Part shown: piece after piece, positions 1 to 64,000 of the stretch | How positions within the stretch are numbered: the stretch's first letter is position 1 | Layout: every line of letters starts with the position of its first letter | Assembly: GCA_019636755.1 (NCBI GenBank) | Contig: JAHBWZ010000002.1 | Location: 124,001 to 188,000 of the forward strand | Length of the DNA stretch: 64,000 nucleotides | From: Phycisphaeraceae bacterium | GTDB lineage: Bacteria > Planctomycetota > Phycisphaerae > Phycisphaerales > SM1A02 | Reading direction: 5' to 3' | Translations under genes and position numbers: made by a program | The notes under the pieces: model-generated | The model's input: the letters and a program-made list of their open reading frames with translations, nothing else | Databases searched by the model: none | What the model was told of the DNA's origin: nothing

Positions 1-126
1 GCTCCATGGCGGCCACGGTACGCGGCGGCGTGCCGGCGTGGCAAACGCCGGGGCCGGACCGATCGATGCGGGGCGCGGCGCACGCGGCCGCTGCCCGCCG
101 CCCGGCGTGTACACTCGCGACCTCAC

Positions 127-1080
127 GTGTCCGCGTCTCACGCCAGCGCCCCGTCCGGCACGCGCGTCCTCGTCACCGGAGGCTGCGGGTTCATCGGCAC
201 GCATCTCGTCCGCGCCCTGCTGCCGGCCGGGGCGCGGGTCTCGGTGATCGACGACGGATCGACCGGAGATCCGGCCCGGCTGGCGGGACTGCCGATCACG
301 CTCACGATCGGCTCCATCCTGGACCCGGCCGCGCTGCGCGCCGCCATCGACCAGGCGGAGGTGGTGCTGCACCTCGCGGCGCAGGTGTCCGTCCCGAAGA
401 GCGTCGCGTCGCCCGTCGAGACGTGGCAGGTCAATACGGAGGGAACCCTGCGCGTGCTGGAGGCCGCCCGGGCGCAGGGCGTGCGGCGCGTCGTCTTCGC
501 GTCCACCTGCGCCGTCTACGGCCCGGCGCCCAGGCTTCCGTCGCGCGAAGAGGATCCGGTCGACACCGCCTCGCCCTACGCCGCGACCAAGGCCGCGGGC
601 GAGGCGCTCATGGCGGCCTGGGCGCCGTGCTACGCGCTGGAAACGGTGGTGCTGCGCCTGTTCAACGTGATCGGCCCGGGCCAGTCGCTCGACGGCGGCT
701 ATGCCGCGGTCGTTCCCGCGTTCCTGCACGCGGCCCGGCACGGCCGGCCCATGCACCTCATGGGCGGGGGCGGTCAGACGCGCGACTTCGTGGCGGTGGA
801 TGACGTGGTGCGCGCGTTCATGCTCGCGGCGACGCGCGAGGTACCGTTCGCCGGCGAGATCATCAACATCGGCAGCGGCCGCGCGATCAGCATCCGTGAC
901 CTTGCGGAGATCATCGGCCGCGTGACGGGCAGCGCAGTCCGGCCGACGGAAGCGCCGGCCCGCCCGGGCGACGTGCCCCACGCCCGCGCGGCCATCGATC
1001 GCGCGCGGGAGGCACTCGGATGGCAGCCGACGGCCGCGCTGGAGGATGTCCTCGCCCGCGCCTGGGCGGACCTGTCGTAG
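127..1080 (+). CDS. NAD-dependent epimerase/dehydratase (extended SDR)
   Basis: A 317-residue cytoplasmic extended short-chain dehydrogenase, probably acting on a nucleotide sugar such as UDP-glucose or UDP-GlcNAc. The Rossmann motif GGCGFIG lies at residues 18-24. The catalytic set is Ser126 (in FASTCAVYG) with Tyr151 and Lys155 (YAATK). The C-terminal half has the usual RDFVAVDDVVRA substrate-domain block and an LGWQP motif near the end. The GTG at 127 is chosen because it sits just before the nucleotide-binding strand and leaves a normal family length. It lies beside other sugar-nucleotide genes on both strands, which suggests surface polysaccharide precursor supply. The exact epimerase or dehydratase reaction cannot be told from motifs alone. 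Confidence 0.9.
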   Translation: MSASHASAPSGTRVLVTGGCGFIGTHLVRALLPAGARVSVIDDGSTGDPARLAGLPITLTIGSILDPAALRAAIDQAEVVLHLAAQVSVPKSVASPVETWQVNTEGTLRVLEAARAQGVRRVVFASTCAVYGPAPRLPSREEDPVDTASPYAATKAAGEALMAAWAPCYALETVVLRLFNVIGPGQSLDGGYAAVVPAFLHAARHGRPMHLMGGGGQTRDFVAVDDVVRAFMLAATREVPFAGEIINIGSGRAISIRDLAEIIGRVTGSAVRPTEAPARPGDVPHARAAIDRAREALGWQPTAALEDVLARAWADLS

Positions 1081-1194
1081 CGCCGGCCACCGCCGCGCGA
1101 TGGCCGCCCGGGGCCGGCACACCCCGCACCCGGGGCACGTCTGTCGTGGCCCTTCGTGGAAGCCGGTCTCGGATGACCGCGCGCGAACGGACGG

Positions 1195-2781
<1,587 letters not shown>

Positions 2782-3750
2782 ATGTCCATCGAACTCGACC
2801 GACAGCGGATCGTCGTCACGGGCGGGGCCGGATTCCTGGGCCGCGTCGTCTGCGAGCGGCTTCGTGCCCGCGGCTGCCGCGAGATCCTGGTGCCGCGCCG
2901 GTGCGACTTCGACCTGACGCGCGAGGACGCGGTCGATCGCCTCTACCGCGAGATGCGCCCGGACATCGTGCTGCACCTGGCCGCGGAGGTCGGCGGCATC
3001 GGGGCCAACCGCGAGAATCCGGGGCGGTACTTCTACGCCAACATGGCGATGGCCATGCATCTCATCGAGCATGCGCGACGGCATGGCCTGCGCCGCTTCG
3101 TGCAGGTCGGCACGATCTGCGCGTACCCGAAGTTCACGCCGGTGCCCTTCCGCGAAGACGAACTCTGGAACGGCTATCCGGAGGAGACGAACGCCCCGTA
3201 CGGCATCGCGAAGAAGGCCGCGCTGGTGATGCTGGATGCCTACCACCGGCAGTACGGCCTGGCGGGCGCGTACCTGCTCCCGGTCAATCTCTACGGCCCC
3301 GGAGACAATTTTGATCTCCGCTCGAGTCACGTCATTCCCGCGCTCGTGCGCAAGTGCGTCGATGCCCTCGAGGCGGGGGCCGACCACATCGACTGCTGGG
3401 GCACCGGCGCGGCGAGCCGGGAGTTCCTGTACGTCGATGACGCCGCCGAGGGCATCATCCGCGCCGCGGAGGTCATGGAGGAACCGATCCCCATCAACCT
3501 GGGCACCGGCATGGAGATCTCGATCCGCGACCTCGTGACGCTCATCGCGGAACTCACCGGCTTCCGCGGCCAGGTCCGCTGGGACGCGACGCAGCCGGAC
3601 GGCCAGCCGCGGCGCTGCCTGGACACCGCCCGCGCCCGTGACCTGCTGGGCTGGAGCGCGCAGATCGGCTTCGAGGACGGGCTGCGCCGGACGATCGACT
3701 GGTGGCGGACCGTCGGCCGACCGCAGGCGATGACGAGTGCGTCCTCATGA
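2782..3750 (+). CDS. GDP-L-fucose synthase-like NAD-dependent epimerase/reductase
   Basis: This 322-residue extended SDR has the GDP-L-fucose synthase layout: GGAGFLG at residues 14-20, then [12 protein letters not shown], the family-specific VGTICAYPK with FREDELWNG, and catalytic Tyr140/Lys144 (YGIAK). The enzyme epimerises and reduces GDP-4-keto-6-deoxymannose to GDP-fucose, using the product of the neighbouring gmd. The ATG at 2782 is chosen; a GTG nine bases upstream (2773) is equally in frame. The long open frame upstream is an artefact of high GC. The next gene follows after 37 bases on the same strand, suggesting co-transcription. A related C3/C5-epimerising reductase making another 6-deoxyhexose is the main alternative. 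Confidence 0.85.
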
Positions 3751-3787
3751 CGATGGGTCCCCTGTTCCACCCGCGAAGGCCAACGAC

Positions 3788-4819
3788 GTGAAGTACTGCG
3801 TAACCGGCGGCTCGGGCTTCATCGGATCCTTCTGCTGCGAGGCGCTGCGCGCCCGGGGCGACGGGATCGTCATCCTCGATCTCATCGATCCGCCGGCAGG
3901 CACGCCGCACGACCGGTTCGTGCGCGGCGACATCCGCGACGCCGCCGCATGCCGCAGCGCGCTTCCGGGATGCGACCGCGTGCTTCACCTGGCGGCCGCC
4001 CACCACGACTTCGGCATCACCGAGGACACGTACTACTCCGTCAACGAGCGCGGCACGCAGGTACTCCTGGACGCGATGGACGAGGCGGGCGTCCGCGACA
4101 TCTGCTTCTACTCGACGGTCGCCCTGTACGGCACCGCGCCGCCGCCACTGCATGAAGGCGTGGAGGGCCGGCCGAACTCGCCATACGGCGGATCCAAACT
4201 GGCGGGCGAGAAGATCTGCCGATCCTGGACGGAGCGCGGCGGCGGACGCCGGTGCCTCGTCATCCGGCCGACAGTCACGTTCGGTCCGCGCAACTTCGCG
4301 AACATGTACTCGCTGATCCGGCAGGTCCATTCGGGGAAGTTCGCCTTCGTCGGCCCCGGAACGAACATCAAGTCGCTGAGTTACGTGGAGAACATCGTGG
4401 ACGCGACGTTCTTCCTCATGGACCGCAGCGATCTGCCCGCGTTCGACGTCTACAACTACGTCGAGAAGCCCGACCTCACCAGCCGTCAGATCGCCGAGGT
4501 CGTCTACCGCTGCCTCGAGCGGACACCGACCAGACTCACCATTCCGAAGTGGCTGGCATTCCTCGCCGCGATGCCGTTCGACATCGCCATCGCGCTGACC
4601 GGGAAGAACATCCCCGTCTCCTCCGCACGCATCCGCAAACTCTTCACGGACGAGACGAAGTTCGAGGCCGATCGTGTGCGCGAGCGCGGATTCACGCCGC
4701 GCGTCCCGCTGGATGAGGGCATCCGGCGCATGGTGGCGTGGTACCTGCAGGAGGGCCGGACGCAGCGCGCGGAGTGGCATCAGCCGCCGGCCGAGGTGAT
4801 CCGCTTCGACGGGGAGTGA
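3788..4819 (+). CDS. NAD-dependent epimerase/dehydratase (extended SDR)
   Basis: This 343-residue extended SDR starts MKYCVTGGSGFIG, with the nucleotide-binding loop at residues 7-13. It carries Ser109 (FYSTVALYG) and catalytic Tyr133/Lys137 (YGGSK). The hydrophobic segment near residue 260 and the C-terminal domain resemble 3-beta-HSD-like or sugar-modifying members more than the gmd and fcl types. The GTG at 3788 is preferred because a GAAGG motif lies about ten bases upstream and the fold starts at once. A GTG at 3737 would overlap the previous stop and add a disordered tail. It is downstream of the fucose synthase-like gene, probably in one operon. The substrate is unknown, and a 4-keto-sugar epimerase or reductase is the likeliest role. 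Confidence 0.85.
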   Translation: MKYCVTGGSGFIGSFCCEALRARGDGIVILDLIDPPAGTPHDRFVRGDIRDAAACRSALPGCDRVLHLAAAHHDFGITEDTYYSVNERGTQVLLDAMDEAGVRDICFYSTVALYGTAPPPLHEGVEGRPNSPYGGSKLAGEKICRSWTERGGGRRCLVIRPTVTFGPRNFANMYSLIRQVHSGKFAFVGPGTNIKSLSYVENIVDATFFLMDRSDLPAFDVYNYVEKPDLTSRQIAEVVYRCLERTPTRLTIPKWLAFLAAMPFDIAIALTGKNIPVSSARIRKLFTDETKFEADRVRERGFTPRVPLDEGIRRMVAWYLQEGRTQRAEWHQPPAEVIRFDGE

Positions 4820-4869
4820 TCCGTCCCGCCGCGCCGTCGCCGGCCGTGCGCCCACGGAGGCCCGATCCC

Positions 4870-5949
4870 GTGTCACGCCGAAGAGACCACGCCGTTGCGG
4901 GCTGTCGAGGCCTGCGTGAACCCGCCCGACGCCCCTCGCTCCGCGCGGCGCTGGCGATCGTTCTCCTCCTGCCGCTGCTGCTCCCGGCGTGCCGCGTCCC
5001 GTCGCGCCGGCCGGGAATCGCCGCCGGCGAGGTCCCGATCCTGCTTCCCGTCGACGGGGATCTCGTCCACGCGGAGGAGATCATCGTGGAGATCCTCCGG
5101 CTCAACGGCGCGACGATCCCCGACGCGGCGCTGGCGCGGGCGCTGCATCGGCTCGAGCGCCACGTCGGAGGACGGATCTCCATCGTCGACCGCGGCAGTG
5201 TTCCATGCCGCTACGACGAAGACGGGTACCCGGCCGCCCTGCAGTGGCCGGCCTCCCACGCCGATCCGGAGACCGGGGAGCGCCTGCCCGTCGATCGTCC
5301 GCGCTGGTTCACGCACGCGGACGGCGGCGTGATCGGGCTGTACGCGGGATCCGCAGAGACAGGCGACGGCACCACGGACCTGCTGATGCCGATCCTCCGC
5401 GCCAACGCGATCGCGATCCTGGTGCATGATCACGTGCCGGCCCATACAAAGGCCAGCGGATTCACCACGATGGCGCCACAGCCCGTGCTCCATGCATCGT
5501 CGTCACCGGATGCGATCGAGTGGGCGCTGCGGCATCGCGAGATCCACCTGTTCCAGCCGCGCATCCGCGGGCGGATACGCCTGCCGTTCGTCTCCCGCGA
5601 CACGTACTGGGAGTGGATCATCCTCCACGAGATCGGCCACTGTCTGCGCGTTCCGTCGGCGCCGGACCGCACGTATGTCCGCAATGGTCCGCACTGCATC
5701 CGGCCCGACTGCGTCATGTACTCGCCCGCGGACTGGCGGATGGTCATGCAGATCATCCTTCACGGCTGGTCGCTGGACTTCTGCGAGGCTTGCGCCGCGG
5801 AACTCGCGGAGGCACGCACACGTCCGCCGCGGACCGATCCGTTCGACTGGCCGCCGGCGCACTGGCGATTCGAGACGGAAACACGCGCGCGGGCGGCGCC
5901 ACCGCCGCCGATGTCCGGGCGACCGGTCGCCTGCTGCGGCGGCCCGTGA
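4870..5949 (+). CDS. lipoprotein metallopeptidase resembling archaemetzincin (M54-like)
   Basis: A 359-residue predicted lipoprotein. An Arg-rich N-terminus and a Leu-rich helix end in the lipobox LLPAC (Cys41). The C-terminal third has HEIGH at 253-257, then HC at 275-276, a CxxxxCxM block at 276-283 and CEAC at 305-308. That order of His, Cys and Met motifs is the hallmark of archaemetzincins, in which a second zinc is held by four cysteines. The difference is about 17 extra residues between HEIGH and the His at 275, and no Gly at the usual metzincin position. The first 240 residues match nothing I know. GGAGG at 4856-4860 supports the GTG start. The family call is by motif only; it is convergent with the deacetylase gene. 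Confidence 0.7.
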   Translation: MSRRRDHAVAGCRGLREPARRPSLRAALAIVLLLPLLLPACRVPSRRPGIAAGEVPILLPVDGDLVHAEEIIVEILRLNGATIPDAALARALHRLERHVGGRISIVDRGSVPCRYDEDGYPAALQWPASHADPETGERLPVDRPRWFTHADGGVIGLYAGSAETGDGTTDLLMPILRANAIAILVHDHVPAHTKASGFTTMAPQPVLHASSSPDAIEWALRHREIHLFQPRIRGRIRLPFVSRDTYWEWIILHEIGHCLRVPSAPDRTYVRNGPHCIRPDCVMYSPADWRMVMQIILHGWSLDFCEACAAELAEARTRPPRTDPFDWPPAHWRFETETRARAAPPPPMSGRPVACCGGP

Positions 5950-6001
5950 CCCGGCGGCGCCGAGCGCGCTGATCGCGTGCGTGCGCGGGGACGGAAACGT
6001 C

Positions 6002-6913
6002 TCAGCCCGCGTCCGGCGGCGCGTGCGTGCGGAGGAGATCCTCCATCGTGCACCAGCGGAAGTCGCGCAGCAGCGCGGCGAAGCGTGCCTCGCCGCGGGC
6101 CAGGTTCACGCTGTGCCGGAACGCATGGCTGCGCTTCACGCCGCCCACGCGCGGCTGTCCCGGGTCGATCTCCCACGGATGGATGTAGAAGACGTACGGA
6201 AGCCCGCGGGCCAGGATCCGGCGCACGCCCCAGCGGAAGAGGGGATACGGGTAGATCCGGAAGTAGCCGCCGCCGCCCCACGGCAGACCACGTGAACCCA
6301 TCGTGAGTACAGAGACGCAGACCTCGATCATGCCGCCGGGCAGCCGGGCGATGGGGACGCCCGCATCCATGCCGGAGAGGCGGCCGTAACGATCGTGCGC
6401 CACGGTCGGAAACGCGGATGAGTCGTACTCGATCCCGTGCTCCTGGAGGATCGGGATCGCCCAGTCGATGATGGAGAACGACGGCGCCCGGTATCCGCGC
6501 ACCGGCTGACCGGTGAGATCGCGGAGGAATCCCACCGACCGCGCGATGTCCTGCCGGAACCGCTCCGGTCCGATCTCATAGATGAGTTCGTGGCCATGGC
6601 CGTGCGAGGCGATCTCATGCCCGGCGTCGGCGATGCGCCGGACGAGCGCAGGCACCTTCTCCGCCACCCAGCCCAGCACGAAGCAGGTGGACCGGACGCC
6701 GCGTGCCGCCATGAGTTCCAGCATGCGATCGGTATTGCGCTCGACGCGCAGTTCCCGTGCATCCCATGAGTCGCGGGCGATCGCCGACTTCAGGTTCTCC
6801 ACCTGGAACCAGTCCTCGACGTCGATCGACATGACGGCGGGGGGGCGGTCGCGCCCGGCGCTCACGGCCGTCCCTGGTCTGGTTGTCTCCGGCGCAGGCG
6901 TGATCGTGCTCAT
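6002..6913 (-). CDS. polysaccharide deacetylase, XrtA/PEP-CTERM-associated type
   Basis: This 303-residue NodB-fold deacetylase starts with the family phrase MSIDVEDWFQVEN, which supplies the metal-binding Asp pair. SHGHGHELIYE gives the His ligands, RGYRAPSFSI the substrate loop and YIHPWEIDPGQPR the C-terminal DUF3473-like region. These phrases are typical of deacetylases encoded with exosortase/PEP-CTERM exopolysaccharide loci. It probably removes N-acetyl groups from an exported glycan. The ATG at 6913 is preferred over a GTG 39 bases upstream because the extra residues are not conserved-looking. No exosortase gene is in the window, but PEP-CTERM-tailed proteins are encoded at 7.3 and 62.1 kb. 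Confidence 0.92.
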   Translation of the reverse strand: MSTITPAPETTRPGTAVSAGRDRPPAVMSIDVEDWFQVENLKSAIARDSWDARELRVERNTDRMLELMAARGVRSTCFVLGWVAEKVPALVRRIADAGHEIASHGHGHELIYEIGPERFRQDIARSVGFLRDLTGQPVRGYRAPSFSIIDWAIPILQEHGIEYDSSAFPTVAHDRYGRLSGMDAGVPIARLPGGMIEVCVSVLTMGSRGLPWGGGGYFRIYPYPLFRWGVRRILARGLPYVFYIHPWEIDPGQPRVGGVKRSHAFRHSVNLARGEARFAALLRDFRWCTMEDLLRTHAPPDAG

Positions 6914-7258
6914 CAGGTCACGAAGTGGCTCATGGCGTGCGCTCCGGCGCACCGCGATCCACGGCGATCATACCCGCAGGGGCCGGCGGCTCCCCCCGGA
7001 GCGGCCACCGGGAGATGCGGGCATGAACGTGTCGCCGTACGCTCGACCCGCCGCTCGCCGACTGGCCGCCCAGGCACCGGCCGCACGCGCGGACGGCGGC
7101 GTGTCGAGGATCACGGGAAGCGCATGCGCGGGCCGCGATGCGCCGACGATCGCCTGGCCTGGGCGCCTCCGCCGCCCCGCCATCCCGGCGCCAGCGCGTC
7201 CGCGGCGTGACGTGCCGCGGAGCGCAGGCGTCAGGGGATGGGTTGGGGACAGGACCGA
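6914..7258. other. gap with no recognisable gene
   Basis: About 345 GC-rich bases upstream of the deacetylase. Several overlapping open frames exist on both strands, but all are Arg/Ala/Pro-rich without family motifs. It should hold the deacetylase promoter; no clear boxes were seen. Confidence 0.5.
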
Positions 7259-7759
7259 TCATGGCCCTGCGCGACGACGGCGCGACCCGCGCGCCGTCAG
7301 GGCACCCAGTGCGACCACCAGTAGTACCGGCGGGGCGGGCACGGGGACGATCCGCTGGAAGTGGAAGTCGTCGATGTGCACGGGCGGGAAGCCCATGGAG
7401 TCCTGGTCATTCTGGACTTCGACGGCGTCGAAGTCGAAGTCCATGACGACACCGAAGAAGCGATTCGCGCTTCCGGAGAACCAGTTGGTCACATGGATCA
7501 GCTGGCCTCCGGAGTAGAAGCGGAACCGTGAGAACTGCGGCCAATGCAGTGCCACCGCTCTGATCGGCTCATCGAACTCCACGCGCATCTCGGCGCTGCT
7601 CCGCAGACCGCCCCTCCGTACCAATATGACCGAGGCGCCCCGATTGTGTCTACTCCACATCGAGGGCGACGAGGTTCTCTCCCATGACGACCACCCCGAG
7701 TCGCAGCAGAAGCCCGCGACCGCGAGCCAGCTCAGGCACGAGTGCGTGACCGCCTTCAG
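7259..7759 (-). pseudogene. 3' fragment of a PEP-CTERM-like exported protein
   Basis: The frame is open from 7759 to 7259 but has no good start codon: the first ATG is at 7660, and no signal peptide precedes the domain. The C-terminus reads VPVPAPP, then a hydrophobic stretch ending ALGALTA, then RGSRRRRAGP. That is the PEP-CTERM/VPAP-type sorting tail recognised by exosortases. The middle (FDAVEVQND, VHIDDFHFQ) resembles the last strands of beta-sandwich domains common in such proteins. I read it as the surviving 3' end of a once longer surface protein. A short intact protein using an unusual start is the alternative. It borders the degraded stretch that continues to 13.3 kb. Confidence 0.55.
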
Positions 7760-7792
7760 TCAGACGAGACGCAGGACGCCCGTCGTGAAGAC

Positions 7793-8047
7793 TCATCGAA
7801 GTCGACACGCGTCGACTTGAGTCGCCACGGCTTCCATGTTCACGTCCTGACTCTCAGTCTTGAGCGAACCGCCAAGCACATCGTCAAACACAAGCCAGAG
7901 GAACTCTGACTCGCGTCTGAACGCCCAACACCGCGCATCGGGGCCATCGGCCTTCAGTGTCGGGCTCCATCCCAGCCGCTGGAGAGCCGCTGCGAAGCGC
8001 TCGAACTGCTCCCACTCCCGCAGCCTCGGCAGATGATGAGCCTTCAT
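7793..8047 (-). CDS. small protein overlapping the mini-RHS gene, possible immunity protein
   Basis: This 84-residue protein starts MKAHHLPRLREWEQF and contains the acidic stretch LWLVFDDVLGGS. It has no signal peptide or membrane segment, so it should stay in the cytoplasm. Its ATG at 8047 overlaps the stop codon of the RHS gene by four bases (ATGA), which implies translational coupling. A longer frame opens at 8119, but the coupled start fits better. Small cytoplasmic proteins encoded directly after RHS-core toxins are usually their immunity partners, and that is my inference here. The sequence matches no immunity family I recognise. Confidence 0.5.
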   Translation of the reverse strand: MKAHHLPRLREWEQFERFAAALQRLGWSPTLKADGPDARCWAFRRESEFLWLVFDDVLGGSLKTESQDVNMEAVATQVDACRLR

Positions 8048-8811
8048 CGGCTTCCGACCCCCAATGTCTGATTGACGGATACTCCTGATCGGGTCGAGCT
8101 TTCCAGGATTGCTCGCCACATGTCGTCCCCGACCAGGCCTCGGCCTCCGTCATAGATCTTCCGCACAATGTCCTGAAGCGTCGGGACCTCGTCGAGGTGC
8201 CGCTCGTCAACGAGACCCAGCGTCACGCCGCCGCCGATGATGACCGTCTTCAGGCCGCCTTCGATGCCAGCCTTCGTATTGGCGGCGGCCTCGCCGATTC
8301 CCTTCACGAATCCGGTCACATAGGCGTCGGCAACATCCCACCCGGTCGTGGGTGCACCGGGTGCGCTCTGATCTGTTGCCAGGCCCAGCCACCTGAAGAT
8401 CCACATCCCCAGCGGATCCCACCACACCAGCGGATTCCCCCGCACGTACACATGCAGGTTCATCCCGTCCACGAAGCCCGCCGGGTCGCGCGACAGCCAC
8501 CGGCCGAGCAGCACCGCGTCATGCACGCGAAGGCGCGCGAGCAGCAGCCCGGTCTCCGCGTCGAACACGTGCCCCGTGAACCCGATCACGTTCCCGTTTG
8601 TCGACAGGCCGAGGCCGCGCGGCAGCGCGGACGCGTACGAGCCCGAGAGGATCAACTGATCGGAGAAATCGACCGTGCCGGTGGCGTGAACGTGTTCATC
8701 GGGCCCGCGGACCAGGGTGCCGTGCGCGGGCGTGGTCGTGATGCCTGACGCGAGCAGCGCCAGCAGTGCGACGATCATCACGTGGATGGCACGGCGCAGG
8801 GGCATGGGCAC
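8044..8811 (-). CDS. short RHS-core protein with unique C-terminal domain (mini-RHS)
   Basis: A 255-residue exported protein. After an N-terminal signal sequence (MIVALLALLASG) comes a single RHS-associated core: TGHVFDAETGLLLARLR, then GRWLSRDPAGFVDG, LHVYVRGNP and WDPLG at about residue 134. Typical RHS proteins are over 1,000 residues with many YD repeats; here only the core remains, with its own signal peptide. The last 120 residues, including a Gly-rich helix and VGDDMWRAILESSTRSG, sit where polymorphic toxin domains normally sit, but I do not recognise the fold. The stop overlaps the downstream ATG by four bases. It may be a compact toxin or effector, or an intact-looking remnant of a larger RHS gene. 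Confidence 0.75.
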   Translation of the reverse strand: MPMPLRRAIHVMIVALLALLASGITTTPAHGTLVRGPDEHVHATGTVDFSDQLILSGSYASALPRGLGLSTNGNVIGFTGHVFDAETGLLLARLRVHDAVLLGRWLSRDPAGFVDGMNLHVYVRGNPLVWWDPLGMWIFRWLGLATDQSAPGAPTTGWDVADAYVTGFVKGIGEAAANTKAGIEGGLKTVIIGGGVTLGLVDERHLDEVPTLQDIVRKIYDGGRGLVGDDMWRAILESSTRSGVSVNQTLGVGSR

Positions 8812-9016
8812 GGGAGAGCGTACCGGATTGGACAGGGTGGGCGAACGGGGGACTGGGGGCGGCGATGGAGTCTCTGGGCGAGCAGGCAGCGGCGCAGATC
8901 TACAGACGGGATGTTGCTCTCTCGTTCAGGAACCTTGTAAGGGCTGGGGTTGGTTGACAGGGCGCCTCGGTCATACTGCCACGGAGGGCACAACGCCCGC
9001 CGGAGAACCCCGGCTC

Positions 9017-9240
9017 TCATAGATTGACGCGCCGCCCGGGACGGCGAACGAAGTGCCCTAGCAAAGCCAACTCGGCGGCGCTCGCAGTCATCAGTTGAGA
9101 CCTGTCTTCCACCTCATGTCCGTCTCTGAAGATCTGCTTCGACGTGAAATGGAGATCGTACTTCACGATCGTCCGAAGTGTGTCGAAGACAATTTGTAGA
9201 GGATCCAGTTCTTTGGACAAGAGGCGAGTGGTATTCAGGC
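9017..9240 (-). pseudogene. C-terminal remnant of an unknown protein
   Basis: The minus-strand frame ending at 9017 gives a natural-looking stretch, KELDPLQIVFDTLRT followed by YDLHFTSKQIFRDGHE, and ends at GRRVNL. Upstream the same frame turns into low-complexity Arg/Pro sequence, so only the 3' part looks like protein. I do not recognise a family. The 205 bases from 8812 to 9016, which should contain the RHS promoter, hold nothing else I can name. Confidence 0.3.
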
Positions 9241-9345
9241 GACCAGACGATCCTGCTCGAGGAAGCGCTGGCGGACCTGTGACGGCGTGAGGTAGCGGTG
9301 TCGCTGGAGGATCCAGGTCTCGTTGAAGCGTCGGACATCGCGTGG
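9235..9345 (-). pseudogene. possible transposase C-terminus remnant
   Basis: The frame ending at 9235 contains RRFNETWILQRH then YLTPSQVRQRFLEQ. This resembles the C-terminal end of integrase-type (DDE) insertion-sequence transposases, where a TPxxVxxRFL motif precedes the stop. Only about 35 residues can be read and no inverted repeats were found. It lies between two other worn fragments, in a place where insertion-sequence activity would help explain the decay. Confidence 0.25.
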
Positions 9346-10444
9346 CCACCCGTATCGCGGGCGGGCGAGTCTCCCTGGAGCCGGTAGTCCGGCGGTGAGG
9401 ACGGCATCTGCCCCGTGCAGGGCTCCGCGGGATCGACGAACCTCGGATCGGCATCCAGGATCTCTTGGCCCGGGAACGGCGGCGAGGATGAGCGGCGATG
9501 TCACCGATGATCGAATACGCGACCACGGGGGACACGATCCCAGGTACGTTGAAAGAGCGGCTCCGTTGTCGGTCAGCGGCCGGACCACCATCTGTCGCTC
9601 GGCGGCAACATCCGCAACATTCCCCCAGAGATGCAGTTCCCGATGAACGGACCGGACGGTCCCGGTTCCTCAGGGTCGTGGGAGACACGAACGTGCATGA
9701 ACAACCTTGGCTCCGCCCTCTGCGTCTGGATACGTCGGGCCGCTGGTCGCGGCGTTGTGCGCGAACGTGCAATGCATGATCCGGGTCTCATCCGGGGCCC
9801 GGCCAGCGTGGTCGGGGCGCCGCGGCCGGCCCGCCGTTGTTGACCTCCGGCTCTGCCCCATGTTCGCCAGTGCGCACCTGGTTGCGATAGAACACGCTGC
9901 CCGCGACTTCCAGTTCGCCGCCGCCATGTGCCGTATCCGCGTACATGAACGGTGACTGTCCGTCGGCGTTGCCGCCCTCGATCACCGAGGCCGTCGTTGC
10001 GGTGAGATCGGGGCGAATCCGGCAGCTCGATCACCACCACGTGGTGCAGATTAATCGCCGATCCCGCCGCCGCCGATCTCGCCCGTGAGGATGGTCTGCC
10101 ACGCGTCGTTGCCATGGTCACGCTCACCGTACAGATCCTCGGTCCCGGCAGAAGTGGCCGCGGATGACGATGGACGCCGTCACCTCGAACGTGTCAGTGC
10201 GGACGCCCGTCGGACTGCCACCGTCGCCAGGGCACGTCCGTGACGTACGTCCCGGCAACGACCCAGATTTCGTCGCCCTCGTCTGGGCCATCTCAGTGCC
10301 TTCTTCACCGTGCGGAGGGCGTTCTGCCACGAGTCACCATCATTCGCGTCATTGCCGGACGTGGGACGTAGATGCGGTCTGCACGCGCTCCGGGACGATG
10401 CTGGCTGCCGCCAGAACACCGGTCGCGATTCCCATGGTCCGCAT
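9346..10444 (-). pseudogene. frameshifted right-handed parallel beta-helix surface protein
   Basis: No single frame is open, but family phrases appear in order when read across the three minus frames. They are a signal-like start MRTMGIATGVLAAAS at 10444, then PTSGNDANDGDSWQNAL, VRTDTFEVTASIVIRG, VIEGGNADGQSPF, GSVFYRNQ, HCTFAHNAAT, GNCI with LWGN, and DYRLQGDSPARDTGG. These are the standard landmarks of planctomycete beta-helix proteins (opening domain, GN-rich rungs, closing DYRL rung). At least four frame changes are needed, so the gene is dead or the assembly is locally poor. Neighbouring genes on both sides are clean, which favours real decay. It would have been an exported surface protein. 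Confidence 0.7.
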
Positions 10445-10605
10445 CCGATACCGATTCGAGAACAGGCGGTCATCACTCGACTCCTGTGCTGATGGGACAC
10501 CCTGCCCCAGGCGCCGGAACGACCGCGCGGGACCTGATCTCCACCTGGACAGCGTTGATCGATGCAGATCGGCCGCCGTCAGCGCATCGGCGCGCATGGC
10601 CACGG

Positions 10606-11880
10606 TCAGAACACGGTCCACTGGTGCCGGTGCTCGAGAAGGATCATCAGGTCCAGCCGCATCCACGGCGCGTTCTCCGTGAGATCACCTTCTGGTCGCT
10701 TCCCACATGGCCAGCGGTCGCAGCGGGTCTGCAAGCCCGACGCGGCAATCGCCATCGAGGTCACCGGCGGTGGTGGGACGCGACGGTGGACGTGTCTGGG
10801 TGGCCAGCAGGCCGTTGTCGCTCCACCCAGTCCGACCTCCGCTCGGCAATCCCGGCGGAACAATCGGCGGATACCCCGACCAGTCCGCATTCAGCATCTG
10901 CGTCACGATGGCTACGGCCTGAAGCGATTCTGGCGACGGCTGTACATCGTCTGGAACGGATATGGACCACCGGTGCTCTGTCCGAACGCCATCCCCGTCC
11001 GGATGTCATGGTCCACGACCGAAAGGCGGTATACCCGGACAACGGCGCGATCCGCTCATAGACCGCTTCCGTCGCGGCTTGAGCGCGATAGGACTGGTAA
11101 GGCGGCACCGCCCGGGCAGATCCTTGACGCTCAGCAGGAGCGCTCCCGTCATCGGACCCGCCGATGATCGCGGTCATGCTCCTGCCTTCGATTCCCGGGT
11201 ACTCCACCGCGCGCCGTCATGGGCGACCCACAGATGGCAGATCTGCCACTGCTGCCCCGTCCAGCCGGCGAGCGTCGACCATCGCGGGATGTACGTGCCC
11301 CGACCGCGCGGGACCCGAGATCCCGAGCAGGTCTCCGATGTCAGTCAGTACGCCGTCCTGCCAGGCAGCGTGCGACGCGGAGGAGCCGTCGAGGTCATAC
11401 GCGAAATGAACGAGCAACTGGTCTGGTCGTTGAGCGCTGCGGATCTGTGAAAGAACGCCCGAGGCCCATGCCCAGCGGCAACGGCGGCGTGATGATCGTC
11501 AACGCCGTCCTTCAGGATCCATGCGACCCTCTTAGCCGATCCCCGGGATGGACGCCTCCCCGCGATCGTCCCTCGGTTGTTGATGACGCATGGAATCCGT
11601 CGCCCCAGGAATCACGATCTCTGAGTGGAGTACTGCTCTGCCAGCGATACGCGCGGGGCGGCGCCCACGGGCGGTGTGAGTGACCGACAACAACATGTCG
11701 TTGTTGATACCGCGCATAGATCTGCCTCGACCCGAACGAACACGCCGGTCCTGTGACCGTATCGATCCTCGAAGCGGTTCGGGACCACCACGCCGGGCAA
11801 TGACCTGTCGGGCAGGACGATTCCGCCCACAGCCAGCCGCACACGGCAGCGCGTACCATCGCCGCCACCATGCCGCCGCC
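10606..11880 (-). pseudogene. frameshifted HAF-repeat exported protein with dockerin-like tail
   Basis: Read across frames on the minus strand, the order is: a signal-like MVAAMVRAAVCGWLW at about 11878, RGINNDM, YRWQSSTPLRD, SWGDGFHA, HAAWQDGVLTDIGDLLG, LSGYTAFRSWT, and at the 3' end GDLDGDCRVGLADPL then AADLMILLEH. The INN and WQDGVLTDIG phrases are those of HAF extracellular repeats, and the last two are paired dockerin-like calcium loops at about 10770-10606. Several frameshifts separate the phrases. It lies about 160 bases upstream of the decayed beta-helix gene on the same strand, so two exported-protein genes have decayed side by side. Confidence 0.6.
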
Positions 11881-12386
11881 CAACTCCAGACGCCGTGCTC
11901 CACCGCCACCACGCTCCCCGGCCCCGTGGGCCGATTCGGCGTACCCCGGGCCCATACGTGGGGCCCTCGACAGGAGCCACGACAGGGCCCACCGGGTCGT
12001 CTCACGACTGGGCCCTTGACCGATCCCGGATGCAGGCCCGGCGCATCCCTTCCTCGATTGTCGTCCGGAGTGGTTCGACCGGACTGTCTCGACCGGAGGG
12101 GTCCACCGGACCCTGCGTTCCCCACCGCCGCGCCTGGTGATCGGGCGTGATCGGACGGTGGACACTGTACCGCGTCGACCGCGCGTGTCAAGCAATGATC
12201 TCATGTCCATGAACGGGGGCGGTGCACAGACGGTGAGTCAATCACTTCTCACGGATGATCGTCGCGCACGGACCACCATCCCTGCAGAGAGACGTCATGG
12301 CAGGTCCGCATCATCGACATCAGATGTTCGACACCACGCACCACGGGCAGGTCTTCCAGCCTGTCGCGCGCGCGTGGGCAGAAATC

Positions 12387-12438
12387 GCTCGGCCGCGAAG
12401 ACGATGGCGGCCGACATCGGCGTGCACGCGTGGACGCT
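12387..12438. repeat. dispersed 52-bp repeat, copy 1
   Basis: Bases 12387-12438 match 22773-22824 in the same orientation at about 44 of 52 positions by eye. Both copies lie in stretches without a clear gene. The function is unknown; it may be the end of a shared decayed element. Confidence 0.55.
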
Positions 12439-12673
12439 GTGAGAGAAGATCCCGAGCGATCAAGCGCGCGGCCCGCGCATGCACGAATCCTTAATCCTGA
12501 CAAGTACAGGCGGGATGCATGCACGCCATCGCTTTCGGCACGCGGCGAGAGTCAAGCGCCCCTGCAACCCGGCGAATGGACGACGGCGGAGCGCCCTGGC
12601 TCGGCGATCATCAGACGCGGACGCGCGCAGCCGGACGCGCCCGTCGTCGGCAGAGGTCCTGACCGCGCAACCC

Positions 12674-12774
12674 CGGACCCGATGCGCGCTGCCACCACTC
12701 GCCAGCCCGGCTGACCACGACCACCCTCCTGCGCGCGGGGTTGCGGGGGCCTCCAGCCCCCCTGCGGCTCCCCT
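12674..12774. repeat. GC-rich palindrome-bearing repeat, copy 1
   Basis: This copy shares an ordered set of blocks with 13067-13175: CGATGCGCGCTGCCACCACTC-like start, ACCACCCTCCTGCGCGC, and a G-run/C-run hairpin (GGGGGCCTCCAGCCCCC). Spacing is conserved with small indels. It lies 400 bases from its partner in a region without genes. Confidence 0.5.
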
Positions 12775-13066
12775 TACGAATCAACGAAGATCTGCAGGAT
12801 CCGGGGAGACCCGACGCCAACCCGTGGTCCCCGAAGTGACCTCGAGCGAGCGAGCACGCGCGCGCACGCATGAACGAGTCAATGACCTCGACGATGCACC
12901 AGAGCATTGCGCGCGAGTGTTCGCGGCTCACGGACCTTGCTGTAAGCGCAGGGGCTGAAGCGGCCCTGCAGCCCCCCTCGCGGATGGATGATCCCGGAGG
13001 CGCCTTCTCGCGCAATGCATCGATCACGGACGCGCCGTGCCGCCAGAGGACCTCAGCGCACGACGC

Positions 13067-13175
13067 TGGACCCCATGCGCGCAGATTCCACCACTCGCGC
13101 GCCGGCCGACCACCACCACCCTCCTGCGCGCAAGGGGGTTGCCGGGGGGGGCCTCAGCCCCCCCTGCGCTCGCGC
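13067..13175. repeat. GC-rich palindrome-bearing repeat, copy 2
   Basis: The second copy carries ATGCGCGCAGATTCCACC, ACCACCCTCCTGCGCGC and a longer G-run/C-run hairpin (GGGGGGCCTCAGCCCCCC). A shortened relative of the hairpin lies at about 12950-12985. REP-like or decayed-element origins are both possible. Confidence 0.5.
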
Positions 13176-13241
13176 CCCCGGTCGGAAGACCACCCTGGAA
13201 CAGACGGGCGCGAGAACCCGGCGCGCTTTCCCCACTGGACA

Positions 13242-13279
13242 GTGAAGGCCGACGGTCTGCCACGACCATCGGCCTTCAC
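13242..13279 (-). terminator. hairpin downstream of the 13.3-16.9 kb gene
   Basis: GTGAAGGCCGACGGTC pairs with GACCATCGGCCTTCAC over 16 positions with one G-T pair and a six-base loop. It lies 41 bases beyond the stop of the large secreted-protein gene. No T-tract follows, so it may be a transcript-end stabiliser or a terminator acting without one. Confidence 0.5.
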
Positions 13280-13320
13280 GCATCCCCGGCGTCGCGCGCG
13301 GGATCAGCGGTCGAGTCGCG

Positions 13321-16300
13321 CTATCCGGCGCACGGCCCCCACGCCGCAAGCAGGATCAGCAGGTCATCGAAGTTGATCGTGCCGTTCCCGTCCAGGTCCG
13401 TCGAGCACGCGGGGCAGGGGCCCCACGCTGCGAGCAGCGTCACCAGGTCGCTGAAGTTCACATGACCGTCGCAATCGATGTCGCCGGGGCAGGTGGGCTT
13501 GAGGACGGACAGGAGCCCGATCGATGACACCGGGTCGGCGTGACCGTCGCTGTCCAGGTCGGTCAGCAGGACCACGTCGAACACCTGGAGCGGCACGTGT
13601 TCGTCGAACGCGGCCTCCAGCGGGACAAGCAGCGAGTGACCGGAGTCGATGCCCGCGTACGAACTGAGCACCGTTCCCGGCGGCAGGCCGTTGACGCTCA
13701 GCACGCCACCCGACGCGACCTGGAAACTGATCGCACCGTCCGCGTCACCGGCATTGAGGATCTCGAACGCGAGATCCGCGCTGTTCCCGATGACGAGCGG
13801 GATCGGCGGACCATGGTCGTCCGGCACCGCGACGTCGAAGCACCAGCGCGGGACCGGCAGCCCGGACTGCGTGTTGACCCAGTTCACCACGCCGGTCGCG
13901 GACGACTGATTCCCGCTGCCCAGGTTCGTGACCAGCGCCTGGAGGCACGCCTTCATCACGCCGTCCCCGACCAGCCCCTCGCAGAAGATCGTGATCGGAA
14001 CGCTGACGCAGCCACCCGGCGCCACGTTCGCCGTCCCGCCGGTGGGCATGATGAAGTTGGGCGCGATGATGTGGTTGCAGTTGGGACCGGGAACGCTGGC
14101 GATCGACCAGTTGTACGATCGTCCCGCCGAACTGCTGTTGCAGATGGTGAGCGTCACCGTCACGGTCGACGTCTGCGGCCAGCAGCAGGTGGCCGCCGCC
14201 GTCAGGTGCACGCCGTCGGTCGGATCGGCCGGGATGCACGGGTTGGGCGAGCAGGAGGTCTGCGCGCCCATCCACATTCCCCCGAGGGTCTCGCACTCCA
14301 GGAACGTCATCACGGTGCAGATCGGCTGCGGAACGCCGTGCAGGTGGTAGCAGCAGGCGCCGAACTCCGGCTCCTCTCCGCCGCAGAGCGGGATCTCGAT
14401 GCAGTGCTCGCGGGAGCAGCACTCGTTGAGATTGATGTCGTGGATCGTGATCGCGAAGCAGAACAGCGAACCGGGCGTCGCGCCCGTGATCGTCACCGTG
14501 ATCGGCAACGACGTCCCGTAGGGCGGAATCGGCGGCGTCAGCGCCATGTAGTTCGGCGTGATCGTCACACCGGAGCCTCCGGGCGGGATCAGGAAGAGGT
14601 GATGGATGATGTCCGGCGTCAGGTTGTCGAGCTGGAACGTGTAGGTGTACGTCCCGGGCTGCCCGTTCGGGTCGCACTTGATCGACTCGCTCCCCTCGGT
14701 CACCTGGAGACAGTCGCAGTCCGGTTCGACGCAGATCTCCGTCGAGCAGCAGTTCTGCATCGTCGTATCAAGAAGCGTCACGATGAAGCAGAACGGCACC
14801 CCGGAGGTCGTTCCGCTGAAGTTCACGGTGAACGTCGCGGACGATCCATCCGGGATGAACTGGCTGATGACGTTCGGCGACGGCGTCACTGGCGATCCCG
14901 GCGGCATCGGCGTGATGAGAACGTGCGACGCGTCCTGCCCGGAGTTGTTGTTCACCGTGAACGTCACGCTGACATTGCCCGAGCCGTCGGTTGCACACCG
15001 GACCTTGTCGACGTCGACGGTGCAGCTCGCCTCCTTGCAGATCGTGAGATCGCAGAGCATGGCCTCACCCACCGGCCGGCAGCACTCGCCGGAGAGGACA
15101 GTGCCGCGCTTGAGCGTGACCTGGACCTGGAGGTACCGGCCGACGACACCGGTGAACGGGACGTTCGCCTGCACCGTCGTCCATGGTCCGGACGGAAGCG
15201 GCGAGTCGCTCGCCCGCACGCGCACGATGACCTGCGATCCGCCGGTCAGCATCGCCGTCCAGTCCAGCGTGCTCCACACGCAGCCGGTCTTGCCGCCGTC
15301 GTGGATGAACGTCCAGGTTCCCTGCGGCGCCGTCTTGAGCAGCATGTCGCCGGTCTGGTCGCTGTAGTTGTACGCCCACGCGTCCGGGCCCAGGTCCACC
15401 GCCAGGTCGGTCGCACCGAACGCGCCGAGCGCAGGATCGATGCGCACCGCATTGTGCGTCACACGGTTGGTCGCCCACACCTTGCCGTTGCTGTCCACCG
15501 CGACGCCATGCGGTGTGCTGCCGGGGATCGATCCGAAGTTGACCGGCACCAGGCCGGCCGCCACGCCGGCGGTCGAGATCCGGCTGACGGTGTTCGAACT
15601 GGAGTTGGCGATCCAGACATCACCGCCGTCGATGGCGATGCCGCGGTTCGTCGCCGAGGAGCCGTGATTGAAGGCCGGCAGCGGTGCGCCGGAGGGCGTC
15701 ACGCGACGCACCAGGCCGTCATAGGGGTAGGTCATCCAGATGAAGCAGGTGGCCGGGTCGAAGGCAAGGCCGTAGTTGCGATAGTCGAAGTCCGGCGGCA
15801 CGGTGTCCACGAAGTAACTGAGCGAGTTGGTGGCGGGGTCATACCGCATGAGCTGGTTGCCGGCGGCGCCCGCATCCCAGTTCGCCGACCAGAGCACGCC
15901 GCACGCGTCGACCAGTCCGCCGTACCCGCCGTACAGCGCGGTGAACGGGGATCCGCCGACCTGCGTCGCCGTCGCGTTGTCCAGCTTCTCGAACCGCTTG
16001 TTCGTCCAGCTCCCCACCCAGATGTCGTTGCTGCCGTCGATCGACACGTGGCGGATGTTGACGCCCTCGGTCCGGACGAAGGCGGTGATGCATTCGTCCT
16101 GCGCCGAGACGACACCGCCGGCGGTGTCGATGCCGCCGGGCAGGTTCGTCCACGGCAGGGCGGTGGCCGCGTAGTCCACGTTGAACGCGCCCGTCGTGTG
16201 CGGATAGCCGCGCGAGGTCCTGATCAGGCCGTCGCCGTCGCGGTCTTCGCACGTGCAGTAGGCGAACGGTCCCTGCAGGTAATCCCCGGTGGGATCCGGA

Positions 16301-16860
16301 ACACCGTTCGCGTTCACGCGTGTGCCGCCCAGCGCCAGGCCGACCCGGGTCACCGAGCCCATGTTCGGCCCGTTGGGAACGGCCGGGCTGGCCTCGTTGC
16401 GGTTGCCCACCCAGATGTTGCCGTAGCCGTCGACGGTCGTCCGGGACGGATTCGTCGCCATGCCCTCCGGTGCCGTGAAGTACTCGCCGACCACGTCTCC
16501 CTCGGCGAGGCCGTACTGCGGAAGATTCTCCGTCGCGATCCGGATGATCGACCCGCGGCGGATCTGCCCCCACGGCCCCGGGTCGCCGCTCGCCGCCTGC
16601 GTGAAGCCGGAGACGGCGACCGCGAGGAACGGCCACGGCCGGACGTCGTGATTGTCCACCAGGCGAAGGCACTGCTGTCCCGTCGCCGGATCCCGGACCA
16701 CCTCCAGGTTGAAGAGTTCACCCTGCGAGAAGTCCTTGACGGTGGCATACGTCACGCACGGCCCGCTCGAGCCGGATTGCCCGGCCAGGGGGACGGTGGC
16801 GGCAAGGGTGAGCAGGCTGCCGGAGAGGAGGGCGATGCGGATTCGGGACCGGGATGACAT
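13321..16860 (-). CDS. large secreted NHL/propeller protein with dockerin-like tail
   Basis: A 1,179-residue exported protein. A signal peptide (IALLSGSLLTLAATVPLAGQ) is followed at about residues 100-400 by a virginiamycin-B-lyase/NHL-like propeller with repeats such as DGYGNIWVGN, DGSNDIWVGS, DGGDVWIAN and DSNGKVWATN. The middle has Cys-rich beta-sandwich repeats with VTFTVNNNSG-type strands, and a GACCYHLHG cysteine module common in planctomycete exoproteins. The C-terminus has two dockerin-like loops, DIDCDGHVNFSDLV and DLDGNGTINFDDLL, each followed by LLAAWGPC. The ATG at 16860 starts the signal peptide; the upstream extension is low complexity. It is probably a cell-surface or secreted protein; binding partner and function are unknown. 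Confidence 0.88.
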   Translation of the reverse strand: MSSRSRIRIALLSGSLLTLAATVPLAGQSGSSGPCVTYATVKDFSQGELFNLEVVRDPATGQQCLRLVDNHDVRPWPFLAVAVSGFTQAASGDPGPWGQIRRGSIIRIATENLPQYGLAEGDVVGEYFTAPEGMATNPSRTTVDGYGNIWVGNRNEASPAVPNGPNMGSVTRVGLALGGTRVNANGVPDPTGDYLQGPFAYCTCEDRDGDGLIRTSRGYPHTTGAFNVDYAATALPWTNLPGGIDTAGGVVSAQDECITAFVRTEGVNIRHVSIDGSNDIWVGSWTNKRFEKLDNATATQVGGSPFTALYGGYGGLVDACGVLWSANWDAGAAGNQLMRYDPATNSLSYFVDTVPPDFDYRNYGLAFDPATCFIWMTYPYDGLVRRVTPSGAPLPAFNHGSSATNRGIAIDGGDVWIANSSSNTVSRISTAGVAAGLVPVNFGSIPGSTPHGVAVDSNGKVWATNRVTHNAVRIDPALGAFGATDLAVDLGPDAWAYNYSDQTGDMLLKTAPQGTWTFIHDGGKTGCVWSTLDWTAMLTGGSQVIVRVRASDSPLPSGPWTTVQANVPFTGVVGRYLQVQVTLKRGTVLSGECCRPVGEAMLCDLTICKEASCTVDVDKVRCATDGSGNVSVTFTVNNNSGQDASHVLITPMPPGSPVTPSPNVISQFIPDGSSATFTVNFSGTTSGVPFCFIVTLLDTTMQNCCSTEICVEPDCDCLQVTEGSESIKCDPNGQPGTYTYTFQLDNLTPDIIHHLFLIPPGGSGVTITPNYMALTPPIPPYGTSLPITVTITGATPGSLFCFAITIHDINLNECCSREHCIEIPLCGGEEPEFGACCYHLHGVPQPICTVMTFLECETLGGMWMGAQTSCSPNPCIPADPTDGVHLTAAATCCWPQTSTVTVTLTICNSSSAGRSYNWSIASVPGPNCNHIIAPNFIMPTGGTANVAPGGCVSVPITIFCEGLVGDGVMKACLQALVTNLGSGNQSSATGVVNWVNTQSGLPVPRWCFDVAVPDDHGPPIPLVIGNSADLAFEILNAGDADGAISFQVASGGVLSVNGLPPGTVLSSYAGIDSGHSLLVPLEAAFDEHVPLQVFDVVLLTDLDSDGHADPVSSIGLLSVLKPTCPGDIDCDGHVNFSDLVTLLAAWGPCPACSTDLDGNGTINFDDLLILLAAWGPCAG

Positions 16861-17144
16861 GGCGAGAGTCTTTCCTTGGATCGAACGTGCCGGGGCACCC
16901 CCGAGCGCCGCGGGACAGGGCGCGCGCAGGAAGCCCACCGGGCGCAGTTCGCTCGGCGACGGAGAATCTCCAACCCGGATTCCAGGATTCCCGCTCCGGC
17001 GGCCGTGGCGCCGCGGCCGTCGGGTCACCCGGGCAGGCGCCCTCCCCCCGGACAGCGAGCCGGCCCGAACAGGGGCGTTTCCGGATAACGCCCGGCTCCG
17101 GGCGGTGGCATACTCTCGCGAGTTCCCCTACCGGAGCCCCGACG

Positions 17145-17639
17145 ATGGCCACGACGACCCACTGGATCATCACCGCCGACGGCCGCGGTGCGCATCTCTT
17201 CGGCTGCTCGCATCTGCCCAGCGGTGACCTGCACCTGGAGCCGGGCCGGTCCCTGCACAATGCACACGAAGAAGAGCATGAACGGAGTCGACCGCTCCTG
17301 CTGGGCGGCGCGGAACGACGCGGATCCGTGGCACGCTCCGGCGCTCATGCGGCACCGCATGTCGTGTCGCAGGGCCACGCCGACGAAGAATCCCTGCGCA
17401 GGTTCGCGCGCGAGGTCCGGACCTGGCTCGCCGCCGCGATCGATGAACTGGGCACGGATCGCGTGACACTCTTCGCAGCGCCGCAGTTCCTGGGGGTCCT
17501 CCGGACGGAACTCGACACTGTCGCGAGCCGGGTGGACCTGCACAAGGGTGAACTGACGCACCTGCGCGCCCACGAACTCGCGGCACATCCGGAGATCCGC
17601 CGGATGTTCGGCGCCGCGCGCACTTCCGCGAAGTCGTAG
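17145..17639 (+). CDS. host attachment protein / bacterial eRF1-like (baeRF) domain protein
   Basis: This 164-residue cytoplasmic protein begins WIITADGRGAHLF, the first strand of the bacterial eRF1-like fold in the 'host attachment protein' family. It has the typical charged middle (EEEHERSRPLL), a helix FAREVRTWLAAAIDEL, the strand RVTLFAAPQFLGVLR and an end GELTHLRAHELAAHPEIR. The family name comes from plant-attachment work, but its fold suggests ribosome-associated or RNA-linked roles. GGAG at 17132-17135 supports the ATG at 17145. It is convergent with the phosphoribosyltransferase gene 57 bases away. Its molecular role in this organism is not known. Confidence 0.8.
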   Translation: MATTTHWIITADGRGAHLFGCSHLPSGDLHLEPGRSLHNAHEEEHERSRPLLLGGAERRGSVARSGAHAAPHVVSQGHADEESLRRFAREVRTWLAAAIDELGTDRVTLFAAPQFLGVLRTELDTVASRVDLHKGELTHLRAHELAAHPEIRRMFGAARTSAKS

Positions 17640-17696
17640 CCGGCGGGTGTCGCACGCCGCGCCCACCGGTTCACCATCGCGTTCGCGATCGCGGCG

Positions 17697-18371
17697 TCAC
17701 GACGGCCGGGCCGCCCGGGTCGCGGTCGCGCGCATCGCCTCGCGAAGATGCTCGAGGACGCGCTCGTCCGGCACCTGGTCGAAGTGGCCGTAGAACTGGC
17801 CGATCGACATGAAGCTGGACGGCGCCAGGGGGCACACGACCCGGTCGCAGAGCGGCCGGATCGCATCGAGGCACGCGCGCGCCGCGACGGGGACGGCAAC
17901 GATGCGTTCCAGGGCGCCGGCGGCCTGCACGGTCCGCAGCGCCGCGATCATCGTCGATCCCGTCGCCATGCCGTCGTCGGTCAGGATGACGCTCCGTCCG
18001 CTCACCGGCGCCCGTGGGCGCACGGCGCGGAAGATCCGGCTGCGGCGCTCGATCTCCCGGAGCTGGAACGCCCGCTCCCGTTCGAGGTCCGCGTCATCCG
18101 CGCCCGCCGCCGCGACGATCGCCCGGTCGACGTGGATCTCGCCACCTTCCGCCACCGCACCCAGCGCGAGTTCCGGCTGGCACGGGGCGCGCAATTTCCG
18201 GGAGAGGACGATGTCCAGTTCGGCGCCGATCGTGGCCGCGATGGCAGCGCCCACCTCCACGCCTCCGCGCGGAATGGCCAGCACGATCGGGTCGCGCAGC
18301 GCCACGCCCGCCAGGATCGCGCCGAGCCGGCGGCCGGCATCGGCGCGATCGATGTACATGTCCGGATTCAT
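17697..18371 (-). CDS. phosphoribosyltransferase domain protein
   Basis: A 224-residue type I phosphoribosyltransferase-fold protein. The PRPP loop is VILTDDGMATGSTM at about residues 128-141, preceded by the family phrases LAIPRGGVEVG and LSRKLRAP. The C-terminal half has a pyrophosphate-handling segment VAVPVAARACLDAI. Proteins of this kind are often encoded beside stress genes and may act on nucleobases or only bind PRPP. An Hsp20 gene lies 81 bases upstream on the same strand and could be co-transcribed with it. Substrate is unknown. Confidence 0.85.
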   Translation of the reverse strand: MNPDMYIDRADAGRRLGAILAGVALRDPIVLAIPRGGVEVGAAIAATIGAELDIVLSRKLRAPCQPELALGAVAEGGEIHVDRAIVAAAGADDADLERERAFQLREIERRSRIFRAVRPRAPVSGRSVILTDDGMATGSTMIAALRTVQAAGALERIVAVPVAARACLDAIRPLCDRVVCPLAPSSFMSIGQFYGHFDQVPDERVLEHLREAMRATATRAARPS

Positions 18372-18452
18372 CGCGGCGGATACAGATCACCGCGGACGGC
18401 CGACGCCACTGCGTCCGCCGCCCGCGGCTGTATCAGGTCACACACCATCTCA

Positions 18453-18965
18453 TCAGCTGTTCACGGCCACCTTGCGGCCGGTCGAGGGCTTGATCTCGAC
18501 CTGCTTCGGCTTCGCGCCGGGCTTCTTCGGGATGTGGATCGCGATCACGCCGTTGTCGGCCTCCGCGGCCACCTTGTCCACGTCCACGGTCTCCGGCAGC
18601 TCGACGACGCGCCGGAACGATCCGAAGCGCCGCTCGCAGTGGTAGAAGTTCTCGCCCTTCTTCTCCTGCTGCTCGGACTTCTCTCCGCTGATCGTCAGCG
18701 TGCGACCGGAGATCGAGATGTCCAGGTCCTTCGCGCCGATCCCGGGGGCCTCGAGGCGGATGGTGAGTTCCGTGTCCGTCTCGCTGAGGTCCAGCGGCGG
18801 GATCCAGCCCTCGGTGCGGAAGAACTTGGGCTCGACCAGGCCGAGCGGATCGCCGAGGAAGCGCTCGAACGTGCGGTCCATCTCGTCGCGCAGCCGGGCG
18901 AAGTCGCCGTTGCTCGGAGCGAGCGACGTCGTCGGGGTGCGCCTGCGCATCAGGGTCATGGTCAT
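18453..18965 (-). CDS. Hsp20/alpha-crystallin small heat-shock protein
   Basis: This 170-residue ATP-independent holdase prevents aggregation of unfolded proteins in the cytoplasm. A short N-terminal arm is followed by the alpha-crystallin domain at about residues 55-150, with IRLEAPGIGAKDLDIS, the strand LTISGEKSEQ, FRRVVELPETVD and the signature ADNGVIAIHIPK. AAGGAG seven bases upstream supports the ATG at 18965. The phosphoribosyltransferase gene follows. A heat-shock promoter is expected in the 347 bases upstream, but neither a CIRCE element nor a clear sigma-32 box was seen. Confidence 0.95.
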   Translation of the reverse strand: MTMTLMRRRTPTTSLAPSNGDFARLRDEMDRTFERFLGDPLGLVEPKFFRTEGWIPPLDLSETDTELTIRLEAPGIGAKDLDISISGRTLTISGEKSEQQEKKGENFYHCERRFGSFRRVVELPETVDVDKVAAEADNGVIAIHIPKKPGAKPKQVEIKPSTGRKVAVNS

Positions 18966-19312
18966 CGGAAGACTCCTTCGGTTCGTCGGATCGGTCCGGC
19001 CTCAGCCGAGGCCACCACGAGTGACGCCCGCCGAGAGCCGGACACTCTCATGCAGGGAAGGTCAGAGCGGGATTGTTGCCGGTCGCGCGTTCGGCGCCTA
19101 CCGGGCCGATTCCCTGTTTTTGCGTCGCGTTCGCGGTGGCGATGACCGGTTCCGCGTGCAACGATGCCGCACACGCCGCGGCGCGACGCCGGCACCATTC
19201 GCGCACCGCCGCGCCGGGTGGCCCGGCGCGGGCATGAGCGGCCCATCGGTGGATACGCTGTGGACCACCGGGACCGGCGGAGATTGCACCGGAGGCCGGC
19301 GAGGAGGACACG
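18966..19312. other. divergent intergenic region between hsp20 and the PAC2 gene
   Basis: About 347 bases carry the promoters for both genes. GAGGAGG just before 19313 is a strong ribosome site for the PAC2 gene, and AAGGAG serves hsp20. No gene or repeat was seen. Confidence 0.6.
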
Positions 19313-20326
19313 ATGGCGACAACTGGCAGACCGCCGCGACCCTGGCTGGTCGCGGCCTGGCCGGGAATGGGGAACGTGGCGGTCATCGCCGCCGGCCACC
19401 TTGTCCGCGAACTCTCGATGACACCTGCGCAGGAACTGCCCTCGCACGAGCACTTCGACATCAGCGAGATCACGGTGAAGGACGGACTCGTGACCCCGGT
19501 CCACCAGCCGCGCGGACTCTTCTTCCGCTGGACGCATCCGACCGGCGGGCGCGACCTGGTCGTCTTCCTCGGCGAGGCGCAGCCCACGTCGGGCACGTAC
19601 GCCTACGCGCGGGAACTCCTGGAGGTGGCCGCTGAGATGGGCGTGGAGCGCGTCGTCACGTTCGCGTCCATGGCGTCGGCGCTGCACCCCTCGGCGAACC
19701 CCAAGGTTGCCGGGATCGCGACCGATCCAGGTTCGCTGGCGGAACTGCGCCGGGCGGAAGTGCCGCCGATGAATGACGGACAGATCGGCGGCCTCAACGG
19801 CGTGCTGCTCGCGGCGGCGGCAGAGCGCGGCCTGTCGGGCATGTGCCTGCTCGCCGAGATCCCGTTCTTCGCGGCGAACATTCCCAACCCGAAGGCCGCC
19901 CGCGCCGCGCTCAGCGTGTTCAGCATCATCGCGGGGATCGACGTCAGCCTGGACCTGCTCGCACGGCATGCGGCCGTGGTCGATCGGATGCTGATCGACC
20001 TGTACGAGAAACTCCAGGCACAAGGTGCGTTCGACCAGTTGACGGAGCAGAACGGGGAGCAGGGCGATGAAGGCGACAGCGAATCCGGTGGAGAGCCCGG
20101 CGGGGGCGCGGGTCCGTCCGGCACTGGAACACCGCCCGCGAAGGCGGCCGGATTGCCGGAGTCGAAGCCGCTCGACTACGCCACGCGCCAGCGCCTCGAG
20201 CAGCTCTTCGAGGATGCGCGGCGGGACCAGGGACGCGCGGTCGCCCTGAAGCAGGAACTCGATCGCCTGGGCGTCTTCGCGCAGTACGAAGACCGCTTCC
20301 TCGATCTCTTCCGGCGGGCAGGATGA
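19313..20326 (+). CDS. PAC2 family protein (proteasome assembly chaperone-like fold)
   Basis: A 337-residue cytoplasmic protein. WLVAAWPGMGNVAVIA at the N-terminus, LVVFLGEAQP near residue 83 and RVVTFASMASALHP define the PAC2 domain. A segment GGLNGVLLAAAAERGL gives the second half of the fold. The C-terminal 110 residues have a Gly/Glu-rich linker and a charged helix LFEDARRDQGRAVAL. PAC2 proteins in bacteria are often encoded with acyl-CoA or ligase genes, and their role is not settled. The stop overlaps the next ATG by four bases (ATGA), so it is translationally coupled to the acyl-CoA synthetase. Confidence 0.85.
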   Translation: MATTGRPPRPWLVAAWPGMGNVAVIAAGHLVRELSMTPAQELPSHEHFDISEITVKDGLVTPVHQPRGLFFRWTHPTGGRDLVVFLGEAQPTSGTYAYARELLEVAAEMGVERVVTFASMASALHPSANPKVAGIATDPGSLAELRRAEVPPMNDGQIGGLNGVLLAAAAERGLSGMCLLAEIPFFAANIPNPKAARAALSVFSIIAGIDVSLDLLARHAAVVDRMLIDLYEKLQAQGAFDQLTEQNGEQGDEGDSESGGEPGGGAGPSGTGTPPAKAAGLPESKPLDYATRQRLEQLFEDARRDQGRAVALKQELDRLGVFAQYEDRFLDLFRRAG

Positions 20327-22542
20327 CGGCACGCACGTCCACCGACCGGTCGCTGCGCCCGCTGCTCGCGCCACGGTCCGTGGCCATCGTCGGCGCCACG
20401 GAACGCCCGGGGTCGGTCGGCGCCACGGTGATGCGCAACGTGATCGATGGCGGCTTCCCCGGACCCGTGACACCGGTCAACCCGGGCCGCGCCTCGGTGT
20501 TCGATCGCGTCGCCGTCGCACGGGTCGAAGACCTGCCGCAGCCGCCGGACCTCGCGGTGCTCTGCACGCCGGCACACACGGTGCCCGCCCTGCTCAGGGC
20601 GTGCGGGAAGACCGGGATCCGCGGCGCCGTGGTGCTGGCCGCAGGGTTCCGCGAATCAGGACCGGCCGGCCGCGCGCTGGAACAGGACCTCCGCGACGCG
20701 CTGGCCGAGACGCCCTCGCTGCGCGTGCTCGGCCCGAACTGCCTGGGGCTGATCGTGCCGGGGATCGGGCTGAATGCCTCGTTTGCGCGGGCGCCCGTCC
20801 GCGGCGGGACCATCGCGCTGTGCTCGCAGTCCGGCGCGCTGTGCAGCGCGATGCTGGGCTGGGCGGATGCGCAGGGCATCGGGTTCTCGCACTTCCTGTC
20901 GGTCGGCAACATGACCGACGTGGGATTCGCCGACCTGCTGGATGCCCTGGCCGAGGATGACGCGGCACGCTCGGTGGTGCTCTACATCGAGGCGCTCACG
21001 GACGCGCGGCGCTTCGTGGCGTCGGCACGCCGATGCACCGCGCGGAAGCCCGTCGTGGTCTTCAAGGCGGGTCGGCATGCCGCCGCCGCCCGCGCCGCGG
21101 CGTCGCACACCGGCGCGATGGCGGGCGAGGACGCCGTGTACGACGCCGCGTTCGAGCACGCGGGCATCGTGCGCGTGGATCGACTGGATGCATTCCTTGC
21201 CACCGCGGAACTGCTGGCAGGATCGCGCTGGCCGCGCGGTCGCCGGCTGGGCATCGTCACGAACGCGGGCGGACCTGGCGTCATCGCGACCGATGCGCTG
21301 GTCGAGGGCGGCGGGACGCTGGCGACCTTGTCCGAGTCGACCATCGCCGCGCTGGACGCCGTGCTGCCGGCATGCTGGTCCCATGGGAACCCGGTGGACG
21401 TGATCGGAGACGCCGACCACGAGCGGCTTGCGTCGGCGACGCGCCATGTCATCGCGGATCCGACGGTCGACGCAGTCCTGGTCATGCTGACGCCGCAGGC
21501 GATCATCGACGCGCGGGCGGCCGCCGAAGCGGTGGGGACGATCGCGGCGTCCGGATCGAGACCGGTCCTGGCATCGTGGATGGGCGGCGCGGAGATCGCG
21601 ACGGCCGTCGCGGCGCTGCGCCGCGCCGGCGTGCCGGCGTACGCGACCCCGGAGCCCGCGATCGAAGCGTTCCTGCACCTGGCGAAGCACGTGGAGCGCC
21701 GTGAGGCAGAGGATCGATGCACGCCTCAGCGCGCCGACACGCCGGCGCCCGATGCGCAGGTCGTCGGCGCTGCGGCCGGGGCCACCCGGCTCCTGCAGGG
21801 ATGCGCGGGACCGGTCGACGAGCCGCGGGCGCGCCGCATCTTCGGACTCTTCGACATCGCCATGACGCCTGCGGACACGGCCGGAACTGAAGAGGCCGCC
21901 GTGGACGCCGCGCGGCGCCTGGGCTACCCCGTCGTCCTCAAGGTGATCTCGCCCGGCGTCACACACAAGACGGATGTCGGCGGCGTCGCCCTGGATCTGC
22001 GCTCGGACGACGCGGTCGGCGCCGCGTTCCGCCGGATCCGGGACACCCTTGCACGTCGCTCGGGCACGCCGTTCTCCGGCGTCTCCGTCCAGCCGATGCT
22101 GGATCGCTCCGCGGGCGAGGAACTCATCCTGGGCGCGCGCCGTGACGCGACGTTCGGGCCGGTGGTGATGGTCGGGGCCGGGGGAACCCGCGCCGAGGTT
22201 CTGGGCGACCGCGCGCTGGCGCTGGCACCGCTCGACCCGCAGGACGCGCGCGGTCTCTGCGACCGACTGCGCATCCGGTCACTCCTGGGTCCGTGGCGCG
22301 GCCGTGCCGCCCTGGACGTCGACGCCGTGGCGGCCATGGTGACGCGCCTGGGATGGATGATCGAGACCGTCCCCGGGATCGCGGAGGTGGAGGCCAACCC
22401 CGTGCTGGTCACGGTGGACGGCGCGGTCGCGCTGGACGCACGACTCATCGCGCACCCGGCGCCCGATGGAGAGCGTGCCGCCAGCCTGTCGGACCGGACC
22501 GTCGCGGGCACCATGAACGTCGCAGGCGCGGCGGAGGCGTGA
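20323..22542 (+). CDS. acetate-CoA ligase family protein (ADP-forming acyl-CoA synthetase)
   Basis: A 739-residue fused alpha-beta NDP-forming acyl-CoA synthetase that would interconvert acyl-CoA, ADP and phosphate with acid, CoA and ATP. The N-terminal CoA-binding Rossmann domain begins SVAIVGATERPGSVG. The flavodoxin-like ligase domains follow with LGPNCLGLIVP and a catalytic-His segment AASHTGAMAGEDAVY. The C-terminal ATP-grasp domain (about residues 500-720) has LGYPVVLKVISPGVTHKTD and the metal loop EVEANPVLV. There is no GNAT domain, so it is not a Pat-type protein acetyltransferase. It overlaps the PAC2 gene by four bases. Acetate or another short acid is the likely substrate. Confidence 0.9.
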   Translation: MTARTSTDRSLRPLLAPRSVAIVGATERPGSVGATVMRNVIDGGFPGPVTPVNPGRASVFDRVAVARVEDLPQPPDLAVLCTPAHTVPALLRACGKTGIRGAVVLAAGFRESGPAGRALEQDLRDALAETPSLRVLGPNCLGLIVPGIGLNASFARAPVRGGTIALCSQSGALCSAMLGWADAQGIGFSHFLSVGNMTDVGFADLLDALAEDDAARSVVLYIEALTDARRFVASARRCTARKPVVVFKAGRHAAAARAAASHTGAMAGEDAVYDAAFEHAGIVRVDRLDAFLATAELLAGSRWPRGRRLGIVTNAGGPGVIATDALVEGGGTLATLSESTIAALDAVLPACWSHGNPVDVIGDADHERLASATRHVIADPTVDAVLVMLTPQAIIDARAAAEAVGTIAASGSRPVLASWMGGAEIATAVAALRRAGVPAYATPEPAIEAFLHLAKHVERREAEDRCTPQRADTPAPDAQVVGAAAGATRLLQGCAGPVDEPRARRIFGLFDIAMTPADTAGTEEAAVDAARRLGYPVVLKVISPGVTHKTDVGGVALDLRSDDAVGAAFRRIRDTLARRSGTPFSGVSVQPMLDRSAGEELILGARRDATFGPVVMVGAGGTRAEVLGDRALALAPLDPQDARGLCDRLRIRSLLGPWRGRAALDVDAVAAMVTRLGWMIETVPGIAEVEANPVLVTVDGAVALDARLIAHPAPDGERAASLSDRTVAGTMNVAGAAEA

Positions 22543-22945
22543 CACCTCCGTGCATGCCCGGGCGCCGCGTCCCGGCGCCGCAGGACGCGGCCGCCCATGC
22601 ATGCGATGAACAACGGCCGGCGGGCGCCGCAGATGCCGCAGCGCGGGCTACGGCGTGCCGTTGATGATCATCGCTTCGATGCAGACTTCGAGCGCAGCCG
22701 GGTTCGTGTATCCCAGGCGATCGATGCACTCTGCGACCGAGCCCTGCGTCACCTGCGCGCCGGGACAGTCGCCCAGCCGCGAAGAAGATGGCGACCGACA
22801 TCGGCGAGCAACCGTGGACGCTGTCCTCGTGGCGTCGAACGCGCCTGCCGATCCCTGCGAAGACGATCGCCACTGCGCCCGCGGTAGGCACTGCTGCCGG
22901 CTGACCACGTCGGCGCCGGCAGGCGTGCCGTCCGGCGCGGTGCGC
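22543..22945. other. intergenic stretch with a dispersed repeat and no clear gene
   Basis: About 400 bases between convergent genes. A 106-residue minus-strand frame (22648-22968) ends in a plausible-looking SVAECIDRLGYTNPAALEV segment, but it overlaps the sulfotransferase end and its first half is low complexity. Bases 22773-22824 repeat 12387-12438. I see a decayed fragment rather than a gene. Confidence 0.4.
22773..22824. repeat. dispersed 52-bp repeat, copy 2
   Basis: This matches 12387-12438 at about 44 of 52 positions in the same orientation. On the minus strand both copies can be read as PMSxAIxFAA after a VHxC motif, so it may be a shared remnant of a coding element. Confidence 0.55.
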
Positions 22946-23836
22946 TCACCACGCATGATCTCGCTCATAGCCGAACTCCACCAGGAAGTCCCCGATGGCC
23001 GCCCTGTACATCGCGGTCAGCTCCGGCGTGAAGTGATTCCGCCAGTCGCCGATCTCTCCCTTGCGCACGAATGCATCCGGGGCAGGGTCCTTCGCCTGCA
23101 TCGCCTTGAGCGAGTGCGCCCGGGCGATGTCGCGGATCACCGCCGAGGCATCGCCCAGGCCGAAGTGCCTCGCCACGCGTTCGAGCACCACCGGCGTATC
23201 CCGCCGCAGGTCCTCGTACCGGACGATCATCGAGAGATCCGGATCGCGATGCGCGTGCCACGATCGCACCCACGCGGCATACGCGGGCAGCAGCCGTGCT
23301 CCGAAGACGGCCAGGCCCTCCGTCGTGCTCAGCGATGTGTAGACGCCGTGTTCCGGGTGCCACGGCGTCCTTCGGACGTAGAAGTGGTAACTCACGGCGA
23401 CATCGCGCAGGTCGCGGAAGAGGATGGCGTGCGGCACGCGCGCCCGTCGCAGCAGGTCGACATTCTGCGGTGAACCGTGCACGTGCGTCTTCATCACGAT
23501 GAGCGCGTCCCTGAAGCGGTCGAACGTGTCCGGCGGCAGTTCGAAATCGTGGCTTCCGCCCGTGTCGAGTTCGTACGCGGCGATCTCCGGGATCAGCGCC
23601 TCCTCGTAGCCGGGAAACGCCGCGACCATCTTCTTCAGCCATGTGCTGCCGCTCTTCGGCAGACCCGCGACGAACAGGAGTCGATGGGCGTACCGTGCAC
23701 CGTGCATGCGGAAGCCCGCCCGGCCCCGGCGACACTGGAACGTGAACCGTGCCGGCGCAAGCTGTCGCTTGGCCAGTCGGGCCGCACCCGGCGGAAGCAT
23801 GCGACGGACGGAGGCGGTCAGCGGCGCGGTATTCAT
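22946..23836 (-). CDS. sulfotransferase domain protein
   Basis: This 296-residue PAPS-dependent sulfotransferase would move sulfate to a hydroxyl of a glycan or small molecule. The 5'-phosphosulfate loop is LPKSGSTWLKKM at about residues 58-69. KTHVHGSPQ and LFRDLRDVAVSYHFY carry the catalytic and 3'-phosphate-binding residues, and MIVRYEDLRRD lies further on. The C-terminus (FVRKGEIGDWRNHFTP) is the usual RKGxxGDWKNxFT loop of the type 1 family. The ATG at 23836 gives a normal length. It is divergent from a tandem acyltransferase cluster, so sulfated surface polysaccharide is a reasonable guess. Confidence 0.93.
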   Translation of the reverse strand: MNTAPLTASVRRMLPPGAARLAKRQLAPARFTFQCRRGRAGFRMHGARYAHRLLFVAGLPKSGSTWLKKMVAAFPGYEEALIPEIAAYELDTGGSHDFELPPDTFDRFRDALIVMKTHVHGSPQNVDLLRRARVPHAILFRDLRDVAVSYHFYVRRTPWHPEHGVYTSLSTTEGLAVFGARLLPAYAAWVRSWHAHRDPDLSMIVRYEDLRRDTPVVLERVARHFGLGDASAVIRDIARAHSLKAMQAKDPAPDAFVRKGEIGDWRNHFTPELTAMYRAAIGDFLVEFGYERDHAW

Positions 23837-24128
23837 CGCACGGTCTCTCCACCACCCGGTCGGGGTCCGGGTCCGGACCGCCGCCCGAGCGGGTGTTCGG
23901 GCATCCGGGAACCGCGGTCTGCGGCCCCGATCACCCGGTGCGGCGCACCCTACGCGCACTTCATGTGCATCCCGCTTCGAACCGGTTCGCCCGGCGTGCG
24001 TCCTGTGCAGTGTCTGCTCCGGGAGCGCTGATGTCCCTGCCCGCGCGTCCGGGACGATCTCGGGCGGGACGCGGGGCATCCGGGCGCGGATGCGAGTCGC
24101 GGACACGATCGGCCGATAATCCTCCGAC

Positions 24129-24779
24129 ATGGCCAGCCACCCGCCATCCCGTTCGCGGCCGCTCGATCCGTCGGGCCCGGTGCCTCCCGAGGCACCGGGG
24201 GCCGCCGGACACGGCACCGCGGCGCGCGAGCCCACGGGTGCGACGATCGAACCGCCGCGGCGATCGTCCTGGTCGCTGCGCGAGCGCCTCGGCCGCGCGC
24301 TGTGGTCGATCACCTGGTACGGCCTCTGGTCCCGCACACCGCGGTCGTGGCACGGCGTCCGCCGGCAGATCCTGCGCTGGTTCGGCGCTGCCGTGGGGCC
24401 CGACGTCCGGATCGATCCCACCGTCCGCATCGAGGTCCCATGGCACCTGCGCCTGGGTGCCGGAAGCTGCATCGGTCCGCGCGCCATCCTCTACTGCCTC
24501 GGCATGGTCGAGGTCGGTGAAGCGTCGCTCGTCGGTCCGTACGTCCATGTCTGCGCCGGAACGCATGACATGAGCGATCCCCGGTTCACGCTGCTGCGAT
24601 CGCCGATCCGGATCGGCCGCCGCTGCGTGCTCATGACCGCGTCCTTCATCGGGCCGGGCGTCACGCTGGGAGACGGGATCATCCTGCGCGAGCGCGGCGG
24701 CATCTTCCGGACGATCGTTGAGCCGGGTCAGTACGAGGGCAGCCCGGCGAAGCGGGTCCGGGACGGATCCGGGCGCTGA
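24129..24779 (+). CDS. WcaF-like hexapeptide-repeat acyltransferase 1
   Basis: A 216-residue left-handed beta-helix acyltransferase, probably O-acetylating a sugar in an exopolysaccharide. A disordered Pro-rich N-terminus is followed by the WcaF-type entry, SITWYGLWSRTP with RRQILRWFGA, then hexapeptide rungs (VGPDVRIDPTVRIE, IGPRAILYC, VGPYVHVCAGTHD). The catalytic-type His is in AGTHD. The C-terminus ends with the EGSPAKRV motif. It is the first of three consecutive related genes, with six bases to the next. The acceptor is unknown. Confidence 0.85.
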   Translation: MASHPPSRSRPLDPSGPVPPEAPGAAGHGTAAREPTGATIEPPRRSSWSLRERLGRALWSITWYGLWSRTPRSWHGVRRQILRWFGAAVGPDVRIDPTVRIEVPWHLRLGAGSCIGPRAILYCLGMVEVGEASLVGPYVHVCAGTHDMSDPRFTLLRSPIRIGRRCVLMTASFIGPGVTLGDGIILRERGGIFRTIVEPGQYEGSPAKRVRDGSGR

Positions 24780-24785
24780 TCCATC

Positions 24786-25355
24786 ATGATGCGTGCACCA
24801 GGAGCCGACACCTTCGAACTCGTCGCCCCGCCGCCGCCCGGCGGTCTGCGCGGCGTCCTCTGGCGATGCATCGGGTCGCCGCTGGTGTGCCACTCGTTCC
24901 ACAACTGGTATGGCTTCCGGCGACGGCTGCTCGGCCTCTTCGGCGCGCACCTGGATCCGACCGCGCGCATCCGTCCCGGCCTGCGGATCGATCGGCCGTG
25001 GAACCTCACGATGGCGCGGAAGGCGAGCATCGGCGATGCATGCACGCTCTGGGCGGAGGCACCGATTGCGCTCGGTGAACGCTCGGTCGTCAGCCAGTAC
25101 TCGATCCTCAGCACCTGGGCGGTGGATGCCGACGCGTCCGTCGGTCCGACGCGGCGCGTCGAGCCGGTCGAAATCGGCGCGGATGCCTGGGTGGCCACCG
25201 AGTGCCTGGTGGGCGCGGGCAGCCGTGTGCCGCCGGGCGTGGTGGTCGGCGCGCGATCGACGGTCCGCGCGGACGGACTGGAACCGTGGACGGTGGCGTC
25301 CGGCGATCCCGCGCGATCGCGCGCCCCGCGCCCGTGGAAGGGGCCCCGGCCATGA
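24786..25355 (+). CDS. WcaF-like hexapeptide-repeat acyltransferase 2
   Basis: A 189-residue relative of the genes on each side. It has FHNWYGFRRRLLGLFGA, rungs at LDPTARIRPGLRID and RPWNLTMARKASIGDA, and a C-terminal VGAGSRVPPGVVVGARS. The segment that holds the AGTHD His in the first copy reads STWAVDAD here, so the usual catalytic His appears to be absent. That makes loss of activity or an altered role possible. It overlaps the third copy by four bases (ATGA), so the two are translationally coupled. Confidence 0.8.
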   Translation: MMRAPGADTFELVAPPPPGGLRGVLWRCIGSPLVCHSFHNWYGFRRRLLGLFGAHLDPTARIRPGLRIDRPWNLTMARKASIGDACTLWAEAPIALGERSVVSQYSILSTWAVDADASVGPTRRVEPVEIGADAWVATECLVGAGSRVPPGVVVGARSTVRADGLEPWTVASGDPARSRAPRPWKGPRP

Positions 25356-26029
25356 CGCACCGTGCTGCAGAGCGCGACGGGCAGGACGCGGTCCGAGGCG
25401 CCGCGGCGCCCACCGGGGTCGTGACCGGGACCCCGGCCGGCATGCCGACGCGCCACAGTCCGCACTCGGCGTCGAATCGCGCCGCCCGCGTGCTGTGGGG
25501 CGTGGTCCAGTCCACGCTCTTCCGCTGGTCACCGCGTCCGCTGCATCGCTGGCGCCGGTTCCTGCTGCACCTCTTCGGCGCCTCGCTTCACCCGACCGCG
25601 CGCGTCTATCCGCGCGCCCGGATCTGGGCGCCGTGGAACCTGGCGATGGGCGCGGCCGCGACCATCGCGGATGACGTGGACGTCTACTGCGTCGATCGCA
25701 TCACCCTCGGGGATCGCGCGATCGTCAGCCAGTACAGCTATCTCTGCGGCGCATCGCATGACTTCGACCGGGCGGGCCGACCGCTCACCCCCGCACCGAT
25801 CACGCTGGAGCACGACGTCTGGATCGCCGCCGACGTCTTCGTCGCGCCGGGCGTGACCGTGGGCGCCGGCAGCGTGGTCGGAGCGCGGAGCAGCGTCTTC
25901 GCCGATCTCCCACCGGGCATGGTCTGCTTCGGAACGCCGGCGCGACCCGTGCGCCCGCGCGGCGCCGCGGCGACGGCGTCCGCGTCACCCGGCGCCGACG
26001 GATCCACCGACGGGACCGGCGCGCCATGA
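25352..26029 (+). CDS. WcaF-like hexapeptide-repeat acyltransferase 3
   Basis: A 225-residue hexapeptide acyltransferase. After a 40-residue low-complexity tail it has RWRRFLLHLFGASLHPTAR, the rungs PRARIWAPWNLAMGAA and IADDVDVYCVDR, and GASHDFD, which keeps the likely catalytic His. The C-terminus has VGAGSVVGARSSVF and CFGTPARPVRP. It probably acetylates a surface sugar. ATGA overlaps couple it to the second copy upstream and to the glycosyltransferase downstream, so the four genes from 24129 to 26862 form one operon. Confidence 0.86.
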   Translation: MTHRAAERDGQDAVRGAAAPTGVVTGTPAGMPTRHSPHSASNRAARVLWGVVQSTLFRWSPRPLHRWRRFLLHLFGASLHPTARVYPRARIWAPWNLAMGAAATIADDVDVYCVDRITLGDRAIVSQYSYLCGASHDFDRAGRPLTPAPITLEHDVWIAADVFVAPGVTVGAGSVVGARSSVFADLPPGMVCFGTPARPVRPRGAAATASASPGADGSTDGTGAP

Positions 26030-26862
26030 GCGGGATCTCCATCTTCATCCAGACGCTGAACGAGGAGCGCAACCTGCCGTCGTGCCTGGACTCGGTGTCA
26101 TGGGCGGACGACATCGTGGTGCTGGACTCGCTCTCCACCGACGGCACCGAGCGCATCGCGCGGGAACGCGGCTGCCGCTGGTATGCCCGCGCCTTCGACG
26201 GCCGCGGTAATCACCAGAACTGGGCGATGGAGCACATCGACTTCCGCCACCCGTGGGTGTTCTACCTGGATGCCGACGAGCACATGACGGCGGAACTCCG
26301 CGCGGAGATCGAGGCGATCGCCGCCGACCCGGACGAAGCGCGCGTCGCGTTCTACTGCGGCCGCCGCAACTTCTTCATGGGGAAGTGGCTCCGGCATGCC
26401 ATGCCGCCGGGCCACATCATGCGCTTCTTCCGGCCGCCGCACATCCGCTTTGCGCGCGACGCCAACCCGGTCCCCGTCGTGGACGGCGAGGTGGGGTACC
26501 TCAGGCACCACTTCCTGCACTTCAACTTCTCCAAGGGACTGCACGAGTGGCTGGAGCGCCACAACCGCTACTCCACGTACGAGGCCCGCGAGACGATGAA
26601 GGCGCTGCGCGATCAGCCGCTGCGGCCGGGCCGGCTCTTCGCCCGTGATCCCATGACGCGGCGCCTGGAACTCAAGAACCTCTCGTTCCGGATGCCGGGC
26701 CGGCCGTTCCTCAAGTTCCTCTACATGTATCTCCTGCGCGGCGGCATCCTGGACGGCCGTCCTGGCCTGACCTACTGCACGCTGCAGGCGATCTACGAGT
26801 ACCAGATCTGCCTCAAGGTGCGCGAACTGAAGCGCATCGAGCGCGGTCTGCCGGGATCCTGA
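26026..26862 (+). CDS. glycosyltransferase family 2 (WaaE/KdtX-like)
   Basis: A 278-residue GT-A-fold glycosyltransferase. It begins SGISIFIQTLNEERNLP with the nucleotide-binding strand, then DDIVVLDSLSTDGTE, and the metal-binding YLDADEHM at about residues 82-89. RLFARDPMTRRLELKN and the hydrophobic FLKFLYMYLLRGGILDG near the end are typical of the WaaE-like group, which works at the membrane face. It would add a sugar to a lipid-linked glycan. It is the last gene of the acyltransferase operon and overlaps its neighbour by four bases. Confidence 0.92.
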   Translation: MSGISIFIQTLNEERNLPSCLDSVSWADDIVVLDSLSTDGTERIARERGCRWYARAFDGRGNHQNWAMEHIDFRHPWVFYLDADEHMTAELRAEIEAIAADPDEARVAFYCGRRNFFMGKWLRHAMPPGHIMRFFRPPHIRFARDANPVPVVDGEVGYLRHHFLHFNFSKGLHEWLERHNRYSTYEARETMKALRDQPLRPGRLFARDPMTRRLELKNLSFRMPGRPFLKFLYMYLLRGGILDGRPGLTYCTLQAIYEYQICLKVRELKRIERGLPGS

Positions 26863-27047
26863 TGATGCACGTGCCGGGCAGCACGGCACAGCCCCACGCC
26901 GACCCGCGGGCGATGGCCGGGCGGATCGCGTGGCCGGCGCGCGACTGTTCTCCGGGATTCGGACGGAGCACGTCCGGCGAACCATCCTGATGAACGCCGG
27001 GCGAGCGACGCCCGCCTCCGGGATCGAGAGCCCACGGGAGTCCGTCC

Positions 27048-27821
27048 ATGCGCAGCCGTCCCTCTGTCCACCCTGACGCCGGCCGTCGAGCGACCGCCAC
27101 GATCGCCTCCATTGCCCTCCTGGTGCTGCTCGGCGCATCGCACCATGCCGGGGCCGCGGTCGGCCTCACGCCGATCGGTCCGTTCATCGGCGACCGCGCC
27201 GAGCCGTTCGACTACAGCCAGAACATGGCCGTCGGATCACTCCCGGTCTTCGGCGGCGCGGGTGTCCTGCGGAAGCTCGACCCGGACGACGGCGGCTCGA
27301 TCAAGGTCGAGTGGTCCTCGACGTTTCTGGGCAAGACCGTGAGCGCCATCTCGTCGATGATGGGCGGACAGCTCACGATCGCCGAGTGGGTCTTCGACCA
27401 GCCGGTCAGCCGCTTTGGCGGCCGATTCGAGAACAACAGCGGCACCCCCGATGCGACGCTTGAGTTCTACGACGTGAATGACGCGCTCATCGACACGGTG
27501 GTGGCCGCCATCCCGCACACGCCGCCGCAGACGTGGCCCTGGCACGGCTGGGAGTCGACCACGCCGATCCGGCGCATCGTGATCACCGGCAACGGCGTGC
27601 TGAACGGCTTCCTCTGGTTCGAGCACATGCAGATGACCTTCGCGCCGGTCCCGGTTCCGGGCGACCTGGACAGCGACGGCTCGGTCGGACTGAAGGATCT
27701 CCTGCTCCTCCTGAGCATCTGGGGATCCTGCCCGCTCGGCGCGCCGTGCGTCGGTGACCTGGACGGCGACGGCCTCATCGGATTCGGAGACGCTCTGGTC
27801 ATCCTGGGCAACTGGACGTGA
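27048..27821 (+). CDS. exported protein with dockerin-like tail
   Basis: A 257-residue exported protein. The signal peptide spans about residues 15-37 (TIASIALLVLLGASHHAGA). The body (about 40-195) is a beta-sandwich of the kind that ends in planctomycete exoproteins: FDQPVSRFGGRFENNSG, TLEFYDVNDALIDT and RIVITGNGVLNGFLWFEH. The C-terminus has two dockerin-like calcium loops, DLDSDGSVGLKDLL and DLDGDGLIGFGDAL, with LLSIWGSC between. The function of the body is unknown. It lies upstream of the NurA-HerA pair in the same direction but looks unrelated to it. Confidence 0.8.
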   Translation: MRSRPSVHPDAGRRATATIASIALLVLLGASHHAGAAVGLTPIGPFIGDRAEPFDYSQNMAVGSLPVFGGAGVLRKLDPDDGGSIKVEWSSTFLGKTVSAISSMMGGQLTIAEWVFDQPVSRFGGRFENNSGTPDATLEFYDVNDALIDTVVAAIPHTPPQTWPWHGWESTTPIRRIVITGNGVLNGFLWFEHMQMTFAPVPVPGDLDSDGSVGLKDLLLLLSIWGSCPLGAPCVGDLDGDGLIGFGDALVILGNWT

Positions 27822-27903
27822 GCCGGGGCAGGTCCCGGGCGCGGGTCGACGTTGCACCACCGGATCGTTGCATGCATGGAGACACGCATGTACGCTCCAT
27901 CGC

Positions 27904-28959
27904 ATGATCGATGTCGAGCGACTCCACCGGCGCCTCGAACTGGCGCTCGATCATGAGTGGCCGCAGTTGATGCGCCTGGCGCAGCGGACGGCATCGCTCC
28001 GCGTGGAGCCGCTGACGGACCGTCCAGCGCCGTCCGACTCGACCGTCGCGACGGTCGCGGCGGATGGCGGAGAGAACCGCCTGAGCGTCGACCCGATCCG
28101 GATCGAACTGATCCGGGTGGCTGACAGTCGAGGCATCGTCTACTTCGAGGAGTTCATCCCGCGAAGCCTGAATCCCGACGAGATCATCCGCTTCTTCTTC
28201 GCGGGCAACACCCGTTTCCGTGAGATCCTGGATACGCTCGACCTGCGCATCGACGATGTCCTTCCCAGGACCGACTATCAGCGCGGACACCTCGTCGCGA
28301 TGCTGCGAGAACTCATGGAGTGGGCCGCGCTGCTCCAGGTCGCGGAGGACGGCCGCGACCTGCTGCTCCTGCACGACGGACTCCTGCGAAGCGTGCTGCT
28401 CAACGAATCGACATTCGATCGGCTGAGTGACCGTCTGGAGTCTCTCACGCGTCGCCATGGGCACCTTCTGGCCGGCGTCGCGAAGCACTCCAGGGTGCTG
28501 AGTTACCTGGCGACCGCATTCGACCTGGCAGAGTCGTTCCGGTCCGAGACGCCCGGGTTTGCATTCATTCCCGCGGAACTGGAGCAGGAGGCGGCGCCGA
28601 TGCAGTACCGATGGATCGGCGCGCGGAGCATGGGCGCCCTCTGCATCGCGCGACTTGACCGAGGGCCGGGGGTGCCGGTCATGCCCGTCGATGTCGCCCG
28701 GTGGCAGCACGATTGCGCCGCGGAGGTCATGACCCGACTCCTGCCATCCTGCCGCGCCAGCTTCCCGCATCGCGGGTATCCGATGGAACTCCTTCGCGCA
28801 CACGAGCATGCCAGATGCAGCATGCTGGAGTGCGCCATGCTGGAGTCGATGCTGGTGTCGCAGCTCCGGTCACGCGATGCCCGCGTCGCGGAGCGCGTGC
28901 AGGTGCTTCGGCTGCTCGGGAATCCGCTCATCGAGGACCTGAACAATGTCTCAGCCTGA
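27904..28959 (+). CDS. nurA: NurA-domain nuclease
   Basis: A 351-residue protein read as a NurA 5'-3' nuclease, the partner of HerA in DNA-end resection. The first acidic motif is VATVAADGGENR (Asp54). The second is LLLLHDGLLRS (Asp158), followed by LLAGVAKHSRVL, the NurA 'G-V-x-K' segment (Lys194). The C-terminal region contains the additional conserved-looking PGVPVMPVDVARW and a helical tail. The stop overlaps the HerA start by 14 bases, so the two are translationally coupled. The assignment rests on motif order and on the HerA neighbour. Bacterial NurA-HerA pairs have been linked to DNA repair and phage resistance. Confidence 0.78.
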   Translation: MIDVERLHRRLELALDHEWPQLMRLAQRTASLRVEPLTDRPAPSDSTVATVAADGGENRLSVDPIRIELIRVADSRGIVYFEEFIPRSLNPDEIIRFFFAGNTRFREILDTLDLRIDDVLPRTDYQRGHLVAMLRELMEWAALLQVAEDGRDLLLLHDGLLRSVLLNESTFDRLSDRLESLTRRHGHLLAGVAKHSRVLSYLATAFDLAESFRSETPGFAFIPAELEQEAAPMQYRWIGARSMGALCIARLDRGPGVPVMPVDVARWQHDCAAEVMTRLLPSCRASFPHRGYPMELLRAHEHARCSMLECAMLESMLVSQLRSRDARVAERVQVLRLLGNPLIEDLNNVSA

Positions 28960-31171
28960 CCATGCACCGGTGCTCTATGCCGATGCGCCGTCGATCGGCG
29001 TCCTGCGCGGGGTCGCCCCCACCGGGACAGCGCTGGAGGTCGAGGCGGTAGTGCCGTGGGCGCCGACCGGGCTTCCGGCGCTGGGAGAGTTTCTGCTGGT
29101 GGAACTCTCGCCCGATGAGGCGCTGGTCATCCGCGTCATCCGGTTCCTCGTCATGGGCAGTCTGAGCGGAGCGCAGGGCGAGGAGTACCTGGCCGACTGC
29201 GCGCGCCAGGGCGAGGGCCCGCCCGAGCCCATTCTCCGGCGGATGCTTCGATTCACGATGCGGGCCGCTGTTCTCGGGACGATCCGATCGAGTACGGCGG
29301 CCTTGACCTTCAGCGTCGGCGAGCGGACACCCGTCATGCTCGGATGCCGTCTGCGCCGTCCTGCGTCCGGCGCGCTTCACATGCTCTGTAATGTCGGCCT
29401 GGAGCGGGATCCTTCGGCCGCGATCCTCGGTCACTATGCGCTCGGACGGAGTGTCCGGTCGGACACCCCGGTACGCTTCAGTGTCGATCGCCTCAAGGGG
29501 CGACGGTCGTTCGTGTTCGCGCGGGCGGGGTACGGAAAGAGCAACCTGCTCAAGTACCTCATTTCGCAGCTCTACAGCGCGCCGCCGGATGTCGGCCTGC
29601 TGATTCTGGATCCGGAGGGTGAGTACGCACTTCCGGATGCGGAAGGACGGCCCGGACTCATCAATGTGCCGGCGCTGCGGGACAGGATCTCGCTGTACAC
29701 GAACCGTGCGGTACCTGCCGCCTACGAGCACGTCAGGCGGGGAGAGGCGTCGCTGGACCTGGGAGACTTCTCGCCGCAGGACATCGTGTCGTCATTCGTG
29801 GCACGGGACAAGCAGGAGATTGTCTCGATGAACAACGTCCGGATGATGCGGTTCCCGGAGTGGAGGAAACTGATCGCGCTGCTCGCGACCGAGGGCCACC
29901 ATGCATCGGACGAGGCGATCGCGGAAGTTGTCGGGCTCAGGGCACGCGGAAACGACGCCGTCCTCCAGGCGATCCGGAATAACCTGATACCGCCGATCTC
30001 GAGAATGCACCGGGATGGCGCGCCGATCGGTCGACGTCTCATCGCGGAACTTGCCGAAGGACGCATCGTCATCGTCGACACCTCGCTGCTGCCGCTCGAG
30101 GATGCGGAGTCACTGGGTGCGCTTCTGCTGCAGCGGATCTTCAGCCACAATCGGAAACACTTCACTGACCCGGCTCGACCCAGTGTCCGGTGCCTGGCCG
30201 TCATCGAGGAGGCGCAGACCGTCCTGGGCGGTCGGTCCCCTGATGATCGAAGCATCTGGGTCCGTTGGGTCAAGGAAGGCCGCAAGTACGGCCTGGGCTG
30301 CGTGCTCGTGACGCAGCAGCCCGGCGCGATCTCGGAGCAGATCATCAGCCAGGGCGACAACTTCTTCGTGATGCACCTGCTCAATGACGGTGACCTGCGC
30401 ATGCTGCAGCGGCACAACGGCTACTTCACCGAAGATCTGCTCTCGTTCATACGCAGCGAGCCTATCCGCGGCAACTGCTTCTTCTGGAGCGCGCCGGACC
30501 AGCCGTACGTACTGCCGGCACGTGTGATGAACTTCGAGGAAGTGACCGACCGGCGCCCGGCGGATGCGATCGCGCCGACCCGGGTCTCCGACACTCGCGC
30601 GACAGCACCGGCGCCGCCAGGGGCATCGCGGGCGGCGATCCCGCACACGACCGCGCCGACAGCCGATTCCGGACAGACTCGGCGTACCGTGCGTGGAGTG
30701 CCACAGCCCGCGCGTGCAGCCAGCCCCGCACACGCCGTGGGTGGCAGCAGAGACGACGGCGAGGAGGGCCGCGTTCGTGACTTCGTCTGCGAGGCGATTG
30801 CCGTCGACCCGCGCCTGTGGCTCTATACCGCGCCACCGGAACTCGAAGGCGCGGCAGCGCCGGACGGATCCGGCGCCGCTGGTACCCGGACCATCGTATT
30901 CAGCCACGACTACCTGCTCGGCACCGTCGGCGATCGCTTCCGCCGCAATCCGGACCGGATCCACGCGGTCGACCGGGAGGCGTGGCTGCGCGACGAACTT
31001 CCCGTCCGCGTGAAGGTCGTGCTCACGGCGCTGGGAGGAACGCAGGGCTACGCACAGATCGCCGGTGCATACCGCCGCGTCTGGATCCTCCCCGCGTCAG
31101 CCGTTCCGGCGCTGGGCAGCACCGGAAAGACGTTCCGCGGCGATGTCGCGGGGATCGACCGGTCACTGTGA
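28946..31171 (+). CDS. herA: HerA-like ATPase (FtsK/HerA DNA translocase)
   Basis: A 741-residue AAA+ translocase of the FtsK-HerA family, expected to form a hexamer that feeds DNA to NurA. An N-terminal HAS-barrel-like region (about 1-150) precedes Walker A FARAGYGKSNLL (about 191-202). Walker B is LAVIEEAQTV at about 417-426, with an LVTQQPGAI sensor-like segment. RGNCFFWSAPDQPYVLPARV closes the core. A Pro/Ala-rich linker (about 550-610) is followed by an unusual C-terminal domain (about 615-741) with IVFSHDYLLGTVGDRFRR that I do not recognise. The ATG at 28946 overlaps the nurA stop by 14 bases. Confidence 0.82.
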   Translation: MSQPDHAPVLYADAPSIGVLRGVAPTGTALEVEAVVPWAPTGLPALGEFLLVELSPDEALVIRVIRFLVMGSLSGAQGEEYLADCARQGEGPPEPILRRMLRFTMRAAVLGTIRSSTAALTFSVGERTPVMLGCRLRRPASGALHMLCNVGLERDPSAAILGHYALGRSVRSDTPVRFSVDRLKGRRSFVFARAGYGKSNLLKYLISQLYSAPPDVGLLILDPEGEYALPDAEGRPGLINVPALRDRISLYTNRAVPAAYEHVRRGEASLDLGDFSPQDIVSSFVARDKQEIVSMNNVRMMRFPEWRKLIALLATEGHHASDEAIAEVVGLRARGNDAVLQAIRNNLIPPISRMHRDGAPIGRRLIAELAEGRIVIVDTSLLPLEDAESLGALLLQRIFSHNRKHFTDPARPSVRCLAVIEEAQTVLGGRSPDDRSIWVRWVKEGRKYGLGCVLVTQQPGAISEQIISQGDNFFVMHLLNDGDLRMLQRHNGYFTEDLLSFIRSEPIRGNCFFWSAPDQPYVLPARVMNFEEVTDRRPADAIAPTRVSDTRATAPAPPGASRAAIPHTTAPTADSGQTRRTVRGVPQPARAASPAHAVGGSRDDGEEGRVRDFVCEAIAVDPRLWLYTAPPELEGAAAPDGSGAAGTRTIVFSHDYLLGTVGDRFRRNPDRIHAVDREAWLRDELPVRVKVVLTALGGTQGYAQIAGAYRRVWILPASAVPALGSTGKTFRGDVAGIDRSL

Positions 31172-31394
31172 TGGGGCGAGCCTGGTCGGACACGCGGTGG
31201 GACGACCGCCCGGTCGCGGCGCCCTTCCCCTGGCGCTCGCCGAGGGGTATGCTCGTCCTCGACACGCCGCCCGGGCCTGGCTGACGGGGCAGTCCCGCAC
31301 CGCCAGGTACGCACTTCTCATGCGGCGTCCGCGCGCATCCGGCGCGCAACCAGCCGGCCCGGTCACCGGGCCCACATGTCCTGGGAGGCTCACC

Positions 31395-34016
31395 ATGGCG
31401 ATGGTTCAGATGCGACGTGCACAGGCGCTGTGCCTCGGCGGCATGACGGCGATCACGGCGGCGGCGCCGGGTGCGCCCGCCGCTCACCCTTCGACGCAGG
31501 ACGACCTCGGCGCACGGCGGTCCGCGGTCAGTCACGCAGCCGGCGCTCATGCCGACGCGGACGACTGCGAGGCTGCGTGGATCCCGACCAACGGCGGCTG
31601 GTCTTCGATCGGGTACTCCGAGGTCATTGCGCTCGTGGTCCATGACGATGGATCGGGACCTGCGGTCTACGCGTGCGGTGACTTCCGGAGCGCAGGCGGC
31701 ACATCGACCGACCGGATCGCGCGGTGGGACGGCGCCCGTTGGGCACCGCTCGGCAGCGGACTCTCCGGCAACGCCTTCGCGCTCGCCGTGTTCGACGATG
31801 GATCCGGCCCCGCGGTGTACGTCGGCGGTGACTTCTCCACCGCGGGCGGCACGTCTGCGAGGAACATCGCGCGATGGGACGGCGCGTCCTGGGCACCCCT
31901 GGGCGAAGGCCTGAACAACGCCGTGGAATCGCTGGCGGTCTTCGACGACGGGACAGGGCCCGCGCTCTACGCCGGCGGCCTCTTTACGATGGCCGGCGGC
32001 GGGCCGGCGGCCCGCATCGCGAAGTGGGATGGACGCACGTGGTCGCCTCTCGGCAGCGGCGTGAACGCCCGTGTGCATGCGCTCGCGGTCTTCGATGACG
32101 GCACGGGTCCTGCGCTCTACGCGGGAGGTCGATTCACCGTCGCCGGGGACATCGCCTCAGATCGGATCGCGCGCTGGGACGGGACCGGATGGGCACCGCT
32201 CGGATCGGGACTCTCCGGAATTCCGAACGCGCTCGTCCTGTCACTGGCGGCGTTCGACGATGGGACCGGGCCCGCGCTGTATGCCGGCGGCGCGTTCACG
32301 ATCGCAGGCAGCGTGTACGCGCCGGGGATCGCGCGATGGAACGGCACAGAGTGGACGGAGGTGGGCAGCGGCACGGATGACGCCGTCGCCGCGCTCTGCG
32401 TCTTCGACGATGGCTCCGGGAGATCGCTGTACGCGGGCGGGACCTTCACGACGGCCGGTGGCGTTCCGACCGGCAATGTCGCACGGTGGAACGGCGTCGA
32501 GTGGACGTCCCCTGGGCCCGGCTTTCCGGGCGGCTGGCAGTACAAGGTGAATGCGTTCGCAGTGATGGAGCACGAATCAGATCCCATGCTGTACGTGGGC
32601 GGCTCGTTCCAGGCGGTAGACGGCATCTCCTTTGACCGTACAGCGCGCTGGGACGGAACCCGGTGGCTGCCCCTCACCAATGGCCTGAACGGCTATGTGC
32701 GCGCGCTCGCCGTCGACGAGCATGACGGTGAGTCTGTGCTGTACGTCGGCGGCGCGTTCTCGACGGCCGGTGGCGCGCATGCGCGGAGGATCGCCCGCTG
32801 GGACGGCACGTCGTGGTCGTCGCTGGACGGCGGTATCCGGGGTCCCAGCGCCGTCACGAGCGTGCGTGCCATCCTGCCGACCCGGTCCCCCAGCGGCGAC
32901 ACCATCCTGATGGTCGGCGGCGCGTTCACGATCGCCGGCGATCAGCCTGCCGCCAACATCGCCTCCTGGGATGGCACCGGGTGGTCGCCGCTTGGCGGCG
33001 GCGTGAACGGCGGCGTCCTTTCACTCGCGACCTTCGACGACGGCACCGGACCCGCGCTGTATGTCGGCGGCGTCTTCGCGGCCGCGGGCGGCGTGCCGGC
33101 GCTGAGGATCGCGCGGTGGGACGGCGCGTCATGGTCGCCGGTGGGCAGTGGACTGGCGGGGCTGCAGAGCAGCGTGCAGGCGCTGCTCGCGTTCGACGAC
33201 GGCACCGGGCCCGCGCTGTACGCCGGCGGTCGCTTCACGCAGGCGGGCGACGCGCCCCTGGCCAACATCGCCAGGTGGGACGGCCGCGGGTGGTCGGATG
33301 TCGGCGGCGGCATGGATGGCACCGTCTCCGTGCTGGCGGTGCACGACGACGGCACCGGGCCCGCGCTGTACGCCGGCGGGAGTTTCACGGTCGCCGGCAC
33401 TGTTCAGACCGGAGGCATCGCGAAGTGGGATGGGATTGCGTGGACAGCGGTCGGCGGGGGGATTGACGGATCGGTGTCCGCCCTGTTCGTCGCCGACGAC
33501 GGCACCGGACCTGCGTTGCTCGCTGGCGGACAGTTCCTGTGGGCAGGTGGCGCGCCAGCCAACCACCTGGCGCGGTGGGACGGCACGTCATGGTCTCCGG
33601 TCGTCAGCACGATGAGTGCGGGCGTCGGCGCATTGGCCATGTACCACGACGTGTCTGCCGGTGGCATGGTCCTGGCCGTCGGCGGTACGTTTCTCAACTC
33701 GTCGACAGGTGACGCGTTTCTGACCAGGCGGCGGATCTGCCAGCGGGACTGCGACCGCGACGGCACGCCGGATCACCTCCAGATCGCCCGGGATCCATCG
33801 CTTGACGCCAACGCGGACGGCTTTCCTGACGCGTGCAGCCGTGCGCTTGGCGACTTCGACCTGAACGGCGCCGTGGAGTTCGAGGATCTGCTTGTCCTGC
33901 TCAGCCTGTTCGGCGCACTCGAGCCCGGGTTCGGAGACCTGAACACCGACGGCATCATCGACGAGTCGGACCTGGCCATACTCATCGCCAACTGGGGACC
34001 GTACCTGTCGCCATGA
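31395..34016 (+). CDS. exported repeat protein (about 14 kelch-like repeats) with dockerin-like tail
   Basis: An 873-residue exported protein. After a signal peptide, about 14 tandem repeats run to residue 770, each roughly 50-60 residues. The core phrase is GPALYAGGxFTxAGG, then IARWDGxxWSPLG. It closes with a calcium-binding RDCDRDGTPDHLQI segment and two dockerin-like loops, DFDLNGAVEFEDLL and DLNTDGIIDESDLA. GGAGG at 31384-31388 supports the ATG at 31395. The repeats resemble propeller or delta-60 type blades common in Phycisphaerae surface proteins. A large surface adhesin or scaffold is likely; ligand is unknown. Confidence 0.87.
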   Translation: MAMVQMRRAQALCLGGMTAITAAAPGAPAAHPSTQDDLGARRSAVSHAAGAHADADDCEAAWIPTNGGWSSIGYSEVIALVVHDDGSGPAVYACGDFRSAGGTSTDRIARWDGARWAPLGSGLSGNAFALAVFDDGSGPAVYVGGDFSTAGGTSARNIARWDGASWAPLGEGLNNAVESLAVFDDGTGPALYAGGLFTMAGGGPAARIAKWDGRTWSPLGSGVNARVHALAVFDDGTGPALYAGGRFTVAGDIASDRIARWDGTGWAPLGSGLSGIPNALVLSLAAFDDGTGPALYAGGAFTIAGSVYAPGIARWNGTEWTEVGSGTDDAVAALCVFDDGSGRSLYAGGTFTTAGGVPTGNVARWNGVEWTSPGPGFPGGWQYKVNAFAVMEHESDPMLYVGGSFQAVDGISFDRTARWDGTRWLPLTNGLNGYVRALAVDEHDGESVLYVGGAFSTAGGAHARRIARWDGTSWSSLDGGIRGPSAVTSVRAILPTRSPSGDTILMVGGAFTIAGDQPAANIASWDGTGWSPLGGGVNGGVLSLATFDDGTGPALYVGGVFAAAGGVPALRIARWDGASWSPVGSGLAGLQSSVQALLAFDDGTGPALYAGGRFTQAGDAPLANIARWDGRGWSDVGGGMDGTVSVLAVHDDGTGPALYAGGSFTVAGTVQTGGIAKWDGIAWTAVGGGIDGSVSALFVADDGTGPALLAGGQFLWAGGAPANHLARWDGTSWSPVVSTMSAGVGALAMYHDVSAGGMVLAVGGTFLNSSTGDAFLTRRRICQRDCDRDGTPDHLQIARDPSLDANADGFPDACSRALGDFDLNGAVEFEDLLVLLSLFGALEPGFGDLNTDGIIDESDLAILIANWGPYLSP

Positions 34017-34049
34017 TCACGCGCGGCATGCCTCTGCGCCACTGAGACA

Positions 34050-34082
34050 GCCGGACCGGAGCGCCCTGCGCTCCGGTCCGGC
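34050..34082. terminator. perfect 15-bp hairpin between convergent genes
   Basis: GCCGGACCGGAGCGC pairs with GCGCTCCGGTCCGGC with a CCT loop, 34 bases after the stop of the repeat protein and 67 bases beyond the stop of the convergent gene. No T-run follows on either strand, so termination would be factor-assisted or hairpin-only. Confidence 0.65.
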
Positions 34083-34156
34083 GTTGTACCCGTCAGCGAT
34101 GTGAGGCGTGCCGCCGCGAAGGATCCCATCGAGCGGTCATGCACGCCGCGGCCCGC

Positions 34157-35866
34157 TCAGCACGGACCCCAGTCCGCCAGCAGCATCAGGACGTCGGCGA
34201 AGTCGACCGTGCCGCTGCCGTCCAGGTCGGCCGGGCAGTCGGGGCAGGCGCCCCATGCCGCCAGCAGCAGCAGGAGATCCGCGAAGTCGACTTCACCGCT
34301 GCCATCCAGGTCGGAGGGGCAGGTCGGCGGCAGGCTCGCGACGATGATCGCCTGCGTCTGGTCGGTGAAGGTGACGCGGATCGCGATGTCGCCGTGGTTG
34401 TTGACGGCGGGCCGGAAGCCGCTGTGCATGCCGATGCCCGGCCACACGTCGAACGTGTCCACCTGTCGCAGGACGTTGTCGTCGAGCATCATCCACTGTC
34501 CGCGGCGCAGGACGAAGTGCCATGTGCCGTCCGTCTCCCGCACCCACATGCCCTCGTCGTTGGACGCGTTGACGCCGGGGCCGCGGAGCGCCGCCGTGAA
34601 GTAGACGCGGCCGGCGTCGTCGACGATCACGCGGTCGTTGCTCATGAGGGTGTCGAACTGGATGGTCCCCCAGCCATAGACGGGCATGCCCTCGCGGACG
34701 ACGATCTCGGCGTCGAACGGTGCCTGGCCCGGCACCCAGCGCACGATGGCGGTGTCCGACCCGGCCGGCGACAGGAACCGGGCGCGGAACGCCGTGGTCC
34801 CGTCGCCGCCCGCCGTCATGCTTGCGGCCGCGACGCCCTCGTAGACGCCGCCCGGAGCCGAGCCGGTGCGGTAGGCGATCGTCTCGATCGACTTGCCATT
34901 GTGGTACCAGAGACCGCCCATCCACTGGAAGCCGTCGTTGACCGTCATGTTGAACGCCGTGCCGTTCTGCGTCAGCGAGAGGACCTCGAGGCTCGAAGGC
35001 GATCCGAACGGCATGCCGACCGGTGAGTTGCTGCCCTGGAGCGCGGTGAGCGACAGGGCCGCCGGCCATCCGGAGAAGATACCCAGCAGCGACTGCTGTC
35101 CGACGTCGACGAGCGACACGAATCCGGTGCGTCCCATGCTGTTGATCTGCACGGTTGACGTGACCGCGCCTCCGAACGTACCGCCCGGCACGCCGGGCGC
35201 CACCCATCCGGTGCGCTTCAGCATGGTGAGACCGCCGAACCAGTGCATGTAGTACGCCTGGCCGTTCTGGGCATTGATGCCGGGACCGGCCAGCGAGGTG
35301 ATGAACCCCATCAGGTCGTTCTCGCTGAATGACGGCAGCCAGCTGATGTCCGTCAGCGTGACGCCCGCGCCGGCGCCGGGGGCCGGATCGCCCGGGATGG
35401 CCACCTTGCTGAGCTGTCCGCCCAGCCGCCGGAAGAGGCCGGTCACCTGCGCGTCTCCCAGTCCGGTCAGCGGCGCCGCGAAGCCCACGTTGCCGGAGTC
35501 GTTCAGCATCGGCGGATAGCCACCCATGCCGAAGTCACCGAATCGCACGTCCGGCGGCGCGGACGGGAACGGGTAGCCCGTACCGGCCACCATCTGCACC
35601 GTTCCGAGCGCCTCCGCGGGCGTCAGCCAGATGCCGGAGTTGGCGAGCAGGCTGGTGGTCTTCGCCTTGAACACCACCTGGCCCGCGCTGTTGATCGACG
35701 GCATGCCGAACTCGGTGAACGTGCCGCCGATCGTGCCCGGTGCCGGGAGGCCCGTCCGGACCACCGTCCGGTAGATGTACACCTCGGCCGACGCCGACGA
35801 CGCCAGCACGCCCGCGGCGATCCCCGCCGCCACCACGATCATTGCGTTCCTGTTTCCGCTCGCCAT
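34157..35866 (-). CDS. exported DUF7453-like protein with dockerin-like tail
   Basis: A 569-residue exported protein. The signal peptide AMIVVAAGIAAGVLASSASA is at residues 6-25. The body repeats phrases such as FGMPSINSAGQVVFKA, FGMGGYPPMLNDSGNVGF and VYFTAALRGPGVNASNDEG. These are typical of planctomycete exported 'anchor' proteins now grouped as DUF7453. The C-terminus carries two dockerin-like loops, DLDGSGEVDFADLL and DLDGSGTVDFADVL, each followed by LLAxWGxC. The ATG at 35866 is preferred over an in-frame start at 35893. Substrate or partner is unknown. Confidence 0.8.
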   Translation of the reverse strand: MASGNRNAMIVVAAGIAAGVLASSASAEVYIYRTVVRTGLPAPGTIGGTFTEFGMPSINSAGQVVFKAKTTSLLANSGIWLTPAEALGTVQMVAGTGYPFPSAPPDVRFGDFGMGGYPPMLNDSGNVGFAAPLTGLGDAQVTGLFRRLGGQLSKVAIPGDPAPGAGAGVTLTDISWLPSFSENDLMGFITSLAGPGINAQNGQAYYMHWFGGLTMLKRTGWVAPGVPGGTFGGAVTSTVQINSMGRTGFVSLVDVGQQSLLGIFSGWPAALSLTALQGSNSPVGMPFGSPSSLEVLSLTQNGTAFNMTVNDGFQWMGGLWYHNGKSIETIAYRTGSAPGGVYEGVAAASMTAGGDGTTAFRARFLSPAGSDTAIVRWVPGQAPFDAEIVVREGMPVYGWGTIQFDTLMSNDRVIVDDAGRVYFTAALRGPGVNASNDEGMWVRETDGTWHFVLRRGQWMMLDDNVLRQVDTFDVWPGIGMHSGFRPAVNNHGDIAIRVTFTDQTQAIIVASLPPTCPSDLDGSGEVDFADLLLLLAAWGACPDCPADLDGSGTVDFADVLMLLADWGPC

Positions 35867-36046
35867 GGGTCTGTCCCTCGTGATTCGCGCCACGGCGTGG
35901 CGCTCGCTGCTTCGGGGTCGCCGCGAAGCCGGGAGGGCGCCGCGGGGTCCGGACCGTGCCGGACTCCCACGACAGGCGGAGGACCGGCGGACGAGGGGAC
36001 ATGATTTCTGCGCGCGGCGGGTCGACCGGGATGTTCCCGGACCCTG

Positions 36047-38491
36047 TCAGGGCAACGACGGCGGCACGGCCGGCCCGTCCGCGGCCGGCGCATCGTCCGC
36101 CCCGGCCGGCCCCAGGAGTTCCGCGAGCGTCCGGCGCGCGGTGCGAAGGCGTTCATCCGTCTCGTCGACCCGCGCGGCAAGGCACGCCACGGCCCGGACG
36201 AGCGATGCCTCGGCGCGGGGGCGGTCGCCGGCGGCGAGCGCGATCGTCCCCATGTCGACCCGGACCATGCAGCACGCCTCGGAGTCCGGGCCCTGCCGGC
36301 GTTCCAGGAGTGCGAGCCGGCGCTCCGCGTGTGCCATCGCCTCGGCGTACCGGCCCTGGCCGTAGGCGATGCGCATCAGGGCGCTCAGCGCCACGTTGCG
36401 GTACCAGTTGTCCGGCCCGAATCGCGTCACGGTCATCGACTCGATCTCCCGGAAGAGCGCTTCCGCGTCCGTCACCTGTCCGGACTCCATCGCCGATCGC
36501 GCCGCTTCCAGCCGCAGTTCGATGGTGCGGGAATTCAACGGACCCAGTCGTTCCGAGGCCAGGGATGCCGCGCGCCGGAAGAGATCCGACGCGCCGGGAT
36601 CGCCGGCGTGCCGGAGCGTCGATGCAAGGTAGCGCATGGCCTCGAGGTCGTACGGCGCCTGCTCCGCGCCCGCCTGCGCGAATCGATCGACGATCCGGCG
36701 CATGACGGCCGCGGCGTCGTCATCGATGACGTGGGCGCGATGCAGCGCGGCCCGCCAGGTCACGGGGTCCTCATCGCCGTGGACGCGGCGGGCGTCGTCG
36801 TGGATGCCCGTGATCCGATCGGCGATGCCGTCGAGCCTGCGGGCGCTCATTGCGGCGAGCAGCGCATCCATGCGCCGGTGCAGCGTGATGCGATCGGTCG
36901 CACCACGCGTCATCACGCTCAGCGCGGCGGCCCGATCGAGCGTATCGGCCGCCGCCGCGAAGTCCGTCAGCGTCTGCATGGCCATGCCGAGCCGATGCAT
37001 CACCTCCGCCAGCACGCGCGGATCATCCGCCAGGCGGCGCTCGGCATCCGCGGCAACGAGTCGAAGCCGGTCCGACAGCGATCGATCCGGATCACCCGCA
37101 TGGTCCGGGTCCAGTGCCTCGATGAGGTCGCCCAGGAGGAAGTCCGCCATGGCGCGGACGCGATCGCGCTCGTGTTCCGCTTCCAGGAGCGCCGTCTCCG
37201 CGTCCCGGCGGCTCTCGGTGGCCCTGGTCAGCCCGATCACGGCGGCAACCGTTCCGGCGATGAGCGAGCACACCGCAACGGCGATCGCCGCGCTGGCAAC
37301 CCGGTGCCGGAGGATGAACCGGCCGAACAGGTAGAGCGGGCGCGGTGGCGTCGCCAGCACCGGTCGCCCGTCGAGATACCGGCGAAGATCATCGGCCAGC
37401 GCCGCCGCGGACGCATAGCGCTGATCGGGCTCCAGCGCGACCGCCATGAGCACGATCCGGTCGAGGTCTCCGCGCAGTTCGCGGCTTCGATGCAGGAGAT
37501 CCGGTCCGCCCCGCGCAGCCAGCGCGCTGGGACGGGTGGCCGCCGTGGTGACCGATCCTCCGCGGCGACCCGCGACGAGCGGCGCCCTGGGCACCTGTCC
37601 CGTCAGCACCTCGCAGAGCAGGACGCCGAGCGCGTACACGTCCGTGCGGAGGTCGACAGGCGACTCTCCCTGCGCCTGCTCCGGGCTCATGTAGCGCGGC
37701 GTCCCGAGCCGGGTCCCGCGCTGCGTCCGCTCGCCATCGCGGCTGTCATCATCGTCGTGCTCAAGCAGCCGCGCGATGCCGAAGTCGATGACGCGCGGTC
37801 GCGCCCGGCCATCCACGCGCTCCACCAGCACGTTCGCCGGCTTGAGGTCGCGATGGATCACCGCGCGCTGGTGGGCGTGGTGCACGGCATCGCAGACGTC
37901 CGCCACCAGGCGGACGCGATCACGGACGGAGAGCGCGTGGTGCTCGCAGTACCGGACCAGCGGCAGTCCGTCGACCAGTTCCATGGCCAGGAACGGCCGG
38001 CGCGATGCGTCCACGCCCGCGTCGAGCACGCGGGCGATGCCCGGATGATTCATCCGCGCCAGCAGGCGCGCCTCGGCGCGGAAGCGTGCCCGCAGCGATG
38101 GCGTCGCCAGTTCCGTGCGCAGCACCTTGACGGCCACGTCACGCTCCACCGGCTCCAGTTGCCGCGCCCGGAACACGATGCCGAAGCCACCCCGGCCGAT
38201 GCACTCCCCGATCGCATACCCGTCGATTTCCGGGGGCGGCCCGTCGTCGGCCTCCGGCGCCTCGTCGGCGTCAGGCGCGCCCGGGGGACCGGTCCCGTCC
38301 AGCAGCATGCCCGCCGCCCGGCGATGCGCCGCGCGCAGGGCCTCCGCAGCCGCGCGGACCGGCGGCGCCGCCAGCGCCCGCGCCTCGACGGCGCGCGCCA
38401 CATCCTCCGGCCCGGCGTCCGAGGCATCCGCCTCCTGCAGCAGCGCGAAGAGCGCCTTGACGGCGTCCGGATCCGGCGCTTCGTCGATCAC
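36047..38491 (-). CDS. Ser/Thr protein kinase with TPR-like C-terminal region
   Basis: An 814-residue membrane-bound kinase. The Hanks-type kinase domain (about 90-350) has the Gly loop IGRGGFGIVF, Lys122 (VAVKVLR), HRDLKPANV (Asp215) and DFG at 236-238. A transmembrane helix follows near residue 400 (VASAAIAVAVCSLIAGTV). After it are about 350 residues of helical repeats resembling TPRs (LGMAMQTLTDFAAAADTL, AEALFREIESMTVTRFG). Its GTG start overlaps the stop of the sigma factor gene by four bases (GTGA). Sigma-kinase pairs of this kind are common in planctomycetes. It probably phosphorylates regulators, perhaps the sigma factor's partner. Confidence 0.9.
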   Translation of the reverse strand: MIDEAPDPDAVKALFALLQEADASDAGPEDVARAVEARALAAPPVRAAAEALRAAHRRAAGMLLDGTGPPGAPDADEAPEADDGPPPEIDGYAIGECIGRGGFGIVFRARQLEPVERDVAVKVLRTELATPSLRARFRAEARLLARMNHPGIARVLDAGVDASRRPFLAMELVDGLPLVRYCEHHALSVRDRVRLVADVCDAVHHAHQRAVIHRDLKPANVLVERVDGRARPRVIDFGIARLLEHDDDDSRDGERTQRGTRLGTPRYMSPEQAQGESPVDLRTDVYALGVLLCEVLTGQVPRAPLVAGRRGGSVTTAATRPSALAARGGPDLLHRSRELRGDLDRIVLMAVALEPDQRYASAAALADDLRRYLDGRPVLATPPRPLYLFGRFILRHRVASAAIAVAVCSLIAGTVAAVIGLTRATESRRDAETALLEAEHERDRVRAMADFLLGDLIEALDPDHAGDPDRSLSDRLRLVAADAERRLADDPRVLAEVMHRLGMAMQTLTDFAAAADTLDRAAALSVMTRGATDRITLHRRMDALLAAMSARRLDGIADRITGIHDDARRVHGDEDPVTWRAALHRAHVIDDDAAAVMRRIVDRFAQAGAEQAPYDLEAMRYLASTLRHAGDPGASDLFRRAASLASERLGPLNSRTIELRLEAARSAMESGQVTDAEALFREIESMTVTRFGPDNWYRNVALSALMRIAYGQGRYAEAMAHAERRLALLERRQGPDSEACCMVRVDMGTIALAAGDRPRAEASLVRAVACLAARVDETDERLRTARRTLAELLGPAGADDAPAADGPAVPPSLP

Positions 38492-39129
38492 CCGTTGTCC
38501 GCACTCCCGTCGAGATCCCCGGATTCCAGGATCTGCTGAAGCCGGGCGCGGGCGAACTCCCAGTCCCGCTTGATCGTGCGATCCGACACCGAGAGCATCT
38601 GCGCGATCTCTTCGATCGACCGGCCGCCGTAGAAGCGCAGCCGGACGACGGTGGCCGCGCGGTCATCCTCCTGCTCGAGTCGGCAGAGTGCATCGTCCAG
38701 GGAGACGAGGTCATCCGGATCGGCGCTGACGGACGCTTCCAGCAGGTCAAGGGCGATCCGTCCAGGCCGGCGCGCCGACCCGCGCTTGCCCGCCGCCCGC
38801 GCGCGGGCATGGTCGATGAGGATGCGGCGCATCGCGGTTGCGGCGGCCTTGTAGAACGCGTGCCGATGCGCGAACGCCGGCGGCGGCTCCGTCCCGGACA
38901 TCCGGAAGAGACGGAGCCACGACTCGTTGACCAGCGCCGTGGCACCGAGCGTGTGATCCATCCGCTCGCCCCGCATGTGCGATCGGGCGATCTTCTGAAG
39001 TTCCTCGTAGACGATCCGCAGGAGTTCATCGCGCTCCGACACCGAGCCCGCCGCCGCGGCATGCAGCAACCGGGTGATCTCCGGGCCAGGCCGCTGGCCG
39101 GGATGCTCGGACGGGTCGGAGGACGTCAC
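38488..39129 (-). CDS. ECF-type RNA polymerase sigma factor (TIGR02999-like)
   Basis: A 213-residue alternative sigma factor. Region 2 has the diagnostic LGATALVNESWLRLF and the HAFYKAAATAMRRILIDHARAR block of the planctomycete TIGR02999 group. Region 4 has AATVVRLRFYGGRSIEEIAQ with LSVSDRTIKRDWEFARA as its DNA-recognition helix. The GTG at 39129 is preferred because upstream residues are low complexity. It is translationally coupled to the downstream Ser/Thr kinase by a four-base overlap, so kinase signalling may control it. Target promoters are unknown. Confidence 0.93.
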   Translation of the reverse strand: MTSSDPSEHPGQRPGPEITRLLHAAAAGSVSERDELLRIVYEELQKIARSHMRGERMDHTLGATALVNESWLRLFRMSGTEPPPAFAHRHAFYKAAATAMRRILIDHARARAAGKRGSARRPGRIALDLLEASVSADPDDLVSLDDALCRLEQEDDRAATVVRLRFYGGRSIEEIAQMLSVSDRTIKRDWEFARARLQQILESGDLDGSADNG

Positions 39130-39252
39130 CAGGGCGCCATCGGCAGGATGGGGACCAGGCGCCCAATGGCCGGCGGAGATCAGGCCGCCGGGAGCCGCCC
39201 GCGTGCTGCGGCACATTGTCCGGCTTCCCCAGGCTGCCAGCCGCCGCACGGG

Positions 39253-39542
39253 ACAACCGGCACCGCATCGCCGGCAGGCCCGCCGCGGCGGTGCGGTCCG
39301 ATGGGACCAGCCGGGGGGACTTCCGTGGGGGACGTATCCAGGGGCCCGGGGGACATCGGCGGGAACACGGCCGGCAGACCCGCGAGGGGAGGCGTCGACA
39401 ACGTGACGACGACGACGACGGCATCACCTCACGCGGCGGTGCACGCGTCCGCACGGCGCAGTCGGACCAGCGGACTCGAACGCGCGGCGCGCGGCGCCGT
39501 GCTCGCGATGAGCGTGCTGGCGACGGTGATCGCGGGGGGTGG
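39253..39542. repeat. direct repeat, copy 1 (leader and start of duplicated lipoprotein module)
   Basis: Bases 39253-39542 closely match 40931-41237, with small indels, mostly in a GACGAC-rich segment. The shared part is the leader, the ribosome site and the first 50 or so codons of the lipoprotein gene. It shows that the module at 39.3-42.9 kb arose by tandem duplication. Confidence 0.85.
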
Positions 39543-39748
39543 GGTGGTCAGCGCGGGTTGAACTCGACTGTGACGGGCAGGGGCGACTCCTCTTCGTCAG
39601 GGACCTCGCCATCTGTCTCGACGGAACCATCTGGCTGCCCGAGCCCGACGCGTTCCCGCTGGCCTGCGATCGCATCGTCCTGCCGGACCGGGATCTCCCG
39701 GCCATGATCCATCTTCTCCAGGCGCTCTGGCGCCCGCCGCCATCGTGA
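39403..39748 (+). pseudogene. decayed first copy of the module lipoprotein
   Basis: The copy keeps the start (GTG at 39403) and signal helix (LAMSVLATVIAGGG), then hits a stop at 39559. In the next frame, codons resume as ELDCDGQGRLLFVRDL, then ICLDGTIWLPEPDAFPLA, and ALWRPPPS at the end. Against the intact second copy (41082-41909) it has lost the central segment after RDL (roughly 80 residues) and a further 35 or so residues before the last helix, besides the frame change. The gene is therefore dead, while its partner downstream at 39874 is intact. Confidence 0.75.
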
Positions 39749-39789
39749 CCGGAGCCGGGCCGCATCTGACCTCGACCGGACCGTGGCGG

Positions 39790-39801
39790 ATCTGCTACAA
39801 C
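39790..39801 (+). promoter_or_regulatory. conserved box upstream of the first peptidase-like gene
   Basis: ATCTGCTACAAC at 39790-39801 matches ATCTGTTACAAC at 41952-41963, upstream of the second copy, in sequence otherwise diverged. TACAAC could be a -10 element. No -35 box is clear. Confidence 0.25.
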
Positions 39802-39873
39802 GCGCACCGGGACGCCGTGGCGGCCGCGCCGCAGCATGCGGCGTCCCGGTGCACGCCGACATACACCACATCC

Positions 39874-40725
39874 ATGGCTCACCCAGTCCTGATCTACACC
39901 ACGAGCCTCGTCCGATCCGCGCTGCTTGTGACGGTCCTCCTTGTCAGTGCTGGAGGGTGCGCCGCCACTCTGCTCTCTCCAGCCGCCGCGCGTGAACTCG
40001 GATCCCTGGGCTTCCATGCGGACTCCCTGGCCTTCTCGACAAGGCAGATGAATGTCTCATGGATGACACGCGACACGATCTTCATGACCCGACACCAATG
40101 GGACATGATGGACGTCGACGCTGAGTCACAGCGCACCGTGGCACAGCACGCTGATCGCCGACTCTCCATTGAACTGATGGCGGCCGGTGAAGGCGCAGGC
40201 GGCGCATTCGACTGGGTACTGGCCCGAGTCGTCCCGGCGCGGGGGCATCGTGCCAGGCCGGCGCCTCTGGATCCTCTCCTTCTGCCGAGGCAGGGCGATG
40301 TCGTCGCCGTCCAGTCGATTGTCACGGACATGGTCCACATCAGCGACACCCTGATCGCAGAATCAGCGACACCCACCCAGGTCGTCGGTCGCATCACGAC
40401 TGTCGGCACCACCCCGCCTGTCGCGCAGTCAGACCCCGGGTGCCGTCCGCCGGCTGGTCTCCTGATCCACGCGCGCCTCGACGAGGCTGGAGTCGGGCCC
40501 GGCTGGAGCGGGTCACCGGCATTCGTCTGGGAACCCCGCAGTGCACAGTGGCACTTCCTTGGCATTCTCGTCTCTGCGCAGTTCGACCAGCGCGCCGCAC
40601 GGCAGACGGAACTCCGGACCGACCGTGTCACCATCCTCCGCCCTCCCGTCTGGACATTCGACCTCATCCCACCCGACGTGCCGCGCGTGACGATGCCTTC
40701 GCCGCCATCGCCGGCGGACGGATGA
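39874..40725 (+). CDS. lipoprotein resembling a trypsin-fold (PA clan) peptidase, copy 1
   Basis: A 283-residue predicted lipoprotein; the lipobox is SAGGC at Cys29. Three motifs line up in the order of a chymotrypsin-fold triad. FMTRHQW (His74) sits like TAAHC. FDWVLARV (Asp113) sits like DIALIRL. PGWSGSPAFVW (Ser212) sits like GDSGGP. The second copy keeps all three (His63, Asp102, Ser201). The last residues are Pro-rich. If right, it is an envelope serine peptidase or a decayed relative. The ATG at 39874 gives a proper signal sequence, whereas the longer frame starts inside the previous gene. Its partner lipoprotein upstream is decayed. Confidence 0.6.
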   Translation: MAHPVLIYTTSLVRSALLVTVLLVSAGGCAATLLSPAAARELGSLGFHADSLAFSTRQMNVSWMTRDTIFMTRHQWDMMDVDAESQRTVAQHADRRLSIELMAAGEGAGGAFDWVLARVVPARGHRARPAPLDPLLLPRQGDVVAVQSIVTDMVHISDTLIAESATPTQVVGRITTVGTTPPVAQSDPGCRPPAGLLIHARLDEAGVGPGWSGSPAFVWEPRSAQWHFLGILVSAQFDQRAARQTELRTDRVTILRPPVWTFDLIPPDVPRVTMPSPPSPADG

Positions 40726-40930
40726 CCTGCACACGGTGGATGACCGGGCGGCCAGGCGCCTCTCGCACCACGTGCATCCTGACCGCACACGACGCCGGAG
40801 CATGGGTGAGGCCGACTCGCGCGCGCCGCCCGCGGCACCGACGGCGCGGCCGGCGAGGCGCTGCAGGAAATCGCCGCCGGACGTCGCGGCATTTCGTCCG
40901 CGCGACGGCGCCGTCCGCCCTCGGCGCGGT

Positions 40931-41237
40931 ACAACCGGCATCGCATCGCCGGCAGACCGGCCGCGGCGGTGCGGTCGGATGGGACCAGCCGGGGGGGACT
41001 TCCGTGGGGGATGTATCCAGGGGCCCGGGGGACATCGGCGGGAACACGGCCGGCAGACCCGCCAGGGGAGGAGTCGACATCATGACGACGACGAGGACGA
41101 GGACGAGGACGACGGCATCACATCGCGCTGCGGTGCACGCGTGCGCCCGGCACGGCCGGACCGGGGGACGCGCACGCGCGGCGCGCTGGGCCGTGCTCGC
41201 GATGAGCGCGCTGGCGATGGTGATCGCGGGGGTGGGG
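40931..41237. repeat. direct repeat, copy 2 (leader and start of duplicated lipoprotein module)
   Basis: This copy matches 39253-39542 and leads into the intact lipoprotein gene. It includes a GGGGAGGAG ribosome site followed by ATG at 41082, where the first copy has GTG. Confidence 0.85.
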
Positions 41238-41909
41238 TGCTCGGGGAGGGTGAGCATCGCCGGGCCCGGCTTCCGCGGTGACGTCACCTTCAGGGAGTCA
41301 CCGGCCCAGGCAACCGCACCAGTGACGCGCTGCGGCGAGGGCACGTACGACGGTCGTCCCATCGAGCTCTACTGCGATGCGCACGGCCGGCTGGTATTCA
41401 TCAAGGATCTGACCACCGGTCGGTGGTACAGGGTGAGCAGTCCCGAGCCGATGCTGCCGCCGGACGTACCGCATTTCACGTTCCACGGCATGGCGTACAT
41501 CCTCCCGCCTGAGCCCGCGGAGACCACGCTGTCGCTGCCTGATGGGTCCAATGAGGAGATCCTCGAGCAGTGGGGTGGCGCGATCCACCGGGACGGCTCC
41601 GTGCGCGCGGGCGGCGCCTGGCAGTACGATCGAGGCCTCGATCAGCTGGATCTCTCCATATGCCTCGACGGAACCACCTGGCTGCCCGAGCCCGATGCGT
41701 TCCCGCTGGCCTATGAACTCATCGTCCTGCCAGACGCTGACCTTCCCCTCATGCTCCACCGGGTGGTCGGCAGTCGCGCCGATGTCCTTGCCTACATGGA
41801 CGCCATCGGTGTCGAGCACTGCGAGCTGGACGTCGACGGCTATGGCCCGGTACCCGCGGCCATGCTCCAGCTTCTCCAGACGCTCTGGCGCCCGCCGCAG
41901 CCGTCGTGA
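41082..41909 (+). CDS. module lipoprotein, intact copy
   Basis: A 275-residue predicted lipoprotein of unknown family. A Thr/Arg-rich N-terminus and the helix VLAMSALAMVIAGVGC end at the likely lipidated Cys. The body has CGEGTYDGRPIELYCD and GRLVFIKDLTTGRWYRV, a two-strand phrase that looks like a small-ligand or peptide-binding domain. LSICLDGTTWLPEPDAF and ALWRPP-type helices follow near the end. The gene lies directly upstream of a peptidase-like lipoprotein gene in both module copies, so the two products probably act together in the cell envelope. I do not recognise a function. Confidence 0.75.
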   Translation: MTTTRTRTRTTASHRAAVHACARHGRTGGRARAARWAVLAMSALAMVIAGVGCSGRVSIAGPGFRGDVTFRESPAQATAPVTRCGEGTYDGRPIELYCDAHGRLVFIKDLTTGRWYRVSSPEPMLPPDVPHFTFHGMAYILPPEPAETTLSLPDGSNEEILEQWGGAIHRDGSVRAGGAWQYDRGLDQLDLSICLDGTTWLPEPDAFPLAYELIVLPDADLPLMLHRVVGSRADVLAYMDAIGVEHCELDVDGYGPVPAAMLQLLQTLWRPPQPS

Positions 41910-41951
41910 CTCACGCCCAATCGCCTCGTCCGACACCACCAGGCGTCGGAC

Positions 41952-41963
41952 ATCTGTTACAAC
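41952..41963 (+). promoter_or_regulatory. conserved box upstream of the second peptidase-like gene
   Basis: ATCTGTTACAAC is shared with 39790-39801. It lies about 110 bases before the likely ATG at 42075. A promoter -10 role is a guess. Confidence 0.25.
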
Positions 41964-42074
41964 TCGCCCCGGGGCATCCCGTCTGCTGCGGATCAGGAGC
42001 CGGCGCCCCGGGGCGCCTTCCCTGGTCGAACCGAATTCATGGCATGTACGAACGCACATCGAGCCGCCGTGAAC

Positions 42075-42992
42075 ATGACCATGTCAGCTCGAATGACCAT
42101 CGTCACACTCGCCATCCTCAGCGGTTGCACAGCGACTTTTGTGCCGCCATCCGCAGCGCGCTCGCTTGAGTGCCTCGGCTTTCACGCCATGCCGCTCCAG
42201 TTCGGGAATCGCATGGCGAATGTCTCGTGGTTCACTCGAGAGATGGTGTATCTGACACGCCACCAGTGGGACTCAATGGCGGTTGATCCCTACACAATGG
42301 CTATCGACGGCTACTACGGCGATCGGCCGGTCACGGCGCAGCTGATTGCGGGCGGCGAGGGCGAACGTGAAGTGCATGACTGGGCGCTTGTACGGGTGTC
42401 GCCTCCGCGGAGCATCAAACCCGGTCACGTCGCGCCGGACAGACGGATGTCACCCAATGTCGGTGACCTCGTCACCGTTCAGACGTTCGTCGGCAGATCG
42501 TCGAGACCAGACGAGCCAAGGAGCGCGGAGACGTTCTCGGCGTATCAGGTCTTTGGGCGAATCACGCGCTTCACAGGAGACATGGCATCCCATCCTGTCG
42601 CCCCCGAAGCACGTCATCCCGCTGGACTGCTGATCGAAGCGGACCTCGATGCCGCCGTGGTCAGACCCGGATGGAGCGGCTCGCCGGCCTTCGTCTGGGA
42701 TGCCCGGGCCCGCGAGTGGAGGTTTCTCGGCATCGTGATCACGGCGAAACTGGAACGGCGCGACTTCGATCGTGACAACGCCGGAAGCGCCACCGTCATT
42801 CTCCTCCGCCCTCCCCTCTGGACCTTCGACCTCATCCCGCCTGATGTACCCGGCGTGACGATGCCGGGCCTCCCGGTCGTTCCCTCGCCATCGCCGTCGC
42901 CATCGTCGGACCTGAACCACAGTGGAGGATCGCGCGCGGACATCGCGCCGCCGCCGCAGGCGCGGCATCTGCTGGAACGTCCATGCCCCTGA
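42075..42992 (+). CDS. lipoprotein resembling a trypsin-fold (PA clan) peptidase, copy 2
   Basis: A 305-residue predicted lipoprotein (lipobox LSGC, Cys18) clearly homologous to the product of 39874-40725. YLTRHQW (His63), HDWALVRV (Asp102) and PGWSGSPAFVW (Ser201) match the triad motifs in order. LWTFDLIPPDVPGVTMP near the C-terminus is almost the same in both copies. The C-terminal tail is longer and Pro/Ser-rich. Several starts are possible between 42039 and 42093; 42075 leaves a proper signal sequence. It follows the intact module lipoprotein by 165 bases and probably works with it. Confidence 0.6.
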   Translation: MTMSARMTIVTLAILSGCTATFVPPSAARSLECLGFHAMPLQFGNRMANVSWFTREMVYLTRHQWDSMAVDPYTMAIDGYYGDRPVTAQLIAGGEGEREVHDWALVRVSPPRSIKPGHVAPDRRMSPNVGDLVTVQTFVGRSSRPDEPRSAETFSAYQVFGRITRFTGDMASHPVAPEARHPAGLLIEADLDAAVVRPGWSGSPAFVWDARAREWRFLGIVITAKLERRDFDRDNAGSATVILLRPPLWTFDLIPPDVPGVTMPGLPVVPSPSPSPSSDLNHSGGSRADIAPPPQARHLLERPCP

Positions 42993-43011
42993 CATGCGTC
43001 GTCCGCTGACT

Positions 43012-44184
43012 TCAGCGTTCAGCGTCGGTCCAGATCCGCTCCTCGAGGCCGCACGGCTCGCATCGGCGCAGGAAGACCGGGCCCTGCTTGCGGATCCGGA
43101 CGACCTTGCCGCCGCGGCCCTCGGCGCCGCAGATGGAGCAGATCGTCGGCATCGGTGTGTTCTTGCCACACGCCTCGCACTTCCAGTAGTACCCGTACTT
43201 GCCCCAGCGGCCGACGAGCCGCGCATCTCCGCACGCTCCACAGCGCGGCTGTGTGACAGGCGCCGCCGGCCGAGGTGGAGACTGGCCCTTCTGAGCGTTG
43301 TCCGACCTGCCGGTTGCGTGCTGAGGCGCGCGCCGGATCTCGGTGGCCAAGGGCGCGCTCGACGCGTGCGACCTTCCCGCACGATCGTCGGGTACTCGGG
43401 CCGCCGCCGCAACCGGTGCCGATTGGAGCGGCTGGTGCCGTGCCGCGAGGAACTCGGCAACGGCGCGAGGCTCCTCCTGCCTCATGCTCCACGCGCCATA
43501 CAGCTCCTTCCCAGCCTGCATCGGCGAGGACCCTGCCACATGCCGCTTGAACTCCTCCGTGACCCGGTCGGGCACCAGGTCAGCCTTGCAGACGTGGACC
43601 TGGAACGGCTTCTCCGGCGGCGTCCATCCGCCGAGGCGCGTGATTCGACCGCGATCAGAGACCGCGACCAGGACCTGCACGGCCAGCCCCTTGAACCCGC
43701 GCTGATCCGTGTGATGCACGATCTTCGCGATCGTCCGCAGGCCCATGGGCACCCGCCCGAGCAGCGATCCGCGGTGGCGCTGCAGGAACGCGCGCAGAAA
43801 CTCGCCCTGCCGGCGCGCCTGCTGAATCGGTGACGGGAAGCCCGTCTCGCGCCCTCTGTAGACCCGGACCCACTCATCACCACCGGCGCCATCGCCACGG
43901 ACGCGGACCTCCTCGGAGATCGACTTGCTCTCGATGATGAAGACACCGAATCGATGCACGATCAGGTGATCGATCTGGCACACACCGGCCGATCCGTCGT
44001 GTTCCGGCTGCTCAGGATCCACGAGCCGAAGTCCGTTCACGACGAAGAGGTCGGGGTGACTTGAGAACGCGCGATGCAGGTAGAACGCCAGTTGCTCCTC
44101 GGCCTTCTCACCGGCGAGCGCCAGCCTGTCGTTCGTGGAGCCACTCGCCCTTGTGTACGGCCTGATGATCATCGCGTCCCTCAC
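43012..44184 (-). CDS. NERD domain protein with C-terminal zinc ribbons
   Basis: A 390-residue cytoplasmic protein. The N-terminal NERD (nuclease-related) domain has GEKAEEQLAFYL, the CQIDHLIVHRFG metal-binding Asp (Asp72) and FIIESKSIS (Glu85, Lys87), a PD-(D/E)xK-type active site. A low-complexity linker (about 260-320) leads to zinc-binding Cys pairs: CGACGDARLVG, CEACGKNTP, CSICGAEG and CEPCGLEER. The zinc ribbons suggest nucleic-acid binding. An alternative start lies at 44172. It is convergent with the peptidase-like gene 19 bases away. A DNA or RNA processing role is likely; the substrate is unknown. Confidence 0.85.
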   Translation of the reverse strand: MRDAMIIRPYTRASGSTNDRLALAGEKAEEQLAFYLHRAFSSHPDLFVVNGLRLVDPEQPEHDGSAGVCQIDHLIVHRFGVFIIESKSISEEVRVRGDGAGGDEWVRVYRGRETGFPSPIQQARRQGEFLRAFLQRHRGSLLGRVPMGLRTIAKIVHHTDQRGFKGLAVQVLVAVSDRGRITRLGGWTPPEKPFQVHVCKADLVPDRVTEEFKRHVAGSSPMQAGKELYGAWSMRQEEPRAVAEFLAARHQPLQSAPVAAAARVPDDRAGRSHASSAPLATEIRRAPQHATGRSDNAQKGQSPPRPAAPVTQPRCGACGDARLVGRWGKYGYYWKCEACGKNTPMPTICSICGAEGRGGKVVRIRKQGPVFLRRCEPCGLEERIWTDAER

Positions 44185-44329
44185 TGCGGCGACTCAAGGC
44201 CCCGGATGCGCACGCACATCAGCGCATGGCAATGCCCGGCGACAGCACCGCGTCACATGGATCGACCCCCAGCGTACAGGCTGGGAGACACGTCATCAAC
44301 CGCATCTCGACCCGCCATCGCCGAAGACA

Positions 44330-45301
44330 TCAGCCCACGCGCGCGCGGCGGATCAGCCCCTCCACCACCTCCTGCACCGCGAGTGCGTCGCGCAGCGTGG
44401 GCAGCGGGCTCGCGTCTCCGGCCAGGCGGTCCGCGAGCGCCTCGAGCTGGCGGGCGCCGCGCTCCTCGCGCGAGGCGCCCGGGACGGGGGTCCAGTCCGT
44501 GCCGTCGCTCTGCTCGGCGACGGCCCAGTCGGTGAGCCGGACCGAGGCACGGGATCCGTACAGCGTCCACCGATTGAAGTCCGGCGCGACGCCGCCGGCA
44601 CCGCCCATGAGCAGCACCGGCGTGCCGCCGCAGCGAAGGCACGCCGCCGCGCTCACCTCGGCGCCGTCGGGCGCGGGCCGGACCACGTCCGCGGACTCGA
44701 TCGTCCACGTCGCTTCACCCAGCACCTGCTGCGTCAGGTATGCGAAGTGCGAGAAGACCTCGCGCAGGAAGCCGCCCTCCGCGGCGCCGCTGAGCCAGGG
44801 CCCGGCGGTGTGCCAGGTGCGCGGCCATGCCGAGAAGTGCAGGATGCACGCCGCGCGGACCGGCGCGCCCAGGCGCCCGGCGGCGCACGCCTCCCGGAAC
44901 ATCTGCACCTGCGGCATCGATGAGAACGGGAAGTTCACCGCCGTCGGCATCCCGGCGGCCTCTGCTTCGACCACCAGTCGGCGCGCGTCGTCCACGTCGA
45001 TCGCCAGGGGCTTCTCGCAGAAGATCGCGAGTCCGCGCGCCAGGCCGGCGCGCACGATCGCCGGGTGCGACGCCGGCGGCGTGGCGATGTAGAGGACGCC
45101 GGCGTGCCCCGCGGCATCGACCAGCGCATCGAGGGAGTGCACCCGCCGCGCCGGCGCCGCGCCGGCAGCCTCGGCGCGCCCCCACGCGGCGTCGTCCGGA
45201 TCGAAGCCCGCCACGACATCGAACGCCGGATGCGCCTGCATCCACCCCAGCATGCGCCGGCCCATGAGTCCGAGGCCGGCGATCACCACGGCATGTGCCA
45301 T
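44330..45301 (-). CDS. Gfo/Idh/MocA family oxidoreductase
   Basis: A 323-residue NAD(P)-dependent oxidoreductase acting on a sugar, inositol or similar. The Rossmann motif is VVIAGLGLMGRRM at the N-terminus. IATPPASHPAI and the family signature FCEKPLAIDVDDAR (about residues 90-105) follow. The C-terminal substrate domain has EGGFLREVFSHFAYLT, in which the usual GG-x-L-x-D-x-G-x-H motif is altered. The ATG at 45301 is preferred over an upstream GTG. The methyltransferase gene follows 33 bases upstream on the same strand, though they look functionally unrelated. Confidence 0.9.
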   Translation of the reverse strand: MAHAVVIAGLGLMGRRMLGWMQAHPAFDVVAGFDPDDAAWGRAEAAGAAPARRVHSLDALVDAAGHAGVLYIATPPASHPAIVRAGLARGLAIFCEKPLAIDVDDARRLVVEAEAAGMPTAVNFPFSSMPQVQMFREACAAGRLGAPVRAACILHFSAWPRTWHTAGPWLSGAAEGGFLREVFSHFAYLTQQVLGEATWTIESADVVRPAPDGAEVSAAACLRCGGTPVLLMGGAGGVAPDFNRWTLYGSRASVRLTDWAVAEQSDGTDWTPVPGASREERGARQLEALADRLAGDASPLPTLRDALAVQEVVEGLIRRARVG

Positions 45302-45334
45302 GCGACCCTCCCTGTCATCACCCGTCATGCCCTG

Positions 45335-46447
45335 TCATCGATCCACCACGTCTCCGGGCGCACTCGCGTGCCCTTCCCCCGTGGTCCCGGCCGGCCGGCG
45401 GATCGACCAGCAGCGGTGCGGCGGGCGCGGCCGGCCCTGAAAGTCCTCGGGTGTCGTCTGGCGCGTGATGTCCCGCATCGTGCACGGCGCGGGGACGGCG
45501 TCGTCGGCCAGCGCGAAGCCGCGCGCATTCGTGCTGAAGAAGAGTTCGCCGCCGCCGGCGAGGAGCGAGATGCAGCCGCGCAGGAGGTCCGCGTGGTCCC
45601 GCTCCACCGCGAAGGAGTCGGCCGTCATGCGCTTGGACGTGCTGAACGTGGGCGGATCGCAGACGATGAGATCCCAGGTGCGACGCGCGCGCGTCGCGTC
45701 CTCGATGAAGCGCAGGCAGTCCTCCTGGATGATCGCGTGGTCAGGATCCGGTTCGAATCCGTTCAGCCCGGCGTTCCGCGCGGCCCAGCGGCAGTACGTC
45801 GCACTCAGGTCCACCGTGGTCGTCGCGGCAGCGCCGCCCGCCCGCGCGTAAACCGTGAACGAGCCGGTGTACGCGAAGAGGTTGAGCAGCCGCCGGCCGG
45901 CGCTGCGCTCGCGGACCATCCGGCGCGTCTCCCGGTGGTCCAGGAACAGACCGGTGTCCAGGTAGTCATGCAGGTTGACCTCGAAGCGCAGGCCGTACTC
46001 CATCACCACGCGGGTCCGGTTCAATGCCGCCATGCGTTCGTACTGCGCGCCCTCCACGTGCTTCTGCGGTCGCCGCTCCTTCAGAATGACGGCATCCGCC
46101 GTGGTCTCCAGCCCGGCGGCGATCGCCTCGCGCGCCGCGCGGAGATACGCCGCGTGCGCCTCCTCGGTCCCGTCCTTCTTCCGGCGGTACGCCCACGCGA
46201 CGGCCTCGCCGTCGTACCAGTCCACGATGAGCGGCCAGTCCGGGATGTCCCGCTCGTACAGCCGGTAGCAGGTGATCCCCGTGCGCCGGGCCCAGCGGGC
46301 AAGGTGCTTCTGTCGATTGCGGATACGGTTGGTGAGCATGCGCTGGCTGGCGTCGGGATGCGGTGCCGCCCCGTCGTGCTCCCGTCGCGCATCACCGGGC
46401 AGCCGCGGCACGGGCGCGAGGCCACTGCCATGATCAATTCGATCCAT
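45335..46447 (-). CDS. class I SAM-dependent rRNA methyltransferase, RlmK-like
   Basis: A 370-residue cytoplasmic methyltransferase matching the C-terminal (RlmK) half of RlmKL, which makes m7G in 23S rRNA. It contains NRIRNRQKHLARWARRTG and YRLYERDIPDWPLIVDWYD, the entry phrases of that domain. The SAM loop is LLNLFAYTGSFTVYA, and the catalytic-type motif is CDPPTFSTSKRM. The RlmL half is absent, so this is a stand-alone version. The ATG at 46447 leaves about 35 low-complexity residues before the domain. It is divergent from the DUF2339 gene. Confidence 0.9.
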   Translation of the reverse strand: MDRIDHGSGLAPVPRLPGDARREHDGAAPHPDASQRMLTNRIRNRQKHLARWARRTGITCYRLYERDIPDWPLIVDWYDGEAVAWAYRRKKDGTEEAHAAYLRAAREAIAAGLETTADAVILKERRPQKHVEGAQYERMAALNRTRVVMEYGLRFEVNLHDYLDTGLFLDHRETRRMVRERSAGRRLLNLFAYTGSFTVYARAGGAAATTTVDLSATYCRWAARNAGLNGFEPDPDHAIIQEDCLRFIEDATRARRTWDLIVCDPPTFSTSKRMTADSFAVERDHADLLRGCISLLAGGGELFFSTNARGFALADDAVPAPCTMRDITRQTTPEDFQGRPRPPHRCWSIRRPAGTTGEGHASAPGDVVDR

Positions 46448-46605
46448 CCGGGCAGGTCCGGCCGCGCGGGCGGAGTGTACCACCGCCCGGGACGACCCCC
46501 CGGGTGGCGCACGACCTCCGGTCACGCTGACGGCACCACGTCGGCCGGCTGGTAGCATCCGCGCTGCCCGCACGTGGCAGGGGCGCGGGACGGGAGCCGG
46601 TCGGC

Positions 46606-49425
46606 ATGCAGGAACGTCCGAGCGATTCGCCAGGTCCACCGTCCGACATCGCCGGCGATGCCGCCTCCGGATCTCCGCTCGAGGCCCGCCTGTCCCGCCT
46701 CGAGGCGCGCGTCGAGTCGTTGACAGCGCAGATCGCCCGCATCGAGCAGCTCTCGGCGCGCCTCGCGCCCGGCGCACGTGACGCGCCGACGTCCGCGCCA
46801 CCCGCGATGCCGGCGACGGCTCATCCGCCCGCGGCCCCGACGACCGCGCCGCCGCCCGTGGCGCCGCCGGTCATCGCACCGCCCCGCATCGGACCACCTC
46901 CGGTCACGACGGCGCCGCCCGACCGGCTTCCGGCCGCGCCTCCCATCGCGCCGCCGGTGCAACCCGCCGCGCCGGCGGCGGCGCCCGCGCGGCGCGCCGC
47001 GATGCAGCGCCTGGTCGAAGGACCGGCGCCGGCCGCGCCCGGGTCGCGCTCCATCGAGGCGCTCATCGGCGCAAAGTGGACGGCGTGGGTCGGCGCGGTG
47101 ATCGTCGTCGTGGCGATCGCCCTCCTGGCGCACCTGGGCTACACGAGCGGATGGTGGGGCGGCATCCCGCCGCTCCTGCGCTGCCTCGGCATCGCCGCGT
47201 TCGGCGCCGCGCTGCTTGCGGCGGGCGAACTGCTGCGCCGCCGCCTGGGCCCGATGGCCTCCACCGGGCTCTTCGCCGCGGGACTCGGCACGCTCTATCT
47301 GGACGCGTTCGCCGCGCACGCCGCGTTCGGCCTGGTCGATGAGGCCGGCGCGCTCCTCATCATGGCGTGTGCCAGCGCCCTGGGATTCGGCATCACGCTG
47401 CGCACGCGCTCGCTGGTGATCGGCGTGCTCTCGCTGGTGGCCGGGTACGCCTCGCCCGTCCTGCTCTGGTCGTTCGAGCCACTCGCGGTCCTCGTGGCGC
47501 ACCAGACGCTGCTGCTCGGCGTCGGCCTGGCGCTCTCCGCGTTCGCCAGCCGGTCGTTCCGACCGCTGCGCGTCGTCTGCCTGGCGGGCCAGCACACGAT
47601 CGCCGTTCTCTGGGTCTTCTGGGTGATGCCGCCGTCGCTCCCGCTCCTCGTGGCGCTGAGCGTCTGGTGGGGCATGTTCCTGGCGGAGTCGCTCTACGCC
47701 GCGCTGCGCCGCCAGACGGCGATTCTCAACGTCGTCGCCGTGACCGTGACGACGCTCATGCTCGTCACGCTGGGCTCGGTCACGCTGCTGCGACAGCCCG
47801 TCTTCGACGGTCGCTGGCACGGCGTCTTCACGTTCGCCGTCGCGCTCATGTGCGCGGTGACGACGTTCCAGTTCGGCCCCGGCCTGCACGCGCTGCGGCG
47901 CCCACCGGTGCACGCGATCGACCGGCTCTCGATCGCCCTCTGGCTGCTTGCCGGTTCGCTCCTGGCGACCGCGATCGGGTTCCAGTTCAGAGGCGCAGGC
48001 CAGACGATCGGCTGGCTGGCCGTCGGGCTGGCGGCGGTGGAGGCGGGGCGGCGCCTGCCCTCCCGCGGCGTCCTGCGCTTCGGAACCGTGATCCTGGTCC
48101 TGACCGCGATCAAGTCCGTGCTGGTCGACCCGCAGGTCGGCTCGCTGTCGCACGTCCTCTGGGGTGGACCGGGCATCCGGATCGACGGATGGGCGATTCT
48201 CATCGTGTGCGTCATCCTGGGCCTGGCGCTGGCCGCCGCGCGGATGCGCCCGATGCGCGTGCCCGTGGCGCGCGGCATCGTGATCGGTCTTGCGTGCCTC
48301 GCATGGCTGCTGCTGACCGGACTGCGGCTGCAGGAGGAACTCATCCTGCTGGCGGCGACGCTTGCCCCGCTCCTTCTCGCGGTGCGGGCGCGCATGACCG
48401 GCGACCGCGTGTCCGCGTGGTTCGCCGTCGTGCTGGGCGGCGGCATGTCCGCATTCCTGTTCCTCCTGCTGGCGGCCCGCATGAACGATCCGACCATGCT
48501 GGCGGTCCGGCACCGGCTGCTCTTCTTCAATCCGCTGTTCGCCGGTGCGCTGCTGCTCGGGCTGACCGCGTATCTCAGCGGCCGCGCGCTGGCACGGTCG
48601 GATGGTGCCCGGCGGGGCGGCTTCGCCGATCTGCTGGTGACACTGGCGCCGGCGTTCCCGCTCTTCTACGGCGCGGCGGATCTCGTCCGGCTGCACAGGA
48701 CGGCCACGGCGGCCGGCGCGGCGCCGACCGATACCCGTCTGCTCATCGCCGGCACATGGTGGGCGGCCTCGGCACTCCTGCTGGCGGCGCTCCGCGGACG
48801 GGTCCCGTTCGTGCGCCGCTCGGGCACGGGCACGCTGGTCGATCTCTCGCTGGCGATCGCGGGCGCCGGCGCGTGGGCCTCGGGATGCATGCAGCTCCAC
48901 CTGGCGCGCCTGGACGGCATCGGCATCGCCGCCGTGTGGACGGTGGAAGCGCTCGGCGGGGCGCTGCTCATCGCGGCGCTGGGCGTGATCGCCGCGCGGA
49001 GCCAGGGACCGGTCGACGCGGAGGACCGTTCACCGGCCGCGGCGCCGTTCGCGGGCGCGCTTGCGCTGCTCGCGGTCCTCGCGCTCGGCACCGTGCTGCT
49101 CGAGCGCGGATTCGGCTGGGGGACCGGCGCGAGAGACCTCGGCTGGAGCACCTGGTGGGCGCTCATGGGCGTGGGGCTGGTGGTCGGTGGATTCGTCCGC
49201 CCGATCCGCCGGGTGCGCCTTGCCGGGCTGGCGCTCCTGGGCCTCACAACGATCAAGGTGCTCTTCGTCGACCTTGCCCGCGTGGGCGGCCTTTTCCGCG
49301 TCGGCTCATTCCTTGCCGCAGGCATGCTGCTGATCGTGACGTCGATCATCTACTCCCGGCTGGAATCGCGCCGACCAGACGCCGGACGCAGGACAGAACG
49401 CGATGGCGAGGCACCGGATGGCTGA
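46606..49425 (+). CDS. DUF2339 polytopic membrane protein
   Basis: A 939-residue membrane protein. A coiled-coil-like start (LEARLSRLEARVESLTAQ) is followed by a Pro/Ala-rich linker (about 60-140). The DUF2339 core starts IEALIGAKWTAWVGAVIVVVAIALL, the family's first transmembrane segment, and continues as roughly 25 hydrophobic helices. One of these carries GLFAAGLGTLYLDAFAAH and LVAGYASPVLLW. The C-terminal helices end at LLIVTSIIYSRLE. The function of DUF2339 is unknown; transport or envelope assembly are guesses. A 167-bp inverted-repeat element begins 31 bases after the stop. Confidence 0.92.
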   Translation: MQERPSDSPGPPSDIAGDAASGSPLEARLSRLEARVESLTAQIARIEQLSARLAPGARDAPTSAPPAMPATAHPPAAPTTAPPPVAPPVIAPPRIGPPPVTTAPPDRLPAAPPIAPPVQPAAPAAAPARRAAMQRLVEGPAPAAPGSRSIEALIGAKWTAWVGAVIVVVAIALLAHLGYTSGWWGGIPPLLRCLGIAAFGAALLAAGELLRRRLGPMASTGLFAAGLGTLYLDAFAAHAAFGLVDEAGALLIMACASALGFGITLRTRSLVIGVLSLVAGYASPVLLWSFEPLAVLVAHQTLLLGVGLALSAFASRSFRPLRVVCLAGQHTIAVLWVFWVMPPSLPLLVALSVWWGMFLAESLYAALRRQTAILNVVAVTVTTLMLVTLGSVTLLRQPVFDGRWHGVFTFAVALMCAVTTFQFGPGLHALRRPPVHAIDRLSIALWLLAGSLLATAIGFQFRGAGQTIGWLAVGLAAVEAGRRLPSRGVLRFGTVILVLTAIKSVLVDPQVGSLSHVLWGGPGIRIDGWAILIVCVILGLALAAARMRPMRVPVARGIVIGLACLAWLLLTGLRLQEELILLAATLAPLLLAVRARMTGDRVSAWFAVVLGGGMSAFLFLLLAARMNDPTMLAVRHRLLFFNPLFAGALLLGLTAYLSGRALARSDGARRGGFADLLVTLAPAFPLFYGAADLVRLHRTATAAGAAPTDTRLLIAGTWWAASALLLAALRGRVPFVRRSGTGTLVDLSLAIAGAGAWASGCMQLHLARLDGIGIAAVWTVEALGGALLIAALGVIAARSQGPVDAEDRSPAAAPFAGALALLAVLALGTVLLERGFGWGTGARDLGWSTWWALMGVGLVVGGFVRPIRRVRLAGLALLGLTTIKVLFVDLARVGGLFRVGSFLAAGMLLIVTSIIYSRLESRRPDAGRRTERDGEAPDG

Positions 49426-49456
49426 GATTCTCTGTGGTGCATGCCGCTTCGATCGT

Positions 49457-49623
49457 CACCACAGAGGACTCAGAGGGCACAGAGTGCACCGCGATCGCGT
49501 GCCGCGCGCACTCTCATCATGCAGCCAGCTGGTGTCGCAGATCCGAAATCCGAGATACTGCGCGCCCGCACACCGCGCCATTCCATCGCATTGACCTCCG
49601 TGACCTCTGTGCCCTCTGTGGTG
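49457..49623. repeat. 167-bp element with inverted ends, copy 1
   Basis: The ends are perfect inverted repeats over 11 bases (CACCACAGAGG and CCTCTGTGGTG), with an imperfect extension of about 28 bases built of CACAGAGG-like units. The centre contains a GCGATCGCG-type stretch and CGCGCGCACTC. A second copy of exactly the same length lies at 50105-50271, on the other side of the VOC gene. It has no coding capacity of its own. Confidence 0.85.
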
Positions 49624-49668
49624 CGCACCAGGCGCGGACCGCAGGGCAGCCCCCACTGAGAGAACCCC

Positions 49669-50052
49669 ATGAAACGCGTCACCGGCATCGGCGGCATCTT
49701 CTTCAAGGCACGGGATCCCCGGGCACTCGCCGAGTGGTATCAGAAGCACCTCGGCATGAACCTCGAGGCGTGGGGCGGGGTCGTGTTCCGCTGGGCGGAT
49801 GACAGCCCGGCCGGCACCGGTACCACGATCTGGAGCCCGTTCAACGAGGACACGGATCACTTCGCGCCGAGCACCGCGTCGTTCATGGTGAACTTCCGCG
49901 TGGCGGACCTTCGCGCGCTCGTCGAGGCGCTCCGTACCGAGGGCTGCCAGGTCGACGAGAAGGTAGACGAGTCCGAGTACGGCATCTTCGGCTGGGTCAT
50001 CGACCCCGAAGGCAACAAAGTCGAACTCTGGCAGCCGCCGGCCGGACGGTAG
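49669..50052 (+). CDS. VOC (glyoxalase/bleomycin-resistance fold) family protein
   Basis: A 127-residue single-domain vicinal-oxygen-chelate protein. GIGGIFFKARDPRALAEWYQ is the first beta-alpha-beta unit. VNFRVADLRALVEALR is the second, and WVIDPEGNKVELWQPP closes the fold with the usual metal-ligand Glu. Members include dioxygenases, lyases and binding proteins; nothing here narrows the substrate. The gene sits alone between two copies of the 167-bp inverted-repeat element, so it may have been moved as a unit or simply lie between two insertions. Confidence 0.9.
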   Translation: MKRVTGIGGIFFKARDPRALAEWYQKHLGMNLEAWGGVVFRWADDSPAGTGTTIWSPFNEDTDHFAPSTASFMVNFRVADLRALVEALRTEGCQVDEKVDESEYGIFGWVIDPEGNKVELWQPPAGR

Positions 50053-50104
50053 CGCCGTGCGATGACGGCGCGTCCATCGGTGATCATCGTCGCCAGGCGG
50101 TCAT

Positions 50105-50271
50105 CACCACAGAGGACGCAGAGGGCACAGAGGGCGCTGCGATCGCGCGCCGCGCGCACTCCCGTCATGCAGCCCGTTGGTATCGCGGACCCGCAATCCG
50201 AGAGGTCTCGCACACGCACACCGTTCCATTCCACAGCATTGATCTCTGTGAGCTCTGTGACCTCTGTGGTG
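50105..50271. repeat. 167-bp element with inverted ends, copy 2
   Basis: This matches 49457-49623 in length, in terminal inverted repeats and along most of the interior, in the same orientation. CACCACAGAGG starts it and CCTCTGTGGTG ends it. Confidence 0.85.
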
Positions 50272-50381
50272 CATGCCGCGACCAGGGACGGCAGACCCTG
50301 GGAGCGCGCCCATGAGCGCGCCGCCGGCAATGCACAGCTCTCCGACCAGCCGGATCCGTGAGGCACTCCCCGAGGCGCGGA

Positions 50382-51005
50382 TCAGCTCCTCGCCATGTAA
50401 CTGGTGATCAGGTTCCGGTAGTTCGGGATGTGCTCAGAGAAGAGCGCGCCCAGTCCCTCGACGTCGTTGCGCCAGTCGCGATGCAGCTCGCACGCAACCC
50501 CGAACCAGTTCATGAGCTGCACGCCCGCGGCGCTCATGCGCGCCCAGGCCGCGTGCCGGGTGACCTCGTTGAACGTGCCGGATGCATCGGTGACCACGAA
50601 CACGTCGTAGCCGGCCTCGATGGCCGAGAGCGCCGGGAAGGCCACGCACACCTCGGTGACCACGCCGGCGATGATGAGCTGCCGGCGCCCGGTCCGGCGC
50701 ACCGCTTCCACGAACTCCTCGTTGTCCCAGGCGTTGATGTTGCCCGGGCGCGCGATGTACGGCGCGTCGGGAAAGAGCGCCTTGATCTCCGGCACCAGCG
50801 GCCCGTTCGGGCCGTTCTCGAAACTGGTGGTCAGGATCGTGGGAAGCCGGAAGTACTTCGCACTGGCTGCCAGCGCGAGCACGTTGTTCTTGAACTCGCC
50901 GGGCGAGAAGTCCTGCACCAGGGAGATCAGGCCCGACTGGTGGTCGACCAGCAGGCAGGCCGCGTCGTCCTTCGCGAGCCTCTTGTATCTGAACGCACCG
51001 CCCAT
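50382..51005 (-). CDS. YcaC-like isochorismatase-superfamily hydrolase
   Basis: A 207-residue cytoplasmic cysteine hydrolase with the isochorismatase fold. ACLLVDHQSGL gives the catalytic Asp, and AGVVTEVCVAFPALSAIE gives the nucleophilic Cys. NAWDNEEFVEAVRRTGR carries the Lys region, and VTDASGTFNEVTRHAAWARM follows. Length and motifs are those of E. coli YcaC, whose substrate is not settled. GGAGAG six bases before the ATG at 51005 decides the start over upstream in-frame codons at 51059 and beyond. Its neighbours suggest no pathway. Confidence 0.92.
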   Translation of the reverse strand: MGGAFRYKRLAKDDAACLLVDHQSGLISLVQDFSPGEFKNNVLALAASAKYFRLPTILTTSFENGPNGPLVPEIKALFPDAPYIARPGNINAWDNEEFVEAVRRTGRRQLIIAGVVTEVCVAFPALSAIEAGYDVFVVTDASGTFNEVTRHAAWARMSAAGVQLMNWFGVACELHRDWRNDVEGLGALFSEHIPNYRNLITSYMARS

Positions 51006-51108
51006 GTCTATCTCTCCGATTGTTGAGACCCGTGACGGGTCGACTCGACTGCTGTCCATGCGCACTCCCCGCCGGAGAGCGTCGTGCGGAATGGTACCGA
51101 CGTGCCCT

Positions 51109-51295
51109 GCCGGCATCAGCGGCTCACGCGCGCCTGGCTCGGTCGACGATGCCGGCTCCGCTCTCGTACGCGTATTCGACGACCGTCCGATCGAAGATAG
51201 TCGCGCCGATCTTCCAGCCGGGAGCCCTGTTCTTGCCCCAGCCGGGAAGGGAGACCACTGACACGCCCATGGGGCCACCGGGGACTGGACGCTGA
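51109..51295 (-). pseudogene. relic related to the 59.8-62.7 kb phosphodiesterase/PEP-CTERM locus
   Basis: Read on the minus strand, this stretch begins GVSVVSLPGWGKN then FDRTVVEYAYESGAG. That matches GVYVVTSPGWGAN and NRTLVEYAYESEAG of the PEP-CTERM protein at 62078-62704. It then passes straight into ASSTEPGAREPLMPAG, which matches ASSIEPDARETLMPA near the end of the phosphodiesterase (bases 51109-51154 versus 59897-59942, about 40 of 46 identical). The order and orientation are those of the intact locus, but most of the sequence in between is missing. I read it as a deleted duplicate. Confidence 0.55.
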
Positions 51296-51518
51296 CGGGC
51301 CTCTGGAATGTGAGGCAAGCGATGGGATGTGAGGCGGGGCTGGACCAGGCCGGGCATGCCTCGCGGCCCGACGGGGCGCGGTTGCACCCCCCATCCGCCG
51401 CTCGCCTCCCGAATTCGGCGCCGCGACGCGCGCAGATTGCGGCTGTACAGGTATCGGTCACCATTGCGACGGCATGCGCCACGGGGCGCTGCCCGACCAG
51501 CCGCGAAAGGACGCGTCG
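51296..51518. other. leader region of the lipoprotein/CHAT operon
   Basis: About 220 bases upstream of the four-gene operon. It contains a purine-rich stretch and GAAAGG (51505-51510), eight bases before the ATG at 51519. A promoter is expected here; GTACAGGTAT near 51449 is the only -10-like string noticed. No gene was seen. Confidence 0.4.
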
Positions 51519-53285
51519 ATGAGCATCGTGATCCACCGCCTCCAGCGCCCCGCAATGACAGCCCTGCTCTCCGGGGTCCTGATGACCAGCGGCTGTGCCA
51601 ATGTCCAGAGGCAGATGGAGCGCGTCGCGAAGGACTGGTGCATGACTATCCGCGCGAGCCAGGTACTTCCGGTCTATCCGCTGACGGAGGACCTCCAGCC
51701 CGGCGACGTCTTCATGGTGCACGCCTCGATTCACGACCAGGCTCGAGAGTTTCGGCGGAGGGGATTCCTCGCACTCGACCAGCACGCGACGCGCCTGCAG
51801 ATCCCTGATGAGTACGCGGCCTTCTATGCAGACGCCTTTCTCCAAGGCTTCGGAGGGACCGGGCCGGTCGTGCGACCCGGCATGCCCGGAGGTGCTGCGT
51901 GCGGCTCCGGACGACCGGAAAACGCCACGATCACAGGTGCACCTGCGAACCCTGGCGGTGACCCGGACACCACCCGGCGCGATGACGACCCGGCGCATGG
52001 GCAGGACTCGACCGCGGCCGACGCTGCTCCGTCGACCAGCCTGGGCCGGCACCTGCTGGTACCGCTGCCTGCGGCGCAGTTCCCGACATACACGTTCGTA
52101 GTGAGCCGGTCGGCCGGCCTGCGCACGGCGCTTCCGATCAAGGGGATCCCGACAGGCCTGCGCGCACTGCGCGCGGACAATGCCCGCGGCTCCGTCGTCC
52201 TTCGAGACGCCTTCACCTATGGACTGCCGGGCGACGTCCTGCTCAGCCATCTGCACACGTGGGCATCAGACACCGACGTCCAGCACGAACTGGCGCGACT
52301 CAAGCAGAGCGTCGGGCACGCATCCGTCTTTCTGCGCGTCGTCAACCGGGTGTACCTGGTCGGCGGCGTCACTGTCCTGCTCGAGGCCCGCACCGGCGCG
52401 GGTGTCAGCGTCGAAGCCGGACTGGCCCAGCCGATCAACCTGCTGACGACCCGCACGGACGATCTCCAGCGGATGCTCACGAACGCCGAGCTGCTGTCGA
52501 AGATCCGGGCGGAACTCGGCGGCTCGATGAAGGCACCCACAGTGGATGAGCGCGGAACTCTCCGCGTGGGGGCAACCGCGGCGTTCGCGGAAGCCTCGGA
52601 GCGATCCGTCGTCCTCAATGAGGATTTCGATCGCCTCCAGGTGATCGGCTACCTCGGCTTCGATGTGGAGATCCTGGAAGGCGGCGTGCTCGGGCCGGCG
52701 GTCTCGACGCTGTACCACCTGTCCTCAGACGGTACGCGCTCTCTCCTGGCGCCGGCTGCCGGTTCGACGGCAGCACTTTTCCAGTTGTCTGCGATCAGCG
52801 GCGCCCTCGACTCGCTGGAGAATCGCAGCCGCAGCGGTGATCGGGAGGCGAGAGAAGCAGTCCGCGCCGCCGCGCAACTGGCCGCGCTCGCGCCAAAGAG
52901 GTTTCACTGGCCGATCTACGAGTTCGTGAATGCAGATGACCTGCCACTGCTGCGCATCGAAAAGCATGCGGGTACAGCGGTCGACGGGACCGGTGCACGC
53001 CGGCTGCTCGACTTTCTTGGCCTGCTGGACACGTCCGTCTCTGGCCTCGAAGAGGCGCTCGATCTCCTTCAGCGATGTGAGTCGATCAGGCTCGAGGGGA
53101 CAGGCGACCAGATGGTGACTGTCGGTCCGGGCCAGGGCGGTCAGGGCCAGTTCGACCGGGTCCGGCGTCAACTGGAGAAGAAGCATCAGGCCCAGGTGGA
53201 TCTGCGAGCACGGATCGCCTCCCGGATGATCATCAGCCCAGGCTACCGACGTCTCATTCATGCCGCCTTCCAGATCATGGAGTAG
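51519..53285 (+). CDS. lipoprotein of unknown family, first gene of the CHAT/transglutaminase operon
   Basis: A 588-residue predicted lipoprotein. MTALLSGVLMTSGC gives the lipobox at about Cys26. A first region to about 110 has a helix-strand pattern (EDLQPGDVFMVHASIHDQ). A Gly/Asp/Thr-rich linker (about 110-170) follows. The large second region has LGRHLLVPLPAAQFPTYTFV, FTYGLPGDVLLSH and several amphipathic helices. I recognise no domain. GAAAGG eight bases upstream supports the ATG. The next ORF starts five bases after the stop, and CHAT-like and hydrolase genes follow on the same strand, so it is probably the envelope-anchored part of one machine. Confidence 0.7.
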   Translation: MSIVIHRLQRPAMTALLSGVLMTSGCANVQRQMERVAKDWCMTIRASQVLPVYPLTEDLQPGDVFMVHASIHDQAREFRRRGFLALDQHATRLQIPDEYAAFYADAFLQGFGGTGPVVRPGMPGGAACGSGRPENATITGAPANPGGDPDTTRRDDDPAHGQDSTAADAAPSTSLGRHLLVPLPAAQFPTYTFVVSRSAGLRTALPIKGIPTGLRALRADNARGSVVLRDAFTYGLPGDVLLSHLHTWASDTDVQHELARLKQSVGHASVFLRVVNRVYLVGGVTVLLEARTGAGVSVEAGLAQPINLLTTRTDDLQRMLTNAELLSKIRAELGGSMKAPTVDERGTLRVGATAAFAEASERSVVLNEDFDRLQVIGYLGFDVEILEGGVLGPAVSTLYHLSSDGTRSLLAPAAGSTAALFQLSAISGALDSLENRSRSGDREAREAVRAAAQLAALAPKRFHWPIYEFVNADDLPLLRIEKHAGTAVDGTGARRLLDFLGLLDTSVSGLEEALDLLQRCESIRLEGTGDQMVTVGPGQGGQGQFDRVRRQLEKKHQAQVDLRARIASRMIISPGYRRLIHAAFQIME

Positions 53286-53290
53286 CACCG

Positions 53291-53479
53291 ATGCCGCTGC
53301 AGGAACAGACAGGGTACATCAAGGACTCCAGGCCCGACCTGACGACGCGCGAGAAGAACGCCGAACTGGGCGCACGCCTTCAGATCGCGCCGTGGAACGG
53401 CCGCGACATCGTGAGCATCCATCGACTGGAGATCCGCGTCAGAGGATGGGAGGTCAGGTACAGGACGGGGTCGATCTGA
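53291..53479 (+). CDS. small ORF between the lipoprotein and the CHAT-like gene
   Basis: A 62-residue protein, MPLQEQTGYIKDSRPD at its start and VRGWEVRYRTGSI at its end. It begins five bases after the lipoprotein stop. It has no signal sequence or known motif. The tight spacing supports a real gene, but 150 bases separate it from the next start, so a chance frame is also possible. Confidence 0.4.
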   Translation: MPLQEQTGYIKDSRPDLTTREKNAELGARLQIAPWNGRDIVSIHRLEIRVRGWEVRYRTGSI

Positions 53480-53628
53480 TGGGCAGGCGTGCGAGGCGAT
53501 TGCCGCTCGAAGGTGGCGCGCCTCGAAGCGAATGGACATCCCTGGCGACGAGAGCGCTGTCGAACGACTCGACAAACGCTCCGGCCGTCGGCATACCGCT
53601 GAGCCTCAGGGCTTCATGAGAGTGCAGT

Positions 53629-55935
53629 ATGGCAATCAGGAAGAAGACCCGAGTGAGCAGAGGCAAAGTGACGAAGGCGACCGCCTGGATCCAGCCCGAG
53701 GGCAGGGAGCGGATCCCGCTCGAGGTGCCCACGTCTCTCCCCGGTATCGCGTGGCGCTGGAACTACTCGCTGCACAACCGCAGTCGATGGACCGGCCGCG
53801 ATGACGCGCTGGCGCGACAGCGCGAACAGGTGAGGGACCTGGTGTCGCAACTCGGCCTGACCACCGAGCACCTGACCAGCATCGCGGAAGCCGGCCTGGT
53901 CGAAGTCGGCATCTCGTGGCGCAGTGAGGCCCAGGACTGGGCGCTGCGCATCCTTCCATGGGAATATGTGCTGTCCACCGCAACACAGGACCTGCGCCGC
54001 GGACATGGCGATGAGTTCGTGGTCGTGCGTTGCCTGCGGCGAGAGGCGCCTCAATCGGCCGAGACGAGTGCTGTCCTGGTCTACGTCGAGAGCGCTCCAC
54101 CGGGTGTGGTCGCCGACCACTTCGACTTTGAGGCCGAAGAGCATCTCGCGCGCCAGGCGGCCGACCTCCTCGGTCTGCGCTTCGAACTGGTAAGGAACCC
54201 TGGCCTGACGACCCTGCGCAATGCCGTGATCGAACACGCTCCACGACTGGTTCATGTGACCGGCGTGGATCTTCACCAGGGCCGCCAACTGCGCGGAGGG
54301 GAGGCGCCCGCCAGGCAGGTCGAAGAGCCCGTACGCGAGGATGGCATCGTCCTGACAGGGCCAGGAGGGACCGAGACCGAATTCAGTGCCGCGGATCTGG
54401 CCGCGGCCCTCTGTGCGGGCAAGTCACGTCCTGACCTCGTCTGCTTCAATCTGCACAACTCCGCGTCACGCATCGCGGCTCTGACCGTAGCCCAGGGCGC
54501 CGGTGCGGCCATCGGCTTCCAGGACACGTTCGACGACGCCATGGCCGAACGCTTCTTCTCGACGTTCTACCGCGGCCTCTCGATCTCCGCGTGGAAACTG
54601 GCAGCGGCCTTCCGCTTCGCCTGGCAACAGGTCCGCGAGAGCAGGCGACCGCTGACCGGGACCGGACTGGTGCTCTGGAGCGGCACGGCGCTGGCGAAGC
54701 GCGGCAGGGGCGCAGGCAGGAGCGCGGCAGATGCGAAGGGCATCGGTGAGAAGTGGAGAGGCGTCGCCACCCGCACGGTCAGCGCCAGCACCGCCGCCCA
54801 GTACCTGGCCGTCACCGTCGAGGATGTGCCCGAACTCAACTACTCGATGCTGCACAACGGCCGCCCGCTGTTCCGCAGCTTCCGCATCGACAAGCGCGCC
54901 CAGGACATCGGCGAGGTTCGGGACATCGACGTCGATGTGACCCTGCACCTTGGCGCCGACGCCGCCGGGTTCCGCGAGCGGGTCACGATTCCCGCCACGG
55001 TCAATGGCATCGACATCGCACACCGTGTGCGCGTCTCGCTGGCCGGGGCGCTCGGCCGGGCGCTGCGAGAAAGCGTGCGCACGAGCCTGCTGGTGGAGGT
55101 GCGCTATGACGACACGGTGCTGTTCCGGGAGACGCGCTGGGTGCGTTTCCTGGCCGTGGACGAATGGGAGGACTCCGACACGAACCGCAAGTGGCTCCCC
55201 TCCTTCGTCCTGCCGCGCGATCCCGCGGTGGCGCAGGTGATCAGCAACGCACAGCGCTACCTCCAGGCGCTGTGTGACGACCCCACGCAGGGGTTCGACG
55301 GGTACCAGTCAATCCAGGACGGCGACCACGGACCCGATTGCACGAACGTCGACCTCCAGGTGCAGGCGATCTGGTGCGCCCTGCTGTACGAGACACCGCT
55401 TGCCTACATCAACCCGCCTCCGACCTTCACCGACTCCTCGCAGCGCCTGAGGACACCCAGCGACGTGATCCTGGGTGGACGTGGCACCTGCATCGACCTG
55501 GCCCTGCTGATCGCAGCCTGCCTGGAGTACGTGGAGATCTACCCGACCATCGTGCTGCTCAGGGATCATGCGTTCCCATGCTACTGGCGCTCGGACAGTG
55601 ACTATGAGGACTTCGCGCTGGCGCGCTCCGATGCCGTCGATCGCAGCGCTGGGGATGCACAAGTGAGTCTCGCCGGCGCGGCTCAGACCGAGAGCTGGTG
55701 CCTGCTGCGGGAGCACTACCGCGAGGTCATGGGTGAAATCGCCGGCGGTCGACTGGTCGCGATCGAGTCAACCGGCCTGTGCTGGCGACATGGCTTCGGC
55801 ACCGCCTGCGAACAGGGGCACGCCAATCTGACACGTCGCACCCGGTTCGACTCCATGCTCGACATCCGCGCGGCGCGGATCGACCGCAACCGTGTCACGC
55901 CGCTGCCACTGCTCAGGACGGAGAACTGCCGATGA
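53629..55935 (+). CDS. CHAT-like domain fused to a transglutaminase-like domain
   Basis: A 768-residue cytoplasmic-looking protein. Residues about 130-350 resemble a CHAT (caspase-like) domain: RLVHVTGVDLHQG, LVCFNLHNSASRIAALTV, AAIGFQDTFDDAMAE and FFSTFYRGL. In active CHAT proteases those positions read HFxGHG and NACxS; here both the His (in GHG) and Cys positions differ, so the domain looks inactive. Residues about 400-530 are beta-rich. Residues about 600-670 resemble a transglutaminase core: GRGTCIDLALLIAACLE (Cys621), RDHAFPCYW (His647), with an Asp nearby. Its stop overlaps the hydrolase ATG by four bases. It may bind through the CHAT fold and act through the transglutaminase site. Confidence 0.65.
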   Translation: MAIRKKTRVSRGKVTKATAWIQPEGRERIPLEVPTSLPGIAWRWNYSLHNRSRWTGRDDALARQREQVRDLVSQLGLTTEHLTSIAEAGLVEVGISWRSEAQDWALRILPWEYVLSTATQDLRRGHGDEFVVVRCLRREAPQSAETSAVLVYVESAPPGVVADHFDFEAEEHLARQAADLLGLRFELVRNPGLTTLRNAVIEHAPRLVHVTGVDLHQGRQLRGGEAPARQVEEPVREDGIVLTGPGGTETEFSAADLAAALCAGKSRPDLVCFNLHNSASRIAALTVAQGAGAAIGFQDTFDDAMAERFFSTFYRGLSISAWKLAAAFRFAWQQVRESRRPLTGTGLVLWSGTALAKRGRGAGRSAADAKGIGEKWRGVATRTVSASTAAQYLAVTVEDVPELNYSMLHNGRPLFRSFRIDKRAQDIGEVRDIDVDVTLHLGADAAGFRERVTIPATVNGIDIAHRVRVSLAGALGRALRESVRTSLLVEVRYDDTVLFRETRWVRFLAVDEWEDSDTNRKWLPSFVLPRDPAVAQVISNAQRYLQALCDDPTQGFDGYQSIQDGDHGPDCTNVDLQVQAIWCALLYETPLAYINPPPTFTDSSQRLRTPSDVILGGRGTCIDLALLIAACLEYVEIYPTIVLLRDHAFPCYWRSDSDYEDFALARSDAVDRSAGDAQVSLAGAAQTESWCLLREHYREVMGEIAGGRLVAIESTGLCWRHGFGTACEQGHANLTRRTRFDSMLDIRAARIDRNRVTPLPLLRTENCR

Positions 55936-57296
55936 GTGGACTGGAGATTCAGCAGGCTCGCCGCGCGCTGGCTGCCATCAGCACTGATGCAGAGGCGCTT
56001 GACATCTTCGGAGGCGAATCATCGGCAGCCGGTCCGCCGGGCACCGCGGCCAGGCGCCGCACCACGCGTCGCGGCCTCGCCGATCCGGTACAGCGTGCCG
56101 CGCTCTATCTCAACGAACAGGGCGTCCTGGAGTGGCGACTCAATCCTGCGCCGCCCTCTGCGCTGACCGGGCGCCGTGCCGCGGCCGCCGTTTCCGCGGC
56201 GCCGGGGGAACTGGTCGAAATGTTCGAGTTCAACGCGCCCGGCGTGAACCAGGTCACCGAGTTCCTTGATCGCACCGACCAGCACCTCAACTCGCGGGCA
56301 GCAGGCATGCCGGCGGGCAGCGGGCGGCCTCGCGCCATGTCGCGTCTCTGGCGACTGTCGCCCGGCACCAGCAACGCCGGTCCGCGGTACGAGGCACTGG
56401 AGGAGCCGCCCTCCGGCAGGAAGCATCGACTGCTGCTGGTGCACGGCACCTTCAGCAGTTCACAGGCGCTTCTCGATGGGTTCGCACGCGCAAAGACGGA
56501 GCGATCATTCCTGGACCGGGTGTTCCGCACGTACGACGAGGTGCTGGCCCTCGAGCATCCCACGCTCTCCGTCAGCCCGCTGATCAATGCGCTTGACCTG
56601 CGCGATGCGACCGCCCGCATCACCGGCCCATTGGACGTGATCGCGCACAGCCGCGGCGGCCTGGTGACGCGGTGGGCACTGGACGGTCTCGGCCTCTCTG
56701 CATCGCCTGTCCGCGCAGTCCTGGTCGGCGCGCCCCTGGGAGGAACCAGCCTGGCGGCGCCGGACCGCCTGCGCGCCACGCTCGGCCTGCTGAGCAACTT
56801 CGGCACCGCACTCCAGGCGGCCGGTGGCGTGGCCAGTGCATTTGTGCCGCTGCTGATCGCGCCACTGGCCATCCTGCGTGTGGCCACCAGCATCGTCGGC
56901 ACAGCGGCGCGCACACCAGTGCTGGATGGCGCCATCGCCATGGTGCCCGGCCTCGCGGCGCAGTCGCGGGTCGAAAACAACCCGGAACTCGGTCGTCTCC
57001 TTCGACGTGGGCCGCGCGCCGATACCGCGTACGCATTGGTCTGCAGCGACTACCAGCCCAGTGATGCCGGCTGGCGATTCTGGCGCTGGTTCCGCAAGGG
57101 CCGCATCGCCAATGCCGCCGCGGACGTCATCTTCCCCGGCCCCAACGACCTGGTCGTCGATACCGCCTCCATGAGCTCGCTCGAGAGTGCCGTCGTGCGC
57201 CACGACTTCGGCCGCAGCAGCACCGTGCACCACATGAATTACTTCGAGCAGGACGAGACGCTGGCGTTCATCAGAAAGCGATTCGGGATCCGATGA
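55932..57296 (+). CDS. alpha/beta hydrolase (lipase-like), last gene of the CHAT/transglutaminase operon
   Basis: A 454-residue protein without a signal sequence. A 160-residue N-terminal region with no known motif precedes the hydrolase fold. LLLVHGTFSSSQALLD is the oxyanion loop, DVIAHSRGGLVTRWAL holds the nucleophile (Ser240, G/A-x-S-x-G), PGPNDLVVDTASM is a probable Asp segment, and STVHHMNYFEQDETLAF a His segment. Two hydrophobic stretches near residues 300-330 could reach the membrane. Its ATG overlaps the previous stop by four bases. Lipid or ester substrates are likely. The pairing with a CHAT-like protein is the unusual part. Confidence 0.78.
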   Translation: MSGLEIQQARRALAAISTDAEALDIFGGESSAAGPPGTAARRRTTRRGLADPVQRAALYLNEQGVLEWRLNPAPPSALTGRRAAAAVSAAPGELVEMFEFNAPGVNQVTEFLDRTDQHLNSRAAGMPAGSGRPRAMSRLWRLSPGTSNAGPRYEALEEPPSGRKHRLLLVHGTFSSSQALLDGFARAKTERSFLDRVFRTYDEVLALEHPTLSVSPLINALDLRDATARITGPLDVIAHSRGGLVTRWALDGLGLSASPVRAVLVGAPLGGTSLAAPDRLRATLGLLSNFGTALQAAGGVASAFVPLLIAPLAILRVATSIVGTAARTPVLDGAIAMVPGLAAQSRVENNPELGRLLRRGPRADTAYALVCSDYQPSDAGWRFWRWFRKGRIANAAADVIFPGPNDLVVDTASMSSLESAVVRHDFGRSSTVHHMNYFEQDETLAFIRKRFGIR

Positions 57297-57563
57297 GGCG
57301 GTGCGGTGACGCGGTACCTGGCTGGGCGTGTCGGCGGGAGGTGGAGTGTCCGTGCACGTGCCCCCGGTCACGACGGTGACGAGCAATCCACGCCCGCATC
57401 GGGTCGCGATCGACCAGTATCATCTCACTGATGTTGAGGTCCGATCGCAGTCAGGGCGGACGTCGCGATCGCGTGCGTCTGGAGCGCCCGTCGGAGAGAC
57501 CGCTGCATCATCGATCTCGCCGACCAGCAACGTCCCGATCGAGAGGAATGCGCAGCGACGCCC

Positions 57564-58010
57564 ATGCGAGGAGCGATACCTGAAGTGACTCGCCAGCGCG
57601 TCACCGAGTATTCGGTCGTCGCCACAGGCCCGGAATCCGCGGGCCCGGTCGTGTTCGTGATCTCCGCCACCTCTGAGGAGGAGGCTCGGCTGGAAGTCGA
57701 AGAGATGGGGTATGTCGTTCGAATCATCCGGGTCGAGCCGCGCCGCCCGATGCGGATGGCGGCGAACACGGTCGGATGCGTGCTGCTGGCGGCGTTCTTC
57801 GTCGTGCTTCGCGAGATTGTCCAGCATGCGGCGGGTCCCGGACCGAACCCGCTCATGCTGCTCTTCTCATGGCTTACGATGACCATCGCGACGTCGGCAC
57901 TGGTCGGCGTTCTCCTGATCTGGTTTCCGCACCTGACAGCAACCCGGTGCAGCAGTCGCCATCGAACCCGTCCAGTACGATACGGACCACCCCAATCGGA
58001 GCGGGCGTGA
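57564..58010 (+). CDS. small membrane protein
   Basis: A 148-residue protein of unknown function. A cytoplasmic-looking N-terminal domain has VFVISATSEEEARLEVEE then MGYVVRIIRVE, a short fold also seen ahead of membrane helices in other proteins. Two hydrophobic helices follow (about 71-92 and 96-121), then a basic tail. GAGGAG at 57568-57573 would suit an alternative GTG start at 57585. The stop is two bases before the SEC-C gene, so the two are probably in one operon. The 267 bases before it (57297-57563) hold no gene I can recognise. Confidence 0.55.
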   Translation: MRGAIPEVTRQRVTEYSVVATGPESAGPVVFVISATSEEEARLEVEEMGYVVRIIRVEPRRPMRMAANTVGCVLLAAFFVVLREIVQHAAGPGPNPLMLLFSWLTMTIATSALVGVLLIWFPHLTATRCSSRHRTRPVRYGPPQSERA

Positions 58011-58012
58011 CC

Positions 58013-58891
58013 ATGAAGGCATATCAGCAGGCAGCAGGGCGACATACGCGTCTTCGGACATTCCGATTCGACGCCGACGGGCGCGCGACGCACTGGATCC
58101 TGAAGGACCAGTACTGTGACAATCCGCGCTGCACCTGCAAGGATGCCGGAATCGCGCTTCAGGCCGAGGGTGAGCCGGACCGGTGCATCCGTTTCATGAT
58201 GGGCCTGGCCGAGTGCACGCTCTCGCACTGCCCGAACCTCGACGAATCGCTGCTCGCCATCGCGCGGGAGTTCGCGAGCCGTCCGGAGGTCCATCGGCTG
58301 CTGTGGCGCCGCCGGTCGATCGTGCGGGCCTGGGCCCTTTCGCGCTGGCGGCACCACGGACAGGCTGGCCTTCGCGCGGGGGCCGGGTGCTGTGCGTTGG
58401 ACGAGTTCGATCCGCTCGGTGAACAGCACGCCATGCACTTCAAGTCAGGCGGCAGCGACTGGGGGGCGATCGACCAGTACTGCGTCAATCCGGCCTGTTC
58501 GTGCAGCACCGTGATCCTGCACTTCACGCGCTACACGTCGGCAGTGGTTGCGCATCACCCGCAGTTCGTCGCGCGACTCGATCTGATCGACGGAACCCTC
58601 GTCGACGCCGATTCCTCGGAACCTCTGCCACCCGACCAGCGGCGCGTCGTCGCGGACTTTCAGGATGAGATCGACCCCTGGCGCGACGAACTCGGGCTGC
58701 GGCGCACGCTGATCCGGCGCATCGCCGCCCTGCGCATGACCGCGCCGCCATTGATCGAGATCGTCGCGCCTGCCCAGCGCAACGCCCCCTGTCCCTGCGG
58801 CAGCGGCCGGAAGTACAAGAAGTGCTGCGGCGGCCGATCAACCGGCGGCCGGTCAACGAGCGGCAGCGCCTGGTCATCAATCGGGTGCTGA
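58013..58891 (+). CDS. SEC-C motif protein with an internally repeated cysteine motif
   Basis: A 292-residue cytoplasmic protein. The zinc-binding SEC-C motif RNAPCPCGSGRKYKKCC lies at about 256-272. Two copies of DQYCxNPxCxC occur at residues 32-42 and 154-164, each preceded by a WxxxD segment, so the N-terminal 200 residues look like a duplicated Cys-rich domain. SEC-C motifs are found in SecA and many small proteins and bind zinc. The start ATG at 58013 follows the membrane protein's stop by two bases. The role is unknown; a zinc-dependent protein-protein or nucleic-acid contact is likely. Confidence 0.7.
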   Translation: MKAYQQAAGRHTRLRTFRFDADGRATHWILKDQYCDNPRCTCKDAGIALQAEGEPDRCIRFMMGLAECTLSHCPNLDESLLAIAREFASRPEVHRLLWRRRSIVRAWALSRWRHHGQAGLRAGAGCCALDEFDPLGEQHAMHFKSGGSDWGAIDQYCVNPACSCSTVILHFTRYTSAVVAHHPQFVARLDLIDGTLVDADSSEPLPPDQRRVVADFQDEIDPWRDELGLRRTLIRRIAALRMTAPPLIEIVAPAQRNAPCPCGSGRKYKKCCGGRSTGGRSTSGSAWSSIGC

Positions 58892-59248
58892 GCGGCTTCA
58901 CGGGGTTCCTCTCCACGTCCTCGTACGCGCAACCGGCCAGATGCTCGCCGGACACGGCCCTGCGCGATATCCACGGACCGCTGGAGTGTGGCATCCTGGT
59001 CCGGAACCCCGGTGGCGGACGGAGTACCAGTGCCAGGCGAGGCGAACCGCGTGGCGCGGAAGACCAGGATGGGTGAAGCGAAGGCGTGAGGGCCATCGTG
59101 CCATTGTTGTGACGAGCAGGCGCGACGCAGGCGTCATCGCCATGGGCACCGTGGTCGAGCTCCCCATGCTGATGACGGCTCGCTGATGCAGCCACTCCCG
59201 TCATGTGTCACGAAGAGACGCTGTCCGGCAAAATCGCTCAGCAGCCTC
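58892..59248. other. intergenic stretch without a recognisable gene
   Basis: About 357 bases between convergent genes. Frames on both strands are Arg/Pro-rich and lack motifs. No repeat or terminator hairpin was noticed. Confidence 0.5.
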
Positions 59249-59839
59249 TCAGCCTTCCGATGACGCCCGGTTCCGCCACAGCGCGGGATCCACGGCGGTT
59301 GCCATCGCCGACAGGTCCAGTCCGCCGCCCAGGAAGGCGCCGATGCGCGCCGACTCGCCCGCCGGATCGCCCACCACGTCGGCGTACCTGACATCCAGCA
59401 CGCGGAAGCATGGATGTACGGCGAGATGCCTGCGGACCGCAGCCACCTGCTGCGCGAACACTTCGCGCAGGCGATCGTCCGGCAGCCCCGCGCCCGGTCG
59501 GCCGCGGCGACGCAGCATGACGGACTGCGACCGGATCACCTCCGCCGGATCGCGCTCCACGAAGAGCACCCTGTAGTCGTGCTCAAGCGGGAGGTCCTGC
59601 AGGAGCATGTGGATGACCTTGACCGCGTGCCCGGCGGCGTGGGCCAGCCATGACGCATCGTCGCGCAGGTGCTTGACCCGCTCATCCTCGAAGTAGCCGC
59701 GTGGATTGTCCGGATCTGCCGTCCGTCGCTCGTCGGTCACGACCGGCATGCCGCCTGCCTGCAGCATCTGCATCACGAGACTCGTGCCGGACCTGGGAAG
59801 CCCGCTGACGATGGTGATGAAGCCCCGGGCGCGGGTCAT
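59249..59839 (-). CDS. sulfotransferase family protein
   Basis: A 196-residue P-loop protein of the sulfotransferase superfamily. The N-terminal motif IVSGLPRSGTSLVMQML is the 5'-phosphate-binding loop, and VLFVERDPAEVIRSQSVM is the 3'-phosphate-binding region. The protein is shorter than classic enzymes but matches a bacterial group of small sulfotransferases. Its ATG at 59839 overlaps the stop of the phosphodiesterase by four bases (ATGA), so translation is coupled. It would sulfate a partner product, perhaps a glycan or lipid handled by the phosphodiesterase. Confidence 0.83.
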   Translation of the reverse strand: MTRARGFITIVSGLPRSGTSLVMQMLQAGGMPVVTDERRTADPDNPRGYFEDERVKHLRDDASWLAHAAGHAVKVIHMLLQDLPLEHDYRVLFVERDPAEVIRSQSVMLRRRGRPGAGLPDDRLREVFAQQVAAVRRHLAVHPCFRVLDVRYADVVGDPAGESARIGAFLGGGLDLSAMATAVDPALWRNRASSEG

Positions 59840-61935
59840 GAGGCGCGCCCCGGCGTGCCGGCGGCATGCCGCGCGGCCCACTGTGCTGCATCCGTCGCCG
59901 GCATCAGCGTCTCACGCGCATCTGGCTCGATCGACGACGCCGCGGACAGGTGCGCCACCCGCGCCTCATGCGCCCCGGCACGGTCCATGTCACCCTGCTC
60001 CCGGGCGATCGCCGCGAGGAAGCGGTGCGCCATGATCCAGCCGGGCTCCAGCCGCAGCAGCATCTCGAGTGACTGCGCCGCCTGCGCCGGTTCCTCCATC
60101 CACGCGAGCGCGACACCCAGCAGGAAGTGTGCCTCCGGCAGCCGAAACCGCTGCTCCATGGCATCCAGGCAATGCTCCGCGGCACGTTCCCACGCCGCAC
60201 GCGCCAGCGCCACCCGCGCCATCCCCACGTGCGCGGGACCTGCCGTCGCCGGATGTCCGATCGCCTTCCGGTACATCCGCGCCGCCTCATCCCACTGGCC
60301 GCGCACTGCCCGCACGTCAGCGATCGCCAGCGCGATGGCGGGCCGGTCGGCCTCCCGCCGCGGGATTGCGTCAAGGTCTGCGTCGCTCGCCGCGCCGTCG
60401 CCCGCCTGTGCGCGGGCCGCCGCCCGAAGCAGGAGCGCCTCGGCGTTCCCCGGCGCCCGCGCCAGCAGGCGCGTCGCCTCCGCCGCGCAGTCCAGCGGTC
60501 GCCCGGCCATCATCAGCGCGCGCGCCAGCACCAGCACATACCGCGACTCCCCGGGGTGACCGGCGACGAGGGGTTCCATGATCTGCGCGGCGTCGGCCGC
60601 ACGTCCCCGGTGCAGCAGCGAGACGGCGCGATTGAATTCGGTCTCGCGCCGGACCAGTTCGATCTGCTCCTGCCGGTCCTCCGGCAGGTCCGCCATGTAT
60701 CCCAGGTCGATCAGCTGCCGGATGGCGTCATGCGCCTCGAACGGGTCCTGTCGCAGGTCGGCGGGGTGCATGCCCGCGTCCCCCTCGGCATCCTCCCACG
60801 TCGGGATCGTCCGGACCGATGCAGCCTGATCGATCGCCTCGGTCAGCACGCGTCCGTCCATGTCCTGGCCGACCGGAAGTCCGAGCAGGGTCAGCGCGGT
60901 CGGCGCGATGTCCAGCAGCGTCGCGCCGCGCACGGTGCCGCCCGGCGCGATGCCCGGGCCGTGCACGACGAGGATTCCCTCGCTGCGATGCCACGCCGCT
61001 TCCGTGGCCGCGCGCTGCTCCGGCGTCATGGTCGCCGTCACCGGCCGCTCGTCGCCGCTGTGAAAGCCGTGGTCCGACAGCAGCATCAGCGTGACATCGT
61101 CGCCGGCTGCGCGCAGGAGTTCGCCCAGCATCCGGTCATGCAGGCGATAGATCGCGTCCATGACGCCGCCGAAGAGTCGATGATCCTCTGGCGACACGTG
61201 CGCCGGCCTGGGCGCCCGGTACTGCATGAAGTGGTGACCCACCGTGTCGATCGCTTCCTGAAAGATCATCGTGCAGTCCCACCGGTCGCCGGTCGCCAGG
61301 AGGTGACAGGCGACCTGGTGCACGGAGAGGCACTGCGCGATCAGTCGCGCCAGCAGTTCGACCGTCGGATGGTCGCGGCCCAGCCGTCCCATCTGCGGGA
61401 CGAGTTCCAGGAGCACCTTCGCGCTGACCGCCGCGGGGTGGACGCGACGGCTCGCGATCTCCTCCGCGCGCTCCGCCGGATGGACGCATCCCGGCGGCAG
61501 CGGCCAGCCCGCGCGCGCGGATGCCGGAGCGCCTTCCATCAGGAGGTTGGACACGACGACGCCGCGCACCGGTTCGGCCGGATGCGTGGCGTACCAGCTC
61601 ACCACGTTGCAGGTGAGCCCCGCCTGCGTGCACATGTTCCACAGCGCCCGCGTGCGCCGGCTGGTGCTGGACGAGAGGCGGAGTCCCGCACCGGACGGCT
61701 CCGGCTCCACGAAGTTCAGGATGCCGTGCCGGTCGGCCGTCCGGCCGGTCGCTACGCTGGTCCAGAGGAGCGGCGAGAGTTTCGGTTCGAGTGTCGACAG
61801 GTCGCCGGTCACGCCCGACCGGATCACGCGCGCCAGCGTCGGCATCGCCCCCCGGTCCAGCAGCGCCCGAAGCACGATCCAGTCCGCGGCGTCCCAGCCC
61901 AGGATCAGCAGGCGCCGCGCTGGTCGACCCATCAT
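59836..61935 (-). CDS. alkaline-phosphatase-superfamily phosphodiesterase with C-terminal TPR
   Basis: A 699-residue protein. Residues about 8-400 form an alkaline-phosphatase-fold (type I phosphodiesterase/nucleotide pyrophosphatase) domain. LILGWDAADW gives the first metal Asp, LSPLLWTSVATGRTADRHG the nucleophile loop, FQEAIDTVGHHFM more metal ligands, and LMLLSDHGFHSGDE the closing Asp-His pair. Residues about 450-660 form TPR-like helices with HFLLGVALAWMEEPAQAAQSL. There is no signal peptide at the likely starts (61935 or 61932), so it may act in the cytoplasm. It is coupled to a sulfotransferase gene. A substrate such as a glycolipid phosphate is possible but unproven. Confidence 0.85.
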   Translation of the reverse strand: MMGRPARRLLILGWDAADWIVLRALLDRGAMPTLARVIRSGVTGDLSTLEPKLSPLLWTSVATGRTADRHGILNFVEPEPSGAGLRLSSSTSRRTRALWNMCTQAGLTCNVVSWYATHPAEPVRGVVVSNLLMEGAPASARAGWPLPPGCVHPAERAEEIASRRVHPAAVSAKVLLELVPQMGRLGRDHPTVELLARLIAQCLSVHQVACHLLATGDRWDCTMIFQEAIDTVGHHFMQYRAPRPAHVSPEDHRLFGGVMDAIYRLHDRMLGELLRAAGDDVTLMLLSDHGFHSGDERPVTATMTPEQRAATEAAWHRSEGILVVHGPGIAPGGTVRGATLLDIAPTALTLLGLPVGQDMDGRVLTEAIDQAASVRTIPTWEDAEGDAGMHPADLRQDPFEAHDAIRQLIDLGYMADLPEDRQEQIELVRRETEFNRAVSLLHRGRAADAAQIMEPLVAGHPGESRYVLVLARALMMAGRPLDCAAEATRLLARAPGNAEALLLRAAARAQAGDGAASDADLDAIPRREADRPAIALAIADVRAVRGQWDEAARMYRKAIGHPATAGPAHVGMARVALARAAWERAAEHCLDAMEQRFRLPEAHFLLGVALAWMEEPAQAAQSLEMLLRLEPGWIMAHRFLAAIAREQGDMDRAGAHEARVAHLSAASSIEPDARETLMPATDAAQWAARHAAGTPGRAS

Positions 61936-61998
61936 GGCGGGATCGTACACGGACGAGCTTGCGCACCGCACGGTCGCGGTCGCGTTCCGTCGCAGGAC

Positions 61999-62035
61999 AA
62001 AAAGGATCGGGGGCGGTCCGAAGACCGCCCCCGAT
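61999..62035 (-). terminator. rho-independent terminator for the PEP-CTERM gene
   Basis: On the minus strand, ATCGGGGGCGGTC, a UUCG loop and GACCGCCCCCGAT form a perfect 13-bp stem, followed by CC and TTTTT. It lies 43 bases after the stop of the PEP-CTERM gene and before the phosphodiesterase start. This is the strongest terminator seen in the window. Confidence 0.9.
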
Positions 62036-62077
62036 GTCATGCATTCTCAGACAGGAGGGTCCTGTCGTGTCGCGTCA

Positions 62078-62704
62078 TCACGCGCGGCGACGACGGGTGC
62101 CGGCGAGGCCGGCCAGGCCCAGCAGCGCCAGGGCGCCGGGCGCGGGAACCGCGCCGGCCAGGATCGCGACGCCGGCCTCGCTCTCGTACGCGTACTCGAC
62201 GAGCGTCCGGTTGGTGATGGAGGCGCCGAAGGCAACACGGAACCAGCCGTAGTGGACCTGGCCCGTGTCCTCGTTGTGGAACCGGAAGCCGATCAGGTTC
62301 TGATCGCTGTTGAGGTTCCACTGCGAGATGTTCGACGAGGTGCCGGAGCCGTACGAGTTGGACCCGCCGATCTCCGCGCCGAACGCCAGGTTCGCGCCCC
62401 AGCCCGGAGAGGTGACCACGTACACGCCGCCGGCCGGGCTCGCGGGATTGAACAGGCCGAAGCCCGTGGCACTCCACGGGTTGATGTCCCAGCCGGGGAC
62501 CGTGCTGCCGCCGCCGCCACCCACGTTGTAGTTGCCGTTCACGACGTTCAGGTAGAGACCGTTCGTCGTGGCGGGGATGTTCAGGTTGACGGTGCTGTGG
62601 ACGATCGCCGCGTCCGCCGAACCGACGCCGATGGCGACCGTGCCGGCCGCGACAGCCGCGACGGTACCGAAGTGTGAGCTCAGACGACTACGAAGGGTTG
62701 CCAT
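62078..62704 (-). CDS. PEP-CTERM-like exported protein
   Basis: A 208-residue exported protein. The signal peptide is at about residues 10-33 (GTVAAVAAGTVAIGVGSADA). A Gly/Asn-rich beta-sandwich body follows, including PGWDINPWSATGFGLFN and FRFHNEDTGQVHYGWFRV. VPAPGALALLGLAGLAG then RRRRA form the PEP-CTERM-like sorting tail cut by an exosortase. The body is of the kind that carries NRTLVEYAYESEAG near the end. It is probably anchored to or shed from the cell surface. A perfect terminator follows, so it is a single-gene unit. A relic of its 3' half lies at 51.1-51.3 kb. Confidence 0.88.
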   Translation of the reverse strand: MATLRSRLSSHFGTVAAVAAGTVAIGVGSADAAIVHSTVNLNIPATTNGLYLNVVNGNYNVGGGGGSTVPGWDINPWSATGFGLFNPASPAGGVYVVTSPGWGANLAFGAEIGGSNSYGSGTSSNISQWNLNSDQNLIGFRFHNEDTGQVHYGWFRVAFGASITNRTLVEYAYESEAGVAILAGAVPAPGALALLGLAGLAGTRRRRA

Positions 62705-63309
62705 ATCCGGGAGTTCCTTTCTTCTTCTTCCTGCTGAGAATGGGCCGCCGTTCACCCGAACGGACGGCGAGACCGCTGTGTACCTGGAGAGAGAGGGGGT
62801 CCGGAGGTCCGGACAGAGGCACTCAGCATACCCCGGGGGCAGGCGAAGGCGAACACTAACTCCATGCCAAGTCCGGCTTTTCGGCGAATCCCCACCGCCC
62901 GGCGCCGCCGCCGGCGTCCCTGCCGGGACTTCCCGGACCCGCCGGGGCGGGCGCGCTGACCCCGGGAACCCGTGGCCCGGGTTCCGCCAGCACGGACCCG
63001 TGGGCCGGAATCCAGCCGCCGGAGCCCCGGCGCGCGGCCGCGCGGGTGGGGTCGCCTCCTCCGGGCTCGGCCTTCCAAGGGACCGCGAGAGACCCTCGGC
63101 CTCGTCCAGCGGACCGGGGGGAGGGCCGGCGAAGCGCGGCCGTGCGGCGAAGGGGCCCTCGATTCACCGCAGAGGCCGACATCTTCACGATGCGGCGCGA
63201 CGGAACAGCAGAGGACTCGGGCGTTCTTGCGGTATGGTGTCGACTGTGATGCCGCCTGTTCGCTGTTCTATGCGTCGGGCTTCTGATCCATTGCCAATCG
63301 GGTGCGTCT
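62705..63309. other. intergenic region upstream of the PEP-CTERM gene
   Basis: About 605 bases. The first 60 hold a GAAAGGA ribosome site and the promoter for the PEP-CTERM gene; a T/C-rich tract is seen near 62718-62730. The rest is very GC-rich. Open frames on both strands (for example 62856-63317 minus) are Arg/Pro/Gly-rich and not convincing. Confidence 0.5.
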
Positions 63310-64000
63310 CTACCCAAACGGCAGCAGTTCCTGTCGCACTCGCTCCTCTTCGAGTCGCCTGCAGATCCTGCTCACGGAACCGGGGCCCATGTCGCCGTTC
63401 TCCGGCAGTTCCTGCTGGTGCCACCATCTCTCTGGATCGAGCAGCAGCAGCCTGGCGACGCGAGAGATCTTCGTCGCAAGGACCGATGCGGGCCGTGCGA
63501 GCTTCACGAAGCGATTGGGCTTCCCTTCGACATGCACGTACAGCGGCGGCGCCTTGATGCTCGCGTTGCCGGAGAGGTCCACATACGAGACCTGCACCTC
63601 GGCGCACACCCGGCGACCGACTTCGCCCCTGCAGGGCACAGCCACCACCGGGACCGCTCGCGGCCCATCCCCTCGGGCATGCTCGCCGGGCTGCCTGGCC
63701 GCCTCCGAAACCATGCCGGCCCGCGCGTTGACTCTGGCCTCGATCACCAGCAGCCGATCGCCCAGTTTGACGAGCAGGTCAATCCGTCCATCGCGCGGAG
63801 ACTCGATCACTGCGTGTCGACAGTCCGGTCAACTCCCCCAGGAGTGACGGGAGCGCTTCGAGGATCTCCAGGTGACCCGGCATGTTGACGAAGACACTCG
63901 ACTTGACGGAGCCGTCAACACGAGGGTAGTGGTGCTTTTGACCGGGAGCCTCGCCAAACGTGAGAGTTCTCGGGTCTTTGGTGAGCTCACCTGACGAGTT
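63310..64000 (-). pseudogene. frameshifted nuclease-like gene running off the window
   Basis: Two minus-strand frames join into one sensible protein. The upstream frame (64000-63779) reads FVNMPGHLEILEALPSLLGE and ends at a stop at 63779-63781. The downstream frame (63828-63310) reads ESPRDGRIDLLVKLGDRLLVIEARVN, a DxxxxxxxxxxxExR pattern resembling a restriction-endonuclease core, then a tail ending VSRICRRLEEERVR. A shift within about 63780-63828 separates them. It is either a real frameshift, programmed or mutational, or a sequencing error. The 5' end is outside the window. A nuclease or DNA-binding role is a guess. Confidence 0.5.

Follow-up and report, generated by a model that had tools for sequence, protein, structure and literature searches.

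Two adjacent copies of a two-gene unit from a Phycisphaeraceae bacterium, each coding for a putative partner lipoprotein and a putative trypsin-like lipoprotein, probably descend from an old tandem duplication of the whole unit. Conversion would later have homogenised the promoter and the ends of the partner genes, partner A would have eroded, and the peptidase genes would have been maintained by purifying selection; we give this reading, together with the roles proposed below for the proteins, a probability of about 0.72. The repeat that first catches the eye in this locus looks more recent than the duplication it would be taken to mark, and the case warns against using the best-conserved segment of a duplication as a measure of its age.

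Organization of the locus

The window, i.e. the whole stretch of 64,000 nt that was analyzed, belongs to contig C12 (586 kb) of a 4.1-Mb genome that is 99% complete and assembled in 20 contigs. A sequence-only reading had described here a tandem duplication of a module comprising a lipoprotein gene and a peptidase-like gene, and both copies were recovered: units A (39246–40725) and B (40924–42992) lie head to tail on the plus strand, each with the gene for the partner lipoprotein followed by that for the trypsin-like lipoprotein. They are flanked by a divergent gene pair for an ECF sigma factor and a protein kinase, and by a convergent gene for a NERD-domain protein. The features of the locus are as follows:

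38488–39249, minus strand: ECF sigma factor (Sigma70_ECF), divergent neighbour; family match, true start probably within the ORF
39246–39402, plus strand: 5′ noncoding repeat of unit A, promoter/leader region and proposed conversion tract; 94% identity to 40924–41081
39403–39748, plus strand: remnant of partner lipoprotein A (pseudogene) with a GTG start; frameshift, loss of the lipobox Cys and three deletions
39560–39613, plus strand: non-homogenised patch ELDCDGQGRLLFVRDL inside pseudogene A; closer to the copy on contig C15 than to B
39874–40725, plus strand: pepA, trypsin-like lipoprotein A, with the H/D/S triad retained; the long ORF begins at GTG 39745
40924–41081, plus strand: 5′ noncoding repeat of unit B, aligned with that of unit A; Shine-Dalgarno-like GGGGAGGAG ahead of the ATG
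41082–41909, plus strand: partner lipoprotein B, 275 aa, intact; 49% identity to the C15 partner
42075–42992, plus strand: pepB, trypsin-like lipoprotein B, with the H/D/S triad retained; alternative ATG at 42039
43012–44184, minus strand: NERD-domain protein, convergent neighbour; family match

Elsewhere in the window, a gene at 31065–34016 (plus strand) codes for a 983-aa protein with a dockerin-like C-terminal tail and repeats of ca. 50 residues (VFDDGTGPALYAGG.F..AGG...IARWDG..W.PLG.G), ca. 65–71% alike at the DNA level, as in a typical secreted repeat protein. Dockerin-like tails, and the ECF sigma factor/kinase pair beside unit A, are in keeping with a planctomycete. A 175-base direct repeat (49450–49624 and 50098–50272, 83% identity), situated just after the gene for a large membrane protein, looks like a dispersed intergenic repeat.

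A third copy of the pair

The same genome contains a third intact pair, on the minus strand of contig C15, with the genes in the same order (partner at ca. 216593–217435, peptidase at 215655–216431) and a partner-peptidase spacer of 161 bases, versus 165 in unit B; the two partners share the 49% identity listed above. This indicates that the two genes travel together within the host genome, and to that extent bears out the idea that they form a conserved unit, although the pair was not found in the other genomes sampled (see below). A gene for a Gfo/Idh/MocA oxidoreductase is situated near both loci, yet the products are 29% identical over 211 aa, and a segmental duplication shared with the neighbours was rejected. 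A weak partner-like match (E = 0.0017) was also seen in an unrelated-looking ORF of contig C12 (80584–80895).

The peptidases and their partners

PepB shares ca. 44–45% identity with PepA and 34% with PepC, the peptidase of the C15 pair. The His (TRHQW), Asp (DW; DW.L.RV) and Ser (GWSG) motifs are invariant in the three proteins and occur in trypsin-like order, with H63, D102 and S201 as the triad residues, and they align with HLL/HVL, DW and G.SG of distant homologues. The earlier observation that the peptidase-like genes had diverged yet kept their motifs was therefore correct, with H, D and S present in all copies. The window peptidases fall below every Pfam cut-off (PepB scores 14.5 bits against PF13365, Trypsin_2, with a cut-off of 27.6), whereas a homologue in genome G393 exceeds the Trypsin_2 cut-off with 31.1 bits, so that they are assigned to the trypsin-like serine peptidases (PA clan) by linkage and not by a direct match. 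They also align over their length with lipoproteins from related genomes that carry HVL or HLL, DW, and GWSG or GLSG. The IgA1 protease/autotransporter S6 family (PF02395) was discarded (15.0 bits against a cut-off of 23.3, for a protein of only ca. 300 aa).

An AlphaFold2 model of PepB, of moderate confidence (pLDDT 60), has a chymotrypsin-like beta pattern, with DegS, DegP and Rv3671c as PDB matches. A Foldseek search with this model gave 233 matches with E ≤ 0.001, the best 50 of which were nearly all trypsin-like chains; the best match was Rv3671c (E = 3.9e-6), and many chains of DegS and DegP were found. With VIA-align, proteases of the viral 3C-like type and DegP were matched at Z values reaching 9.0. 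The model suggests, with caution, that PepB has a chymotrypsin-like double beta-barrel fold.

PepA, PepB, PepC and partners B and C all have a hydrophobic N-terminal run ending in G-C, with a non-canonical −3 residue in several of them. Partner B did not match any Pfam or NCBIfam family above the cut-off, and the structure model of the partner (pLDDT 50, pTM 0.34) was too poor for a structure search.

A direct repeat probably younger than the duplication

The ca. 300-base repeat described as heading both copies is present, but it is not of the same age as the peptidase genes and probably represents a tract homogenised later. It covers 39246–39558 and 40924–41251 with 85% identity, gaps included (E = 2e-105), and its noncoding part, 157 bases long, shows 10 substitutions and a gap of one base (94% identity). 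High similarity between the units ends at the stop codon of the partner gene, reaching background within the spacer; from there through the spacer and along the peptidase gene, DNA identity is ca. 44–68% per 80-base block, with 74–84% in the final stretch.

Silent sites are saturated between pepA and pepB (NG86 dS 1.46 and dN 0.52 over 272 codons; silent divergence 0.64), the third base being identical at 38 of 83 four-fold sites. Between the partner genes, the signal-peptide tract and the tail have silent divergences of 0.10 and 0.09, respectively, compared with 0.34–0.79 for the middle. The ends differ both from the middle (Fisher test, p = 6e-5) and from the peptidases (p = 6e-13), in statistics that come from short tracts with few sites in one genome. 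Changes in the signal tract are spread over codon positions 1, 2 and 3 (4, 8 and 5, respectively), so that its similarity is not explained by protein constraint. In the patch ELDCDGQGRLLFVRDL, A is identical to the C15 copy at 10 of 16 third-codon positions and to B at 6 of 16, and B is identical to the C15 copy at 3 of 16. Additionally, the residual alignment of the partner-peptidase spacers of A and B scores above 200 shuffles, which supports the view that the unit was duplicated as a whole, and long ago.

The locus therefore combines tracts of high similarity and sharp edges, silent and noncoding sites included, with a diverged background, which is what is expected from gene conversion; this mosaic fits an old whole-unit duplication with later partial conversion and not a single event. 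The age of the duplication cannot be read from the 300-base repeat. We propose an ancient tandem duplication of the two-gene unit, at about the time when this unit and the C15 copy separated or afterwards; the peptidase genes would then have diverged under purifying selection. Later, gene conversion between the neighbouring units, ca. 1.7–2.2 kb apart, or an equivalent partial re-duplication, would have copied parts of one unit over those of the other, namely the promoter/leader and the two ends of the partner gene (signal peptide and 3′ tail). Slippage between short direct repeats would have removed segments of partner A, which would also have lost its lipid-anchor cysteine and gained a frameshift.

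A scan of the region, directed at promoters of the sigma-70 type and intrinsic terminators, found neither. The sequence ATCTGYTACAAC occurs exactly twice in the window (39790–39801 and 41952–41963), each time in the spacer before the peptidase gene, with an expectation in the window of 0.11 within one mismatch; it is possibly a promoter element, or just residual homology.

Decay of partner A

That one partner lipoprotein had decayed was apparent from the sequence and was corroborated. Compared with B, partner A has deletions of 111, 243 and 111 bases, its lipobox Cys codon has changed from TGC to TGG (Cys to Trp), and one extra G, in the G run at ca. 39533–39540, shifts the frame, leading to a TGA at 39559–39561. 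Two of the three deletions are flanked in B by direct repeats (GGATCT at 41405/41648 and CATGCTCCA at 41750/41861), as expected of slippage. The extra G could be a sequencing error, but the loss of Cys would remain regardless.

Because the three deletions are all multiples of 3 (chance 1/27), partner A was possibly still translated as its decay began, and this hints at a period of translation that a simple dead gene would not need. Partner A might even be a shortened, still-translated protein today, with the extra G as a base-calling error or part of a phase-variable run: in addition to the in-frame deletions, its second frame is open from 39539 to 39748, up to the native stop, and the mature remnant has a dN of 0.16 against a dS of 0.57. 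Nevertheless, the protein would lack the lipobox Cys and depend on a GTG start, and dN is at or above dS in its signal tract, so we consider continued translation unlikely.

Constraint, recent duplication and assembly

The 5′ repeat directly precedes the start codon and spans the promoter/leader of both units, and strong functional constraint on regulatory DNA or on a structured leader, instead of recent copying, might have kept it alike. This is improbable, since the similarity upstream of the C15 pair is weak (ca. 60%) and, in the two units, similarity continues into the signal peptide of the dead gene without constraint by codon position, the 3′ tail of this gene being equally similar. A structured leader RNA was also rejected, because the repeat had no match in Rfam and its folding stability was no better than that of shuffles (z 0.6). 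Similarly, the repeat is not a dispersed element, because no further copy was found in the 4.1-Mb genome (next match, 39 bits).

The sequence-only reading saw diversification in the retention of both peptidase genes with the loss of one partner, a picture in which the whole unit would have been duplicated in tandem fairly recently, the peptidases then diverging fast and adaptively and the rest remaining similar. The tandem arrangement, the 5′ repeat common to both units and the retention of the peptidases while one partner decays would all agree with this. However, the peptidases have saturated silent sites and a dN far lower than their dS, whereas positive selection would raise dN and not dS; besides, a 6-fold gap in silent divergence between neighbouring genes is hard to obtain without recombination. 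No positive selection was seen on PepA and PepB, with a dN/dS of ca. 0.36 averaged over a very old divergence. The two proteins are under purifying selection; diversification as adaptive change is not supported, and a recent duplication of this kind is quite improbable. An assembly artefact by false expansion of a repeat, which would have undone the whole observation, has in its favour solely the presence of a tandem repeat within a 20-contig assembly, and is ruled out for practical purposes by the divergence between the copies (6–15% in the repeat and ca. 40–50% in the rest of the units) on a contig of 586 kb.

Distribution in other genomes

No close pair turned up in 60 relatives (profile search with the peptidase), in 346 other genomes of the class or in 180 other genomes of the family (partner search); the larger searches scored ca. 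6–17 candidates per genome, and absence is here a statement about sampling. Scans of the genome_contigs and viral_contigs collections found no relatives either. Finding the two genes apart in all other genomes had been put forward as evidence against a conserved unit, and this is nearly the case: in the sampled genomes, each half has distant relatives that are not accompanied by a relative of the other, the pair on C15 being the exception within the host.

Distant relatives of the peptidase form a tandem pair without partner in genome G292, and are alone in G393 and G012. The two adjacent trypsin-like lipoproteins of G292, a genome of the same taxonomic order (L050:3803–5412), look like an independent tandem pair of the same wider family; they resemble the proteins studied here in the GWSGSF, W.F(V)G(I/M) and RPP motifs, but they are not accompanied by a partner lipoprotein and are ca. 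20% identical to PepB. A solo distant relative of the partner is found in G020 (L054:733–1860), not adjoining a peptidase gene; a reverse search from it recovers the C15 partner, and the profile search of the 60 relatives found no peptidase relative in this genome.

Proposed role

Motifs and gene order suggest that the pair codes for a surface serine peptidase with an accessory lipoprotein. Both proteins would be exported and lipid-anchored; the peptidase would cleave proteins at the cell envelope, and the partner would have a binding or regulatory function, in which case unit A would either do without its own or borrow that of B. It is conceivable, though doubtful, that they constitute a lineage-specific envelope protease system, made of an undescribed family of accessory lipoproteins and a trypsin-like lipoprotein, where promoter conversion keeps the diverged peptidases co-expressed, possibly under the divergent ECF sigma factor, and the single partner B serves both. 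Otherwise, the locus shows gene-family evolution of a fairly ordinary kind. Its analysis draws attention to two lipoprotein families in this lineage for which there are no curated names.

Comparison with known systems

The Pep proteins resemble PA-clan trypsin-like peptidases (PF13365; DegS/DegP/HtrA and Rv3671c) in how His, Asp and Ser follow one another, in the residues around them and in the predicted beta-barrel pattern. They differ from this group in scoring below the Pfam cut-off, in carrying GWSG in place of GDSG or GNSG, in being putative lipoproteins that lack a PDZ or transmembrane domain, and in a C-terminal RPPxWxFDL..PDVPxVT motif.

Bacterial paralogues are described as undergoing gene conversion and concerted evolution (PMC1762029, PMC6053082); in prokaryotes, concerted evolution that lasts for long is reported to be rare (PMC6053082). 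A parallel is that of PE_PGRS17 and PE_PGRS18 of mycobacteria (PMC1762029), which are also neighbouring paralogues with tracts homogenised by conversion. Compared with what is described there for this pair, and for concerted evolution in prokaryotes, the homogenised tracts would here be the promoter, the signal peptide and the tail of the partner gene, one copy of which is dead.

Follow-up and report, generated by a model that had tools for sequence, protein, structure and literature searches.

Organization of the locus

We have analyzed a stretch of 64,000 nucleotides, here called the window, from a Phycisphaeraceae bacterium with a 4.1 Mb assembly of Planctomycetota type. Four open reading frames, A to D, lie in it on the same strand (Table 1). 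The spacing is 5 bases between A and B and 149 bases between B and C, and C and D share an ATGA overlap, so that the coordinates bear out the co-directional arrangement described in an earlier note, made from the letters alone. Gene A has a further in-frame ATG at 51474. In all four frames the GC content was highest at the third codon position (0.79 for A, 0.84 for B, 0.82 for C and 0.78 for D, the last value taken on the longer ORF), which is consistent with coding. No prominent sigma-70 promoter or terminator was found within the locus.

Downstream of D, the window contains a gene for a protein with a C-terminal SEC-C motif (58010-58891), and nothing seen in other genomes ties this gene to the C-D pair. 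On the minus strand, positions 59836-62040 code for a protein that joins a type I phosphodiesterase domain to TPR repeats, adjoined by a sulfotransferase-like gene (59249-59881).

Table 1. Genes and catalytic positions of the locus, in window coordinates.
Feature	Positions	Strand	Description
A	51519-53285	+	588 aa lipoprotein; neighbour, probably outside the system
B	53291-53479	+	62-aa small ORF; probably outside the system
C	53629-55935	+	768 aa; pseudo-CHAT, beta-rich module and transglutaminase-like domain; core gene 1
D	55932-57296	+	454 aa from the ATG; DUF7379 lipase-like alpha/beta hydrolase; core gene 2
CHAT His/Cys motifs of C	54253-54537	+	residues about 209-214 and 270-303; His and Cys absent
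Transglutaminase-like catalytic residues of C	55489-55769	+	C621 (RGTCIDLA), H647 (DHAF), E713 (VAIEST)

Protein C, a CHAT fold that has lost its catalytic residues

Protein C is composed of a CHAT/caspase fold, a beta-rich module and a transglutaminase-like (TG) domain, in agreement with the CHAT-like/transglutaminase fusion proposed before. Its residues 105-341 matched the Pfam CHAT family (PF12770) with 23.5 bits in the protein search, just below the cut-off of 24, and C gave 25.9 bits against the same family in the genome scan. The DUF553 transglutaminase-like model of Pfam matched very weakly. The structure predicted with AlphaFold2 from four sequences was good at about residues 149-350 (the CHAT core) and about 390-505 (the beta-rich module), and poor in the TG part. 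The best fold match of the core was SAVED-CHAT (PDB 8tl0), with a Z of 18.0 over 184 residues and an rmsd of 2.7, and caspases gave Z values of about 11-12; the structure prediction that had been suggested for this protein thus places its core in the CHAT/caspase fold. Profile-profile comparison with canonical CHATs (seven CHAT domains from DUF7379-linked proteins) gave a probability of 97.9%. When solved structures were searched by sequence, none was found for C.

The catalytic positions tell a different story from the fold. Both the His and the Cys of the CHAT active site are substituted in the alignment of all 11 full-length C homologues. Where active CHATs have HFAGHG, C has HVTGVD, and FNLHNSA takes the place of LNACQxG; in the profile-profile comparison both fall opposite the active-site motifs of the seven CHAT domains. 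Since these positions are lost in the 11 homologues, we ruled out that C is an active CHAT protease, and its earlier description as a CHAT protein holds for the fold and fails for the catalytic residues, missing across the whole family. The Cys-His-Glu triad of the TG domain is invariant in the same homologues (11/11), and by its sequence the transglutaminase-type active site of C is intact.

Protein D, a lipase-like serine hydrolase

Protein D matched DUF7379 (PF24096) with an E-value of 2.6e-29 and 103 bits, the cut-off being 33 bits. The motifs HGTFS and HSRGG are conserved, and the C-terminal NDLVVD and HH motifs were present in all the complete copies (copy L068 was counted in its correct frame). 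The structural model, of low confidence and confident for the hydrolase core only, resembled in that core BlEst2 and CALB lipases with Z values of 11-13, and the search of solved structures by sequence yielded weak lipase matches only. We assign D to the DUF7379 serine hydrolases, of lipase-type fold: profile, nucleophile motifs and core fold all agree with the lipase-like hydrolase read from the letters. Besides, about 21 residues around position 300 of D form a hydrophobic segment, whose mean Kyte-Doolittle value is 1.5-2.0 in ten sequences. We found no literature on DUF7379.

C and D travel as a pair

We searched for C among the relatives of this bacterium, its phylum and the orders of two members of the Pseudomonadota, and found 11 full-length genes; a twelfth, in genome G093, is interrupted by a contig end and lies outside this count. 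In 10 of the 11 genomes D comes directly after C on the same strand, and the ends of the two genes usually overlap or nearly touch, so that the conserved neighbourhood to be looked for, according to the earlier note, does recur. The divergences of C and D are correlated (r 0.85, 36 pairs), as expected of linked genes. In the sole exception, G026, C is found alone and a DUF7379-CHAT fusion is located elsewhere in the genome. There, L036 5967-10004, on the minus strand, codes for a 1345-aa DUF7362-DUF7379-DUF7363-CHAT protein, which might act as a stand-in for D.

The carriers of the pair range from Planctomycetota to Burkholderiales and Xanthomonadales, that is, at least two phyla. In the tree, the pair of the window was sister to the copy of a Lysobacteraceae MAG and then to that of a Methylibium MAG, with 100/100 support. 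Identity to the Pseudomonadota copies was 57-70%, against about 40% within its own family, where the relative is a contig titled Phycisphaerales bacterium HKST-UBA08. Being closer to Pseudomonadota than to copies of the same family, the window pair has probably been transferred horizontally, to judge from these sequence comparisons. The contig that carries the Methylibium copy measures 131 kb; that of Lysobacteraceae has only 4.9 kb, so a binning error is possible for the copy in it. No copy of C was found in phage and viral records, and the plasmid collection contained the ProA-type module only (see below), with no full-length C.

Genes A and B, probably unrelated to the pair

A carries a lipobox-like signal. 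It had no match in Pfam, PADLOC or PHROG, and a single insignificant one in NCBIfam. Nine other genomes have a homologue of A, a weak one in one case, and the surroundings are unrelated each time: none of the nine loci adjoins C or D, and the other ten C genes are without A. The family (window, L034, L035 and L132-L137) is made of Planctomycetota lipoproteins that share the motif YP(L/P)..D(V/L)(Q/R/E)PGD(V/L/I)F and belong to no Pfam family. In genome G048 the A homologue is followed by another alpha/beta-hydrolase gene, which has a weak Palm_thioest match and none to DUF7379. For B, no family match was found in Pfam, NCBIfam, PADLOC or PHROG, and tblastn gave no match beside any other C-D pair. 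Because the A loci are never beside C or D and B has no relatives there, both genes most likely just adjoin the pair and have no part in it. The four-gene system including the lipoprotein, as first envisaged, was rejected in view of the stand-alone family of A and of the lack of B relatives next to other C-D pairs.

DUF7379 and caspase-fold partners

We examined the strong DUF7379 genes of a sample of the Planctomycetota phylum and found a caspase-fold gene fused to them or next to them in 8 of 9 cases. The partners were mostly CHAT, with Peptidase_C14 in G128 and pseudo-CHAT in the window and in G228; the exception was G145. One example of fusion, L172 6047-8662 (minus strand), codes for an 871-aa protein in which a canonical Peptidase_C14 caspase is joined to a DUF7379 hydrolase. 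On a megaplasmid of Ruegeria pomeroyi (NC_006569.1; L139 7473-14277), a DUF7379-CHAT fusion is located directly before the Septu genes PtuA and PtuB. This PtuA includes SIR2_2 and AAA_21 parts, and the arrangement is possibly an extended Septu. In the literature, our search gave nothing of use on CHAT paired with a lipase or hydrolase, nor on Septu together with CHAT.

As to the C-D pairs themselves, defence-like neighbours were apparent in two genomes only, G460 and G813. In G460, SoFic and PDC-S06 genes lie close to the pair. In G813 (L118 1451-13678) it is clustered with two more genes of lipase type, an abhydrolase gene and a Tle1-like phospholipase gene; the cluster also includes a QatA-like KAP NTPase (1137 aa) and a 580-aa protein without a Pfam match. 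The neighbourhood in the window and most of the C-D loci do not have the appearance of defence islands, and the PADLOC models gave no match to C or D.

Comparison with known systems

There is a precedent for the pairing of a caspase with this kind of hydrolase. In VMAP systems that have a caspase domain a neighbouring alpha/beta-hydrolase gene is always present, and in the MoxR-vWA ternary conflict systems many of the caspases at the effector position are inactive (Kaur et al., 2020, doi 10.7554/eLife.52696). C-D resembles them in that a caspase-superfamily protein is paired with an alpha/beta-hydrolase gene, but it consists of two genes only and its inactive CHAT is fused to the beta-rich and TG module. 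No MoxR gene (PF07726) was found near the pairs of ten genomes, the closest one on the contig of the window being about 143 kb away, so we discarded that the pair belongs to a MoxR-vWA ternary system.

A second set of relatives are the single proteins in which a DUF7379 hydrolase, the family of D, is fused to a CHAT or Peptidase_C14 partner (L036, L139, L170, L172, L174 and L176). In contrast to C, the His and Cys of the active site are retained in the DUF7379-fused CHATs whose two motifs can both be read, and no beta-rich and TG module was reported in these fusions. SAVED-CHAT also differs from C, which has no visible SAVED domain and has lost the catalytic pair.

The third likeness concerns the other half of C. 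Residues 404-670 align to positions 1-253 of the NCBIfam model NF058533 with an E-value of 8.4e-51. This model of DUF4011 helicases is named 'anti-phage protein ProA' by NCBIfam, and the N-terminal beta-rich and TG module of these helicases is homologous to that of C. ProA-like proteins are of about 1900-2000 aa and have helicase and MTES_1575 nuclease domains, whereas C has the pseudo-CHAT instead. C itself was rejected as a ProA: it scored 172.7 bits against a cut-off of 1500, and the best stretch covers positions 1-253 of 1903. One ProA-type DUF4011 helicase matched PDC-S37 and Hhe of PADLOC. A literature search on ProA found nothing relevant; for DUF3320 there was a paper on the HEPN superfamily, and for DUF4011 with phage defense a gene that merely flanks a hotspot.

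The earlier note knew of no described system with this exact make-up. That must be corrected as far as the pairing of caspase and alpha/beta hydrolase goes, already described (doi 10.7554/eLife.52696), and it stands in that the combination itself is only partly precedented. Probably, C-D is a variant of the described pairing with a combination of its own that is undescribed.

A putative conflict module

Our preferred reading, to which we give a probability of roughly one half, is that the two genes form a mobile module for biological conflict, directed most likely against phages, with C as sensor-regulator and D as killer. It would probably work by abortive infection, the pseudo-CHAT/TG protein controlling a lipase that attacks the membrane; this function we infer from the features described above. 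The linkage and correlated divergence of C and D, their spread across phyla, the lost CHAT and retained TG residues, the module in common with ProA-type helicases, the caspase-fold partners of DUF7379, the defence-like neighbours of a few loci and the pairing described by Kaur et al. (2020) speak for it. Against it speak the lack of PADLOC matches, the loci that mostly do not resemble defence islands, the lack of copies in phage and viral records and of a full C on plasmids, the C without D in G026, and the low confidence of the TG and D models. C would be a cytoplasmic protein whose pseudo-CHAT domain binds a trigger or a partner, and the TG-like cysteine-hydrolase domain would be its active enzyme. 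D would be the killer serine hydrolase, its hydrophobic segment probably meeting the membrane, and lipids or acyl groups would be hydrolysed. Upon infection, C might release or activate D by cleavage, by modification or by changed contacts, and once D is active the cell would stop or die. That C and D interact, which of them controls the other, that D acts on lipids and that phage is the trigger are all deduced rather than observed. A further proposal, which we consider unlikely as it stands, is that C-D is an undescribed two-gene immune or cell-death relay in which the pseudo-caspase, a sensor that does not cleave, would license a TG-type protease that would then switch on a membrane lipase, the protease module being the one common to ProA-type helicases.

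It is also possible, though we doubt it, that C and D serve housekeeping or the stress response, for example in envelope lipid turnover or in a slow death or developmental programme with no phage trigger, in which the pseudo-CHAT would be a peptide-binding scaffold. The location of the loci mostly outside defence islands, the lack of PADLOC matches and a family that is rare and widely scattered agree with such a role. However, the patchy distribution with apparent transfer across phyla, and the module that C has in common with ProA-type helicases, suit conflict systems better.

The control might also run in the opposite direction: C would then be the toxic enzyme, of the TG type (a protease, a deamidase or a crosslinker), and D would either regulate it or be another effector that acts independently. 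The invariant Cys-His-Glu triad would fit, as would the action of TG-type thiol peptidases as effectors in related systems. We find this improbable: the motifs of D are conserved to the same degree, and the caspase-fold partners with which DUF7379 is repeatedly found are very unlike each other, suggesting that the effector common to all is the hydrolase. A single envelope-directed system of the four genes, with C localised by lipoprotein A or cutting it, is very improbable in spite of the shared strand, the short gap between A and B and the hydrolase gene next to the A homologue of G048 (not a DUF7379), given the separate distribution of A and the 149 bases that lie between B and C.

Returning to the conflict module, if the proposal is right C-D would be related, in a minimal form, to the caspase/alpha-beta-hydrolase conflict systems, its caspase having become a pseudoenzyme to which another protease has been joined. 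A caspase-derived pseudoenzyme is known in animals, c-FLIP. DUF7379 emerges as a lipase family that has been wired recurrently to caspase-fold proteins. The pair is small and testable, and the roles of pseudo-caspase, TG protease and lipase can be separated. Beyond the pair, C hints at a possible role for the N-terminal module of ProA-type helicases.
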